From: Sycon ciliatum
Taxonomy: Eukaryota; Porifera; Calcarea; Leucosolenida; Sycettidae
Direction: 5' to 3'
Length of the DNA stretch: 64,000 nt
Assembly (NCBI RefSeq): GCF_964019385.1
Contig: NC_088654.1
Coordinates: forward strand, 17,733,674 to 17,797,673
Shown here piece by piece: positions 1 through 64,000 of the stretch (positions within the stretch are counted from its first letter, which is position 1; each line of letters opens with the position of its first letter). Position numbers and translations under genes: made by a program. Below the pieces are notes generated by a model that saw nothing but the letters and a program-made list of their open reading frames with translations, searched no databases and was not told the origin of the DNA.

Positions 1-557
1 TACTGCATAATGTCAATGTCAAACAGATCCTGCAGGAGAAGACTGGGGTGTTGGCGTCCAGTCACTGAGTGTACAGACACCAGTCACATTTCCTGCGTCT
101 TTTGCAGCATACAGGATAGACTCATCACTGTAAAGTCCACTACTTCGTGATTTTTATTTGTAGAATACATGACAGGCGTATTCAGTGTGCCTCGCAGGAC
201 TGCGAGATGCTGCAGAAGACCAGGTTCGACCTTTCTGGACCGCCATTCACCGACGGTGGGCTACACGATGCTGGAGGAACTAGATTCCAGTGAAAACCCA
301 AGATTCCTTTGCTCCTGGACGCTCCGACGTGTTGTGATATCTGCCAGGTGCGCAGTAACTAGTATTTTCATCGCTATAGCGAGGACGACGCCGATCGGCA
401 AACTCTCGCTCACAGCCATCACCAGCCTCTCAAAACCATCACTTGGCATCCCCCAGAGGTATAGGAGAAAGCCAAAACAGCTCTCAACAAATAAAAGCTA
501 AGGACGATGGAAAGGGAGCATGTCAAAAAGAAGACGAACAGTATGAAGTTCAAATGG
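1..557. other. No gene recognised at left edge
   Basis: Only short overlapping open frames on both strands occur here, none with recognisable domains, a convincing start context or splice signals. The stretch ends at the 8-bp target duplication of the hAT-like element that follows. Confidence 0.5.
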
Positions 558-823
558 GTTTGAACCAGGGAGTCGTAAAAGCCCGGGAGAGGACACGGGA
601 TGCGCGCACGCGGACGATGTTTGCCTCGGCCAGAAAGTGAAGCACGCTAGGCCGGCGCGGCCGGATCTGCTCGATCCACGGCGCTGTGCTTGTCTTCAGG
701 GCAGGGAGTCCTAAAATACCAATATTTTACAACTCGTTGTTGACACCATTATCCGAAACTGGTGGCGAAGGAAGGATAAACATGATTGTATGTCTGTCAG
801 ACTCAGTACAGGGGTGGGGAGTT

Positions 824-827
824 GAGT

Positions 828-859
<32 letters not shown>

Positions 860-960
860 GAGGCGTGTGTATGTGCACATGTGCTTGTACTTTTGTGTGT
901 GTTTGTACAGTGTTTGTGTGTGTGCTTGTGTGTGTGCTTGTGTATGTGCGCGCGAACGTG
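824..960. repeat. TG-rich microsatellite with G homopolymer
   Basis: Runs of TG alternate with an uninterrupted G run at about 842-859. Open frames across it are low-complexity artefacts. Confidence 0.85.
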
Positions 961-1297
961 TGTGTGCATTTTTGTGCACAATTCCGTTATGAAGTACAAA
1001 TGATAGGTTTACCTTTTGTACACTCGCCAAGACTTCCGTTTCCTAAACGCTTCAAGTCACCGCGTACTCAGTATACGAGTAGAAAAGTGTTGAAATTATC
1101 AAGATTTATAAATAACGACCTGCAACCATGTACAATGTAGATAGATAGGGAACACACATTGATTGTTTTTAAAAGAATCCAGGCATTATCATGAATCATG
1201 GAACGAGTGCGTAATAATGCTCTATGTTGCGTTTTGACGATGCTGAAGGAAGGGAGCCGTCGCGATTTACTCACAACACACGCACAGAAGTCCACTC

Positions 1298-2195
1298 GAC
1301 TGCAATTTCTGACACAAATTCATAAATCCACGAGTACGCCGAGGAAGCTCAGCGGATCTCCACAAGAACTTTCGCCCATCACCTGCAATGGAATATGGGC
1401 TGTATGATACGACCAGTGGTTAACACGGGAAGTGGCGTCATTTTCCACAAATCTCGTTTCATTCACAACCATTTGACTGCAATTCAGTGCAATTTCTGCC
1501 GCAAATTCAACTCCACGAGTACGAGGAAGCTCAGCGGATCTCAACACGAACGTTCGCCCATCACCTGCAATGGAATATGGGCTGTATGCTACGACCAGCG
1601 GCTAACACGGGAAGTGGCGTCATTTTCCACAAATCTCGTTTCATTCACAACCATTTGACTGCAATTCAGTGCAATTTCTGCCACAAATTCAACTCCACGA
1701 GTACGAGGAAACTCAGCGGATCTCAATACGAACGTTGGCCCATCACCTGCAATGGAATATGGGCTGTATGCTACGACCAGCGGCTAACACGGGAAGTGGC
1801 GTCATTTTCCACAAATCTCGTTTCATTCACAACCATTTGACTGCAATTCAGTGCAATTTCTGCCACAAATTCAACTCCACGAGTACGAGGAAACTCAGCG
1901 GATCTCAATACGAACGTTGGCCCATCACCTGCAATGGAATATGGGCTGTATGCTACGACCAGCGGCTAACACGGGAAGTGGCGTCATTTTCCACAAATCT
2001 CGTTTCATTCACAACCATTTGACTGCAATTCAGTGCAATTTCTGCCACAAATTCAACTCCACGAGTACGAGGAAACTCAGCGGATCTCAACACGAACGTT
2101 GGCCCATCACCTGCAATGGAATATGGGCTGTATGATACGACCAGCGGCTAACACGGGAAGTGGCGTCATTTTCCACAAATCTCATTTCGTTCACC
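1298..2195 (+). repeat. 182-bp tandem satellite, about 5 copies
   Basis: The word GACTGCAATT recurs at 1298, 1475, 1657, 1839 and 2021; the last three intervals are exactly 182 bp. The first copy is the most diverged and lacks about 10 bp near its start, while the inner copies differ by only a few substitutions. A unit of 182 bp is not a multiple of three, so the overlapping 117-codon frames on this strand merely restart in each unit and are not a gene. The array lies wholly inside the hAT-like element. Confidence 0.9.
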
Positions 2196-2633
2196 CCAAC
2201 TCAAATAAAAGTGAAGTACAATTAGGGATTTGTCTTGCATTTCCATCGCCTCAGAATAAATTAACTTCGATAAACTGAGAGAGAATGAGTGAGGCAGCTG
2301 GAAGATGAGGATGAAAATAGAGATCAGAAGACTCGACGGAGCAATCGTCTCCGTGCTCTAAGAGAAATCGGAGAATGTCCCAATTAGTAATAGTATTTCA
2401 AGAAGACATCACAATTTTCGAAAATAATAATTTCCTTGCCTCGCAACACCGTTCCCTGGCAGCGTTCCCCGGCAGCGCGAGGCAAAGATGTTTTCTGGGA
2501 ATGTGTGCCGTGTCCTCTCCCGGGCTTTTACGACTCCCTGGTTTGAACACTCGTTCCACCAACTATACCACTTTCAATAAATCGTGACGCCATTTTGTTT
2601 TAACATGAATATCGCGGGTTTACACACGCTTAC

Positions 2634-3112
2634 TTGGCCTTGACGGATTATGCTAGCATAATTTTTCGCATAATTCCTACCAAAATCGAATAGTCGCATA
2701 ATTCAAGGCAAATCGTATACGAATCGCATAAATAATGGAATAATCCGCCTGTTCGCACCAAATTCCATAGAGTTGTACATGTTCTACACGTACAAGTAGA
2801 TACACCAGGAAGTCGTAGGTTTACGACTCCCTTGATAACATGTTCAGTCCATTACAATCAGTGATGGTCGTAGCTACAATTGTAGGTCGGACGGTGCGTT
2901 GACCCCGTTGAACTTTTGCTACTACAGTACAATGCCCTATAAAAAAAATCACCTGTTATTTTGCACAGAACCATCATATACATTAGCAGCATATGTAAGC
3001 ATAATGCGGCATAATATGATAACTTTTAGCATAAAATAGCATAATTCTGCATTTTTCAGCAATGCCAAAAACATAATTTCACGAAAATATTAGCATAATC
3101 CGTCAGGGCCTA
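2634..3112. mobile_element. hAT-like MITE, 479 bp
   Basis: Terminal inverted repeats pair TTGGCCTTGACGGATTATGC at the left with the inverted form of TAGGCCCTGACGGATTATGC at the right. The flanks are a perfect 8-bp duplication, ACGCTTAC, at 2626-2633 and 3113-3120. The interior is AT-rich with many GCATAAT words and no coding frame. The GGATTATGC terminus resembles the hAT elements at 6033 and 55867, which suggests related families. Confidence 0.8.
2805..2834. repeat. Short foldback with CAGGGAGTCGTA-type arms
   Basis: CAGGAAGTCGTA is followed a few bases later by TACGACTCCCTTG, giving a roughly 29-bp imperfect palindrome. It matches the termini of the hAT-like element at 566-2540 and the micro-elements elsewhere. 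It lies inside the 2634-3112 MITE. A clear 8-bp duplication is not visible, so it may be an old copy. Confidence 0.5.
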
Positions 3113-3120
3113 ACGCTTAC

Positions 3121-3988
3121 CGAGCGGAAGGCCTTCGCCGTGTTACTGCATGAGTGTTTGCGTCAGCTGACGACGTTCCTTGTCAGGATGTTCGGTTTAC
3201 CCTGCTCTGATTAGCCATCTGTCATCACAATAAGTCAGACGAATGTGATGATGGAAAGGAAGGCGAAAAAATCGGGGGAGAATGAGTTATATTTGGTGCG
3301 GACACCAGACTCTTCCACATGTGTAACTCTTCACTTCTCCAACTCTTATAAGTGTATCTTCGCTAGGAATCACTTTACAAAACAGTAAATCTGCTTGTTT
3401 TCGCCCTGATGAGGAGCCAGGCCCAACAATTTGTTGGAATGTAAAGTGATGAGATCATTAGTGAGAAAGAAACTGGAAAATTCTACTGGAAAAGAAAACC
3501 TGAAATTTCTAACTACAACAGCTGGCTGAACTCTTGTTGTTTCTGCAAGAGGAAGGAGAAAGAAGCTGGGAACTTCTGCTGGAAAAGAAAATCTGAAATT
3601 TGAAATGATTACTTTTATAGCCCATCCTGGCTCTGAACTTCACACCTGAAATGCTTGGTCAACCGCCCTCAGCCAATCAGAGTTGAGCAAGTGTGATGGC
3701 TGAACTCTTGTTGTTTCTTCATGAGGAAGGGGTTGTATTCAGAGAATTGAAGAGCTATATATTTTTTATATTTAAAGAACAAACATTGTACCTAGTTATC
3801 ATAAATTCTTGATTGAAGGAAAGAAAATCAGCACACGAAGCACAGAAGCCATTATAGTTTCGACTAGGCCTTTCGTACCATTACTCTTCAAGTCGAATAC
3901 AATGCTGATTAACATAGTAGCAAGTCCTAGGCTTACAACCGGCACTTTGACGGTCAGAGCAGTTACTATGCAAACTTAACCGAGTCCT
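3121..3988. other. Intergenic; contains a foldback repeat
   Basis: No gene is recognised. Between about 3313 and 3480 an inverted repeat pairs ATCACTTTACA with TGTAAAGTGAT around a CCTGATGAGG core. A related foldback lies at 23690-23890, sharing the flank ACTCTTCACT and CTCCAACT. Confidence 0.4.
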
Positions 3989-5074
3989 TCATTCTCTGCT
4001 GCTCTGGTCACCAATATACACTGGGTTGTTGACGAACACCGTGTCATACTCGTATTGGTCACTGGCTGCGTTGGTGACGTCGTACCACCACCATCCCGAC
4101 ACACCGCCGTAGAGGACAGCGGTATGATTGGACGGGTTGAACGCGTACCCGTAGCCCACCTCGAAGGAGAAGCAGGCTGTACCGCCGATGCACATGTTCC
4201 TCTGCACCTCGCCCAGCCCGCCCGCGGCCGTCCAGGGACGCACGCCCTGTATGCAGGAGGTCTTGTTCACGGCGCAGTCGTCCATGGTGGGAATGAAGAA
4301 GGACTTCAACGTCGGATCCCACCAGATGTCGTACCCGGACTCGTGCTCGTAGTACGTGGCGTTCAGAACCTTCTTGTTGCCAACGTCGACAATCAGAATC
4401 CAGCAGGGTTCCACGTCCCAGAACAGGTGACCTTCGTTGAAACCGATATACTCTACTTGGCTAGTGCTGTCGTAATAGGAGCCGAACACCTGCTGTACCT
4501 GGTGCTTTAGTTTCACTACCATCAAGGATTTCAGCTCCGGCTTGTCTGAGTCTTCACCGTGCAGTTCGTAAAGGTGGTACTCCGTCGTGGGGCTGCCATT
4601 CAAGGCCCCGACGATGGTGGGTTTGGGTTCCTTCGGGTCCTGGTCGGGGAAAATGTCCATGCGGTATTCTCCAGCGGGTATGGGCAATTTGGTGGGCAGG
4701 ACAGTACAGTCAAGCTCCCAGGTCCCCTGGGCGATGCTGATGCGCAGTATGTGCTGGTCATCTCCGAACATAATGCCCTTGTACATCAGGCGTCGGCGTG
4801 GCGCATATGACGCCTGGTGAGAGCCGAACATGGCGATGCTGGCGTTCGGATAGCTGCACGCGCTGTGCTGCTCCCAGGACCAATGATCCCCTACCGTGAG
4901 CGAGTTCAGCGTCAAGCCCTGGGAATCGCCGCCGCCACCCTGGATGTACATAAATCCAACGTAGGTCGGCGGTGCAGCTCCAACGGGAGCAGCAGTGGCC
5001 CACTCGCAACGATGCGCCCAAGCCACGAGAAAGGCACACAGCAGGCGTGCTGTGAAGTTGAGCTTCACCTTCAT
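3989..5074 (-). CDS. Secreted glycoprotein, unrecognised family
   Basis: This is an uninterrupted frame of 361 codons. The frame stays open upstream to 5170, but the ATG at 5074 is preferred because it starts directly before a signal peptide (Lys-rich start, hydrophobic stretch rich in Leu/Ala/Phe, then a small-residue region near residues 25-30), and because the longer start would lie over the TATA box. The mature part is rich in aromatic residues and glycine, has several cysteines, and carries four Asn-X-Ser/Thr sites. No catalytic motif or membrane segment follows the signal, so secretion is inferred. No introns are needed. I do not recognise the family. The antisense frames over the same interval are shadows. 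Confidence 0.75.
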   Translation of the reverse strand: MKVKLNFTARLLCAFLVAWAHRCEWATAAPVGAAPPTYVGFMYIQGGGGDSQGLTLNSLTVGDHWSWEQHSACSYPNASIAMFGSHQASYAPRRRLMYKGIMFGDDQHILRISIAQGTWELDCTVLPTKLPIPAGEYRMDIFPDQDPKEPKPTIVGALNGSPTTEYHLYELHGEDSDKPELKSLMVVKLKHQVQQVFGSYYDSTSQVEYIGFNEGHLFWDVEPCWILIVDVGNKKVLNATYYEHESGYDIWWDPTLKSFFIPTMDDCAVNKTSCIQGVRPWTAAGGLGEVQRNMCIGGTACFSFEVGYGYAFNPSNHTAVLYGGVSGWWWYDVTNAASDQYEYDTVFVNNPVYIGDQSSRE

Positions 5075-5171
5075 CACGGCGCACTGATGCCGTCGCTTCG
5101 CGCCAAATGACTGATCAATGAAACTACTGTCTTGTAGGCTGCAGATTTGGTAAAGAATGGGTCCGACCACC

Positions 5172-5177
5172 TATATA
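5172..5177 (-). promoter_or_regulatory. TATA box of the secreted-protein gene
   Basis: On the minus strand the sequence reads CACTATATAGG, about 95 bp upstream of the chosen ATG at 5074. This spacing fits a start site about 30 bp downstream and a 5' leader of roughly 60-70 nt. Confidence 0.55.
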
Positions 5178-5179
5178 GT

Positions 5180-6024
5180 GGGATAAAGTCGACTTCGTAG
5201 CCAGCAGTTGTGTATGATGGTTCTTGGATAGGGTGCCGCGTATTCTCAATACGGACCCCTCTGCCGCCTCTTGATGGACTCTGGTGTGGAGGAAACCTTT
5301 GGCTTTGCACAATGCCAGTTTTCTCGTTTTATATCCTCCGTGAGTGCGCTACTGAGCTGAACTATAGAATATAGCCATAGTGTGCAGAAGTGAAGTCTCT
5401 GCTGTTCAATGACATCAGCCCAATCATCTTGGGTCAGTTCTGTGTCTCGTGATTTCGGACAACTATACCTTGTGAAGCGTGAACGCGGCAAACCGATGAT
5501 AGAGTGATTCTAGGCAAGCAGACAACTGTACATGCGCGTGACCGTGGTAAGTTAGTTTGTAGCCTGTTCATACAATGTCATGGCATGTTACTGCGCCCCC
5601 ATGCCCAGTCTTCGCGGTGACTCATGGCCGATGACGCCACACAGAGAGACACTGAACTATTGCGTTTACTGCCACTGGTGCCGGGTGCAAAGCTGACTCA
5701 CCCGATCAGATTTCATTGAGCAACACTGTAGATCTACATAAGGTTTAGATATAGAGGCGCTTGAGTTACATACTAGTCGAGAGTCTGCAGGTGCAAGGGG
5801 ACAACACTTCAACCATGGGCTAAACTGCGACCATGCATTCACTCAGTTTGTCTGCTTATGCCCACCCCCACCCATGATGTCTTCCTTCTTGTGTTGTTGT
5901 TGCTGTTCCTGTTGCAATCGAGCAATTGTTGCCTGTTTCCCGGCACTCATAGCTAGCTGCACAACACACCGATCACGAGGGACACGCTATACCCTGAGGT
6001 AAATTTAACCAGGTCCCGAACAGC
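5180..6024. other. Intergenic, nothing recognised
   Basis: Short frames only; no repeat structure or splice-flanked coding stretch was noticed before the 8-bp duplication at 6025. Confidence 0.4.
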
Positions 6025-6247
6025 ACACTCACTAGGGGTAAGCGGATTATGCTCGGGAAATGACCAGATTACGCTCTAGCGGATGCTCGCAGGATACTCG
6101 AGAAAACAGCCAATTATGCTTTTATATGCTTCACCAAAAGACCGAAAGAACAGATTATTTTAGTGTTTATTTGAATTCGGATAGCTCAACAGTACAGAAG
6201 TACAACTACAAAGAGTACCGAATAGAAGGCCCCGAGAACGGGAAACC

Positions 6248-6273
6248 AAAAAAAAAAAAAAAAAAAAAAAAAA
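6248..6273 (+). repeat. A-homopolymer tract
   Basis: An uninterrupted A run sits next to the 3' end of the minus-strand LINE fragment, so on that strand it is a T run and is not simply the element's tail. It may be a slippage-prone tract. Confidence 0.6.
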
Positions 6274-6286
6274 CAGCAACATCAAT

Positions 6287-7385
6287 TTACTGATTATGCA
6301 CATTGCTTGAAAGCAAATCACAACAATGATTAAGAGTTAAGCTGTCTTTTAGCCAAATAGCCAATTTGTCGCGGAAATCTGCGATAGTAGTGCAGGACTT
6401 CAGGTCGTCTGGTAAATAATTCCAAACAAGAGCCGATTTACTTGAAAAGGACAGAAAGCCAGACATAGATCTATAGCGATTGATACTCATGTTATGAGTT
6501 GTTGAGCCGCGAGTAGTTCGGGTAGACGTACAGATGGGAAAGAGGGACTGCAAGCAAACAGCCGGCTTAATACAGTAACAGTGGAAAATGAATACAAGGA
6601 ACAAAAATACTGATCGATATTGGAAAGAGGAAACATTGAGGTGGTGAAGAAGTGGCGTGATATTAGCTTGGGGTGATGCACCAAAAGCAACTCGTACAGC
6701 ACGCCGGTGGAGTGAGGCTAGCTTGTTTCTATTTTTAGCGGATATAAACGAAAGGTATACAGGGAGAGCATTATTCTAGATCAGGCTGAATAACACCGAC
6801 AACGAAAGTACGGCGGGCAAACAGGTTCATCTGGCGGAAAGATCGGCGCAGTACATCGATCTTCCGTGAGGCTTTCCGGACGACATTGTTAATGTCAAAG
6901 GACAGCTTATTGTCAACAACGACTCCTAGGCATCTGGTGCTTTCTACTTCCCCTAGCGTAACATTTGACAAAGTGATTTGCAGTTGTTGCCTTTGTTGTT
7001 GTTGCTGACTCTCTATGGCACGTTTGGGATGGATTTGCATGACAACGGTTTTGTCGGTATTTATCTGCATGCCAAGAGCCAAGGTGGTTGTTTAGTATCT
7101 CCAGTGCCGATGACAACTTGGCTTCAGAACGCGCCTTCGACGGATCACTAGAGTAGACTGTCTTGTCATCTGCGAACACCAGTAATTTTGAACCCGCTGT
7201 CTCCGCAAGCCGGGGAAGGTCCCTCAGGTAGACATTAAAAAGGGTAGGGCCTAAAATGCTTCCCTGAGGAACTCCTCGAGACACTGCAAGACTTGAAGAC
7301 TGGCTGGCTTGCGTGACGACACGCTGAGATCTCCCGGCGAGGTACGACGCAAACCAACGCAGGGCGCTTGCATGAACACCCAGAT
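6287..7385 (-). pseudogene. Decayed LINE reverse transcriptase, 3' half
   Basis: In order along the minus strand I read the end of an RT fingers/palm region with the GVPQGS motif (near 7280), the FADD catalytic motif (near 7165), a thumb-like region, and a C-terminal tail ending near 6287. These pieces sit in at least three different frames, so the copy is dead. The 5' part is missing: homology stops near 7385. The style (GVPQGSILGP, FADD, conserved C-terminal segment) fits the CR1/Jockey/L2 group; the exact clade is not resolved. Confidence 0.8.
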
Positions 7386-7848
7386 AATGGCCATGAAAAA
7401 AGGACTCAGACCATTGTCATGATGTGGACTGGGAGCTTTGTGGAAGTACAAGACAATAATAATAATAATAATAATAATATTATGCAAGGGGAATACCAAA
7501 TTCACAAGCAACCGCTGAACCTTTCCGAGATGTCCTATAGTGGGCTTAGTGGCTGCTAAAATATTATTCCAACTCGACAAGAAGGGCTATGTATGGTCCT
7601 TCAATAGCTGGTGTGTGCATGTATATAACAGCCTCATTGGGCATCTGCCCTTTTTTCGGATGCCATTTTATACTCCTTCTCAAAAAAGACCTGATTATGT
7701 AAAAAATATGCCTTCAATAGCAGGTATGTATAACAGCCTCATTGGGCATCTGTCCTTGTTTATCGGATGCCTTTTTTTGCTCCTTCTCAAAAGGACCTGA
7801 TTATGCCGAAAATTATGCCGGCATAATCCGCTTACCCCTAACACTCAC

Positions 7849-8282
7849 CGAGTCTGATACATGACATTTGTCTAGATAGGTACATGTATGTGCGGGACTC
7901 ACTTTTACACAGAAACACGCATAAAACGAAATTTTGGCCAGGACAAAATGAAAACTCCGACCGTAATTCATGTCTTACTTGAAAAAAGTCTTCCAAAATG
8001 AAGTTCTTATAGCAAGGGAAAGATCCCCTACTCCCGAAACACTTGTGGGTGTGGGTTCCAGTGTGAATCTATTGCGTATTGGATTGGTTTTATTTAATGT
8101 CGAAGAACAAACAGGCTGTGTTGCCTTATTAGCAGTTATTACATGTTATTACACCCCCACCGTTAGGCGCTGCATCTGCCGCTAGGGTTTATCGGGTGTT
8201 AGCGGCCGCCGTGAGTTCCCTTCGGGAACGGATACGATAATTTACTTGTTTTTTTACTTACATGAGATCGACTACAGGCATT
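7849..8282. other. Intergenic, nothing recognised
   Basis: AT-rich with short frames only. No repeat match inside the window was noticed. Confidence 0.35.
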
Positions 8283-8700
8283 AAATTAAAGGAAAAGGAA
8301 AAGATTAAACGAACTTAGAAGTTGCGACTTCGGCGGTAATAGTCATGAAGTTGATTGTTCCAACTAGGAACACACGCTTCTTGCCGAACTTGATACTTGA
8401 CTGACTCACGACTGCCATCCGGAGCACACGAGGAGCACGTCGCACCTTCCACTCGGCAAACCTGCAAGAAAGCACCACTCCCTGCTCAATACACGGTGTT
8501 TCGGGGAATTCACCCCTCATCAGTTGAGCTTGAGTAGGCTGAGGAAGATTGTGCCTGAAAAGCACCACTTATATACTGCTCTCCAGGCCAAACCATCACT
8601 AGGGATACAAACTTATAGAGACGCTTTGTTTCCAGCGCGACAAACACCTCGTGAAGCTCCAGGTAGCAGCGTGAGTCAGAGTCTCTCATGGAGTTGTGAT
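8283..8700 (-). mobile_element. Retrozyme-like repeat unit (solo copy)
   Basis: This stretch matches the minus-strand units of the tandem array at 39.36-40.80 kb, from the start-proximal TCAGTCAAG region through the ribozyme and the inverted hairpin (near 8555-8595) to the segment near 8690. One complete hammerhead lies within it. A second, partial unit follows in the opposite orientation (8706-8842 and 9029-9060), making an inverted pair. Confidence 0.7.
8475..8538 (-). ncRNA. Type I hammerhead ribozyme
   Basis: On the minus strand the core reads CTGATGA, then stem II GGGG/CCCC closing a 6-nt loop, then GAAA. Stem I next to the core is GCTCAA with TTGAGC, six perfect pairs, extended past a small internal loop by about six more. 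Stem III is CA/TG closing the triloop CCG, and the cleavage triplet is GUA before 8489. All invariant core bases are present. Self-cleavage is inferred from structure only. Confidence 0.8.
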
Positions 8701-8712
8701 AAACAGACTGAA

Positions 8713-8757
8713 CTGATGAGGGGGGAATTCCCCGAAACACCGTGTATTGAGCAGGGA
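8713..8757 (+). ncRNA. Hammerhead relic with broken stem I
   Basis: CTGATGA, a GGGG/CCCC stem II, GAAA and the stem III/cleavage region are intact on the plus strand. The 5' strand of stem I reads ACTGAA instead of GCTCAA, so only two pairs next to the core remain. This is where the partial inverted unit begins, so the break looks like a junction rather than point mutation. Confidence 0.55.
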
Positions 8758-8842
8758 GTGGTGCTTTCTTGCAGGTTTGCCGAGTCGAAGGTGCGACGTG
8801 CTCCTCGTGTGCTCCGGATAGCAGTCGTGAGTCAGTCAAGTA

Positions 8843-9028
8843 CAGTCAGACCTCGCTTATCCGGTCCTCGTTTATCCGGATCCCTCGCCATCCGGAAGAA
8901 AAAAGCTGGTTACATATTTACAGCATACGTGATGCATCCAACATAAACGGTGTTCGGTTATCTGGTTCCCTCGCCTATCAGGATTTTTTTTGGAAAACGG
9001 ATGTGTGCGGTTAAGCGAGGTCTGACTG
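8843..9028. mobile_element. Pogo/Tigger-like MITE, 186 bp
   Basis: Inverted termini CAGTCAGACCTCGCTTA and its complement are flanked by TA on both sides (8841-8842, 9029-9030). Removing it restores the retrozyme reading TCAGTCAAG-TA-TCAAGTTCGG, seen uninterrupted in the neighbouring unit, so this insertion is younger than the retrozyme copy. Confidence 0.8.
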
Positions 9029-9060
9029 TATCAAGTTCGGCAGGAAAAGATTTTTAAAAA

Positions 9061-9571
9061 GATTAAAATAATAAAGAAAAAAAGAAAAAAGAGTAGGGTT
9101 TTAAGACAGCAGGGGAAAGATTACATTTTTTGATCAGTGAGCAACGTTGGTCTGTTGATTTTCAGGTGGGATAAAAGAGCGGTCTGGAATTGACCAGGTT
9201 TCTCCAGTGATCGTATAAAGTAGATGCAGGAAACTTATTCCAGAGAGCGGGACAGTGATGGGATGGGCATTGGGCTGTGTGAGGCGGCGGAAGATGCGAC
9301 CCTCGGGAAAAGAGGCAGGGGAACATTTTGTGCTCCTTGTTCGGCGGGTGTGCGACAGGGGTGTAATGAGGTCATGAAGCATACACACACACACGCACAC
9401 ACGCACGCACACACGCACACACACATACACAAACACAAACACACTCGCACATACCCCCCCCCCCCCCCCACACACACACCAACATACACCATGTGCCATG
9501 TATACGCCCGTCGCAAGAGAAGCACGCAAATCTGCAAATGCACTAGATGTGCACCCACAGATTTTCTCTTT
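9061..9571. repeat. Intergenic with CA and C tracts
   Basis: A CA-rich microsatellite runs from about 9384 to 9480, interrupted by a C homopolymer near 9455-9469. No gene is recognised; long frames here are low-complexity. Confidence 0.6.
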
Positions 9572-9579
9572 ATAGCAAC

Positions 9580-9605
9580 CAGGGAGTCGTTTATACGACT
9601 CCCTG
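9580..9605. mobile_element. 26-bp micro-foldback with 8-bp duplication
   Basis: Two 11-bp arms, CAGGGAGTCGT and ACGACTCCCTG, enclose four bases. Perfect copies of ATAGCAAC flank it at 9572-9579 and 9606-9613. The arms equal the termini of the hAT-like element at 566-2540, so this is best read as a nearly interior-less member of that family. Confidence 0.8.
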
Positions 9606-9613
9606 ATAGCAAC

Positions 9614-10420
<807 letters not shown>

Positions 10421-10500
10421 ACAACACCTCAGACCTCAGACCTGCCCATCGCGGAAGCGATGATGGCGAACAGCTATGTTAGACATAGCAACTTGTGTTG

Positions 10501-10791
<291 letters not shown>

Positions 10792-10792
<1 letters not shown>

Positions 10793-11287
10793 CCTGTCAT
10801 AGGCTACGGCCGTACCCATGGTACCAGACACATAATATTACAGTCACAGCTTCGTGAAATCCTGAAAATGCCCTCTGACTCTGGGTCTGTTGCAGTGTCG
10901 GGCACTTGATGTGAGTGATACTGACTGTGAACTGAACATCAGAAATTCAGATTCTCACCCTCGCGGCTAGACGCGTATCCAGGTATCTGCCTCCTACGCG
11001 TGCCAGTGTGATCAGTATTATGGTGTGTGACTGGGTATACTTTTAGATCTACACGAGTGCAGCCAGTTGGAAGTTCTGCGTTCGAAGTGAGGCAGATGAA
11101 CTATGAAGCGTTGACCTCCACCCGGAAAATCACTAGTTCGCCTAAATAATTGTGATCATCACCAAAGTAACTTTAGGTGCGTTTCAAGTGGACCCGTCCT
11201 TTCCCTAGCCCTTTTCTGTTGCATTGTTCGGAGCGGGGCCGGTTTAGATGAAAGAAAGCAGCGGAGACTGAGTCTGTGGGCACGGTT
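10792..11287. other. Upstream region of the deoxyribosyltransferase-like gene
   Basis: No coding stretch is seen. It should contain the promoter and 5' leader of the plus-strand gene. An out-of-frame ATG at 11248 precedes the chosen start. No TATA box is obvious. Confidence 0.35.
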
Positions 11288-12766
11288 ATGGCGTGTGACA
11301 TCTCCGCACAGACTTTCCTGACGTGTGCTCAGGAAGCAGTCGTGAGGTCGTCCACCCAGCTTCAAGAAAGCGATGGCAGTGGTGGCGGTGGCGTATTGCC
11401 AAGTTTGAGCGTCGGCGATGCGACGCGTGCCTTCCACGAGATGGGCCTGAACATTACCTTCGCCCAGGTGCTGGAAATGATGGCGTTCGCAATGACCTGC
11501 GATGGTCGTTATCTTTCCGGGGACCCTGTGCCAGCCGAGCCTTGCTTTCTCTTCGGCGAGTTCTGCTGGTACGCCGCACAGTTCTTGCACTGCTTTCAGA
11601 ATCTGCAGTCCTCGCAGTCGGCTGGCGGTCTTTCGCCAACCAGCTCGCAGCAGCGCAACCTGCGTGCAACGCGCAAGGTGCAGCCAAGACTCGAGCATTA
11701 CGGTCAGAAGAAAGCGAAACATCAGGTGTTCCTGGGTGGTGCGTGCAATCCAACTGTTTGGCGAGAGAAGACGGCAATTCCGTACCTGAAAGGTAACGGG
11801 ATCACCTACTACAATCCGCAGAGGACCGAGTGGCATCCGGACCTGATAGCGGAGGAACGCACAGCCAAGAACGGCGCGGCAGTGAACCTGCTCGTGGTCG
11901 ACGAAGACACGAGGGGAACGGCGTCCATTGTAGAGGCGGCGTACATGTGCGCAGGCAAGGAGGGCGTGGTGCCTGTGATCCGTATGACATACAAACAGTC
12001 ACGGGAGATGTGCAACGACTCCATTGTGCTGAGCGACAAGGAGGTCGAGGAGCTGAACTACGCGCGAGCACTGCTCATCGACTACGCGGAGGCCAATGGA
12101 GTCCTGGTGTTCAACAACATCAGTCAGGCGCTTCAGTGCGTGCGCGATATTCTGGTGAGCGCGGACGGCATTGCGACGGAGAACGCTGCCTCTCTGGAGG
12201 AAAGTAGCATTCGCCTGGGATGGGAGATAGGCGCGGCGCACGAGGCGTTTGTCAGCGCCATGAAGGCGTGCGAGTCGGACGTCACCTGGACCGAGCATGA
12301 CAACTCGCCCAAGTGCCGAGCCAAGCTGTCCGGCGAGCACGCACGCGAGGCCATCGTCAAGCTACTCGCGCTCGGCCAGAGCTCACTGACAGGTCACGGC
12401 AGCTGTAGAGACGTGTCGGTGCCCATAGCTAGCGTTGACTATAATCAGTTCCTCATGTACGCCACCCTCGCCTTCCTGCGCACCAAGGAGCGGAACGCGG
12501 CGGAGCAGGCGTACCGGGAGCAGGCCAGGCAATACGGCCCGGTTGCCGCTCTCAAGGCCGTCCTCTCGTTCGCCGGGCGCACGGCGATGCACGCGTACAG
12601 CATGCTGGGTGCCCTTCGACGCCGGCCCAACATCGAGGACCTGGCCAGGTGTCCGCCGCGCCGCCTCGTGCACCTGGGTGGCAGCTGCGGACGCACAACT
12701 TGGCGGGACGAGATTGCAATACCCTACCTGGAGGAGATGGACATTGAGTATGACAATCCGCAGACG
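11288..12766 (+). CDS. Exon 1: nucleoside 2-deoxyribosyltransferase-like protein
   Basis: This is the first of three exons (with 23336-23509 and 28734-28922) encoding about 613 residues. ATG 11288 is the first in-frame ATG; four further open codons precede it without an ATG. Residues about 145-235 form a Rossmann-like domain resembling the metazoan nucleoside 2-deoxyribosyltransferase-like family: LGGACNPTxWR, an NPQ loop, a hydrophobic strand ending in D205, then RGTA and E216, which matches the acid pair of the enzyme family. A helical region precedes it. A second helical region and the start of a second such domain (LGGSCGRTTWR, near residues 463-473) follow, so the protein is an internal duplication. 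The exon ends in phase 0 at ACG|GTAAGT. Substrate and activity are unknown; the nucleoside-hydrolase/transferase idea comes from the fold alone. Confidence 0.75.
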
Positions 12767-13139
12767 GTAAGTCACTTCAAAGTAGTTGCTGTATAATACT
12801 GTCGGACGACGAAGAACTGGGGAGTCAGGCCGGTCTAGCCTAGCCCGTTCTTATTTTTAGTGAACACAGCGGTTTTCATCTCATTCGATGGTACAGTCCT
12901 ACACGTACATTTAAGCAGAGTTATACGTCTGAGTGTGCATTCTAGGTTTCCGCTCTTATCTGCAAACAATCCAGCCTAGACCGATCTTAAACATGTGTGA
13001 AACTCTAGCCTGGCCGTTCTTCGGCGCCCGGCAGTACTGTAATTGTGCGGAACTTGTGTTTCCTTATCCGGTAGTAGTTTTGACAAGGATACAATAGAAT
13101 TCTGAAAAGGCGCATCCTGAAGGGGAACAGGGAAAAGTA
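12767..13139 (+). other. Start of intron 1
   Basis: The intron starts with GTAAGT, a strong donor, and runs to the AG at 23334-23335. Reading through the donor adds nine codons before a stop at 12794. Confidence 0.6.
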
Positions 13140-13318
13140 GAGTGAAACCTGTCTAAGACGACCGCTCAAGGCACCTTCAAAATGTGGTCTCGGTTACCAG
13201 GTGGTCTGCTTATCCAGGGTCATTTGGACTGGAAATAGCATCCTTGGGTTCTGGTTGCAGTGGTCTTCTTAGGCAGGTGATCGCCTTATCCGAGTGGTCG
13301 CCTTGCCAGGTGTTACTG
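13140..13318. mobile_element. Pogo-like MITE, CAGTGAAACCTG family (copy 1)
   Basis: The left end reads AGTGAAACCTGTCTAAGACG and the right end CCAGGTGTTACTG in inverted agreement. The interior GGTCATTTG and GGTCTTCTTAG words match the copies at 37091 and 47681. The terminal C and one TA flank are degraded. Confidence 0.65.
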
Positions 13319-14631
13319 TGTGTAGTATGCGAGTCAGGTCTTCTCCCAACATACTTCAATATGGAGGTAGACAACGATGACTCGCACAATGTCCATATAA
13401 AGCTTTTATACATCTTAGCAGAGGAAGTAAGTGGGTTGCACTGTAGCTTATTATTATGATCACTATGATGACAATGAATATCAAAATTTCACCCAAACGA
13501 AAGGAGGTGCGACCTATACTCCGATGATCAAAATAACGACGGTACACTAGGGTAGATGTCTGTATTTCATGGCAAAACAAGGGAGGGGGGGGGGGGTGAG
13601 GTGCAGCCTTTACTCCAGTACGGCTTATACTCCGGAAAATACGGTACATTACAAGTTCATTTGCATGTACGGCTGTGTGGCTGTTCTGAAACAGATAGTG
13701 GCTGTACTGCCGCAACTGCTGTGGCAATAAGGAAGCATTTTCAATTTGAAAAGCTAAAGAAAATTTACAAATAAGCGACGTGTACACTATAGTTTAATGA
13801 TAGCAATGAATAATTATTAGTTCCGCGTTCATGCCACACAACAACGAAGTCTCAAAAGAGGTTTAACCGCAGTGGACTTGCTTGTCACTCTCATCAGTGG
13901 ATTTTCATGACTGAAGAATAATAATGTACAGCAGAGCAATAAATGATACAATTGGAGTGATACAATAATTGTTATACAAAGTACTGAAACATGAGCAGGC
14001 ACAAAGAGGTGAGATAATAATTATGAGCCATACACATTAACACAAAATGAACATTGTGTGAACTTACGAATATAACTTGGGTACTACGACATGCTTCTTT
14101 TGCCTGCACAAAACTGGCTTATACAGACGAATACAACACAGCTTCAGGCACCTGCAGTTGCTGAGCATATCGTGCGCGACTAAGTACAGTGAAACATAAA
14201 TCATCATATACTTCTAAACACTTAGGGTGTGACAAAAAATGAACATACACAGCAGACTTCTTACTATCACCATCTTCATCCAGCTCCTCCGTCTCGATGT
14301 TTCCGTCATCGTCATCCCATCATCGCCGTCCGCATCACTTCCGTCAATCTCGTCATCCAATTCATCGTCGAATTCCCTGTCGATTCTATTCGTTACTTCC
14401 TCTTTGGATTGTTGTTCAGTTGACTCCGCCTTTTGACGCCTCCCTTGAACAATATGTTTGGGCTCCCCCTCAGGAACGGCAAAGGTCACTTTAGTTCCAT
14501 CATTTCTAGTGTCATAGTAGTTGAAGGCGTAGTTAGCTGTTGAGTGTCTAGGTCTTTCGCACGCATGAGGGACAGTAGCGTCACTCTGTCTCCTTTCATC
14601 TACCTTGCAGTCTCCTCCGACCCGTATCGGG
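13319..14631. other. Intron 1, no exon recognised
   Basis: A G homopolymer lies near 13586-13597. A stretch rich in CTTATACTCCGGAAAATACGG near 13620 looks like a MITE end. A minus-strand acidic frame at 14214-14708 (Asp/Glu-rich middle) has no recognised domain. A degraded CTGATGAGAGTGAC word on the minus strand near 13890 resembles the foldback family at 55.1 kb. Confidence 0.35.
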
Positions 14632-15070
14632 TCAGGTTGCAGTTTGCACCATGTCCAAGGACGTCCCATCAATTGACTCTGTTGTAGGAGATGCCAACAA
14701 GTCCACACTCAACGCAGAGGTGGGTGGTGGCTCCGGTGGAGGCAGTGGCACCACTGGCATCAGGGGTTCAATTCGTGTCACGCTCGGTATCCTTACTAAG
14801 TTAGGATGTGAGTTGTTCGCATGTGTGGTTCTCAAGGACTATGCTGGACGTTGGTCCACACTCAACGCAGAGGTGGGTGGTAGCTCCGGTGGAGGCAGTG
14901 GCACCACTGGCATCAGGGGTTCAATTCGTGTCACGCTCGGTATCCTTACTAAGTTAGGATGTGAGTTGTTCGCATGTGTGGTTCTCAAGGACTATGCTGG
15001 ACGTTGGGCAGACAATGGAGATGAAAACACCACAACCGCATCCTCAGAAGGAGCTGGCAATGGAACCGAC
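14632..15070 (-). pseudogene. Penelope-like element, part cut off by BEL
   Basis: On the minus strand the frame of the GIY-YIG fragment at 22328-22751 continues after the BEL element is removed (the join lies inside the 5-bp duplication). It reads into a Pro/Ser-rich stretch with one TAG per repeat. Two 153-bp tandem copies, 14702-14854 and 14855-15007, make up most of it; 153 is divisible by three so the frame is kept. I infer this is the downstream part of the same dead element; the Pro-rich part itself is not diagnostic. Confidence 0.5.
14702..15007 (+). repeat. 153-bp tandem duplication
   Basis: TCCACACTCAACGCAGAG begins each of two near-identical units at 14702 and 14855. Only a couple of substitutions separate them, so the duplication is recent. 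Confidence 0.9.
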
Positions 15071-15785
15071 TGTCGCAATATGTGCGAATGTCGGACTGTC
15101 AATATTTGAATACATGTTACGAGTGCAATTTGAATTTACAGTATTTACAATTTGTCTTTACGTCGCACTCTTACCTAAGGTATATCCCAGGAGCGATAGG
15201 GTCCAGGTCCGCTGCCCATAGCTAAGTTCTAGGTATAGTAAGTATTTGTAGTAAGGTAGCTTGACACATGACTAGCTTCGCTCTATAATCTTGTTCTGAA
15301 ATGAATTGCATGTGTGGAATTATTTGATCTCTTCGATCGAACTGTCGATTTATTTGAACTGCATTTTTCTGATTTATTTATTTCCTTTTTTTGCATGCAC
15401 GCACTGGCAGCGCTCCATTGCAGCCGCGATACGCGATCGCGGGATCGCTACGCGCGTACGATGCACTTCCCAAACTGGCTGGCTTTTGCACGCAGCAAAA
15501 TCATGATAATCTATTTTTGGTTTCACATTTTTTGCACACAGTACGCTGGCACGGCATGCGTACGCTGCCGTGCGAGCGAATCCTTTTTCGGAGCGCTCTG
15601 TTGTAGTGCTTCGTGTCCTTCTCTCGGTAGTTTTCTCTCTCCAAGCAGTGTTCTTTATGTGGTGAAAGAAGTGACAACGAACCAGGTCTCTCTCCCATCT
15701 TGAAGTTGTCGCGGCAGCTGCTGGCCAGCTGTCCGCGACAGTGTGTGCATGATTGTACAAGTATAAAGTGAAGTGTTTTACCACA
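15071..15785 (+). repeat. 5' LTR of the BEL/Pao element
   Basis: It begins TGTCGCAATATG and ends TTTTACCACA, with TATAAA near its 3' end at 15762. Open frames within it recur identically in the 3' LTR and are not genes. Confidence 0.93.
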
Positions 15786-15791
15786 TAAAAT

Positions 15792-15807
15792 TGGTACCGA
15801 AACCCGA
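15792..15807 (+). other. Primer binding site of the BEL/Pao element
   Basis: TGGTACCGAAACCCGA starts six bases after the LTR. Its complement ends in CCA, as expected for a tRNA 3' end. The tRNA identity was not determined. Confidence 0.7.
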
Positions 15808-15831
15808 TCATAGATCCTGCAGCCTGTCATC

Positions 15832-18800
15832 ATGACACCTGCTGTGGCATCGGTGAAGGCCCTCGGTAGGGCGCTTGCTGTGCACATCGATGCGTTCCAA
15901 GACGAAACACGGCAATGCGACGCTTGGCTGGCAAGTGCCAACGCTATCAATGACGACGGTAATGAAAGCGACAGTGAGTCGCACGCTAAAGCAGAGTCGA
16001 CACCAACATACCGTAAGCTACGAGTATTCCTAACTGAATTTAAAGAATATGTGGACAAATTGAGTAGCCTTCTGGAACGGTATGGGATCGCGGTGTATGA
16101 ATGGAATCCCGTCGATAAAGACGGCAAAAAAACAAAAAAAATGGCCTTAGAAGAACACGAAAATTGGTTAATGGACGAGTCAAGGTATTGCAAACGTTTG
16201 GCACAAATGAAGTCCATGATGGTGGACATGAAAGAACAGCAAATGGTAGAGGCTGGTCGACCGGCAGCAATCAAGCAAGAACCTGTGGAAGCGGCCCACA
16301 GTCTGCCGGTAGACACCCCAGCCATCGCAGAAATTACAAAACTGCTTGCCAGCCACACGGAAACGCAAAAATCAACGCAAGAATTGCTAAGTAAGTGTGT
16401 CAAGGGCGGTCAGTATGCCTCGGCCCTAAAAACCGTGGAGCTACCAAAATTACAACTGAAAAAATACGGGGGTGATCCGGTAAAATTCAAAGAATTCTGG
16501 GACACCTTCCGGTCCACCATTCATGAAAACAAGGTGTTGTCAAATGTTCAAAAGTTAACTTACCTGAAGGAAACGGTTAAAGACAAAGCCCTGAGTGCCA
16601 TATCTGGGCTTGAGGTGAGCGATGCCAACTATGCAGTGGCACTTACAATTTTGGATGACCGTTTTGGCAATAAGCAATCACAAGTTGACGCGCATTATGT
16701 GGCATTAATTGACTTACCCGGTGCAACCCATCAAACACAATCTTTGCGCAAGTTGTATGACGGCATCGAATCACACATGCGTAGCCTGACGGCAATTGCT
16801 CAGGATGTAAACCAAGACATATTTGTGTCTCTAATCAAACGGAAACTGCCTGAGAGCACCATGCTGCAACTCGAACTCTCCAATACCAAAACGGGGGAAT
16901 GGACAGTTGCAGAACTACGCAAGGCTCTAGGTCAATACATCCGGGCACGAGAAAGGGCGGAACCACAAACAACAAAACTCGATGCCAAATCAGAATCAGC
17001 AGAAAGTTTCAGACCGCCAGTCTCGCCATCCAGTGCATTCCGGGCATCTGGAGAAACACTACTTGCCCACGCAAAAGGAAACCCAAAATGTTGGTACTGT
17101 AAGGGTCCCCATTTCTCGGATACTTGCAAAAAGTTTAATGGTCTTCACGAAAGAAAAACGGAAATCGGTAGCAGATGTTTTATCTGCTTGCGGGATGGTC
17201 ACAGTGCCCGCCAATGCAAAGACCCATGGGCTTGCTTCCATTGCAAGAGAAAAACACACCATCGCAGCATTTGTCCCACACTGTTTTCAAACACGACAGA
17301 CAACCCATCAAGACAATCAGACAGAGCAAAGAGCCCAGGGCAAAACACAACGGCAGCACTTAGTGTTAATGCAGAGGAATTTATTCCTGCCAGCAGTGCT
17401 ATGCTCTCCGCAGGAGAAAATGTAATAATGCAGTGTGGTACGACAGTGATTGCGAATCGCCATGGCAACGAATCACAGAATGCAAGATTAATGTTCGACA
17501 CAGGGTGCAGTCGTTCTTTCATTACCAAGAAAATGGCAAAAGAACTCAATCTGAAATCCACGGGTCGGGAAACGTTGTCTCTGGCGGGGTTTGGTGACAG
17601 TAAGCGCAAATCGCAACAGCTCAATGTGGTTGAAATTCAAGTACAGTTTTTGGATGGGTCCTCACAAACCCTCACGGTCAATGTTGTGCAAACCATCTCC
17701 TGTCCGGTCAGAAAATACCCGATCGACCCTGAGAAATACCCAATGCTAAATCGTGTACATTTGGCGGACTCGCTCAGTCAGCATGCAGAAGATGTAACCA
17801 TTGATTTACTGGTCGGCAATGACTACTACTTTGACGTAATGGGCAATGAGCACATTCGCCTCGACGACGGCTTAATGCTCCTAGACTCTAAAATTGGGTT
17901 TATCCCCTCGGGGAGAATCCTGATGGAAAGCCAAGATCATGAAGCGCCCGTAATGTTGGTTTCGGGCATACGGTTACCTGAAACGAGAATGCCAGAATTT
18001 ACAATCGAAAATTTTTGGAAAACCGAATCAATTGGCATTGAAGATCCTCTGGAGGATAAATCTCAAGATGAGCAAGCAATGGAGATTTTCGACAACAGCG
18101 TCGACTTCAAAAATGGGCGGTATGAGGTCAAGTGGCCACGGAAGCCAGACGCTACGGAACCACCACGCAATTTCGCTCTGGCTTTCGGTCGCCTGCAGTC
18201 TCTCATGAAACGAATGGCAGGCAAGCCACAGGTCAAACTTAAATACGATGAAACAATCAGAAATCAGGAAAAGATGGGCATAATCGAACGGGTCCCCAAT
18301 GCCGGTCCAGAAGGGACTACGCAACGGGCACATTACTTGCCACATCACTGTGTAGTCAAACCGGGTAAAACCACAACGAAAGTCCGCATCGTGTACGATG
18401 CCTCGGCCAAATCCAGCAAGGAGCAAAAAAGCCTCAATGAATGTCTGCTCAGAGGGCCGGTCCTTCTTCCAGACTTAGCTGGTTTGCTACTTCGATTCCG
18501 CATGCATGATATTGCCATTGTTAGCGATATCGAGAAAGCCTTTCTGCAAGTTGGCCTCGCAGAGGCAGACCGAGATACAACGCGGTTCCTGTGGTGGGAT
18601 GACTTGAATGGGCCTTGCACCAAGGACAATCTTGTCACTTATCGGTTTTGCAGGATACCGTTCGGGGTAATCTCCAGCCCATTCCTGCTGAGTGCAACTA
18701 TCAACACGCACTTAAAACGAACAGACAACGAAATTGCGAAGATGATTCTCGGTAACACGTACGTCGATAATGTTATTGTTGGAGCCAATACAGTAGATGA

Positions 18801-21552
18801 AGCCAAACGTATTTATGATGAAACAAAGCAAGTGTTTACTCAGGCGTCCATGAACCTCCGTGAATGGGCTTCGAACAATTCCGACTTCCTCTCTCACATT
18901 CCAGAATTTGACAAAGTTTCCGACACGGTTATGACCGTACTTGGTATGGAATGGTGTACACCCACCGATCAGATTTCGTTGGTCGGTCATGACGTTGAGC
19001 ACGTGATCGTTCGGACCAAACGCCAAATGTTGCAGGTCATCTCAAAGTTCTTTGACCCAATGGGCCTGCTATCTCCCATACTGTTGCAACCGAAAATCCT
19101 GATTCAACACCTGTGGAAATTGAAATGCGACTGGGACGACATCCTCCCAACAGAAATTATAAATAAATGGAAAGAAGTCACAGGTGATCTAAAGCAGATC
19201 CACGAAATTCAAATTCCGAGACGGATGACAGTCGCACACTCAGGGGCAGTCACATACACACTTCACTGTTTTTGTGATGCCTCTCACACCGCATATGCAG
19301 CGTGTGTGTACCTTGCGGTTGTCAACAAGCAGTCAGGTTGTGACTCTTGTCATCTTGTGTTTAGTAAAACCCGCCTAGCCCCCATCAAGGAATTAACAAT
19401 ACCGAGACTAGAATTAATGGCGGCCTTGATCGGTATTCGGTCGTTACGATTTGTAGTCTCACAATTGAATTTCTCGGAACAACCCAGACTGGTGCTGTGG
19501 TCTGATTCGCAATGTGTGTTACATTGGATCAAGAAACCTGAAAAACACGGTACATTTGTGGACCGGCGCTTGAATGAAATCCGGTCTCTGTCGTCGGTTG
19601 AGTACCGGTATGTGGACACAGCTGAAAACCCCGCAGACACTCCTTCTCGCGGGGCCACTGTGGACACACTGAAAAATAACAAGAACTGGTGGCACGGGCC
19701 CCAGTGGATTAACAATGAGAAAGGTTGGCCATCGGTGTTGGTGATTCCTGCGAACACCGTGGAGTTGGAAAAGTCTGCCAACACCTTACTGGCGGCGGCG
19801 GAGGGTCCTACGGAGAACCCAATGATAATGAATTTAGAAAGGTATTCGTCTTGGGGAAAACTGATACGTGTCTCAGCATATGTTTTGAGAGCCATAGAAT
19901 GTATGCGTGGTAATAAATGTAATGGGTTTCTCACATCAAAAGAAATCAAGAATGCTACAATGGTCTGGCTACGATATTTGCAACGTACGGAATTTCCAGA
20001 CACGCTCAAGTTAATTCAGAAGGGAAAGCGAAATGATCTACCCAACAAACTCGGCCTGTTCATGGATGAAAACGAAATAATGCGGTGCAAAGGACGGCTG
20101 GAAAATGCAAATATACCGCTACGGTCTAAATTCCCAGTCCTAATACCCAAACACGGAATAATCACAACTTTGCTAATTGAAGAATGTCACAAACGGCTAA
20201 TGCATGGCGGTGCGAGTCATACACTGATGTTACTTCGTACTGAATATTGGGTACCGCAAGGACGGTCAACGGTGCAGCGTATCCTTAAACAATGCAATGT
20301 ATGTCGCAAGGCAGAGGGTGGCCCATTCAAAATGCCACGGCTGGCACCCCTACCACGCGATCGGTTAACTACATCATGTGCCTTTTCGTATACCGGCTTG
20401 GACTACTTTGGGCCAATGTACGTGAAACAATCAGGAGTAACTACTAAGGTATGGGTTTGCTTATTCACTTGCCTAACTACTAGAGCAGTACATTTGGAAT
20501 TAGTCGATGACATGACTGCTGCTGCATTTATGCTTGCATTGAGAAGATTTGTTTCAAGACGAGGAACACCCAGTCGAATATTGTCGGATAATGCATTGCA
20601 GTTTAAAGTGGCTAAGGAAGCAATAGAACTATTGTGGGATACAATTTCGCAAGATGCAGATGTACATTCATACTTAAGTGCTACTGGATCTAGGTGGACA
20701 TTCATTGTGGAGCTGTCCCCTTGGATGGGTGGCATCTACGAACGAATGGTGCAGGTCGTTAAGCGCGCCCTGCGTAAGTCAATTGGTCGAAAATGTTTGT
20801 CCACAACGGAATTAACCACTGTTCTTGCAGAAGCAGAAGCAATAGTCAATACGCGGCCACTATTGTATGTGGGAGACATGGTGGATGGTGACGATATCCT
20901 CACCCCATCTCATTTTGTAACGATGAACCCCAGGCTAGGCATGCCTGCAATTAGTGTAATGGACGATACTGACTATAATGAACAGCAAAGCTCGGCGCAG
21001 ACTTTGGTGGAAACGTATCGCGTTGGTGCCACTATCCTTTCCAGCTTTTGGAAACTGTGGCAGACCGGCTATCTGAGTAGTTTGCGTGAACGTGGAAGTT
21101 ACCGGCTGCCCGAGAAGCGAGGTGCCGTAGAGCGTGAGCCAAGTACAGGGGATATCGTACTAGTGAAAGAGGAAAGGATGCCACGCGGCACTTGGAAAAT
21201 TGGGAAAATTAACAAAATACACCGGAGCAACGACAATAATGTAAGGTCAGCAACAGTTGAATTGCCAAGCGCCAAGACGCTAAGGCGACCACTCAATTTG
21301 CTGTACCCGATGGAACTGAATATTAATAATAATGGAAAAAACAATGAAAAAAACGATTCGGCAAACAACGGTTCGGCGGACGGCGGCACGGTAACAAACA
21401 ACAACGGCGCTGCAGATAATGATCAGCAGCTAATCCAAAATGACGGCGGTACAGTGCACGGCGGCACAGAAGTGAAAGCAAGAGGCAAGCGGCAAGCGGC
21501 CAAGAAGAGTATGGAACAGTTAAGACAATTGATTGTGTCGGATTCAGTTTAG
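15832..21552 (+). CDS. BEL/Pao gag-pol polyprotein, 1906 residues
   Basis: One uninterrupted frame starts at an ATG 25 bp after the primer site. Residues about 200-350 match the BEL gag region. Three zinc knuckles lie at about 420-485 (CWYC, CFIC, CFHC starts). An aspartic protease DTG is near 556. Reverse transcriptase spans about 850-1100, with the first Asp in SDIEKAF (D899). RNase H has D1149 and D1225. Integrase has an HHCC-like finger near 1453-1490 and D1524, D1586 and E1637, then a BEL C-terminal domain and an Asn/Gly-rich tail. The RT active site reads YVDN (residues 977-980, AAT at 18769-18771) where YVDD is expected, so this copy's RT is probably inactive unless supplied in trans. 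Length is normal for the family. Confidence 0.95.
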   Translation: MTPAVASVKALGRALAVHIDAFQDETRQCDAWLASANAINDDGNESDSESHAKAESTPTYRKLRVFLTEFKEYVDKLSSLLERYGIAVYEWNPVDKDGKKTKKMALEEHENWLMDESRYCKRLAQMKSMMVDMKEQQMVEAGRPAAIKQEPVEAAHSLPVDTPAIAEITKLLASHTETQKSTQELLSKCVKGGQYASALKTVELPKLQLKKYGGDPVKFKEFWDTFRSTIHENKVLSNVQKLTYLKETVKDKALSAISGLEVSDANYAVALTILDDRFGNKQSQVDAHYVALIDLPGATHQTQSLRKLYDGIESHMRSLTAIAQDVNQDIFVSLIKRKLPESTMLQLELSNTKTGEWTVAELRKALGQYIRARERAEPQTTKLDAKSESAESFRPPVSPSSAFRASGETLLAHAKGNPKCWYCKGPHFSDTCKKFNGLHERKTEIGSRCFICLRDGHSARQCKDPWACFHCKRKTHHRSICPTLFSNTTDNPSRQSDRAKSPGQNTTAALSVNAEEFIPASSAMLSAGENVIMQCGTTVIANRHGNESQNARLMFDTGCSRSFITKKMAKELNLKSTGRETLSLAGFGDSKRKSQQLNVVEIQVQFLDGSSQTLTVNVVQTISCPVRKYPIDPEKYPMLNRVHLADSLSQHAEDVTIDLLVGNDYYFDVMGNEHIRLDDGLMLLDSKIGFIPSGRILMESQDHEAPVMLVSGIRLPETRMPEFTIENFWKTESIGIEDPLEDKSQDEQAMEIFDNSVDFKNGRYEVKWPRKPDATEPPRNFALAFGRLQSLMKRMAGKPQVKLKYDETIRNQEKMGIIERVPNAGPEGTTQRAHYLPHHCVVKPGKTTTKVRIVYDASAKSSKEQKSLNECLLRGPVLLPDLAGLLLRFRMHDIAIVSDIEKAFLQVGLAEADRDTTRFLWWDDLNGPCTKDNLVTYRFCRIPFGVISSPFLLSATINTHLKRTDNEIAKMILGNTYVDNVIVGANTVDEAKRIYDETKQVFTQASMNLREWASNNSDFLSHIPEFDKVSDTVMTVLGMEWCTPTDQISLVGHDVEHVIVRTKRQMLQVISKFFDPMGLLSPILLQPKILIQHLWKLKCDWDDILPTEIINKWKEVTGDLKQIHEIQIPRRMTVAHSGAVTYTLHCFCDASHTAYAACVYLAVVNKQSGCDSCHLVFSKTRLAPIKELTIPRLELMAALIGIRSLRFVVSQLNFSEQPRLVLWSDSQCVLHWIKKPEKHGTFVDRRLNEIRSLSSVEYRYVDTAENPADTPSRGATVDTLKNNKNWWHGPQWINNEKGWPSVLVIPANTVELEKSANTLLAAAEGPTENPMIMNLERYSSWGKLIRVSAYVLRAIECMRGNKCNGFLTSKEIKNATMVWLRYLQRTEFPDTLKLIQKGKRNDLPNKLGLFMDENEIMRCKGRLENANIPLRSKFPVLIPKHGIITTLLIEECHKRLMHGGASHTLMLLRTEYWVPQGRSTVQRILKQCNVCRKAEGGPFKMPRLAPLPRDRLTTSCAFSYTGLDYFGPMYVKQSGVTTKVWVCLFTCLTTRAVHLELVDDMTAAAFMLALRRFVSRRGTPSRILSDNALQFKVAKEAIELLWDTISQDADVHSYLSATGSRWTFIVELSPWMGGIYERMVQVVKRALRKSIGRKCLSTTELTTVLAEAEAIVNTRPLLYVGDMVDGDDILTPSHFVTMNPRLGMPAISVMDDTDYNEQQSSAQTLVETYRVGATILSSFWKLWQTGYLSSLRERGSYRLPEKRGAVEREPSTGDIVLVKEERMPRGTWKIGKINKIHRSNDNNVRSATVELPSAKTLRRPLNLLYPMELNINNNGKNNEKNDSANNGSADGGTVTNNNGAADNDQQLIQNDGGTVHGGTEVKARGKRQAAKKSMEQLRQLIVSDSV

Positions 21553-21612
21553 TTTAATTATTTGAGCATGCATGTTTGTCCTAGTACCTAGGCTTGCTGT
21601 TCTCGGCGGGAG

Positions 21613-22327
21613 TGTCGCAATATGTGCGAATGTCGGACTGTCAATATTTGAATACATGTTACGAGTGCAATTTGAATTTACAGTATTTACAATTTGTCTT
21701 TACGTCGCACTCTTACCTAAGGTATATCCCAGGAGCGATAGGGTCCAGGTCCGCTGCCCATAGCTAAGTTCTAGGTATAGTAAGTATTTGTAGTAAGGTA
21801 GCTTGACACATGACTAGCTTCGCTCTATAATCTTGTTCTGAAATGAATTGCATGTGTGGAATTATTTGATCTCTTCGATCGAACTGTCGATTTATTTGAA
21901 CTGCATTTTTCTGATTTATTTATTTCCTTTTTTTGCATGCACGCACTGGCAGCGCTCCATTGCAGCCGCGATACGCGATCGCGGGATCGCTACGCGCGTA
22001 CGATGCACTTCCCAAACTGGCTGGCTTTTGCACGCAGCAAAATCATGATAATCTATTTTTGGTTTCACATTTTTTGCACACAGTACGCTGGCACGGCATG
22101 CGTACGCTGCCGTGCGAGCGAATCCTTTTTCGGAGCGCTCTGTTGTAGTGCTTCGTGTCCTTCTCTCGGTAGTTTTCTCTCTCCAAGCAGTGTTCTTTAT
22201 GTGGTGAAAGAAGTGACAACGAACCAGGTCTCTCTCCCATCTTGAAGTTGTCGCGGCAGCTGCTGGCCAGCTGTCCGCGACAGTGTGTGCATGATTGTAC
22301 AAGTATAAAGTGAAGTGTTTTACCACA
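21613..22327 (+). repeat. 3' LTR of the BEL/Pao element
   Basis: Same 715-bp length and termini as the 5' LTR. A short purine stretch, GGCGGGAG, precedes it and may serve as the polypurine tract. Confidence 0.93.
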
Positions 22328-22751
22328 CCGACCAAACGTGTGCCTGGGCTTTCTTCGAAGGCCTGCCACGTTTGGGACGCAGTTTCCGAGCCTCATCATT
22401 CAGCATGTAAAGCGGGATATGCTGCTTGTTACGTGCGTTTAGATGTTGAAGGGTCCTGCCAACGTACCGGCTACCACATTGCCGGCACTCAATTTGTTTT
22501 ACTAACTTTGATAGAAGGTGGGTTGATAGGACATCCTTCCTCACCATGAACGCACGCCTCATTGTGGAAACTGAGACGATGTTGACGGCACAATAGGTTT
22601 GACGAACTACGTTTCTAAGCGTACGGTACAAAGATGATGAAATATTGCCTTTCCAAGGGAGAGAAAGGTATACCGGGCATTTCATTGGGCCTATGATGAC
22701 ATCTTTACGCATGGCTTCTTCTTGCATGAGTTGATGTAACAACTCATCCGG
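22328..22751 (-). pseudogene. Penelope-like element GIY-YIG fragment
   Basis: The minus-strand frame carries the segment that precedes GIY-YIG in Penelope-like elements (CPVYLSLPW near 22685). A GIY-YIG-type core follows: a QIEC-x-x-C strand, SRYVGRT, and a downstream Arg and His helix (about 22395-22480). The reverse transcriptase part is absent: upstream lies a (TG)n array. The frame ends in the BEL duplication and resumes at 15070, so BEL split it. No complete element remains. Confidence 0.75.
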
Positions 22752-23318
<567 letters not shown>

Positions 23319-23335
23319 GCTGTTGCTGGTTTCAG

Positions 23336-23509
23336 GGCACGTGGACCTGGCGTTTTAATCGCATTCCGGAGGAAGTGCAGAGACTGCGTAGCTGCTCAGT
23401 GCTGTTGTTCGTCATCACGTCAGAGACACGCAGCGCTGCATCAATGGTGGACGCGGCTACACACATAGGCTTGCAGCTACCACACCAGAGCATCATCATG
23501 TTTATCGAG
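23336..23509 (+). CDS. Exon 2 of the deoxyribosyltransferase-like gene
   Basis: The exon is 174 bp, bounded by TTTCAG before and GAG|GTATGA after, in phase 0 on both sides. It supplies the middle of the second deoxyribosyltransferase-like domain: hydrophobic strand, SETRSAAS, then D532 where domain 1 has E216. It aligns with domain 1 residues that follow the NPQ loop, which is where exon 1 stops. A polypyrimidine tract is poor; the intron ends in TG repeats instead. Confidence 0.75.
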
Positions 23510-24255
23510 GTATGACTAGTGCTTGTCTTGGTATAGGTTATCGTTGAGCTCTCAGAGCTCTCGGCGAAAGGCTTTTGCTGAGAGCGCAATGGCTCAACAA
23601 TTGGCTATTAATTAATTCCTTTACTTTCTCCCCTTTGTGCCAGGGATCTGTGTAAGCCTTTCTCATTGTCTGTAAACTCCGATGCAGCCACTCACACATG
23701 ACTAACTCTTCACTACTCCAACTACCAAAATGGTCTCTTCACTGAGAATGTCATTACATTTCACCAAATGCTCAGGCCTGGGCCATCATATTTTTACCCC
23801 TATAATGGGACAGGCCCTGCCCCAAAATTTGGTGGAATGCTATTTGCAGTGAAGAGACTGGTTTTGGAATCGGAAAACTGAAGAGTTAACAACGGTATCA
23901 GTGTAGGTACTACATCCGGCAAGCGAAACTTGCCGCATTTTATTTTATTCCCGTAGCTATGCAGAAGATGTTACTTCAGTAACGTCTGGCGCTAGCCAGG
24001 GTCCACACAGCTTTAATTTGGTGTTTGTGTCACGCCTGGCGCTATCCCGTATCTGTCCCGTACCGTACCGTACCAACAAACACAGCTGGCCACATACTGC
24101 TGGCCGCAATATTCAAATAGTGCTTTCAAACGCAAGATCATAACGTGAAGCAACTTGGAAGAATGAGTATGAATGTGAAGTGTATCGGGGGATGCATGCA
24201 GGGCGATAGTGCGGGTTCGAATCCCAGGTCATGTCTAAAAAAAAAGGAAATATTT
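23510..24255 (+). other. Intron 2, first part, with foldback repeat
   Basis: A foldback at about 23690-23890 pairs ACTCTTCACT and GGTCTCTTCACTG on one side with CAGTGAAGAGAC on the other. A box B-like GGGTTCGAATCCC at about 24213 suggests a SINE trace. No exon is recognised. Confidence 0.5.
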
Positions 24256-25309
24256 ACTTCCTCCGCGTCATCGAAATTGTCGCAGTTTGACTTTTGATAT
24301 AAAACGGGTTTTTTACTCACCAGCACTCGTACCAGAGGCAAGGAATCGGACATAGGCGACGGTCATCAGTATAGGGTGACGGCAAAGTTCTATTTTCTGT
24401 TATTGGAAGCTGGAATTTTTGAACTAGACGCAATTTCTTCGCTGATGTCGCTGCGATGGTAATTTCGACTCGCTGAGATCAGTCAGGCGTTGCAGCCTGC
24501 ACATATCTCGTGCTTATGGCCATTCACTCAAGCCTCATCACTGTTTTACCTTAGCTGGGGTGAGAATGACTTCGTGGAACAAGTGGCAGCGCTTGGAGAA
24601 ACATCGAGGGGTCAGCAAACTAAATGCCTTCACCAGCGATAAAATTTGTCGCTCTGGCCGAGACACTCAGTACATGATTGTACCTGCAAGAGCCGTGTAG
24701 ACTCTACACGTAGTGCTAGTGTCTGTACTAGTGATGCACACGCAGGTGCCGTACCATGATACCAGTGAATCAGGGCCGGGCCGGCAGTGATGCTGAAAAA
24801 GAGGGCGCGCTGGACGTGATAGTACACTTACCTGCATGAGCTGTGCATGTGACCACACAGCTAAAATAAATGGGCATGCCGCGGCTAAAAAAAGTTCATT
24901 TCAAGATCGAGGTGATTCCGCCGACGGTAATCAACCGACCTCGCAACGATCGTGTATTCTTACTAGGCTTCGTTGGTGGTGAAGTAGAAATCATCCAGAG
25001 CTAGCAGACGACAAGCATAGCAGCTCTTGTCCTGTGGAGAAAGTCAAAGCGTTTGAATTGAGGCGCGATCAACTTTCAACCTTCCTTGAAATTTTTCGGA
25101 ACGATATTTTTGCGTCCATTGACATCAGCGACGACGAGGACTTCATCTCTGCATGAAAACTCTCAGTCCAACTGTCCTGGAACGTCACTCTAGTCTTCAG
25201 ACTATCATACTGTGTAATAAGTTTTGAATAGCTTAGCTTATGGAGTTGTCAGTAACAAGTGACAGGTCACTAGTCAAACTGCGACAATTTCGATGACGCG
25301 GAGGAAGTA
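24256..25309. mobile_element. TIR element of unknown superfamily, 1054 bp
   Basis: About 35 bp beginning ACTTCCTCCGCGTCATCG at the left recur inverted at the right end (25274-25309). A clear target duplication was not found. A small broken plus-strand frame lies inside, which may be its gene relic. Confidence 0.55.
24870..25156 (+). pseudogene. Broken small ORF inside the TIR element
   Basis: An ATG at 24870 opens a frame rich in hydrophobic strands that stops near 24996. The +1 frame then continues with a charged tail ending in an Asp/Glu cluster and TGA at 25154-25156. Coding-like composition on both sides of one frameshift suggests a decayed gene of roughly 95 codons. I do not recognise it. 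Confidence 0.35.
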
Positions 25310-25659
25310 TATGAATTTATAACATCCGTATGCTTTTTTTGTCAGGGTCATCAAGGCAAAAAGGCATAGCGTAGGGCCCTGAGCTTCCAAGTTCTCTCGT
25401 TTCAATCACTCGACATAACTCACACTTGAAGATCGAAAAATAAGGATTGATTCACTGGAATGTAACTTGTTATAGCTCAACAAGGATATTAAAATTTAGA
25501 GACATAACTTCATAAGTCAGTCTGAATCACTCCCGTCTGATTTGGAGGTCGCAGCTTCTGGCGGAGAGGAATTGTCACTGACGTCGGACGAAAGTGCACC
25601 TAGATCGCATTCAGCTTTAGCAAGCGCAGCCTCTGCTATGACTATTCAGCGACTCTCAA
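25310..25659. other. Intron 2, no exon recognised
   Basis: A Ser-rich plus-strand frame around 25520-25690 lacks supporting splice signals and overlaps the end of the minus-strand transposase. Confidence 0.3.
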
Positions 25660-27180
<1,521 letters not shown>

Positions 27181-28733
27181 GGCGGCCACCTTTGGTGAGA
27201 GCGTCGGCGCGAAGTGTGATGTTTTTCGAGCGGGCGTTTTGATGTCTTGGAGCGCTCTTCGAGCCTTTCTAGGTGTCTCAAGAGAGGCGGTGCCTGCTCC
27301 AAAACAGTTGCGGCTACTTCACGAACACGTCTCCTCATTGTCTACAAAAAATATACCTAGCGAAGGGCGAAGGATTAAGTTCAATATAGCGGTTGAAATG
27401 TTGACCGGTTCAACGGTGCGTTATTTTCGAGAAAAACGTGCCAAGTTTTGCTTGTCGGAGGAAGTATAAGTAATACACCCAGGCACAGCAGTGTCAATGC
27501 TGGTAATGACCCAGCAAAAAGCATGCCACAAAGGGCACTAAATGATGCCGTGAACAAAACAACTCCAAACCCAAGAGAAAGTTCCAACAATGTACTGTTA
27601 GATATCTCCTTCCGTACATTCTACAGCCTTTCCAGCTGGCCTGTAATGTTGTATGCAACCCGTACATACTCACCTTTTGTCCCGTTGGCCTGGGTAGCTA
27701 CTTGCGTGCCCATATTTGCCATAGCTACCCAGGCCCTTTATCTTGCACTTTTTCTCTCTCTCTCTCCTTCTCTCTCTCTTTCATAATGTAGTCGTTTAGT
27801 TCGTCTTTTTCTCCATCTCTCCGTCTATACTAAATGTCTTCCCACTGCTAGTAGCTATCACAAGTAGTTCCGTTGTCTCCGGGAGTTTGACTACTTTCTC
27901 AACAGCACTGTGAATGAACAAAATTTCATAGTGGGCTTATATCTATTTTCGGCGATTTTGGCCTGAACCTTGGAGACCTACAAAATGTTGCGGCTGGTGG
28001 CTGAGCGGAGAGTGCAAAGTCCATTAAAAATGGGCACTAGCATCATCATACAGGCGGCGGTAAACAAAAACAAACAATTTTTAAAAGGTTAAAGTGAAGT
28101 TCCAGAGGTACAACCACACTCCACGTCGCTCCAACTGCCTCCCAGTGTTAGACAAGCTCCAGATATGCCCAAATTCCGTACCCTCGTCAGACAGCACTTC
28201 AGTATCTCCCAGTGAACAAAGTCACAGTCCCCACTTCCGCTGCATAGCTCGCTGAGCATCCCATTGCTTTGTAAGTTGCTAATCCCTTCCCACTTTGTGT
28301 ACGTGCTCTTCATTTTCTTTTTTCTCTTCTTCTGTGGTTGGTCTCACCCTCTCCTCAATTTAATTGGCTGTCTTGACATGCCACGAGGTGCAGAAATAAA
28401 TAAATAAATAATAAAATAAAATAATACAACACTAGATATCATCAAACAGTCGTTGGAACATGTGTACGGGAACAAGCCAAAAACTCTGCGGACGGCCAGC
28501 GTGCTGGCCCACAGAAGTCTCTGGTGTAGCGTGGTGCACAAACAACGAACACATGCTGCGCTGGCATTGTCAAGGTATATGAATATACACAGCTTCCAAC
28601 ACCTACACTTGCTTACACGTCGTTAAATCAGCAAATAGCAAATCAGCACATAGATTGAATAAATGAGAATTGAGCCGGCTCGATTTCATCCTAACTCTCA
28701 ACTGCATGCTCTGACATGTACCCGTGGTTGTAG
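27181..28733. other. Intron 2, last part
   Basis: No exon recognised. A retroposon-like 3' tail ends in AAATAAATAAATA at 28395-28425, with a GGCTGTCTTGACATGCCACG lead-in resembling the tail near 43905-43955. A CT-rich tract lies at 27750-27780. Confidence 0.4.
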
Positions 28734-28922
28734 GATATTCCTTGCGATGGCGTTGTGGACGGCGAGACGCTGACGGCAACGGCCGTCAAAGATTACAACC
28801 GCGGCCGGGCGTATCTACGCGACGTCTGCAAGGAGAAAAACGTCCCGCAGTACAAGAGCATCATGACGGCCGTCAAGTCCTGCGTTCAGCTAATCAAGAC
28901 CGGCTACTACATACGCGCGTAG
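28734..28922 (+). CDS. Exon 3 (terminal) of the deoxyribosyltransferase-like gene
   Basis: The exon follows GTTGTAG and is in phase 0. It encodes 62 residues and a TAG at 28920-28922, with strong GC-rich codon use like exon 1. Its C-terminal helix (VPQYKSIMTAVKSC) corresponds to the helix that ends domain 1 (GVLVFNNISQALQC), which supports joining it to exons 1 and 2. No AATAAA is obvious downstream. Confidence 0.7.
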   Translation, partial: DIPCDGVVDGETLTATAVKDYNRGRAYLRDVCKEKNVPQYKSIMTAVKSCVQLIKTGYYIRA

Positions 28923-29889
28923 CAGCGTGGCATAACGATGTGGCAGCTGTACGGGCGGCGAGAGTGCCCGCGACATGGCAGCGTGGAGTGCAAAGCCACG
29001 GTGGTGCGTGTCTGACCGGCCTCCAGGTGATGCGCAGTGTGGCATTGAGTGCAGTATGGCATGTGATCAGGTTAGTGTGTCCAGACGAACACCATGTTGC
29101 TCTGCAGGTTTTGGGACATTTCTTCTTAGTAGTTTTACCTTCTCCGGAAAGCAAAAAAAACATCGTAACCTTTTTATTCACATTCTGCATGCGACGGCTT
29201 CCCGCGCTCGCTTCAATAGCTCTTTGAACCTTGCGTCCGTTTCAGGTTGCGAATGATCTTTTGTGCTCGTACTGCATAGTCGAAGGAGTGCCTGGTGCTA
29301 GCTCTGTGACTTGCGTTAATATCACCACTTCACTGTTCTCACTAGTATTCAAAGAAATTGTACTCCGGCCTTAAATGTTCTTCTTGTGTCATCACCTACA
29401 AGTACAGATAGGAGTGTTGTGCTAACGTTACTTCTTCCTTTCCTTCTTCTTTTCTTCTTTTTACGTATAAAACAATAGTCCCAAGATTTCTGCACTAGAA
29501 CATTGCACTGAACCTTAACTTCAATTGTCCTTTGCTTACTGTTGGCCCTATGAGTGAACGAGAAAGGAAAATTCAATGACGTGAACCCTAACATGTCTTG
29601 GTCTGCATCTCCTTCGGCTTACATGTCTTGGTCTGCATCTCCTTCGGCTTGTTGTACAAATCACATTCCCTACTTGAAGCCAGAAATTCAAAACATCAAA
29701 TTGACATGGACAGATTGGAAAAGATTCCTCCCAAATTGAGGTCATTTTGTTGAACAACCGTCGACTGTGGCATAATGCTTTCCATAACCAAATCAACGTT
29801 CTTTAACAAAGATATGTGTATATTATGCATGTGTGAGCCACGGCCTGCACCGGATATCTCTTCAGGAAAAAAACCTGTGACCTGCATGT
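28923..29889. other. 3' flank, no gene recognised
   Basis: A 30-bp unit containing TCTTGGTCTGCATCTCCTTC is tandemly duplicated at about 29591-29650. The rest shows short frames only. Confidence 0.4.
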
Positions 29890-29891
29890 CC

Positions 29892-30197
29892 CGTAATCTC
29901 GCGCATTTAAGGACATGTTCTTATTTTTGAATATAAGAGCACTCTCGCTTATAAGAACATGCAGTTGTAAGTGAATGAAATCACAATTCACACGAGGTTC
30001 ATCATGGTTCCATTGTACTGGCATTAACCATTTAAAAAGTATGCGTACTTGCACATGTACGTGTCGATGCGATGTTTGTCTCTCGCACATAAGACCATGG
30101 TTTTATGATCAAACGAAAATGGACTCGTGGAACGGGACTGAAAACAGCGACTTTTCGATTGTAAGACCATGGTTTTTATATGCGCGAGATTACGGTA
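29892..30197. mobile_element. MITE with CCGTAATCTCGCGCAT termini
   Basis: CCGTAATCTCGCGCATTTAA at the left is matched by the inverted form of ACCGTAATCTCGCGCATATA at the right, with inverted similarity of about 35 bp. Flanks are TC and TA, so the duplication is uncertain. The interior is non-coding. Confidence 0.55.
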
Positions 30198-30429
30198 CAT
30201 TGTACTGTTGCCCCCAACGCCAGATTACTTTCTGCCAACCTGACTTGACCTGGTCCTAAGACTATATTTTAAAGGCAATTCACTAAATTCATGTTTGGAC
30301 TGTATATCTTACACTGACGTCACAGGGCCGAGGAAATGACAAATACAATGTTTCTGTCGCTTTGACATACATTTTTATGCTGACATCCAGAACATCATAA
30401 ACAGGGGGAACAGAAGTGCCGGTAAATAA

Positions 30430-30600
30430 TCATAGATGTTGAGCGGTCGCAGCTTGGATGACGAATACACCAAAGCTTAGAGGTAGAGCTTCGCTGTCCA
30501 TCAGCAAGGGTCCCCCTGGTTTCGAGTCCTGGAGGTGGCGGTCAATATTTTTGTTAGACTTCTCCCGTTTTCAACTTTCCCTCAAACGGATAAAATAATT
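30430..30600 (+). mobile_element. tRNA-derived SINE, family S2 (copy 1)
   Basis: A leader GAGCGGTCGCAGCTTGGATGA is followed by a box A-like AGCTTAGAGGTAGAGC and box B GGTTTCGAGTCC, then a TCTCCCGTTTTCAACTTTCC tail region. Copies share this order at 33000 (minus) and 48030 (plus). Confidence 0.55.
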
Positions 30601-31958
30601 ATTATCGTGATAAAATTTTCTTGGCGTGGAGCTGTGTTCCCTCCTCTCCCGCCCACTCGCCCAAATTTGTTTTGTACGTAAATTTCATACTTGCCTTGCA
30701 TGCTGTGATTATGCACGGTTGTTGGCCTGACCGGCTGGCACAAGCGAAACTTCCTCAGCTGGTTAAGTTTCTTTTAAAACACATCGTAGTGCTGGGGGTA
30801 ATGCAGGTCGTGCGAACTTTACTTTATTTGTCTGCTCTCATACGAAGCGGATTTCGTCCAGCCGACAAGGGTGTGTGTCGACATGTTTCTGTGCACACGA
30901 TCATTTTCTGTTGCAGGGTCTCTAGTCTTAGTGATGTTGGAGCCTACTGCGTACTCCCCCCTCCCTCCTCCTCCCCCCCCCCCCCCCCCCCACACCTTAC
31001 CACTACCCCCTCCCCCCCCCCCCCATTAAAACATATGAGCGATTACACATGCAGTACTTCAGTATTGGTCCACACAATATACTAAGAAACAACACACGCA
31101 AGTGCAGCATATGCCCAAGGGATATACCCCCACCCCCCCCCCCACCTCTTGAAATATTTCCCCTTTATAGGTGCATTAATAAAATTTCGGTGTCAGGGAC
31201 CTGCCAGGTTTTAGGTGTAATATAGAATTAGGTGACCAGCATTTCCCGTCAGGTTTCTCTACCGAACTCACCGAAATTAAAGTTTAATACACCGAAAATA
31301 ACGTGTTTTACCGTACTACATGGGTAGATACTGAGGAAAACACGTACCCGTCGTGAATCAGGTGCAGCAGAGCGTTGCATGTATCGCATACTGTAGTGTC
31401 TTGTATTAAAGCCTGTCTCATACATGTACATGTAAAAGCCCGTTTTGAATACCAGCCTGATTTTCAAGACACATCGTCGGCACATAAGCCTGGTTTTAGT
31501 GTTGACACACATAGAGGAACCTAGTTTGAATAGAAGCCTGATGTGAATACGGTAGATGCCTAGCGCTGACATCGGCTTCTGCAGGACTACGCCTGGCTTT
31601 AATACGCGACATGACGGTATTTATGCTGCAGCACGATTGGCCGCAGAAAGCACTGCCCACACGTGCTCGCTCACTAGCTGACCAGACGGAAACGAAACAG
31701 GGACTCCCAACTCCAGACTTTGATCAAAAAGTCAGTACGTACTTATTACCGCGCTTGGAGCACTATTGGAATGCAAGCAGAATCGAGTGGGGCTAGTGTT
31801 GTGTATGGTGTAATGAATTGCAAGTATGTGCATTGGTGACGAGATCAGTATGTCCACATGTCCATTAAGAATAACAATAAGAAAATCTGCTTAGCAGCCT
31901 GGTTCAACAACAACAACAACAAAAACACCTAAAAATTGTAAGGAAATATGCGAAATGA
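30601..31958. other. Intergenic with C homopolymers
   Basis: C runs lie at about 30973-30990, 31009-31024 and 31132-31143. No gene recognised. The minus-strand gene ending at 31959 should have its 3' untranslated region here. Confidence 0.4.
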
Positions 31959-32161
31959 TCAACTCCATTTCAAGACCTTGCTCTTGGCTGAGCTGCTTGA
32001 AGTGGGTTTCATTTCCATGCCTTCCTGCTTCTTCAGGCCCGCCACCTTCTTTCTCTTCGAGTGGCTGACAAGACCAACTACAAGGAGGAGGAAGGCAGCG
32101 CCACCCGCAGCACCAGCAATGATCATGGTTGTTGAATTATTGCTCGTGCCACTTGAGTCAG
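31959..32161 (-). CDS. Terminal exon of a single-pass membrane protein
   Basis: The minus strand reads CTTTCCTTGCAG at 32162-32173, then an exon of 203 bp ending in TGA at 31959-31961. After a split codon it encodes a short Ser/Asn-rich juxtamembrane stretch and about 20 hydrophobic residues (Ile/Ala/Gly then Phe/Leu/Val). A basic stop-transfer (KRKK) and a Ser/Lys-rich cytoplasmic tail of about 30 residues follow. This is the usual end of a type I receptor or adhesion protein. Upstream exons (at higher coordinates) were not identified. Its introns lack obvious relation to other exons in the window. Confidence 0.65.
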
Positions 32162-32218
32162 CTGCAAGGAAAGCACGATGGTAGGAAAGGAATGTGCAGA
32201 TATGATGATGCTGCTACC

Positions 32219-32418
<200 letters not shown>

Positions 32419-32439
32419 TATTCGTGTATGTGTGAGTGT

Positions 32440-32999
32440 GTGCACATGTTGCAGATTTGTGTATGAACGGTACAATGTGTTTACTGCCATACCCTTGCTC
32501 TTTCTCCAGCACCCACACAAGTCACTAAGAACAACACACTGGCCGCAGAGTGCTCTGAAGCGTCCTGGGACTGCCAGAATTCACTGCAAAGGTTGTGGTG
32601 TTGGGAGTTTGTATGGTGCCCTGTGAATGCCATGAGGTGCACAGAAGGTGTGCAAGAAGTTGAATGCGAATGACACGATAATAATGACACGGTCCACAGT
32701 TTCCGCAAAGTCGGTTTGAATCACCAGCTAGAGCATGTGCGTGGACGTGCATGTAGCGCCGTGTGCTTCCAGTGATGGCACTTGCACTGAGCGAAAATCA
32801 ACTCGGAACGAAATCACCTGTTAACTTGGTCGAACCCGATTTGGGCCGGGTTCGCCACGAAAACAAAACTCTTTATTTGCGAATAACAGGTTTTGGACCA
32901 TCACTAATCTATGCTACGGGCAAAATTGGCAAACTCGGATGAAATTCTAACTTTTTCACTGGTTTGAAGGAAAGACACAAACGGGAAAAGGGTGAAGAC
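32440..32999. other. Intron or intergenic, nothing recognised
   Basis: No splice-flanked coding stretch was recognised on either strand. Confidence 0.3.
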
Positions 33000-33075
33000 A
33001 AATTTGACTGTCACCACCAGGATTCGAACCAGGGGCCTTCGCTTGAGGCCAGCGATGCTCTAACCATGCACTGAG
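33000..33075 (-). mobile_element. tRNA-derived SINE, family S2 (copy 2)
   Basis: The minus strand has TTAGCTCAGTG and AGAGC (box A region), an anticodon-like arm with stem TCGCT/AGCGA, and box B GGTTCGAATCC followed by TGGTGGTGACAGTC. The acceptor stem does not pair. A Harbinger-like MITE interrupts its 5' leader, which resumes at 33503. Confidence 0.6.
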
Positions 33076-33085
33076 CTAAGGTTTA

Positions 33086-33499
33086 GGGCCGGGTTCCACT
33101 GCGGCTCTGCTGCTCCGCTGCCCGTCATCCGTGGCTTGAAATGTCATCATTACCATAGTGACCGCGGCTCGAGCTGGAGCAGTGAGGCCGCGGCTCACCG
33201 CGAACTTTTGCTACGATTCTTGATCAAAAACTGCGAGCCGCGGTCGCGGCTCGACCTGTTTCCCGTACTTTTCATTGTTTTGTATGCGAGAATTTTAAAA
33301 TTCAAATTTTATTTCGTTGTGTAGGGCAGAAGACGAGGATTTTTTGATTTCGCACGCGTGCGCAGGCAGGTAGAACGTCATCAAAAAAGCGTGCAGCACG
33401 ATCGCGGTACCGCAAATGGCGAGTGTCAGTGGAACCGCGCTGCTCCGCTGCATGCAGCCAAGTGCCGCGGAGCAACGGGACCGCAGTGGAACCCTGCCC
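33086..33499. mobile_element. Harbinger-like MITE, 414 bp
   Basis: Inverted termini GGGCCGGGTTCCACTGCGG and the complement of GGGCAGGGTTCCACTGCGG are flanked by TTA on both sides (33083-33085, 33500-33502). A 3-bp TTA/TAA duplication and G-rich ends fit PIF/Harbinger non-autonomous elements. The interior is GC-rich with CGGCTC words and not coding. Confidence 0.7.
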
Positions 33500-33776
33500 T
33501 TAGCCATCATCCCAGCAGAGAGCGTTCAAAGGCTGATATGGACTCTCCAGGTCAACGTACATGTATTGTAGATCGCAATCCGTCTAATGCAGGGCACTCC
33601 CGTCTGAACCCTTCAAGAGATCAGCTCTTCAACGGAACATGGTGTAAACCCTGGCATCGAAAGGTTCCCACATGTAGGAGTAGTAGGATTACATGTACAT
33701 CAAGTACGGTGTGCCTTTATTACAAAATGGAAATAAAATTCAAGGTTCACCTGAGACTCAGGTAGATTGAGATTTC

Positions 33777-33974
33777 GGCATGCGTAGGAGCGCCACCACC
33801 CTTGCCTTGGCCTCTAGGATCAAAGCGCAGATGCAGCTCCTAAGCAGCAGGGAGGTGAATAGATCAGGCCCACCTGACCACCAAGTGGTGCTGAAAGACC
33901 GAAAGCCGGCGGTCCCATTCGCTGCATCCATGTTTCCCTCAAGCCAGGTCACGGGTTCCAAAAAGAAGTCCTAA
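33777..33974 (+). CDS. Possible small ORF or terminal exon
   Basis: The frame opens just before an ATG at 33780 and ends in TAA at 33972-33974. Codon use is GC3-rich and the tail is basic (Lys-Lys-Lys-Ser). The antisense frame is also open, so strand choice is uncertain. No domain is recognised. Confidence 0.25.
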   Translation, partial: GMRRSATTLALASRIKAQMQLLSSREVNRSGPPDHQVVLKDRKPAVPFAASMFPSSQVTGSKKKS

Positions 33975-34045
33975 AGATGTTCTGCACATTTAAATTTCAG
34001 CCTCCATGGCTCCAACTCCCTTCCGTCAAGTACTTTAAATTTTCT

Positions 34046-34662
34046 GTCTCTGTTAGGCCTAGGGTATTGCCTGTATGAACTGTGTGATGTCTCTGTTAGG
34101 CCTAGGGTATTGCCTGTATGAACAGTGATGTCTCTGTTAGGCCTAGGGTATTGCCTGTATGAACTGTGATGTCTCTGTTAGGCCTAGGGTATTGCCTGTA
34201 TGAACTGTGATGTCTCTGTTAGGCCTAGGGTATTGCCTGTATGAACTGTGATGTCTCTGTTAGGCCTAGGGTATTGCCTGTATGAACTGTGATGTCTCTG
34301 TTAGGCCTAGGGTGTTGCCTGTATGAACTGTGATGTCTCTGTTAGGCCTAGGGTATTGTCTGTATGAACTGTGATGTCTCTGTTAGGCCTAGGGTATTGC
34401 CTGTATGAACAGTGATGTCTCTGTTAGGCCTAGGGTATTGCCTGTATGAACAGTGATGTCTCTGTTAGGCCTAGGGTATTGCCTGTATGAACAGCGAAGT
34501 CTCTGTTAGGCCTAGGGTATTGCCTGTATGAACAGTGATGTCTCTGTTAGGCCTAGGGTATTGCCTGTATGAACTGTGATGTCTCTGTTAGGCCTAGGGT
34601 ATTGCCTGTATGAACTGTGATGTCTCTGTTAGGCCTAGGGTATTGCCTGTATGAACTGTGTG
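34046..34662 (+). repeat. 41-bp tandem satellite, 15 copies
   Basis: The unit contains TGTTAGGCCTAGGGTATTGC, and I count 15 occurrences of TAGGCCTAGGG. Units differ by single bases (AACTGTGATG or AACAGTGATG; one GTGTTGCC). The near-identity implies recent amplification. There are no unique spacers, so this is not a CRISPR-like array. Confidence 0.95.
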
Positions 34663-35428
34663 ATACTACATCATGCAAGTAAATATTCAGCCACGACCAA
34701 CTACTTTAGGCCACTAACTGTCAAGCCAAAGATAGCCGAAAATCGTTATTATTAATTATGTGCCTTCTACATTGTACCAAGAGTAAAGGATTATGACTGT
34801 ACTCTTGATTGCACGTATAATTGTGTTGATTTACAACACATGTCCGAGTACAGTGTACCTGTGTGTGCCTGCAACCAAGGATCGAGTAGTAAAATACCGA
34901 TGATTAAATACTCCCTGAATACAACGGTATGTGTGTCCCTATTTTCTTCTAATAGTTCACGTCCACTAGTCACTGCGCTCATCAGATGCGAAATGTCAGC
35001 ATATTAGATGAGATCATAGTGGTGACCGGTACGGAAGGCTCCGCTGACCATTCTGAGTTACGACTTGAAAATGGCCTTGTAACAAGATGAGAGTTCATAA
35101 TCCCGGGTGATTATGGACTCTTGATATAAATAATAATAATAACAATAATGTCATGAGGGGTTCGATGCAGTACAATTCCCGGTCTTGCGCTACTCCTTGC
35201 CTGGCTTTCCGCTTTAACTTTGACCTTCCACTGTTCACTCTTGCTTCTAATTTTCAGAGGTTAGGACAGCAATTCTGAAGCAAACCGCACCAGTCAAGTC
35301 CAAGGCTTACGTTACCAGTCTCGTTCCTTCTCTTTCTTCCTCATTCTCTGTATATCTGACCCTATCTCTTTCTTTCTCTCTGTCTCCTTTTCTGTTTCTC
35401 TGTTTCTCTCTACCTTTCTATCTACTCT

Positions 35429-35429
<1 letters not shown>
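34663..35429. other. Intergenic, nothing recognised
   Basis: Short frames only; CT-rich toward the right end. Confidence 0.35.
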
Positions 35430-35490
<61 letters not shown>

Positions 35491-35541
35491 CTCTCTCTAT
35501 CTCTCTCTCTCTGTCTCTCTCTCTGTCTCTCTCTCTCTCTG

Positions 35542-35611
<70 letters not shown>

Positions 35612-35623
35612 ACTCTCACTCTC

Positions 35624-35705
<82 letters not shown>

Positions 35706-35791
35706 TCTATCTCTCTATCTCTCTATCTCTCTATCTCTCTATCTCTCTATCTCTCTATCTCTCTATCTCTCTATCTCTCTATCTCTCTATC

Positions 35792-35846
<55 letters not shown>
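35430..35846 (+). repeat. (CT)n / (ATCTCT)n microsatellite
   Basis: CT arrays with a central block of about 16 ATCTCTCT units at 35690-35800. Confidence 0.95.
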
Positions 35847-35851
<5 letters not shown>

Positions 35852-37088
35852 TTTCTCTCAGCCACACACATACAGACTTGCGTCCTTATCATCCACACCA
35901 TTACGCACTGAACAGTAGGCATGCATGTTAGCCCACAGCACGGGCATGTGTAGACTTCACATATGCGGACGACTTACTTGAAGAAGCTTCAGACTTTGGC
36001 GGGGGGGGGGGGGGGAGACGTGAAAACCAGCGTATTGCCAGTGTGTTCGACACGTCACAGGTCCGCTTCGATGGAGCGAGCGAGACGAAGCTCAGCGTTT
36101 CGCTTGTGTTATGCACCTTCCAGTTACAACAAAATTGAACAGTAATTGTATATGTGCAGCGTTCTTCTCTCGTTGAGGTTTTCCCGTGTGAATCGAAGTG
36201 ACCAGAGTGCGTATTGTGAACACTGTCACCTAAGATCCAATAGAAAAAGAACAAGCCTTCATCACCATCGTCGTCGTTCAAGTACACTTGCGTTTCAACA
36301 CAATTTCTGCAGCCACTTTACCTCAGAACATTGAGTCCACAGAGCTCCGGAATACGTTCTGCATTGATTCACCCCTCTCTCGCACTTTGCGTGCCAATTG
36401 GTCATGAACCACGAGTTGAGTGAAATAAATAAAATAAATAAATTGACCTACCAGCATTGGTAAGTGCCAATGTGAACAGCATTATACTATCTAACGTTGT
36501 TGCAGTATTGATAACAATTAGCCGTGTACTATTGCATTGGAGCCGTGCGAGATCGGAATTGGGGCGTGTGCGAGAAGGCGAAGATCACCATTGGTGCTTG
36601 GAGGAGTTTTTGTGCTTCTGTGCGCGGGCGGGGACCTGTAGCATGCAGAGCTACGACTCCCTGGTCTGGACAGTGCGACGCCCTCCCTGCACCGTGCTCC
36701 CTCTGTGGACTACTTCTAGTACTTGGCTGCAGCAGCTACGGTCGTCCATCCACCCGCCAGCGCTGCACACTTATGTGCCATGCGCCAGTACAGCCGGCGA
36801 CCAGCCCATTCCTAGATCCTGTCAGTATACTGATATGCGCACGGCAAGAAGAGGAGGACCTTCACCCCGAAAGGCCCCGAACGTTGCTGCGCCGCACCGG
36901 CAAGGGACAGTGGGCACTCTGGCCTCGGCCCTCCGGACGGCGCTGATGCACAAGATCGGTGTGCTGGAGGGCCCCGTAGGCACCCTGACTCCTGCAGTTT
37001 GTACTGCGTTCGATCATAGAACCCTCGTCGGCCAGCTGTCGACATACTCTCCATGTATGGCACTATGCGTGGACATTGGTACAACATG
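35847..37088. other. Intergenic; GC-rich open stretch at 36.5-37.1 kb
   Basis: A G homopolymer lies at 36001-36015 and a retroposon-like AAATAAA tail at 36420-36442. From 36457 to 37107 one plus-strand frame stays open for 216 codons, but no domain, splice signal or start supports it and its end lies in a MITE. Confidence 0.3.
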
Positions 37089-37090
37089 TA

Positions 37091-37325
37091 CAGTGAAACC
37101 TGTCTAAGACGACCGCTCAAGGGACCTTCAAAATGTGGCCTCTGTTACCAGGTGGTCTCCTTATCCAGGGTCATTTGACTGGAAAAAGGATCCCTTGATC
37201 CTGGTTTCAGTGGTCTTCTTGGACAGGTGGTCGCCTTATCCAGGGTCATTTGACTGGAAAAGGATCCCTTGATCCTGGTTTCAGTGGTCTTCTTGGACAG
37301 GTGGTCGCCTTGACAGGTTTTACTG
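37091..37325. mobile_element. Pogo-like MITE, CAGTGAAACCTG family (copy 2)
   Basis: CAGTGAAACCTGTCTAAGAC and its imperfect inverted partner CAGGTTTTACTG are flanked by TA at 37089-37090 and 37326-37327. The interior carries a tandem duplication of the CCTTATCCAGGGTCATTTGA segment. Confidence 0.8.
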
Positions 37326-37368
37326 TACATGTATAGTACATTTGTAAGAAAGGTTTTATTATTTTTAT

Positions 37369-38034
37369 TAATGCGATTAATAGTATAAGTGAAGCGGACA
37401 TTACAAAATGATGAATGAGAATACATGTATCTAAAATGGTTGTTCCTAATCGATTTTCTTGAGACTATCATCAGGGAAAAATTCGTCGAACAATAGAGGC
37501 TATACGGAGAAACAAACTACTTATAGGTTATCGGATAGTGGGAAGTATACAAGGTGAGGTGTGAAAAAAAAACAAAAAAACTAAAGTGGGAGAGAAGACG
37601 AAAGAAATTAGAAGAAAAGATGTGAGAGTGTTCCGACGGTGTGAGCTACTACAAAAGGTGAGTGAAATGAAGGCGTGGAAGCAGGTACACCTCACAGTTC
37701 CTCACTCTATCACATTCACCTGCTTCCACGCCTTCATTTCACTCACATTTTGTAGTAGCTCACACCGTCGGAACACTCTCACATCTTTTCTTCTAATTTC
37801 TTTCGTCTTCTCTCCCACTTTAGTTTTTTTTTTCACACCTCACCTTGTATACTTCCCACTATCCGATAACCTATACATGTAAGTAGTTTGTTTCTCCGTA
37901 TAGCCTCTATTGTTCGACGAATTTTTCCCTGATGATAGTCTCAAGAAAATCGATTAGGAACAGCCATTTTAGATACATGTATTCTCATTCATCATTTTGT
38001 AATGTCCGCTTCACTTATACTATTAATCGCATTA
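37369..38034. repeat. Long palindrome, 317-bp arms
   Basis: The left arm 37369-37686 and right arm 37718-38034 are nearly perfect inverted copies around a 31-bp spacer. Differences are mainly A/T run lengths and an ACATG insertion. Each arm holds a CTGATGATAGTCTCAAGAAAA word reminiscent of a hammerhead core. The right arm is followed by ATTGTCTCCTCGTCG and (ATT)n, a tag shared with the next palindrome. Confidence 0.9.
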
Positions 38035-38233
38035 AATAAAGTTATTGTCTCCTCGTCGCCTTTTGGTTTTATTATTATTATTATTATTATTTTAATATGG
38101 CAATAAGTAGGACGAGCTGAAGCGACATGTGGACTACTTTATTAACAATGTAAGCGATGGAGACGATGCAAGAAACAATCTAAAGGGTAAATAAAATACA
38201 TGTAAGAAGAAAAAGGGCAATGGAAAAAGAGAT

Positions 38234-38271
38234 GATTCGAACAAGTTTTCGTACAACACTCTTCAGGAATC
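38234..38271 (-). ncRNA. Hammerhead-like fold in palindrome arm
   Basis: CTGAAGA, a weak 3-bp stem II (GTG/TAC), GAAA, a 2-bp stem III and UUC precede GAATC, which pairs with GATTC before the core. A competing 7-bp hairpin GTACAAC/GTTGTAC is possible, so function is doubtful. Confidence 0.35.
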
Positions 38272-38399
38272 ACCGTTGTACTAAAGAACAAAATGAGAAC
38301 AAAGGAAATAATATAGCAATCAAGGTCAATCAAGGTGTCACCCTACCTTGATTGCTATATTATTTCCTTTGTTCTCATTTTGTTCTTTAGTACAACGGT

Positions 38400-38437
38400 G
38401 ATTCCTGAAGAGTGTTGTACGAAAACTTGTTCGAATC
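38400..38437 (+). ncRNA. Hammerhead-like fold in palindrome arm
   Basis: This is the inverted twin of 38234-38271, with stem I extendable to about eight pairs (GGTGATTC with GAATCATC, one G-U). Confidence 0.35.
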
Positions 38438-38610
38438 ATCTCTTTTTCCATTGCCCTTTTTCTTCTTACATGTATTTTATTTACCCTTTAGATTGTTTCT
38501 TGCATCGTCTCCATCGCTTACATTGTTAATAAAGTAGTCCACATGTCGCTTCAGCTCGTCCTACTTATTGCCATATTAAAATTATTGTCTCCTCGTCGAA
38601 TTTTTAATTA

Positions 38611-39362
38611 TTATTATTATTATTATTTATTCTTCTTTTACTAGGGAATTCCCAACAGGCGTCAGCGCCTTTTTACAGGGAACCCTAGGTATAATTTGAT
38701 GGATGAGCGAAATTCAGCTGGTGAACTAGACATGCGGCAAGCCGGTGGAAGTGTATTCCACCTGGCAGCGCCCAAATAAGAAATTGCACTAAAGCCATAT
38801 CGGGTGTTAGCGGGGGCAGAACAAGAGAAGCAGAGACTTGACCACGGGTGGTGGCTGCAGTGCGAGCACCATGGGCGCGCAAGGTAAAGCGGTCTCGCAG
38901 AAGAGGACTAGCAAGTCCATTCAGGCAGCGGTAAACAAATACATAGGTTTTTAAGTTGAGGCGTTTCTCAAGGGCGTACAAGTTAGTATGACTGTATAGA
39001 AGAGTGGTGGGAGTCATTCTATCCAACGAAAATATTCTCTTTAATGCTACGCGGCTGGCAGTAAGAAGCTTGTCATATAGGGCTTGTGATAAGCAATGAA
39101 TATATGCAGTGCTGCCAAACTCAAATGTGGACTGAATGATCGATAAATAGAAAAGTCGTTTGCCAAAAATGCTGATATTCTGCTTTGCATGGACAAACGC
39201 TCCGACCTTCCTATTGACATTTGCACATACTGCATCCACTTGGGTTGAGAAAGACAGATGTTCGTCAACCAGTATTCCTAAGTACCGAGCGTAAGCAGAT
39301 GGGACTATGGAAGTGCCCCAGCAGTTTGCTCCCCACACTGGAGCTCGCGCTATTCCGCCGAC
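38611..39362 (-). pseudogene. 5'-truncated LINE, C-terminal RT region
   Basis: The minus-strand frame 39374-38685 reads a LINE thumb/C-terminal region (ARYLGILVDEHLSF, LFYLSIIQSTFEFGS, RTAATTRGQ). It closely parallels residues in the RT at 41810-43519. Catalytic motifs are lost by truncation. The 3' untranslated part ends with CCTTTTTACAGGG words and an (ATT)n tail on the plus strand at 38611-38632. Its 5' edge abuts the retrozyme array, and about 40 bp of the junction recurs within the array. Confidence 0.8.
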
Positions 39363-39452
39363 TTTACTTGACACTTGACTGACTCACGACTGCCATCCAG
39401 AGCACACGAGAAGTCCATCGAACCTTCGACTCGGCAAACCCGCAAGAAAGCA

Positions 39453-39516
39453 CCACTCCCTGCTCAATACATAGTGTTTCGGGGAATTCACCCCTCATCA
39501 GTTGAGCTTGAGTAGG
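39453..39516 (-). ncRNA. Type I hammerhead ribozyme, array unit 1
   Basis: Same core as at 8475: CTGATGA, GGGG/CCCC stem II, GAAA. Stem III is CA/TG with triloop CTA, and GUA precedes stem I TTGAGC, which pairs with GCTCAA. Cleavage is predicted between plus coordinates 39467 and 39468. Confidence 0.85.
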
Positions 39517-39929
39517 CTGAGGAAGATTGTGCCTGAAGAGCACCACTTATATAGTGCTCTCCAGGCACAAACATCACCAGGGATACAAACTTACAGAGAC
39601 GCTCCGCTTCCAGCGCGATAAACACCTCGTGAACACCAGATAGCAGCGTGAGTCAGTGTCGCTCCTGGACGGTGAGACAGACGTCGAGGACCCTCGGTCA
39701 TTCGCAACGCTGTCACCTCCAAGCCAACTAGTCGCAAGCCCGCGCTGGGCACAACAGTATGAAGTAGTGGTTGCGACTTCGGCGATGATTTGTAAGAAAG
39801 GTTTGCTCCCCACACCGGAGCTCGCGCTATTCCGCCGACTTTACTTGACACTTGACTGACTCACGACTGCCATCCAGAGCACACGAGAAGTCCATCGAAC
39901 CTTCGACTCGGCAAACCTGCAAGAAAGCA

Positions 39930-39993
39930 CCACTCCCTGCTCAATACACAGTGTTTCGGGGAATTCACCCCTCATCAGTTGAGCTTGAGTGGG
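39930..39993 (-). ncRNA. Type I hammerhead ribozyme, array unit 2
   Basis: Identical core with triloop CTG. In the outer part of stem I a T-G pair of the other copies is a C-G pair here, a change that strengthens pairing. Cleavage is predicted between 39944 and 39945. Confidence 0.85.
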
Positions 39994-40361
39994 CTGAGGA
40001 AGATTGTGCCTGAAGAGCACCACTTATATAGTGCTCTCCAGGCACAAACATCACCAGGGATACAAACTTACAGAGACGCTCCGCTTCCAGCGCGATAAAT
40101 ACCTCGTGAACACCAGATAGCAGCGTGAGTCAGTGTCGCTCCTGGACGGTGAGACAGACGTCGAGGACCCTCGGTCATTCGCAACGCTGTCACCTCCAAG
40201 CCAACTAGTCGCAAGCCCGCGCTGGGGACAACAGTACGAAGTAGTGGTTGCGACTTCAGCGATGATTTGTAAGAACTTGACACTTGACTGACTCACGACT
40301 GCCATCCAGAGCACACGAGAAGTCCATCGAACCTTCGACTCGGCGAACCTGCAAGAAAGCA

Positions 40362-40425
40362 CCACTCCCTGCTCAATACACAGTGTTTCGGGGAATTCAC
40401 CCCTCATCAGTTGAGCTTGAGTAGG
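40362..40425 (-). ncRNA. Type I hammerhead ribozyme, array unit 3
   Basis: Identical core with triloop CTG. Cleavage is predicted between 40376 and 40377, giving a 432-nt monomer with unit 2. Confidence 0.85.
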
Positions 40426-40437
40426 CTGAGGAAGATT

Positions 40438-40477
40438 GTGCCTGAAGAGCACCACTTATATAGTGCTCTCCAGGCAC
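40438..40477 (-). other. Retrozyme hairpin with TATA-like loop
   Basis: On the minus strand GTGCCTGGAGAGCAC pairs with GTGCTCTTCAGGCAC (one G-T), and the intervening bases contain TATATAA. The same hairpin occurs at about 39532-39571, 40009-40048 and 8555-8595. It lies just before each ribozyme. Confidence 0.7.
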
Positions 40478-40972
40478 AAACATCACCAGGGATACAAACT
40501 TACAGAGACGCTCCGCTTCCAGCGCGATAAACACCTCGTGAACACCAGATAGCAGCGTGAGTCAGTGTCGCTCCTGGACGGTGAGACGGACGTCGAGGAC
40601 CCTCGGTCATTCGCAACGCTGTCACCTCCAAACCAACTAGTCGCAAGCCCGCGCTGGGCACAACAGTACGAAGTAGTGGTTGCGACTTCGGCGATGATTT
40701 GTAAGAAAGAGACGCTCCGCTTCCAGCGCGATAAACACCTCGTGAACACCAGATAGCAGCGTGAGTCAGTGTCGCTCCTGGACGGTGAGACATAGTACAT
40801 TATTGTTATTATTATTTGAACAAACGGCGAGGAGACAACAATTTGATAACCGCAATCAGTAATACAAGCTGGATCGACATTTGTGTACACTGTATTCATG
40901 TATTGTAAAACTGTGGAGACAATGTGCAATAAAACGATGAAAATGTGAAGAAATTGTGTAGAGAAAGAAAGG

Positions 40973-41010
40973 GATTCAAACAAGTTTTCGTACAACACTC
41001 ATCAGGAATC
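40973..41010 (-). ncRNA. Hammerhead-like fold, foldback left arm
   Basis: GATTC, CTGATGA, GTG/TAC stem II with TTG loop, GAAA, short stem III, then GAATC. A competing GTACAAC/GTTGTAC hairpin exists. Confidence 0.35.
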
Positions 41011-41030
41011 TTCGTTGTACTAAAGTTAAA

Positions 41031-41809
41031 ATTCACACTTGTAAATTTCACTGCTGTTGTTCTTAGTCAGCCAGTGCCAAAGAGTAAGCGAATTATCCTG
41101 GGAGATTTTAACACGAATGCTATCCCGCCTCACTCTCCTCAACTCAAGTACCTCAACCAACTCTGTGCAGAGCACTGTCTGCACAATATCATCACAGTAC
41201 CAACACGGCTACCATCGAACACGTGCCTGGACCTGGTTCTACTGGAAGCTGGGCTTTGCCATGAGCAGCCCTCAGTCACTGCCGTGGACGACCTTAGTGA
41301 CCATCACCTCGTAGTGTTTGACCTCCATCTCCACAGCTGGCACCGCATTCAAAAGCACGCCTATCGCAGTATTAGAAAACCTGGTATTGCCGCAATCGAC
41401 TTCCGAAAGTTCAAGGAGGACGCCCGAGCACTTCTGGCAGTCAATTACAACGATGCAACTATTGATCTTCAAGCCGAAACTTTCCTGACATCACTAGCTG
41501 ACCTTACTAACCGTCATGCTCCAGTGTAGCTAGTCAGATACCCAATCTGTCCTAAACCTATACCTCATTCTTGGACAACTGCTGAACTGCAGCAGCTGCA
41601 CCATACACGGAGGAACTTACATCGACAGCTTCAGCGTAGGCCAGACGACTCAGCAAAGGTATCGTGCAGCCAGGCGTCAAGGAAAGCGCTTGAACAGACA
41701 ACTGAAGTCACAGTTTTTAATCAAGAAATTCCAGGATCTAAGGAATGACCCAAGAGGGCAGTGGCGTCTGCTTAACGGCATGACTGGTCGTAGACCCACC
41801 CGGAACTAG
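41031..41809 (+). pseudogene. LINE endonuclease region, 5' truncated
   Basis: The frame to the TAG at 41527 contains ILGDFN and SDHHLV, the last two motifs of an APE-type endonuclease; the N-terminal half is missing. A further stop (TAG at 41807) and a frame change separate it from the RT frame. Confidence 0.75.
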
Positions 41810-43519
41810 CCCACTGCATCAATTTCGTCGCTGACTGATACGTTTGCGGCCATTGTTCAAGACACCAACAGGCCTGGGGTTCTACAAATTCCACCTGAAG
41901 ACAATGAGCAGCTACCTCATCTCACGAATTTCCAACCAGTGACAGTACAACACGTGTCTGATATTCTGAAGTCTCTTAATTTGTGCAAATCACCAGGTCC
42001 AGACAACGTGCTACCATCCATACTGAAGAATGGTGGAGATGCTATTGCTGAGTACCTCACGGACATAGTGAACGAGTCCCTCCAAACTGGTAATGTCCCC
42101 ACCGTCTTTAAGCAAGCTATCATAAGTCCACTTATGAAATCTGGAGACCCTGATCTGGCGGCAAACTACCGCCCAGTTTCGCTGCTGCCTATATGTGCCA
42201 AGGTATTAGAAAGAATAGTACTGGACCAGATAATGAAATTCTTCGCAGATAATGGCATTGAACACGTACCAGACTCTCAATTTGCATACCGTCGCAACCA
42301 CTCTTGCGAAGACTGCTTGACTCTAGCTGTGAATAGATGGCTTTCTGCATTGGATAGCAACGAATACTGTGGTGTCATCTTCGCTGACATGAGCAAAGCT
42401 TTTGACAGGGTGGCACACTCCGCCCTCATCCAGAGTCTACATGACACAGGCATCAGAGATGTTGCCTTGAACTGGTTTTGTAGCTACCTGTCTGACAGAA
42501 TACAAACTGTTAGAGTTGGTCAGGAACTTGGACAGTCACGCCCATGCTCCCGAGGAGTGCCCCAAGGCTCCGTTCTGGGCCCAGTCTTGTTTTGTATCTA
42601 CATTCGCGACATAACACCCTGTTTTAAGTTTAGCCAAGACCAGGAATATGCCGATGATATTGCATTTTATGTCCGGCATAGTGACTGTGATACTGTGTTG
42701 GAGCGTCTCACTGCGGACCTTGCTGCTCTGGACAGCTACATTACAGGGAAGGGACTGGTTCTCAACCCTGATAAGACACAATTTCTGCTATTACGTCGGC
42801 TAACTAGTCCCTTACCCACCACTGTGTCCATATCATGCCGCAACTCCACTCTCTATCCTGCGCACACAGCCAAATACCTGGGCCTCATTGTGGATGAGCA
42901 CTTGGCATTCGATGCTCAAGTAGAGCGAGTTTGCATTGCCGTCAAGCAGAAGGTCGGAGCCTACAAGCATGCCAGGCAGAACCTGAACCACAGAGCGCGT
43001 CGTCTTTTCTATCTATCTATTATTCAATCCACCCTTGAGTATGCTAGCTCTGCCTACATTAACTGTCTATCTCACCGTTCATACAACCAGCTGATCACAG
43101 CCAGCCGTACTAGTCTTAAAAGAATATTTGCCCTTGACCGCAGAACTCCCACTGAGACACTGTACGCTTACACCAAGATCTACACACTAGAGCAACGCTT
43201 AAATTTCAAGCGATACGTCTTTGTCTTTCGCTGTCTGCATGGTTTATCTAGCCCACTTCTCAGCCTCCTATTCACTCCCCGCTGCACTGGCCCACATTCT
43301 GCTGCCACAACCCGGGGCCAAGCTATAGCTGCTCTTGTCTTGCCTGCCTGCCACTCCCGGTATGGTTTCCATTCCATTGCGTATCTTGGTGCCGACAGAT
43401 GGAATGCGCTGCCTCCATCTTGTCGCCTGGCCGAGTCGCCTGCTTTGTTTCGCGCTCACACAAAGTCTCATTTAGGGTTCCCAGTAAAAAGGCAACATTG
43501 CCTGTTGGGAAATCCCTAA
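41810..43519 (+). pseudogene. LINE reverse transcriptase, long intact frame
   Basis: The frame of about 570 codons is open from 41810 to the TAA at 43517. It contains the NYRPVSLLP, FADMSKAFD, GVPQGSVLGP and YADDI motifs of a non-LTR reverse transcriptase. A thumb and a conserved C-terminal tail follow, ending near the TTGGGAAATCCCTAA words and an (AAT)n tail at 43530-43550. Motif style fits the CR1/Jockey/L2 group. The RT is intact, but the endonuclease is truncated and separated by stops, so the element cannot move alone. Similar dead copies are at 38611 and 47060, and a tail-only copy at 57135. Confidence 0.85.
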
Positions 43520-43618
43520 CAAAATAAGAAAAAAAAATAATAATAATAGTGTTATTTCTCTAACTTAGATTTTCTATAATAGTTCAATTTTGTTTTCAGT
43601 GTCCTTTTGTACAACGAA

Positions 43619-43656
43619 GATTCCTGATGAGTGTTGTACGAAAACTTGTTTGAATC
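43619..43656 (+). ncRNA. Hammerhead-like fold, foldback right arm
   Basis: Inverted twin of 40973-41010: GATTC, CTGATGA, 3-bp stem II, GAAA, UUU, GAATC. Confidence 0.35.
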
Positions 43657-43800
43657 CCTTTCTTTCTCTACACAATTTCTTCACATTTTTCATCGTTTTA
43701 TTGCACATTGTCTCCACAGTTTTACAATACATGAATACAGTGTACACAAATGTCGATCCAGCTTGTATTACTGATTGCGGTTATCAAATTACTAATGTGC

Positions 43801-44060
43801 CTCCCTTTCTTTTTCTCTCCCTATCTCCTTTCCCTCTCTGACAGCATCTTTCTTTTTCTCCCTTTTAGCTTGCCGTGGTTGGCTATCACCTGACCTCTCA
43901 TGTTTATTGGCAGTCTTCGGACGGGCCAGGAGATGTTGAATAAATAAATAAATAAATAAAAATTATTATTATTATTATTTAATGTTGAATGCAATCCCCA
44001 CAGGCCTAAGGCCTTTTTACAGGGTACCCTATGTGGTCACGTACATGTACATGTCTAGAT
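43801..44060. repeat. Two retroposon tails meeting head to head
   Basis: A tail ending in (AATA)n at about 43938-43960 is followed by (ATT)n and the inverted 3' end of a LINE (CCTAAGGCCTTTTTACAGGG) up to about 44030, like the end of the minus-strand LINE at 38611. Confidence 0.55.
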
Positions 44061-44163
44061 TTGCGGAATAGTGAAAGCGAGGAGCAAGAGCGAATGTCAG
44101 CTGGAAGAGAAACATGTATAGTACATGTATAGTACATGTATAGTACATGTATAGTACATGTTA

Positions 44164-44350
44164 TGGAGGCGAGGAAGCGTAACTAAAAGTACACGTATAC
44201 ATGTACTATACATGTACTATACATGTATAGTACATGTATAGTACATGTATAGTACATGTATAGTACATGTATAGTACATGTACTATACATGTATAGTACA
44301 TGTATAGTACATGTATACGTGTACTTTTAGTTACGCTTCCTCGCCTCCAT
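44164..44350. repeat. Inverted repeat around (ACATGTATAGT)n
   Basis: About 40-bp arms containing GAGGCGAGGAAGCGTAACTA (left) and its complement (right) enclose an 11-bp ACATGTATAGT array. The unit also continues left to about 44115. The whole can fold into a long hairpin. Confidence 0.85.
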
Positions 44351-44418
44351 CTTGCATGCACGCACGCATGCATACGCATGGTTGAAACATGTTTGAGCCA
44401 CTTCCAACTGGCACACGA

Positions 44419-46858
44419 ATGTATTGTATTGTATTGTATTTATTTAAAAGGATTCTCCAAAAGCAAATGGATGCTTATCACGGAAGTCTCCCACATAAAT
44501 ATCGCAAGAAAAATGGGGAAATGGGGAGAGGAGAGTGGAAGATGAAGCATGGGAAGAAGGGAAACAAGTACCTAAATATCGAGGTATAAAAGCAGGAAAG
44601 AAATCGACGAGGGAAGAAATCACCTCTGCAGATAATAGCGGGACATTTAGATGAAAAAAAACCCAGCAAGGATTAATTTCAAGGAAAAAAATTTCTCAAA
44701 CGGAAAAGTTCGGAATTCCAGTCAGAGAATATCTATGCTGAGAGTAATGAGCCTTTAGAGCAATGCGAAAATTGACAGAGGACTGAACGCAGCGGATGTG
44801 TTCTGGAAGTTTGTTCCATTCCACAGATAAACTGAAGAGAGGGGATTTAAGGAAATGGGCGCCAGAACGAGGTAAAACTATAGAGGACGGGTGACGACAA
44901 CTAAGGGATACATTGAATTTGAAACGAATTAGCAAAGACGGAAACTGGTAAAAGACATGATGAAAATACAGCAAGGACAGAATCTGACGACGCCACTTCA
45001 GGGATGACCAGTCACAAGTACGATTAAGAATCTGCTTCGGGGTTTCCCACTCAGGAGGGTGCCGGGTCTTACAAAGCAGATATGAACGAGCAGCAACGGC
45101 TTGCAGTCGGTCTAACGTAAGCGAATCTGAATGGGATACGGCGAATGACCAGACAGGGACTGCGTATTCTAACAGTGGTCGTACGTAACACTTGTAGAGC
45201 AAATTCACGGTTGAAGCAGAAAGGAAATGGGCCATATGGCGCAACAGAAAAACACGACTGCGAAACTTATGGGTGATAGATTTTATATGGTCAGAAAAAT
45301 TTAGTGAAGGAGTGATAGTCACGCCGAGATGACAGTGGCTATCACCTTTCTGAATAGGCACACCGTTCATTGTCAAGGGGGATGACGGGCCGGGGGCTAA
45401 TGCATATTTTTGAAAGGGTAGGTGGACGCATTTACTGGTGTTAAACGTCATGGCAGTAGCTGATGACCATTGACAACACTTATCAATGTCAGTCTGGAGC
45501 AATGCATGATGGATAGGAAGTGAGGTGTTTGCTGGAGAAACAAGAATTAAATTAGAGTCATCAGCAAAAAGGGATAGGGTACTAGAAGCAGGGGCATCAG
45601 GAAAGGAGTTGATGCACAGGTTAAAAAGAAGCGGGCCGAGATGGGAACCTTGGGGTACGCCAGCGGTGATGGGCAAAGGGTCAGAAAGAGTTTGGCCAAT
45701 GCGAACGCAAATACTACGATCACTGATGAAGTCCTTCACCCAAGAACAGGCAGAAAGAGAACACCAACCTGAAACAGATTGAATAACTAAATGATGACTA
45801 ACTCTGTCAAAGGCCTTAGAAAAATCAAGGAACAGCTGGTCACAAGAAGACTTAGAGTCAAATGCACGCGAAACAATTGAGGTAAGCTGTACCAATTGGT
45901 CAACTGTTGACCTCTTTCGACAAAAGCCAAACTGGCTGGAACTGATAATTTTATGGCTCTCAACAAACGAGTAAAACTGACGGCTAATCATAGACTCATA
46001 CAATTTGGCAACTGCATTTAACAGCGATATAGGACGGTAATTGACTGGGTGAGAAGGATTACCTTTTCCCTTGAACACAGTTACAACAACGGCAGATTTC
46101 CACTCCCTGGGCTGAGTACTGGACAGCAAGCAGCGGTTGAAAAGGGCGGAAAGAGACTGTGACGTGCCCTCAGCTGTTTCACGGAGGATGCGATTGTTCA
46201 GCAGTCCAGTGGTTTTACGTTGAATGGGAAGTCTGGATAGCGTGTCAAATACGGACTGCACAGAGAATGGTTGTATGGAGAACTTCACAGTGGACGTGGG
46301 TGTTAAAATACCAGCTGAGTGCAGGTCAGGTGTTAGCAGTGGCGCCTGGCTGTAGCTCGCAAACTCTTTGGCTAGGAGATTCGTCTTTTCCGTATTACTC
46401 GTGGCTGGGTAGGCTTGGTTGTCATGGTAGAAGTCAGGGATAACCGGAGACGGGCGATTCACATTACAAAGGATCTTTGCTTTGCGCCACCATGTACGAG
46501 TTCCATGATGCTGAGCCATGTCTCTCGCCATCCTCTCGTGATAATGGCGTTTCGCCTTCCGGAGCAAGGAAGTAAGACAGTTACGTGAGAGTCTATACGC
46601 TATCCAACTATCTGTAGATCCGAGACGTTTGGCCTTGGCGAAGAGGCGATCCCGAAGCCGCCTCTGACGATGGTGAACAGCAGAGTACCAAGGCTTGTTC
46701 GATGGAAATGTGCTTCTCCGGACAACGGGAACAAACAACGATACAGAGTCTTCCAGCGCTGTGCGCCACAATGACCAGGCCTCATCAACTGTTTGCGCAT
46801 TTTGGACGGCATCTAGCAAGGGTAGTTGCCACACATGTCCGTATTGTTGTTCACGGCA
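44419..46858 (-). mobile_element. 5'-truncated LINE with (CAATA)n tail
   Basis: The plus-strand (GTATT)n run at 44419-44440 is the minus-strand 3' tail. A 3' untranslated region of about 250 bp precedes the stop at 44696. The 5' end stops near 46858, before any endonuclease. Confidence 0.8.
44696..46834 (-). pseudogene. LINE reverse transcriptase ORF, 5' truncated
   Basis: An open frame of about 712 codons has NYRPISLLN, FLDFSKAFD, GVPQGSHLGP and FADDSNL in order, then a long thumb and C-terminal region (LLEYAVPVWS, SLKWRRQ, VEWNKLPEHIR). No stop breaks it; the frame is open upstream to 46858 without an ATG, and the endonuclease half is missing. It belongs to a different LINE family from 41810-43519, with a different tail. 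Confidence 0.85.
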
Positions 46859-47053
46859 TTATGCTGTAGTGTAACCTCAAGTTGACTGCATGTGATCAGT
46901 TCGGCTAGTCACTCTCAACGCAACAGTGGTACAATGGGGAAAGGGAGAGGGGACGATGAGGGTAAAAATAGTTGAACGCATGGATTGCAAGTCGCAACAC
47001 TTGTACATGTATAGAATGAAGCAGTAAAGAAATCAGCTGGAAGCGCTGACCAC

Positions 47054-47640
47054 CTAACCACCGGTACATGAAAGAGTCACTACATCTTCCTTATGGATCA
47101 TCATGCATTCATGGAGCTTAAAAATATTGTTCTGTGTTACAGGGAACCCTAAGTGCTCTTTACAGAGCGAAACAAAAACGGATAGATGCTCCACCTGACG
47201 ACACGAGACAGGCAGAGAATTCCACCTATCAGCGCCAAGGAAAGAAATAGAGAACATGCCATATCTAGTGGTAGCAGCGGGCAAAGAAAGTGAAGAGAAT
47301 GATTGCCCTCTAGTGCGCCTCTCGGTGCAAGTAGCAGACGACTGGAGGGTGAACATTGAGGAAAGAAGAGGACTTGTTAGCTTATGAATACAGCGCCCCC
47401 GGGGAAACAAAAATAACAAGCCTCAAGTTGAGACGAGATTCGAGGGAGTATAACTTAGCGTGCCGCAAAACAAAGACAGTCGGCGTACGGCGAGGGAGAC
47501 CAAAAACCTTTTTCATGCTGATATGACTTAAAGCAACAAGGCGAGAGTGTAAAGATGGTGTCAGACAGTGAGCATACGAGTTGCTGGCGTATTCAATAGT
47601 GGATTGGATGAGGGATAAAATATTAATATTCGCTTAGTTG
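47054..47640 (-). pseudogene. LINE C-terminal fragment, frameshifted
   Basis: The frame 47419-47054 has RTRGQ, RYGMFSISFLGADRWNSLP and HLGFPV, matching the C-terminal part of the RT at 41810-43519. The preceding part (to about 47640) continues the homology in another frame. Confidence 0.75.
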
Positions 47641-47680
47641 TGTCATCTACTATACGATCAGATACTATTGAAAGAACCTA

Positions 47681-47872
47681 CAGTAAAACCTGTCAAGGCG
47701 ACCACTCTGATAAGGCGACCACCTGCCCCAGAAGACCACTGCTACCAGGAAGAAGGGATGCCATATGTATCATTGTATGTACAGTCAAACGACCCTGGAT
47801 AAGGAGACCACCGGGCAACAGAGACCACATTTTGAAGGTCCCTTGAGCAGTCGTCCTAGACTGGTTTCACTC
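47681..47872. mobile_element. Pogo-like MITE, CAGTGAAACCTG family (copy 3)
   Basis: CAGTAAAACCTGTCAAGGCG opens it and GACTGGTTTCACT closes it; the order of internal words is the reverse of copies 1 and 2, so it is inverted. The left flank is TA; the right flank is degraded. Confidence 0.7.
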
Positions 47873-48029
47873 GCATACATGTACAATGTAAGTCCCAGCC
47901 TCCCAGGACTCGCACCACATGCCACCAGATTACAACAGGTTGTTGTTGTGTAATAGTTTAAATTCGCAAACCAAACGGGCAGATCTGCGTCTGCTAGTAT
48001 GTAGAATTACAGGGGTTGTGACTGAGAGG
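47873..48029. other. Intergenic, nothing recognised
   Basis: Short stretch without recognised features. Confidence 0.3.
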
Positions 48030-48130
48030 AGCATGTAACTTTGTTGAACGGTCTCTGCTGGGATGACATAGAGTAGTAAGGGAGTGCAGGTCCCTGGTTC
48101 GAATCCTGGCGGTGACAGTCCATGCGCAGC
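48030..48130 (+). mobile_element. tRNA-derived SINE, family S2 (copy 3)
   Basis: TTGAACGGTCTCTGCTGGGA leads into a degraded box A and a perfect box B, GGTTCGAATCC, then TGGCGGTGACAGTC, as in the copy at 33000. Confidence 0.55.
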
Positions 48131-49300
48131 CCTAGTACTAGTCGTAGTGTTAACGTGGCGCTACTACGGTAGTCAATGATTATGTGCACTCATGATAAGG
48201 TTGGATAATCCGATTTCTCTGCCTTGGACTGTAGTGTAGGAGCAATACTTTCAGATTCTGCGCCTACATAGTACATGTCCATGATGATCGTAGTGGGCAA
48301 CAGTGCATGCTACATGACACACGTACATGCGATTGACCGTATGGGTATTTCAAATAAATTATCGAGTCGAATAAGCGAGTGTTCGCAACATCCCTACTGC
48401 ATTTAGCCTTTTTTAGGGAAAGGCATGCACTTCAATCTGCTACACCGGCGGTGACGGGAAGAGAGGCGGCTTTGAGACCGGCATGAGCGCGGTTTCAACT
48501 GTACTTTCAACATTCGCGACGGCTTGGGGGGCACTGCTCCTGCTCGCAAGGCCAGAGAGCATGCACCGCAACAACAGCACCAGCATGCACTGACCTTTGC
48601 GCAAGACTTACAACATGTACATACATATCTTAAACTCTCTTACCCCCTCCTAGATCTCAAAGACGCATAACTGCCAACATTCCCTCAACCCTGGAACCTT
48701 TGGATCCGTTGCATTATTTTCATGAAAAATTCATCAAATTCCAATTCGTTACTTGTAGTACTCCCTCATTGATTTGTTTCCGTCTTCTCTTTGTGCTGCG
48801 TTCATGATTGTATTTTCCTCTTCCTCCTTTTCTTACTTGTACATGTATATCACCACCTTCATCATTTTGCTAGAGCTGTGGCAATACGCCCAGTGGGAAG
48901 GCAGACTTTGCCTGTGCTTCTGGTGAAGTAAAATAAAGCTAAACAAACAAACAAACAAAAAAACAAACAAACAAACAAACATGTGGAAAGTACAGGTTAG
49001 AATGTATCTGCACCCCCCAAGACGGTCGTATCGGCGGACATGGTGGCCCGTTCCGTGAACAGCCCACCAGCAGAGCTAGAGGAGCAGTGGGAGGTACTGC
49101 ATCTTCGGAGGAGTCGGGAGGACCCGACCTACATTGTACCTGTAAATCCCCGCTAGAGCTGTGGCCCCTTTAAAATGACGACCTTTAGGGTGTCATGTAG
49201 ACAGTGACCACGTCAACCAGCTGTGTGGTGTAGACCAGGCTAAAATTAGTGTGTTCAGCGATGGGCAGGAGTAGGAGTATGAGTAATTATTGAGTATGGG
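48131..49300. other. Retroposon debris, no gene
   Basis: A retroposon 3' end runs up to (AAAC)n at 48943-48980 with a GGCAATACGCCCAGTGGGAA lead-in. At 49221-49247 GCTGTGTGGTGTAGACCAGG matches the SINE-like body at 23117-23143. Other frames are short. Confidence 0.45.
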
Positions 49301-50799
49301 ACAATGACATTGTCATGAACATGGCTGACTCATGGTTGTACAGTGTGCATACATGTACAGTGTGCGTATTGACATTGTGCGTGTGTAAATTATTAAATAA
49401 TGATTGTAGATCTACAGAAATAGTGATTCATCTCATTTTTATTGGATATTCCTTCAATCACAAAATTTGTCCGTTTTGGCCATCGAATCCCAATACAATG
49501 TAGAATCAACAACACGTGATAGTAACTGTGGGACACTGAGTGCTAGTGCATGCACAGGTTAACTATGTCATGTACATGACTGTACTGTACATGTAGGTAG
49601 CAACTGCAAAACCCGCGTCCGTGCTGCACCCTAGGCCCTACACGCCCAGTGCCACCAACGCATCGATCCGGAATTCCACTCAGCATGAAATACTCTAGCA
49701 CAATAGGACCGATGTGGATAACGCCAGAACATAAGTGCTACTTGGTCAAGACAGCGCAGCACCAAGCGAGGGACAAGGCCGCGGGCAAGGCACTCTCTTC
49801 TACATGCATGTACTGAGCAGGGCAAAGGTCACCTGATTATTTTTACATTCTCAGCCGGAACGACATGTCATGGCTTCACCACGTACATGTACATACATGT
49901 ACATGTATGTACATACACTTGAGAAGAATCGTTTATGTTGTAACTCTGAGTTTCACGGTTTTAACCGATCTTCAGACAGCAATGTGACCACAATTTTCCG
50001 AAGACATAACTGATTAGGCCTCTGCGGATAGTGCCGGCAGAAAAATTGGCAGAACAATTGGCAGAATTCGGTACTTTTTCTGGTAAGTTTCATGCATGTT
50101 CGGTATGTGGATAAAGAAACGGAGCAGAATTCGAGGAATTGCCCGCCATAAGGTTTGTATGGTTCTGCCAGTTTCACTGCTTTTCGAGCAGAACCCGCCA
50201 ATGCCTACATGTACAATGTACATGTACGTAGTTTGGGCGATAACTGACCAACCAAGACATGTACTCGCTATTTTGACGCTTCAGGTTCCAGACACACTTG
50301 GGGTAAAACTGGGCCTTGGACGGTCTTTCTTGGACATCAACCCAGGACGTGCCCCATTGGGCGTGGACTGGTTGTCATGGACGTATCGCCATCGCTTTCA
50401 GCCTGACCCTTCTGCTGTCCGAAACCAATGGCGAAAGTAAAACTTCTTCGCAGCAGCTGCTACTGCTCTGCTGAAAGTGCGAACACAAATTGCTTTGCCA
50501 TTAATGCCAATCCACTTGCAATTGTCAATGGGACCAAACACGATTCGCTTGCCAGTTCTTTTGTCCAGGCGTACTCCACAACGAGGAAAGTAGAATTTGT
50601 GAAGGCAAGCAGCAAGATACGAATCTCGACTCCCTTGAGGCAAGGGCCTTGCCGCAAGGCGCCAGGAGAACGACAACTTTTCAGACGAAAGGCCTTCGTT
50701 GCGTTGGTTTTGAGAGCGACATGCAATTTTGTTTTATCTTCCTCCGACGCGACACAAAGTTTTGAGTCACGTGTCACGATCACTATGGGAACACCATAC
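49301..50799. other. TACATGTA-rich intergenic DNA
   Basis: No gene recognised. ACATGTAC words cluster at 49870-49915 and 50208-50228. A hammerhead-like fold is at 49937-49981. Open frames at 50428-50847 on both strands lack supporting signals. Confidence 0.35.
49937..49981 (-). ncRNA. Hammerhead-like fold, third family (copy 1)
   Basis: On the minus strand CTGAAGA is followed by a U-U mismatch, CGGTT/AACCG stem II and GAAA. Stem III is CT/AG with triloop CAG, then GUU and a stem I that starts TGT/ACA. The usual G-C at the base of stem II is absent, so activity is uncertain. Confidence 0.4.
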
Positions 50800-50807
50800 A
50801 TGTACAT

Positions 50808-50865
50808 CAGGGAGTCGTACTCAAACAGGGAGTCGTACTCAAACTAGTTTGAGTACGACTCCCTG
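50808..50865. mobile_element. 58-bp micro-foldback with 8-bp duplication
   Basis: CAGGGAGTCGTACTCAAA at the left (tandemly doubled) is inverted at the right, ending TACGACTCCCTG. ATGTACAT flanks it perfectly at 50800-50807 and 50866-50873. Confidence 0.8.
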
Positions 50866-50873
50866 ATGTACAT

Positions 50874-51211
50874 GATTGTACATGTACATGTACAATGCAT
50901 GCTGGATTCCGGGATCTCTGTACAGTGTTTGGCCAGGCCAGGGAAGGACTAGAAGTAGAACGACTGCCGGCCTGGCATTGATCGCCCTAGTTTTCGCGCC
51001 AGGGCGCGAAATTCCACGGTACATAGCCCACTTCACACAAGGTCAAGGATATGTACAAAAGGGCTGACCGCGGTGTGAAGTCTCTGCAGACGTCACGTCC
51101 AAGAATCACTGAGTGAGTACGAGTCTGTACAGAATACCGGACTACCAGTACCGCATGTACAGATCACACACGTGCAGACTATTAGTATTACACAGACGGT
51201 AGTAGATCTAC
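50874..51211. other. Intergenic, nothing recognised
   Basis: Short frames and TACATGTA words only. Confidence 0.3.
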
Positions 51212-51213
51212 TA

Positions 51214-51408
51214 CAGTGGTCCCTCTACAATCCGGCACCATTTGTGCCACGGAAATCTGCTGGATTAGGGAGGGTGCTGGATTAACAAATCTGATTTACT
51301 GCTGCAATGTGCATGAAGAGGACATTTTGGCTACTGAAAATTGTGCTGGTTTATCGAGGGTGCTGGATTATAATTATTTAAAAGTGCCGGATTAGAGAGG
51401 GACGACTG
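51214..51408. mobile_element. Pogo-like MITE, 195 bp (CAGTGGTCCCTC family)
   Basis: CAGTGGTCCCTCTACAATCC and the inverted form of CAGTCGTCCCTCTCTAATCC are flanked by TA (51212-51213, 51409-51410). GCTGGATTA words repeat inside. Confidence 0.8.
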
Positions 51409-54252
51409 TACTAGTACTAGTACTAGTACTAGTAGTTTTATTTTTGTCATTTTTTGTCCGCACGTGCGCATGCCATGCATGCCCAGGTCTGGTGGCAGTG
51501 TTGGCAAGGGTAGGGAAGATTTCACGACTCCCTGCTATGCTGTTGACCGGCCATGGCGCATGGCATGGGCCGCTTGGTGGCCAGACTTCTATTTAAATTT
51601 TATTTTTGCAGTCTTCGCGGTGTACTCGTAATAATAATCGTATGCTACAGCTACAGTGTTATGTATTTTTGTAGACGTGCTGACTGCTGGCCTGGGCTAG
51701 CTATCTGTAGTCGTGTAGACTAGTCTAGTCGTGAGTGTAGAGTGTAGAGTGTAGTGTTATGACTACAAAAAAGCCTACTGCATGTACTGCGGTCTAGTAC
51801 TAGTACTACTAGTCTAGTAGTACTAGTACTAGTAGACCTCAGTACCAAGTACAAAAGTCAAAACATTTTACTTTTTAGTACATGTACTGACTAGTCAAGT
51901 ACAGTCAGTTTTACTACTGCACAATGGCATCACTACTACTAGTACTACAGATCTCCTATCCTGAGTTTTTTTGCGCTTGTGCTCGTAGATCTACGCCGGC
52001 CAGAGCTATGAAGTATGATTGAAGTGCATAGGAATGCTGTGACAGCGGAAGGCATTCATCAGAGTCGCTTTTTCTGACACGAGCGATACGAGAGTGAGAG
52101 AGAGAGAGAGCAGAGAGGGATCATTATGATTCATATCCCTGGAGCAAAGGCGCCCGCAAAAACTGGGACGACTTCTTCAGACACATCCTAGGCAGGAGGC
52201 GTCTGCGAGTTATCAGTTCTATTTCCCCTGGTCAGTCACTATGATGTAGTGCTGGCAGAACGTTCCTAGTAGATCTACTTCGTACTTGCTCGCACAGCCG
52301 CCGGATCTGATCCTGCACTATCCAGCAGCGCACATCCTTCTGTGCTGATACAGAGTCAGTAGTACTAGATCTCTACGTCCTGGCGGAGGTTTGCGCTGTA
52401 ATCGGCAGGCAACGGCGTTGGGAAGGCTTGGCTCGCACTGGACCACGAACGGGTAAGGACGCTTGCTGCGCTGAAGTGTAGAAGTGTAGCGTGTTCCGCA
52501 AACCAGTGCGTGTGCGTGCCTGTCGCTCGGTCTTGTGATGGATGAGGTCTAATAATTTAGGAGCAGATTGTGTGTGGTGATGAATGTAAAATGTGTGCTG
52601 CTACACGATAGTAACTCAGGACTTTATGACTACTGCGAGTAGTATGTTACGAGTAGCGTCTAGGTGTGATTGGGGTGGGGTGTGTTGGATTTTCGTGTGT
52701 TCACAGTATCATCTTGTGCATTCATTCTGGAAAGAATTAGAAGCGGGGGATATTTGTGCTGTGTGCGAAATGTCGCGTTCGTTCGCTCGGGCATTGCGTG
52801 TGGTGAAAACCGTGCTCCGCCAGTTGGCGAACGATCGATGATAGTGCCGTAGTGTCCGCGCTTAGCTTAGACTGCTGCTTTGGTTCTCTTTCTGTCTTTT
52901 TCTTGACATTGGCGAGACAGGCAAATTGCATGGCGGTGGCCTGGCACTCGCGAAACGTCCTAACCTGATTGTGTTTCTCAACACCAGTATGAACATAAAT
53001 GAATGTGCTGTAGAGAGCCGGTGGTAACGCGGATGTGCGCACTCTACTCTCTCTTGTTTTTCACTGGTCGCGTCGTTGCTCTCGTATGTTCGTAAATGGA
53101 AGATACTGCTAACAGAATGTAGATGTACAATATTGATAGGTCGTCATCATGATTCTACTGTATGGGCATTGTGTGGAAAGTAAAGCTTTTACGTAACAAT
53201 AACTGTCGTTTAGTTTTACTTCAAAGAGTTTGGAACACTAGTAGTAGTAGTGGTAGAGTATGCTAGTACATGTACTAGTAGATATGTCCTGGTAGTCAGT
53301 GTAGTAGTTGACGAGGTGGACAGCTGAGCTCCGAATCCCAGCTGACATTGTGACAAGCTGCAAAACTGGAGTCTGGATAAACGGCGATAGTCGCTCTAAA
53401 AACAAAAACAGGTTCGTCTACTGTGCACAATGTGCATTGCAAACACAAGGAGCTAGTTGCAAGATAGCAAAAGGTGGAGTCCACTGTAGACCTACCCATT
53501 CGTGGTCACTAGTACAATGTACATGATTGTACTAGTAGTAAACAATAAACAATAAACTGGTCATGGTGACTTTTTGCTCCTGGTTTCGTTTGACTTTGAC
53601 GTATACCTACTACTGCTACAGTACAAAGTAGTAGTCTACGCCAGACATGATGGTGGATGGCCCTCTGTGGCCCATTATGGTACATGTACATGTAGACCGG
53701 TCCCTGTTGACATTGGACATACATACATGTACATACATACAATGATGTACATACTCGTACATGTAGTTGTGACATAAACATGCAATGAATGGAAATAATT
53801 GATAAGGATCGGTGATTGACTGCGCATTCATACTGTGATTGTTTCCTAATAACATTATCTCGTTTGTCCTGACATGATTGGAATAGATAGAAAGATATGC
53901 AGTCAAAACGTTTCTGAACTCCCAAACTCCATTGCAGGTATTTCTTGCACTTGAAATGCCCTGATATGCAGTCACCATAATATTATTTGTTATCATGGTT
54001 GGAATAAGCCATGATAACAATTCACATCTTTAAGAAAGCAGTATCCACACCAGACTACATGCTAGAAATAGAAGGGGGCTTGTGTTGTGAACTGACAAGG
54101 ACTCTTGGCGTGATGTCCAAACAATATTTTCTTAGTTGAGACTACTGAAGTACATATTGTACATGTACATCACTAGATTACTATCTAGCACAGCAGCAGC
54201 AGCAGCAGTAGCAGCAGCAGATACACACTAGTAGTCTAGCTCTTGCAGTGTA
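51409..54252. other. Intergenic with CTAGTA-rich tracts
   Basis: CTAGTA and ACTAGT words recur at 51410-51435, 51795-51836 and 53237-53282. A GA tract is near 52094-52113. TG-rich 5'-leader-like DNA lies at 52300-52600. No frame has convincing support. Confidence 0.3.
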
Positions 54253-54584
54253 CACTCAAACGTCTCTTATCCGGACGCCTCAGATACGGGCACGTCTCTC
54301 TACCGGCCACCTTCAGCTTGAGTTCCTATGGCAAAATGCTTCGAGTTTGGGGATTTTGAACCTATTTTCGTATGCACAATTGCATATTTGTCACTGCCAA
54401 CTTGTGTAATCCACACATTTTCATCAATGGTTTATTTTTATCCTGAGCATGTGCAATACGTGCCAAATAAACTTCATCAAAAACTGATATGGTACGTGTT
54501 AGATGAGTTATCCTGAGATACGGGCAAATCTGAGATACGGGCAGTGCCCGGTCCCAAGGTGCCCGGATAAGAGACGTCCGAGTG
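54253..54584. mobile_element. Pogo-like MITE, 332 bp (CGTCTCTTATCCGG family)
   Basis: CACTCAAACGTCTCTTATCC at the left matches the inverted form of CACTCGGACGTCTCTTATCC at the right, with TA at 54251-54252 and 54585-54586. GAGATACGGGCA words repeat near both ends. Confidence 0.8.
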
Positions 54585-55108
54585 TACTGCACATAGACCT
54601 GATCATGGTACATGTAAACATAACTGTTATATTATGCAATGATAGCAAAGTACTAGTAGACCTGCACTACAGTCACTTTGGTGTTTCCTGGAAGTCATCA
54701 GCCACTCTCTGTTGTCTTGTCTGCGTTGTTGGGCGTGATGTCCCTCTCTCGGCGAGGTGGTCCCACACCTAGCCCTTGGGCCTTGGCCGATAATGGCGGA
54801 AGAAAAATAGGCAGAATTTAGTGCTTTTCTGGTATGTTTCATGCACGTTTGGTATGTGCATAAAGAAATTGAGCAGAATTCTTAGGAAGTGCCTGCCGTG
54901 AAGTCTGTATGGTTCTGCCCTATTTCACTGCTTTTCGAGCGGAATCTGCCTAATAGTAACCAGCAATATCCTCAGCATACAAGGCCGTACGACGGGTGAA
55001 TGTTGATCTACATGTACATGTACATCTACACTATAGACTACAGTACACAGTAGTGTTGCCACTGTCAAAGAGTTGGTGGACAAGCCGTTGATTATCCACT
55101 CTCATTGT
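54585..55108. other. Intergenic, nothing recognised
   Basis: Stretches near 54795-54955 resemble 50035-50195 (AATTGGCAGAATT and GCATGTTCGG words), so they share a diverged repeat. No gene seen. Confidence 0.35.
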
Positions 55109-55405
55109 AATATCAAAAAGTATTCGTTCTAGACCAAAGAGTGGTATATTTGATAAAATTTAATAAAGATAGAAATATTTACGAACGTCTGGAGAAGTAA
55201 AATAGCAATGAAAAATATCAATTGTGCACTCATAACCATGTATAAACAATTAAAATGAAACAATTTCGGAAAGTTTTCTTGTGACTATCATCAGTGGAAC
55301 ATCGTCACGTAGGAGAAGTATCGTAAATATTTCTATCTTTATTAAATTTTATCAAATAATATTTATTATCACTCTTTGGTCTAGAACGAATATTTTTTGA
55401 TATTG
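55109..55405. repeat. Foldback repeat, about 80-bp arms
   Basis: 55109-55184 and 55321-55405 are inverted copies (GTATTCGTTCTAGACCAAAG and complement; GATAAAATTTAATAAAGATA and complement). The loop side carries a CTGATGATAGTCACAAGAAAA word on the minus strand, similar to that in the 37.4-kb palindrome. Confidence 0.75.
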
Positions 55406-55858
55406 TTACCACTGGTATTCTGGGTGATTGGAATTGCATCACGCGAGGATTTATGGATTATTGTTTTTAAAATTAACAGCTGATTTTGTGACAAGAAAAG
55501 GACCTATAAGTTACTAGTTATGACGTATATACATTTACATACACAAGAGAGATTGGAAGCTGCGTCGCAACTCTGAGTTTCACGTGTTACTACGATCATC
55601 AGGCTTCGGCCAGGATGACTACCAGTACTACTGTATTCACTTCGTCTTGGGGGGTTAGATATGGGGAAGGTGCCTTACTTGCGTGAGCTCTCCTTTCGGC
55701 ACCAGGAGTACAGATTGCTCGACTCGTCCCTTATGAGTGAAGAGGACTCACACCTTGACCTGGTAAGCTGCGTCATAGGGATTTGCGTACTGGTACGTGT
55801 AGATTTGCAGTCAGATGGGCAACCTCGGGGTGAGGGACCTGGAACCCGCGACCTCTTG
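55406..55858. other. Diverged repeat and SINE trace
   Basis: A second copy of the third hammerhead-like family lies at 55562-55609. A minus-strand box B-like GGGTTCCAGGTCC at 55836-55848 suggests a SINE interrupted by the hAT element that follows. Confidence 0.35.
55562..55609 (-). ncRNA. Hammerhead-like fold, third family (copy 2)
   Basis: CTGATGA, a U-U mismatch, CGT/ACG stem II, GAAA, CT/AG stem III with triloop CAG, GUU, then stem I starting CG pairs. Compared with 49937-49981, the first stem I pair changes from T-A to C-G and a stem II pair from G-C to T-A, keeping pairing. Confidence 0.4.
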
Positions 55859-55866
55859 GTTTGCAG

Positions 55867-56334
55867 TCGGGGTAACATAAGCATAATTATTATGCTGGCA
55901 GAATGTTTGGCCATGATAATCAGGTCCTTTTTTTAGAAGGAGCATAAAATGGCATTCGAACAACAAGGGCAGACGCCCAATGAGGCTTATACATGTACAT
56001 GTACATACCTGCTATTGAAGGACCATACATAACACTTCATGTCGATTTGGAAAAATCTGTTAGCAGCCACTATAGGACATCTCCCAAAAGTTCGGCGGTT
56101 GCTTGTGAATTTGGTATTCCTCTTGCATTTTATAGTCTTGTTCTTCCACAAAGCTCTCCGAATTCAATTCCAAATCATGACAATGGTCTGAGTCCTTTTT
56201 TCATGACAATTATCTGTTCTTTTGGTCTTTTTGGTGAAGCATTTTAGCATAATTGGCTGTTTTCTCGAGTATCCTGCGAGCAGCCTCTAGAGCATAATCT
56301 GGTCATTTCCCGAGCATAATTCCGCTTACCCCTA
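55867..56334. mobile_element. hAT-like MITE, 468 bp, family of 6033-7840
   Basis: The right end is the inverted TAGGGGTAAGCGGAATTATG; the left end reads TCGGGGTAAC and is degraded. The flanks GTTTGCAG (55859-55866) and ATTTGCAG (56335-56342) agree at seven of eight positions. The interior matches both arms of the 6033-7840 element in reverse. Confidence 0.75.
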
Positions 56335-56342
56335 ATTTGCAG

Positions 56343-57919
56343 GCATTGCGCAAGAAACTCCAAGTCACAAGTGCGACACACTCTATAAACCTCCGTTGTG
56401 TCTTTTTGTATGTAATAGTGCTCCACATTATTGTGTTGTGCCCTCTCCGCCGGCTAAAGGGAAATTCCTCTTTCTAACCTTTCCTGTCTGAACGTATCTT
56501 TTAAAAGTTAAATAGCATGTTGTTCCATTGCAAACTTACTTCTGTTTACTATAAATATAATTTTTTTAAACAACTGTGCCGGCATCGAGCACTTTAGCAA
56601 CTACATGTGCAATGACTTTATGTACATGTACATGTACGTGTATTATTTACCGATAGCTTGTGAAACAGAACTAGCACATGTGTCAGCAATGGCAGTATGA
56701 TCTTCGTCGAGGCGTGAAAACACTTTCGAAACTGCGTGTCAACGTGAGACTGAGAGAGATAGCGCGGCTTCCGCACGGCCGGCCGTCGACAAGAAGAGCG
56801 TAGGTCTACGTGTGGCCGTCGGGAGTTACTTGACTCACTGTATTTCCATTTGGATTTATTTTAATTTCAAATCGCCACTAGAACTTCGCCGTGAGTCGCG
56901 CAGCGGGACAGGACATGTTGGTTTCCCAACGAAAGGATCAATGAAAAACAGACGCTAGGCGTCCCAGCAGTAGGGTTGTTTGTAAAGTAAAGTAAAGTTT
57001 GCACGTCCGCGTTACCAGTTACCACCGGCTATACAAGGGTTGTTTGTTGTGTGATCAATTTCCTCTTGTGAAGCAGTGTAAAGTAGATATACTATATAGA
57101 TGATTGTAACACATGCACTATAATAATTATTATGTATGGGAAATCCCTAACAAAATAAGAAAAAATAATAATAATAATAATAATAATGTACGATCCGAGG
57201 ACTAAATGAACTTACTTGACTGGAAAATCCATGAACGTTGCAACGTTCCAATGAAATAAGGAAGGAGTGAACTGTTACTTCTGTTCGAACGGCTAAAAAG
57301 TAAAAACACCATGGACGACGCCTCTGCGAGACAGGATATGACTGTACTACATGTAGTTATTGTAGAGTCTACATGACTGTACATGTACCGCCGTATGTCA
57401 TGTACTCGTACTCGTAGGGCTACCATGAGTGAAGACTGGGGAAGATGGGTACCACAGTCATAATAATTATATAAAGGCCTCTTGCCGTCTTGGCATTGTC
57501 CATGATTGTCTGTACAGGTCTATATTTGAGAAAGCATAGTGCTATTAGTGGACGATGGTTACATACTTATTGACTGTCTGTAGTGGCCATGCTGACTTCT
57601 CTCCCATACACAATACAGTACTCGCATCAGAGCGCGCGTTCCTGAAATACTTGAAGCGGTGGAATATTATAATGTCATTAATTTTTAAGATTGGCCTAGC
57701 TAGCTCCAGTATACATGTACTGTGGCACTTCTAGCTCTGGCCCTAAATTGAGGACTTAGACAGACAAAAGCCTTGAAAAGGTAGGATGCAAGTATGCCGC
57801 CTGCTGTGCTGAATACAATGATTGTACCAGTACATGTATTTTGTCACACAGAAGGGTGCAGAATGCGCCTCTACGCGTTGTACTCATGGTACTTGTAGGA
57901 AGATTTTACGTGCGTAGTG
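56343..57919. other. Intergenic with LINE 3' tail
   Basis: At 57137-57187 GGGAAATCCCTAACAAAATA followed by (AAT)n equals the 3' terminus of the LINE at 41031-43550, a tail-only insertion. The rest has no recognised gene. Confidence 0.45.
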
Positions 57920-58046
57920 TCATTTAGAGGAAGTGAGTTTGCAGCTGTGCATGCCTGGAAGCGTTTTGTCTGCATACCGGGATAGGTACTCAATCTGCGG
58001 CCGAACTGTTTCGTCCTTTGTGGACTCCTCAGCGCAGAGGCCAAAC
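57920..58046 (-). CDS. Putative terminal exon, unknown protein
   Basis: The minus strand has a good acceptor, TTTTTCATTGCTATCAG, then a coding-like stretch of 41 residues rich in Glu, Lys, Arg and Tyr and a TGA at 57920-57922. It begins with one base that completes a codon left by the putative donor at 58551-58552. I do not recognise the protein. Confidence 0.4.
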
Positions 58047-58299
58047 CTGATAGCAATGAAAAATTATTTTTCCAAAGCTAGATCAGGTTATGTATGCAGA
58101 GCAGGACGAGAGTTTACGAGTGCCTGAACTGTTGCAGACGTTCTCTCTGGTTCCATGTCCGTAGCTAGAGCTCAGGGGAAGTCTGCCACTTGCCAGGCCA
58201 GAGAGAGTTCAGGATGCTGCAGGTCGCTAGTATTGATAATGGGTGTCTGGTGAGCAGGCGGCCCTGTCAAAAAAAACTCCGGGGTGAGTTTGTGCTGAT

Positions 58300-58339
58300 C
58301 AGGGAGTCGTAAAATACCGTAAGTATTTTGGGACTACTG
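58300..58339. mobile_element. 40-bp micro-foldback with near-perfect 8-bp duplication
   Basis: CAGGGAGTCGTAAAATAC and GTATTTTGGGACTACTG form an imperfect palindrome. GTGCTGAT (58292-58299) and GTGCTAAT (58340-58347) differ at one position. Confidence 0.7.
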
Positions 58340-58552
58340 GTGCTAATCGAGATCGACGTGTTTACAGAGTCAGAGGTGTAGATTTTTCATGATGTAATAC
58401 TACACTACAGCACAGGCATGCAGTCAGTGGTGCGTGAGGTGCAAAGTTGCCTGCACTCCGGGCCAGTGACCGCAAGACTACAGAGCAGAGCATGTGCCGT
58501 CTACACCACCTCCACCACTGCAGCTCCGCTAGGGCCTAGGCAACCCTCGCAC

Positions 58553-58707
58553 CTCCGGTCCAAGGAACGCCGTTTCAGGCGTTTGTTCACCAAAGTAAAT
58601 TCTGGAGTGGCACGTGTGCGCTGTTTCCGCTGAAGTGTCCCTGTCCCGTCACGAGTCACGACCACCTGACCCACAGGATTTGGTGACACCGTGACCGTGG
58701 TTGGCAT
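58553..58707 (-). CDS. Putative exon, unknown protein
   Basis: The minus-strand frame from the ATG at 58707 runs in GC3-rich codons with a basic C-terminal part (KRLKRRS). A donor GAG|GTGCGAG at 58551-58552 leaves two bases that fit the exon at 57920-58046 in phase. The 5' boundary is uncertain; no strong acceptor precedes the ATG. The opposite strand is also open. Confidence 0.3.
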
Positions 58708-59014
58708 TAGCTTTTGTTACGTCTACAGCACAGTGTATTTTCACTGTTGTGTTCGTCGATTCTTCACTTCAGCAGTTCAGGCATTTTGGCACCAAACGAT
58801 AACGTCACGTAACTTGTTGTGATCCAATGTTCTTTGTTGTTGTTGTTGTTGTTTGAAATCTTTTATTCTCACGATGGCCTGTGGCCAATAAGAGAAAAAT
58901 AATTACAGGCACGGGGATCAGATACAGAGAGATCAAAGTTTAGCTGCTTGCTGAGGCAGTAGCGATGGCAATAGGGAGTTTATCACATACAATGTAGGCT
59001 GGGCGCAATGGATT

Positions 59015-59064
<50 letters not shown>

Positions 59065-60488
59065 CTCTTCCATTCTATGTAAAAAAGACTATAAATCTAT
59101 CTAGACATGTGCACTTTCAATACCCGTCTTCTTCTGGCATGGCGCTTTTTCCGGCCTGGATTAATATTATTGAGGACTTTGATTGAGTTTGAACCTCCAT
59201 TGTACAGTAGCCTTGTCATATTTTCACTACACCTACAATCCGTAACACATCTGCACTAGTACTAGTACTAACCACACTATGCACACACACACACACACAG
59301 TTCTGCGCTACACCACATCCAGCTATTCTCGCAGACTGACACTGATGTCGTGATGATGCTGTCTTGGATGACACTATGGTAACTGGGTGGCTATATGTAC
59401 GTACGTGTACCGAACGACGTTGGCCTGGTGATAACCTTACCAACCAGCCCGGTTCCGGCAGCGGACCTGGGGCTTGAAAGTGCTACGTCACAGCATAGCA
59501 ACAATTTCAAAAATTCAAAAACTGGATCCACTTGGATTCAGTTTTTGTATGGATCCAAGCACATTTCAAGCGGTCTTACCCACAGCATGGTGATGTAGCC
59601 AGTGAAACTGACTGATTTGGCTACTGGGGGCGGGGTTACAACTGGTGGCGAAATAAAGTCACACCTGCATGCGACATGAGTGGGTTGCTATGCACCCACA
59701 TACTTAGGCAATGGAAAGGACTGTACGTGCGAGTACCGGTATGTCCAGGGTGCAGTGGAGGAGGAATACAGACTCAGTGCAGTGAAGGTCAAGATGTTGT
59801 TCAAAACAGGGGGGGGGGGGGGGGGGGAGGGCTGGAGACTGTAGAGGGGGGGGGGGGGCGATAATAATAATAATAATAATAATCTTTATTTCAGGATTAC
59901 CCAAAGGCTAATATAAATTATAATGCCTATCTAGGGGATCTCCTATTAATTTTGTGTATGTATGATGAAGCAGAAAATAAGAAATGGAGGCCCGTGAGGG
60001 AAGGCAATAACACAGGGTTCCAATCCTTTACAAGAATACTTCATTGCATGATTGCTTACACCATCGGCTCATGAAATAATTGGTATCTGCATTCTAAAAG
60101 TCTTTGCTGTATTCACAGCTACATGACTTTTGGTCTTACTCTTGGGTTGGAAGTACTTGGTACTGGCTGCTAGATGAAGTAACACTATAGCAGTTCATCA
60201 AAGAGCACACCACCATCCTTGCCTGTATACTAACTTAGTAAGTGCGTGCTGCAGCGATAGAGTGAGTTCGAACGTTCGTCGCCTCAGAGTGATGGTTGTT
60301 TTCCTGTTCGTGATTGTCAGGTAGTACCTGGATCAGCTGCTTCGCCCATCCAACATTCAGCCGACGCCATTGCCCACCTGTTCACCATGATCGTCGTTCT
60401 GCGTCGGAGCACCACTTACACTTCGCACTAGTATTATGATTACGGTCTACTGACTACACTAGTACTCGCAAAACAGGTGCTTCCTGAC
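58708..60488. other. Intergenic with short microsatellites
   Basis: (TTG)n tracts lie at 58834-58852 and 59013-59054, a CA tract at 59281-59300, G homopolymers at 59809-59827 and 59848-59857, and (AAT)n at 59862-59882. No gene recognised. Confidence 0.45.
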
Positions 60489-60708
60489 CTGACGTAGCGT
60501 TTGTTCAAAGCTTCGCGATAGGCTTGAGTCGGATATGCTCGCGTATCGCTCACAAAGGAATATTTTGTAACACGATGATGCGCTCGTTCGCTCTCCGAAA
60601 GTACACCGGCTAGCGTGTCATTGGGACGCAGTTTGTACCCATACTTTGCATAGAGTGCACGCCCTGACTGAGCTGTTGGCTGTGTTGCCACACGACAAAT
60701 GGCTTGAC
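60489..60708 (-). CDS. Putative internal exon, unknown protein
   Basis: On the minus strand ATTACTTCTTGAAG precedes a 220-bp open stretch that ends at CAG|GTCAGG. It encodes about 73 residues rich in Tyr, Arg, Ala and Ser (YAKYGYKLRPNDTL and YPTQAYREALNKRYV are typical parts). It looks like soluble protein and not repeat-derived. Its partner exons are unidentified; it could belong with the minus-strand exons at 57.9-58.7 kb, but no intermediate exon was found. Confidence 0.4.
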
Positions 60709-61903
60709 CTTCAAGAAGTAATTAGTTCAACCTGCTGTGGGCACTGCAAGAACTGAGGAAGAAATCGCAGGACGTTTTCAAGGCATTTCGTTTGTGGATG
60801 AGCAGAGTTGTAGAGAGACGGAACAATCTGTGCGCAGTTGCTAGCAGCTAGCCAGGCGAAGGACCTGAGTCCTTGCGTCACTTCAGTGTATGCGATTAGT
60901 AGGAACAGCAAGGCCAATGGGCCCTATTGACTTTCCTTTCTTTTCCCCATCGGTCTTTGAGCCAGCCTCTTGACCATATTGACTGACTTGCGTTGCTCTA
61001 CACTAGACTACAGTCTGCAGTGTAGGCTTCAGCACAGGTCGACTACAACAAGTTACACTGTTCTATGTCTATGGAACAGGAAGCAGAATAGGACAAACTG
61101 GACGAATACTACGATATATTACTAAACCTTTGGCCCACGGACTCCGGACTCAAGGCAGTGAACAGACTGAAGTAGGCTACTACATTTTGTAGTACATCGT
61201 GCAGTCATATACATGTAGTCATCAAATAATTATTTTGACTTGACCCAACGACTTGACCAAGGGCCAAGCCAGGACAGGTTGACGTTGGACTTCGCAATCC
61301 GAAAGCTGGAAAGCCAACTGAGCAGGAGTGGCGAAGGGAAGCGTGCATGCACCTCGCCACCTACTCGTAGTCGTACTCGTAGTGCAGTGGTGCACCCCTT
61401 GCCCCCTGGCCCTTGGCCTTGGACTCGTCGCGCCGTGCACGCGTGCACTTCACGCACGCACACCCGTACACGGCCGTGCGTGCGGCCAGCAAGTCTGCGA
61501 ATGCCAAGCTGTTGTACTGAGCTGATAATTATGATATGACGGAAAGATCACTTGAGAAGTGAGTGCTGCGGCGTGGCTCTGTACTCACTTTCGCTGCTGC
61601 TGCCACACACCGCCAAGATTTTCTCCTCCTGTTCAAATCGGAATCACGGTGTCATGGCCGTCACGAGAGTGCGTTCGTAGTTTCCGCCAGAGCCTCAACT
61701 GTTCCTGAGCTGAGCCAGCAGGTCGCGCACCTCACTTGCTTGGATTTCGTTTATGCCCGGCAGGTTTCGAAGTATTAGTTATGCCAGCCAGGATAGCTGG
61801 TGTCCTGAAGGAAGGCGACTAAACTTCTGTTGTTCTAAACTCGCCGGTTGTCGGCCCCTGATCCAAGCCGTGCTTCCAGAATCACTGCGGCGTCAGCATT
61901 GCA
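60709..61903. other. Intergenic, nothing recognised
   Basis: Several short frames overlap on both strands without support. Confidence 0.3.
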
Positions 61904-62209
61904 ATGTCGGCGAGTTCTGAGGAGAATATTATCTCACCCGGTGGAAGGCGTCGTTTCACAGTGTCCTCGGCAAGCAGTATGGACGTGCAAGGAATTGCTG
62001 TCGGAGAGCACGACGATGCTGTGCCCTTCTCCGCCGATCTGCGGCGAAGCCTGCAAAACGTCTCGGCGAGGAGCAGTGCTCTACACCGGGCGATGACCAT
62101 GCTGGGGCCATTGCAGATCAGGTCGTCCAGATACGATGTCCTGCCTCGAAGGGGCTCGTTGAGTTCAATCCGTCGCCGTCGTGCCAAGGTTCGCAAAGTT
62201 CGAAGGTGA
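61904..62209 (+). CDS. Putative small basic protein, 101 residues
   Basis: ATG 61904 has a G at -3 and opens a frame that ends in TGA at 62207-62209. The N-terminal part is Ser/Glu-rich and probably disordered. A middle part (LRRSLQNVSARSSALHRAM) could form an amphipathic helix. The C-terminus is strongly Arg/Lys-rich. An ATTAAAG occurs about 100 bp downstream and may act in polyadenylation. The antisense strand is open too (61882-62214), so the call is tentative. No family recognised. Confidence 0.4.
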   Translation: MSASSEENIISPGGRRRFTVSSASSMDVQGIAVGEHDDAVPFSADLRRSLQNVSARSSALHRAMTMLGPLQIRSSRYDVLPRRGSLSSIRRRRAKVRKVRR

Positions 62210-63230
62210 TTCAATTAGTACATGTTTGTAGATGTGTAGGAAAGGCCTGAAAGCCTGCCTTTCTCCGTATCTTGTTGTGTTTATAGCCGTTTTAGTACAT
62301 GTATTAAAGTTGGTGTGCGACATTCACCTTGTGCTGTAACCGTATTCCGCCGTAATCTGCACCTGTATTATAGTGATAGTAGATCTACTCCACGAGGTGT
62401 CGGTGTCCTTGCAGGGGACTTCTTGTAAAGTTAGTTGTGTCACAAGATACTGACATAATATAGCCGTGGACCGCTGTTTTCGTGTTTTTACTCAGAAGAG
62501 AACAGGACTCGTAGGTCTACTCGGCCGGATCGCGGACGGGTTGAGAGTGAACTTGAGACTGAGTGTGGCTAGCTTGGCATGGTGTGTCTGCATCGAATAG
62601 CGCCAAAGACATGCTCGCGAAAACTAATCGAGTAGTTGAAATCCGTCGCCATGGGTATCCAGATTATTCCGAGTAGGCAGTAGATGTACAATGTATATTG
62701 CTCGTAGAAAATCTTTCCAAGATTGCACGGTTATTTATTATTGTCAGCTTCTTCTCGGTATGGAATTCTAGTTCCCACCAGCGTCCCCTCCCACCGTGTT
62801 CACGGACAGTGAAGCGTATTGGTGATTTTTGGGTGTGGGGACTCCCCAGTCAACCAAAGAGCTTATTACCTTGTACCAGGTAACCAGGCGGACTATCCAG
62901 TCTGGAGACTGGAGTGATGGAGCATCGGCTAGCTATGTTTGGAATGTTTTCCCCAGGTATAGCTTCAGTGCAGTATTGTAAATCAGTCGAAAAAATGTTT
63001 TGAAATCAACTATTGGCAGTATTGCACTGCATGCTGTCCAGGCTGTCCAGGCTGTGGAGCTTCTGGTCTCGATTAGGGACATCCCGGGACATACCTAGGA
63101 ACACAATCATTATCTAGTATCTATCCCGTGCAGGGTTTGTTACATTGTAGCTCGCTTGATGGAAACATTTGGGGCTGACCTTTTTAAAACATGTCCCTGA
63201 TTCTGCGTGAATTGGTGCAGGTATGCTTGT
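62210..63230. other. Intergenic, nothing recognised
   Basis: Short frames only. Confidence 0.3.
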
Positions 63231-63560
63231 GTGGTGTCCTTTGCTATCAGGTGTCCTTTGCTGTCAGGTGTCCTTTGTTGTAATGTGTCCTTTGTTGTAA
63301 GGTGTCCTTTGTTGTCCAAAAAAGCTGTGTGAAGGTGTTTTTGTTGTAAGGTGTCCTTTGCTGTCAGGTGTCCTTTGTTATAAGGTGTCCTTTGCTGTCA
63401 GGAGTCCTTTGTTGTAAGGTGTCCTCTTCTGTAAGGTGTCCTTTGCTGTAAGGCGTCCTTTGCTGTCGGGAGTCCTTTGTTGTAAGGTGTCCTCTTCTGT
63501 AAGGTGTCCTTTGCCGTAAGGTGTCCTCTGCTGTAAAGTGTCCTTTGCTGTGGGTACTAG
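63231..63560 (+). repeat. 17-bp tandem repeat, about 18 copies
   Basis: AGGTGTCCTTTGCTGTA and variants repeat, with one interruption near 63318-63350. Because 3 x 17 = 51, the minus-strand frame repeats every 17 codons and stays open; it is a repeat artefact unless shown otherwise. Confidence 0.85.
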
Positions 63561-64000
63561 TAGTCCTTTGTTGTAAGCTATCGGCTTAGGGAGGTTATAC
63601 CGTAGTACGTTTGGGAACATGTTGGGCATTTCCCGGTATTGTCCAGTGTCTCCTTATGCTGTAGTTCTGCACCAATGTGGTGTCTTTGAATAGTATGCAT
63701 ATGATCAAGTGTTTGTTCATCTAGACGTTTGTCCTTTTTCCGTTTTCTGTTTTCGCTTTCTTCCTTTTTTTTCTTCTCTTTTTTCCCCTTTTCTTCTGGT
63801 ATCATGTCTAACATTGGGTGTGGCCCAAGCGAAGGCTAGGCTGACGCCGATGCCAACGCAAAAGGGCTGATGATGATGATGATCCTTATGTTGTGATGTA
63901 CAGCAGGTCGAAATTTTGCATTGGGCTGTACAGGAGTCGAGTGTCGAGTTGGTGTGAGTCGTGTACGGTGGACTCATCTTGTCACTTTGCAAAATTCTGT
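63561..64000. other. Right edge, nothing recognised
   Basis: A T/C-rich tract lies at about 63730-63800 and a short (GAT)n at 63868-63882. No gene recognised. Confidence 0.3.

What the first reader, a model, noticed from the sequence alone, without database searches (positions are those of the whole stretch)
39363..40795. Tandem retrozyme array with intact type I hammerhead ribozymes
Seen: three units in direct repeat, each with every invariant hammerhead base, perfect inner stem I, GGGG/CCCC stem II and a 2-bp stem III. Differences between copies fall in the stem III triloop (CTA, CTG; CCG at 8.5 kb) or improve an outer stem I pair. Known: short stem III type I hammerheads in tandem repeats are typical of animal retrozymes, which make small circular RNAs. 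Inferred: minus-strand transcripts would self-cleave to 432- and 477-nt monomers.
Basis: partly seen in the sequence, partly recalled or inferred. Interest (0 to 1): 0.9.

Follow-up and report, generated by a model that had tools for sequence, protein, structure and literature searches.

The report
Ribozyme repeat spread by Penelope machinery
A short non-coding DNA repeat carrying self-cutting RNA sits in thousands of copies in an unnamed animal-like genome, and the shape of its insertions suggests it is copied from RNA circles by the enzymes of Penelope retrotransposons.

Summary
In detail: three units in direct repeat (39324-40792, minus strand), each with a complete type I hammerhead core at the stated cut sites. 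Rfam reports no hammerhead here, even permissively. The usual unit is 477 nt; the 432-nt form is a deletion found once in the genome. The exact 34-nt core occurs 2,944 times.

"Retrozyme" is right but incomplete. Of 29 two-armed insertions examined elsewhere, 28 end once near unit position 187 and once near 145-160, with head-to-head arms. This offset (most often 35 nt), the TTA/TAA targets and short target duplications match the published "tail" signature of Penelope-like elements (PLEs). Four PLE families of this genome show paired ends 34-38 nt apart; one shares the tail-end sequence (12 of 14 letters). In eight insertions, variants run through all covering copies in both arms, and cDNA ends do not pile up at the ribozyme cut, so each insertion seems copied from one monomer, most simply a closed RNA circle.

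PLEs were already proposed partners of animal retrozymes; this adds genomic evidence. Cleavage, circles and transcription were not tested. The window copy itself is a rearranged one-armed array without a recognisable target duplication.

The parts
39324..40792 (-). Retrozyme array: in sense order unit 266-350, 145-477, 1-100 joined to 145-477, 1-477, 1-144. One-armed, no recognisable target duplication
39452..39515 (-). Type I hammerhead, copy 1 (triloop CTA); cut at 39467/39468
   Evidence: fold of the majority-unit motif
39929..39992 (-). Type I hammerhead, copy 2 (triloop CTG, outer stem I CCCACT); cut at 39944/39945
40361..40424 (-). Type I hammerhead, copy 3 (triloop CTG); cut at 40376/40377
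39805..39821 (-). Hairpin GCTCC..GGAGC (unit 124-140), 12 nt before the commonest short RT start (unit 152); GTTCC..GGAAC in another subfamily
39758..39792 (-). 35-nt tail (unit 153-187) between the two inferred reverse-transcription start sites
   Evidence: end positions in other insertions:
39547..39553 (-). TATATAA, TATA-like box in the loop of a long hairpin, 52 nt before CTGATGA
   Evidence: function inferred by position only
40275..40276 (-). Junction of the 45-nt deletion that makes the 432-nt unit and removes the hairpin
8310..8841 (.). Older two-armed copy (pieces about 90-93% identical, different subfamily): minus arm with intact hammerhead core (8499-8523) and tail end at 8310 by eye; plus arm with hammerhead core (8713-8737) whose stem I is cut by the junction

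Best explanation
The array is a copy of a non-coding, non-autonomous retroelement (a retrozyme) with a 477-nt unit. Multimeric transcripts are cut by the type I hammerhead and ligated to 477-nt circles (inferred). The RT/GIY-YIG protein of a Penelope-like element in the same genome recognises a hairpin-plus-tail region that resembles its own start region, nicks both strands at AT-rich (ATT/TTA) sites, and starts reverse transcription from each nick at one of two places about 35 nt apart on the RNA. Each polymerase runs round the template, for more than six laps in the longest arm seen; the two cDNA ends are then joined, mostly through short microhomology. This gives head-to-head inverted tandem arrays with one tail end and one short end. 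Shown here: architecture, end positions, target bias, target duplications, single-monomer origin of both arms in several insertions, PLEs with similar geometry. Inferred: ribozyme activity, circles, trans-mobilisation.
For: (1) 28 of 29 two-armed insertions have exactly one end at unit 180-195 and one at 140-165; none has two of the same class (ends taken). (2) Among the first 100 of 2,944 exact cores, all 14 two-stranded clusters (of 63 clusters) run minus-then-plus, i.e. head-to-head. (3) 21 of 29 lie in TTA/TAA tracts; 485 exact tail-end-to-tract junctions in the genome, reversed control 0. (4) Of the other 8, 6 show 12-13 bp flanking repeats, counting end microhomology; mean of 8 is 10.75 against 3.6 for 56 mispaired controls. 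(5) Frangieh et al. 2024: two adjacent internal RT start sites, equal to the 30-40 bp genomic tail, ATT cutting, both strands extended. Adineta Penelopes: inverted pLTRs, 31-bp tail optionally on one, 8-10 bp duplications. (6) PLE families A-D here have short and tail ends 34-38 nt apart by eye, one of each in 4 insertions with both ends readable. (7) Family A tail end ACCGCTACTTCGTT (L050-L052) vs retrozyme ACCACTACTTCGTA. (8) 13 locus-variants occur in all covering copies of a locus, 9 of them over both arms (8 loci), 5 of these 9 in no other locus. (9) Array periods differ between arrays but are uniform within each of the 4 arrays with two or more spacings. (10) 1 of 52 inner ends lies within 2 nt of the cut. 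(11) Hammerhead region 1.1% diverged vs 12.8% elsewhere in 4 subfamily copies, after removing letters fixed by the search.
Against: No RNA, cleavage or protein data. Rfam finds no hammerhead. A one-monomer origin would also follow if an uncut transcript of an internally uniform array were the template, or if gene conversion evened out units later; two variants (L016, L024) are in 2 of 4 copies only. Frangieh et al. found that hammerhead cutting was not needed for insertion in vitro, saw no RNA-seq ends at the cut, and saw no difference in RT start between top and bottom strands, which does not predict strict one-tail-one-short pairing. Exact short-end-to-tract junctions are far fewer than tail-end ones (56 vs 485), a larger gap than in my sample (5 vs 14). 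In PLE copy L050 one arm has a tail but the other breaks off early at neither site. No significant match of the unit to the PLE pieces fetched was found (best E about 1); the shared tail end is a 14-letter comparison by eye. LINEs in the window also have inverted copies.
Confidence: 0.75

Rival explanations
1. Same retrozyme, same PLE machinery, but the template is an uncut multimeric linear transcript rather than a circle; the hammerhead acts only later or not at all.
For: Frangieh et al. found insertion independent of hammerhead cutting and unprocessed RNA as the main substrate. Cut-site ends are nearly absent, as expected for uncut RNA too. A uniform source array would give uniform copies.
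Against: The hammerhead region is far more conserved than the rest across subfamily copies, so cutting seems to matter. L009 has 6 full units in one arm and 4 in the other, and one variant is in all 11 covering copies; this needs a long uniform source transcript that escapes its own hammerheads.
Confidence: 0.2
2. The repeats are moved by a LINE through twin priming; the TAA tracts are LINE-style tails.
For: LINE frames lie in the window, and one has an inverted 3' piece (98.9% over 187 bp). Most insertions lie in TAA tracts.
Against: Insertions outside tracts have no tail of their own. The outer ends fall in two classes about 35 nt apart, one of each per insertion, which the papers read describe for PLEs. 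Similar geometry occurs in the PLEs of this genome.
Confidence: 0.04
3. Ordinary satellite DNA amplified by unequal exchange, with the hammerhead as a relic.
For: Tandem repeats of near-constant period; the window array has a deletion seen nowhere else and odd ends.
Against: Dispersed over C1-C5, C7-C9, C11, C13 and C14 (and further contigs), with target duplications, two classes of ends and head-to-head arms.
Confidence: 0.02
4. A DNA transposon whose inverted ends are the outer 3' parts of the arms.
For: Outer ends are inverted relative to one another and flanked by short duplications.
Against: The two ends differ by about 35 nt, the inner junctions differ between insertions with short microhomology, unit number varies, and one-armed copies exist.
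Confidence: 0.01

Closest known systems
Metazoan non-LTR retrozymes (Cervera and de la Pena 2020, PMC7229834; parts 1, 2, 4 of 6 and passages seen)
   Same: Non-coding tandem repeats with type I hammerheads, many copies, target duplications where visible, self-paired circular fold.
   Different: 53.7% G+C against <45-50% in the paper; 477 nt against about 170-400 nt in its abstract (its discussion allows 150 to >1000 nt); stem III only 2-3 bp; head-to-head arms with a PLE-like tail (the word 'inverted' does not occur in that paper's main text); a TATA-like box.
Penelope-like elements, Penelope/Poseidon type (Frangieh 2024 PMC11167929, parts 1-2 of 4 seen; PMC3846280, passages seen)
   Same: Two 3' end classes about 35 nt apart, one per arm; head-to-head arms; AT-rich sites; short target duplications; hammerhead and TATA-like box upstream.
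   Different: No RT/GIY-YIG reading frame; the hammerhead has a perfect inner stem I; the unit is a sixth of the 2,935-bp period of the PLE arrays seen here.
Plant LTR retrozymes (PMC4918200, search listing only; described in PMC7229834 and PMC7761336)
   Same: Hammerhead retroelement thought to move through RNA circles.
   Different: Those have type III hammerheads, LTRs and 4-bp duplications, and a Gypsy partner is proposed.
Schistosoma W-elements / SMalpha (PMC8490949, passages only)
   Same: Repetitive, transcribed, type I hammerhead.
   Different: No PLE-type end signature mentioned in the passages seen.

Membership tests
Metazoan non-LTR retrozyme | Type I hammerhead with all core letters | tested here: met
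   activity itself not tested
Metazoan non-LTR retrozyme | Non-coding unit in tandem, many copies | tested here: met
   longest stop-free stretch of the circular unit 89 codons; no Pfam hit in two array frames
Metazoan non-LTR retrozyme | Low G+C (<45-50%) | tested here: not met
   53.7%. A published tendency rather than a mechanism; I therefore file it as a variant
Metazoan non-LTR retrozyme | Monomer of about 170-400 nt | tested here: inconclusive
   477 nt: outside the abstract's range and the earlier 150-450 bp, inside the 150 to >1000 nt of the discussion
Metazoan non-LTR retrozyme | Canonical hammerhead with loop 1-loop 2 contacts | tested here: inconclusive
   Stem I with internal loop and stem II with 6-nt loop present; contacts cannot be tested; stem III is minimal
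Metazoan non-LTR retrozyme | Expressed as linear and circular RNA | not testable with these tools
   no RNA data
Rfam hammerhead families | Score above gathering cut-off | tested here: not met
Penelope-like element | RT plus GIY-YIG reading frame | tested here: not met
   unit is non-coding; so not a PLE but a possible client of one
Penelope-like element | Two RT start sites giving a 30-40 bp tail on one end | tested here: met
   28 of 29 two-armed insertions have one end of each class; offset 26-42 nt, exactly 35 in 10 of the 28 (from the end list), blurred by microhomology to the tracts
Penelope-like element | Head-to-head inverted repeats | tested here: met
   14 of 14 two-stranded clusters among the first 100 of 2,944 cores
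Penelope-like element | AT-rich/ATT target and short target duplication | tested here: met

The most novel reading that the evidence does not exclude
One circular RNA is copied from both nicked strands of the same target: a PLE protein dimer places one polymerase at the tail site and the other at the short site of the same 477-nt circle, and both run round it, often for several laps. Each two-armed insertion then has one tail and one short end, and both arms share the same private variants. This two-headed rolling-circle target-primed reverse transcription would explain both animal retrozyme arrays and the long-known asymmetric PLE tail, including the 2,935-bp tandem PLE arrays in this genome.
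Probability: 0.45. Interest if true: 0.8.

Novelty: new variant of a known kind. Interest (0 to 1): 0.62.

Why it matters
A 2020 review states that animal retrozymes show no motif from which the partner retrotransposon could be deduced, and names PLEs/Terminons only as likely candidates (passages). Here the insertions carry the PLE end signature, and PLEs of the same genome have similar paired ends, so the partner question becomes directly testable. Variants shared by both arms are genomic evidence for a single-monomer (perhaps circular) template, and the one-tail-one-short pairing constrains how PLE proteins work. I found no report of this link in the listings of searches of the held library, which lacks most subscription journals.

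Tried and rejected
Reading one search suggested that 6 arms ended exactly at the hammerhead cut, as if run-off cDNA had recorded cleavage. Extending the matches across the unit boundary showed a BLAST end artefact: only 1 of 52 ends lies within 2 nt of the cut. The idea was dropped.

Rfam searches found no hammerhead. Treating the 432-nt unit as a second regular circle size was rejected (one place in the genome). A sequence match of the whole unit to PLE pieces was looked for and not found: best hits E about 1, the longest 32 letters at 78%. The enrichment of inner ends at unit 77-162 (17 of 52, p=0.01) is post hoc and not relied on. Genome-wide tail-tract vs short-tract counts (485 vs 56) do not confirm a 1:1 ratio. 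Scattered short-end positions, one-armed copies (outer ends L011, L012, L036, L060 tail; L029, L031 short) and subfamilies that share the tail may explain it, but this was not shown. The species was not identified.

Full report
What is there. On the minus strand of 39324-40792 lie three head-to-tail copies of a repeat, with successive hammerhead cut sites 477 and 432 nt apart. Each has the full type I hammerhead core. Inner stem I is GCTCAA/TTGAGC; an outer stem I (CTACT/AGTGG) lies beyond an internal loop; stem II is GGGG/CCCC with loop TGAATT; stem III is A-U, C-G, A-U with a triloop. A fold of the motif (typed from the majority unit) shows outer and inner stem I and stem II, stem III being too short; its energy is not exceptional (z -1.53, 16 of 200 shuffles fold at least as well). 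Rfam gives no hammerhead hit. I do not take it as decisive, because core, stems and conservation are direct observations, but no positive control was run.

Genome-wide family. The window is part of a 538-Mb genome in 313 contigs. It is unnamed; I call it animal-like from its elements only. The exact 34-nt core occurs 1,508 + 1,436 = 2,944 times, reversed control 0. A looser hammerhead pattern occurs 5,022 times against 18 in the control, in several sequence families. In a 14-sequence alignment of cores chosen by me, stem II differs between families but stays complementary by eye (GGGG/CCCC, GTGT/ACAC, GGTC/GACC, GGC/GCC, GACC/GGTC). Of 58 full units in L009-L041 and the window, 57 have 477 nt and one 476; the 57 give 53.7% G+C and most are 98.5-100% identical to the window unit. 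The 432-nt form's exact junction occurs once in the genome, in this window.

Insertion anatomy. I fetched 33 places, chosen from the best matches and therefore biased to young copies, and added the window and L057. Six (L011, L012, L029, L031, L036, window) are one-armed and were left out of the pair count; further fragments beside several of these loci were not counted. Of the 29 two-armed ones, 28 have one outer end at unit 180-195 and the other at 140-165; the exception, L010, has one end at 34. The offset is 26-42 nt and exactly 35 in 10 of the 28. L022 and L023 are near-duplicates, L027 and L039 share the same inner junction, and the inner pieces of L013 are only about 95-97% identical. 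Arms are head-to-head. In the less biased list of the first 100 cores (63 clusters on contig C1), all 14 two-stranded clusters have the head-to-head order. 21 of the 29 lie in TTA/TAA tracts. Of the other 8, 6 have 12-13 bp flanking repeats (including end microhomology), L018 has 7 and L010 has 4. Tail end followed by a tract occurs 485 times in the genome, reversed control 0; the exact short end at 152 followed by a tract occurs 56 times, control 1.

Of 26 inner junctions examined, 21 have 0-13 nt of overlap, L016, L027, L032 and L039 have 1-3 extra letters, and L014 has 24. The 52 inner 5' ends used (L011, L013, L014, L023, L039 and the window left out) are compatible with a uniform spread round the unit (KS p=0.39; rotation-free test p=0.06). 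One end lies within 2 nt of the cut.

One template per insertion. Comparing copies within each locus (pieces under 96% identity dropped), 112 locus-variants had at least two covering copies: 97 were in one copy only, 2 in two of four, 13 in all copies. Of the 13, 9 (in 8 loci) span both arms, and for 5 of the 9 (L019, L020, two in L021, L040) the variant was absent from all 91-126 copies at other loci. In L009 one variant is in 11 of 11 copies over both arms and in 6 of 86 elsewhere. Array periods vary between arrays (472, 477, 478, 479, 480, 482, and one spacing of 442) but are uniform within each of the 4 arrays that have two or more spacings. Both facts point to a single monomer as template for the whole insertion. 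A circle is the simplest such template; an uncut transcript of a uniform array, or later gene conversion, would also fit. The unit folds as a circle with -200.6 kcal/mol against -163.0 (sd 7.0) for 100 dinucleotide shuffles, 72% paired.

Penelope-like elements in the same genome. A GIY-YIG search gave 13 matches; 10 of the 13 loci (L043, L044, L046, L047, L049-L054) carry a hammerhead-like motif. The frame at L053 has GIY-YIG (25.0 bits, cut-off 22.6) as its only Pfam hit, no match in solved structures and a YIDD motif by eye. It gave 74 matches (a capped count), including a family with a 902-codon open frame in tandem arrays of period 2,935 bp (2,938 in some) in both orientations. Pieces of families A-D show a short and a tail end 34-38 nt apart, by eye. 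In four insertions with both ends readable (A: L065/L053; B: L072/L071; C: L054; D: L069) one is tail and one is short; in a fifth with two arms, L050, one arm has the tail and the other breaks off early. For family E only a short end was seen (L074). Target duplications by eye include ATGTACAGTT for B and ACTAATATTC for C; L051, L068 and L069 end in TTA/TAA tracts. All five families fold a hairpin shortly before the short end, and a TATA-like box before the hammerhead was seen by eye in A, B, D and E. The retrozyme has both: the hairpin GCTCC..GGAGC 12 nt before unit 152 and TATATAA 52 nt before CTGATGA. In another retrozyme subfamily (L064, window copy at 8.5 kb) the hairpin is GTTCC..GGAAC, a compensatory change. 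The tail end ACCACTACTTCGTA differs from that of family A (L050-L052), ACCGCTACTTCGTT, in 2 of 14 letters. No significant longer match was found.

Conservation of the hammerhead. Copies come from the ten loci. In four diverged ones (L059, L064, L062, L063), after removing the 16 letters fixed by the search that found them, the hammerhead region differs at 2 of 176 positions against 219 of 1,709 elsewhere (p=5e-8; 8e-6 without the near-duplicate L063). L055, little diverged, showed no difference and was not in this count. An old copy in L033, found without regard to the hammerhead, has a broken core.

Literature. I read parts 1, 2 and 4 of 6 of PMC7229834 plus passages, passages of PMC7761336, PMC3846280 and PMC8490949, and parts 1-2 of 4 of PMC11167929. 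Animal retrozymes: type I hammerheads in tandem, about 170-400 nt in the abstract, low G+C, circular RNA shown by northern blot; PLEs named as a strong candidate partner because of shared features. The review says the repeats show no motif to deduce the partner. PLE biochemistry: two adjacent internal RT start sites equal to the genomic tail, ATT cutting, both strands extended, no start-site difference between strands, hammerhead cutting not required in vitro. My contribution is that this retrozyme's insertions show those PLE signs.

The window copy itself. It is one-armed, starts at unit 266, jumps from 350 to 145, lacks 101-144 in one unit and ends at 144 against LINE sequence, without a recognisable target duplication. 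All three discontinuities fall next to the hairpin at 124-140; template skipping over it is a possible cause, not tested. So the window array is a poor specimen of a clear family.

Verdict. Observation confirmed; interpretation partly supported. It works like a retrozyme and inserts like a Penelope. It fails one descriptive trait of published animal retrozymes (G+C) and is large for them, so I file it as a new variant of a known kind.

Noticed in passing
window 40840-41025 and 43604-43790: A LINE reading frame (41810-43519) has a 187-bp piece of its 3' region in inverted orientation at its other side (98.9%), like twin priming.
   Followed up: partly
window 15305-22245: BEL/Pao-type retrotransposon with a 1,912-codon open frame and matching repeats on both sides.
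   Followed up: partly
L069 705-3035: Family D hammerhead copy that is a 2.3-kb inverted palindrome (99.5%).
   Followed up: no
L066 792 and 1330; L067 795: Another hammerhead family (stem II GTGT/ACAC, stem I GCTGT/ACAGC) in head-to-head arms (L066) or single (L067); possibly a second retrozyme.
   Followed up: no
L027 and L039: Two insertions at different sites share the same inner junction (unit 432/36 with one extra T), as if a two-armed copy had itself been copied.
   Followed up: no
G000 C1:78524354-78537896: Five-unit tandem array of a PLE with a 902-codon open frame and period 2,935 bp, suggesting multi-lap copying of the autonomous element too.
   Followed up: partly
window 34045-34660: Array of 15 copies of a 41-bp repeat.
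   Followed up: no
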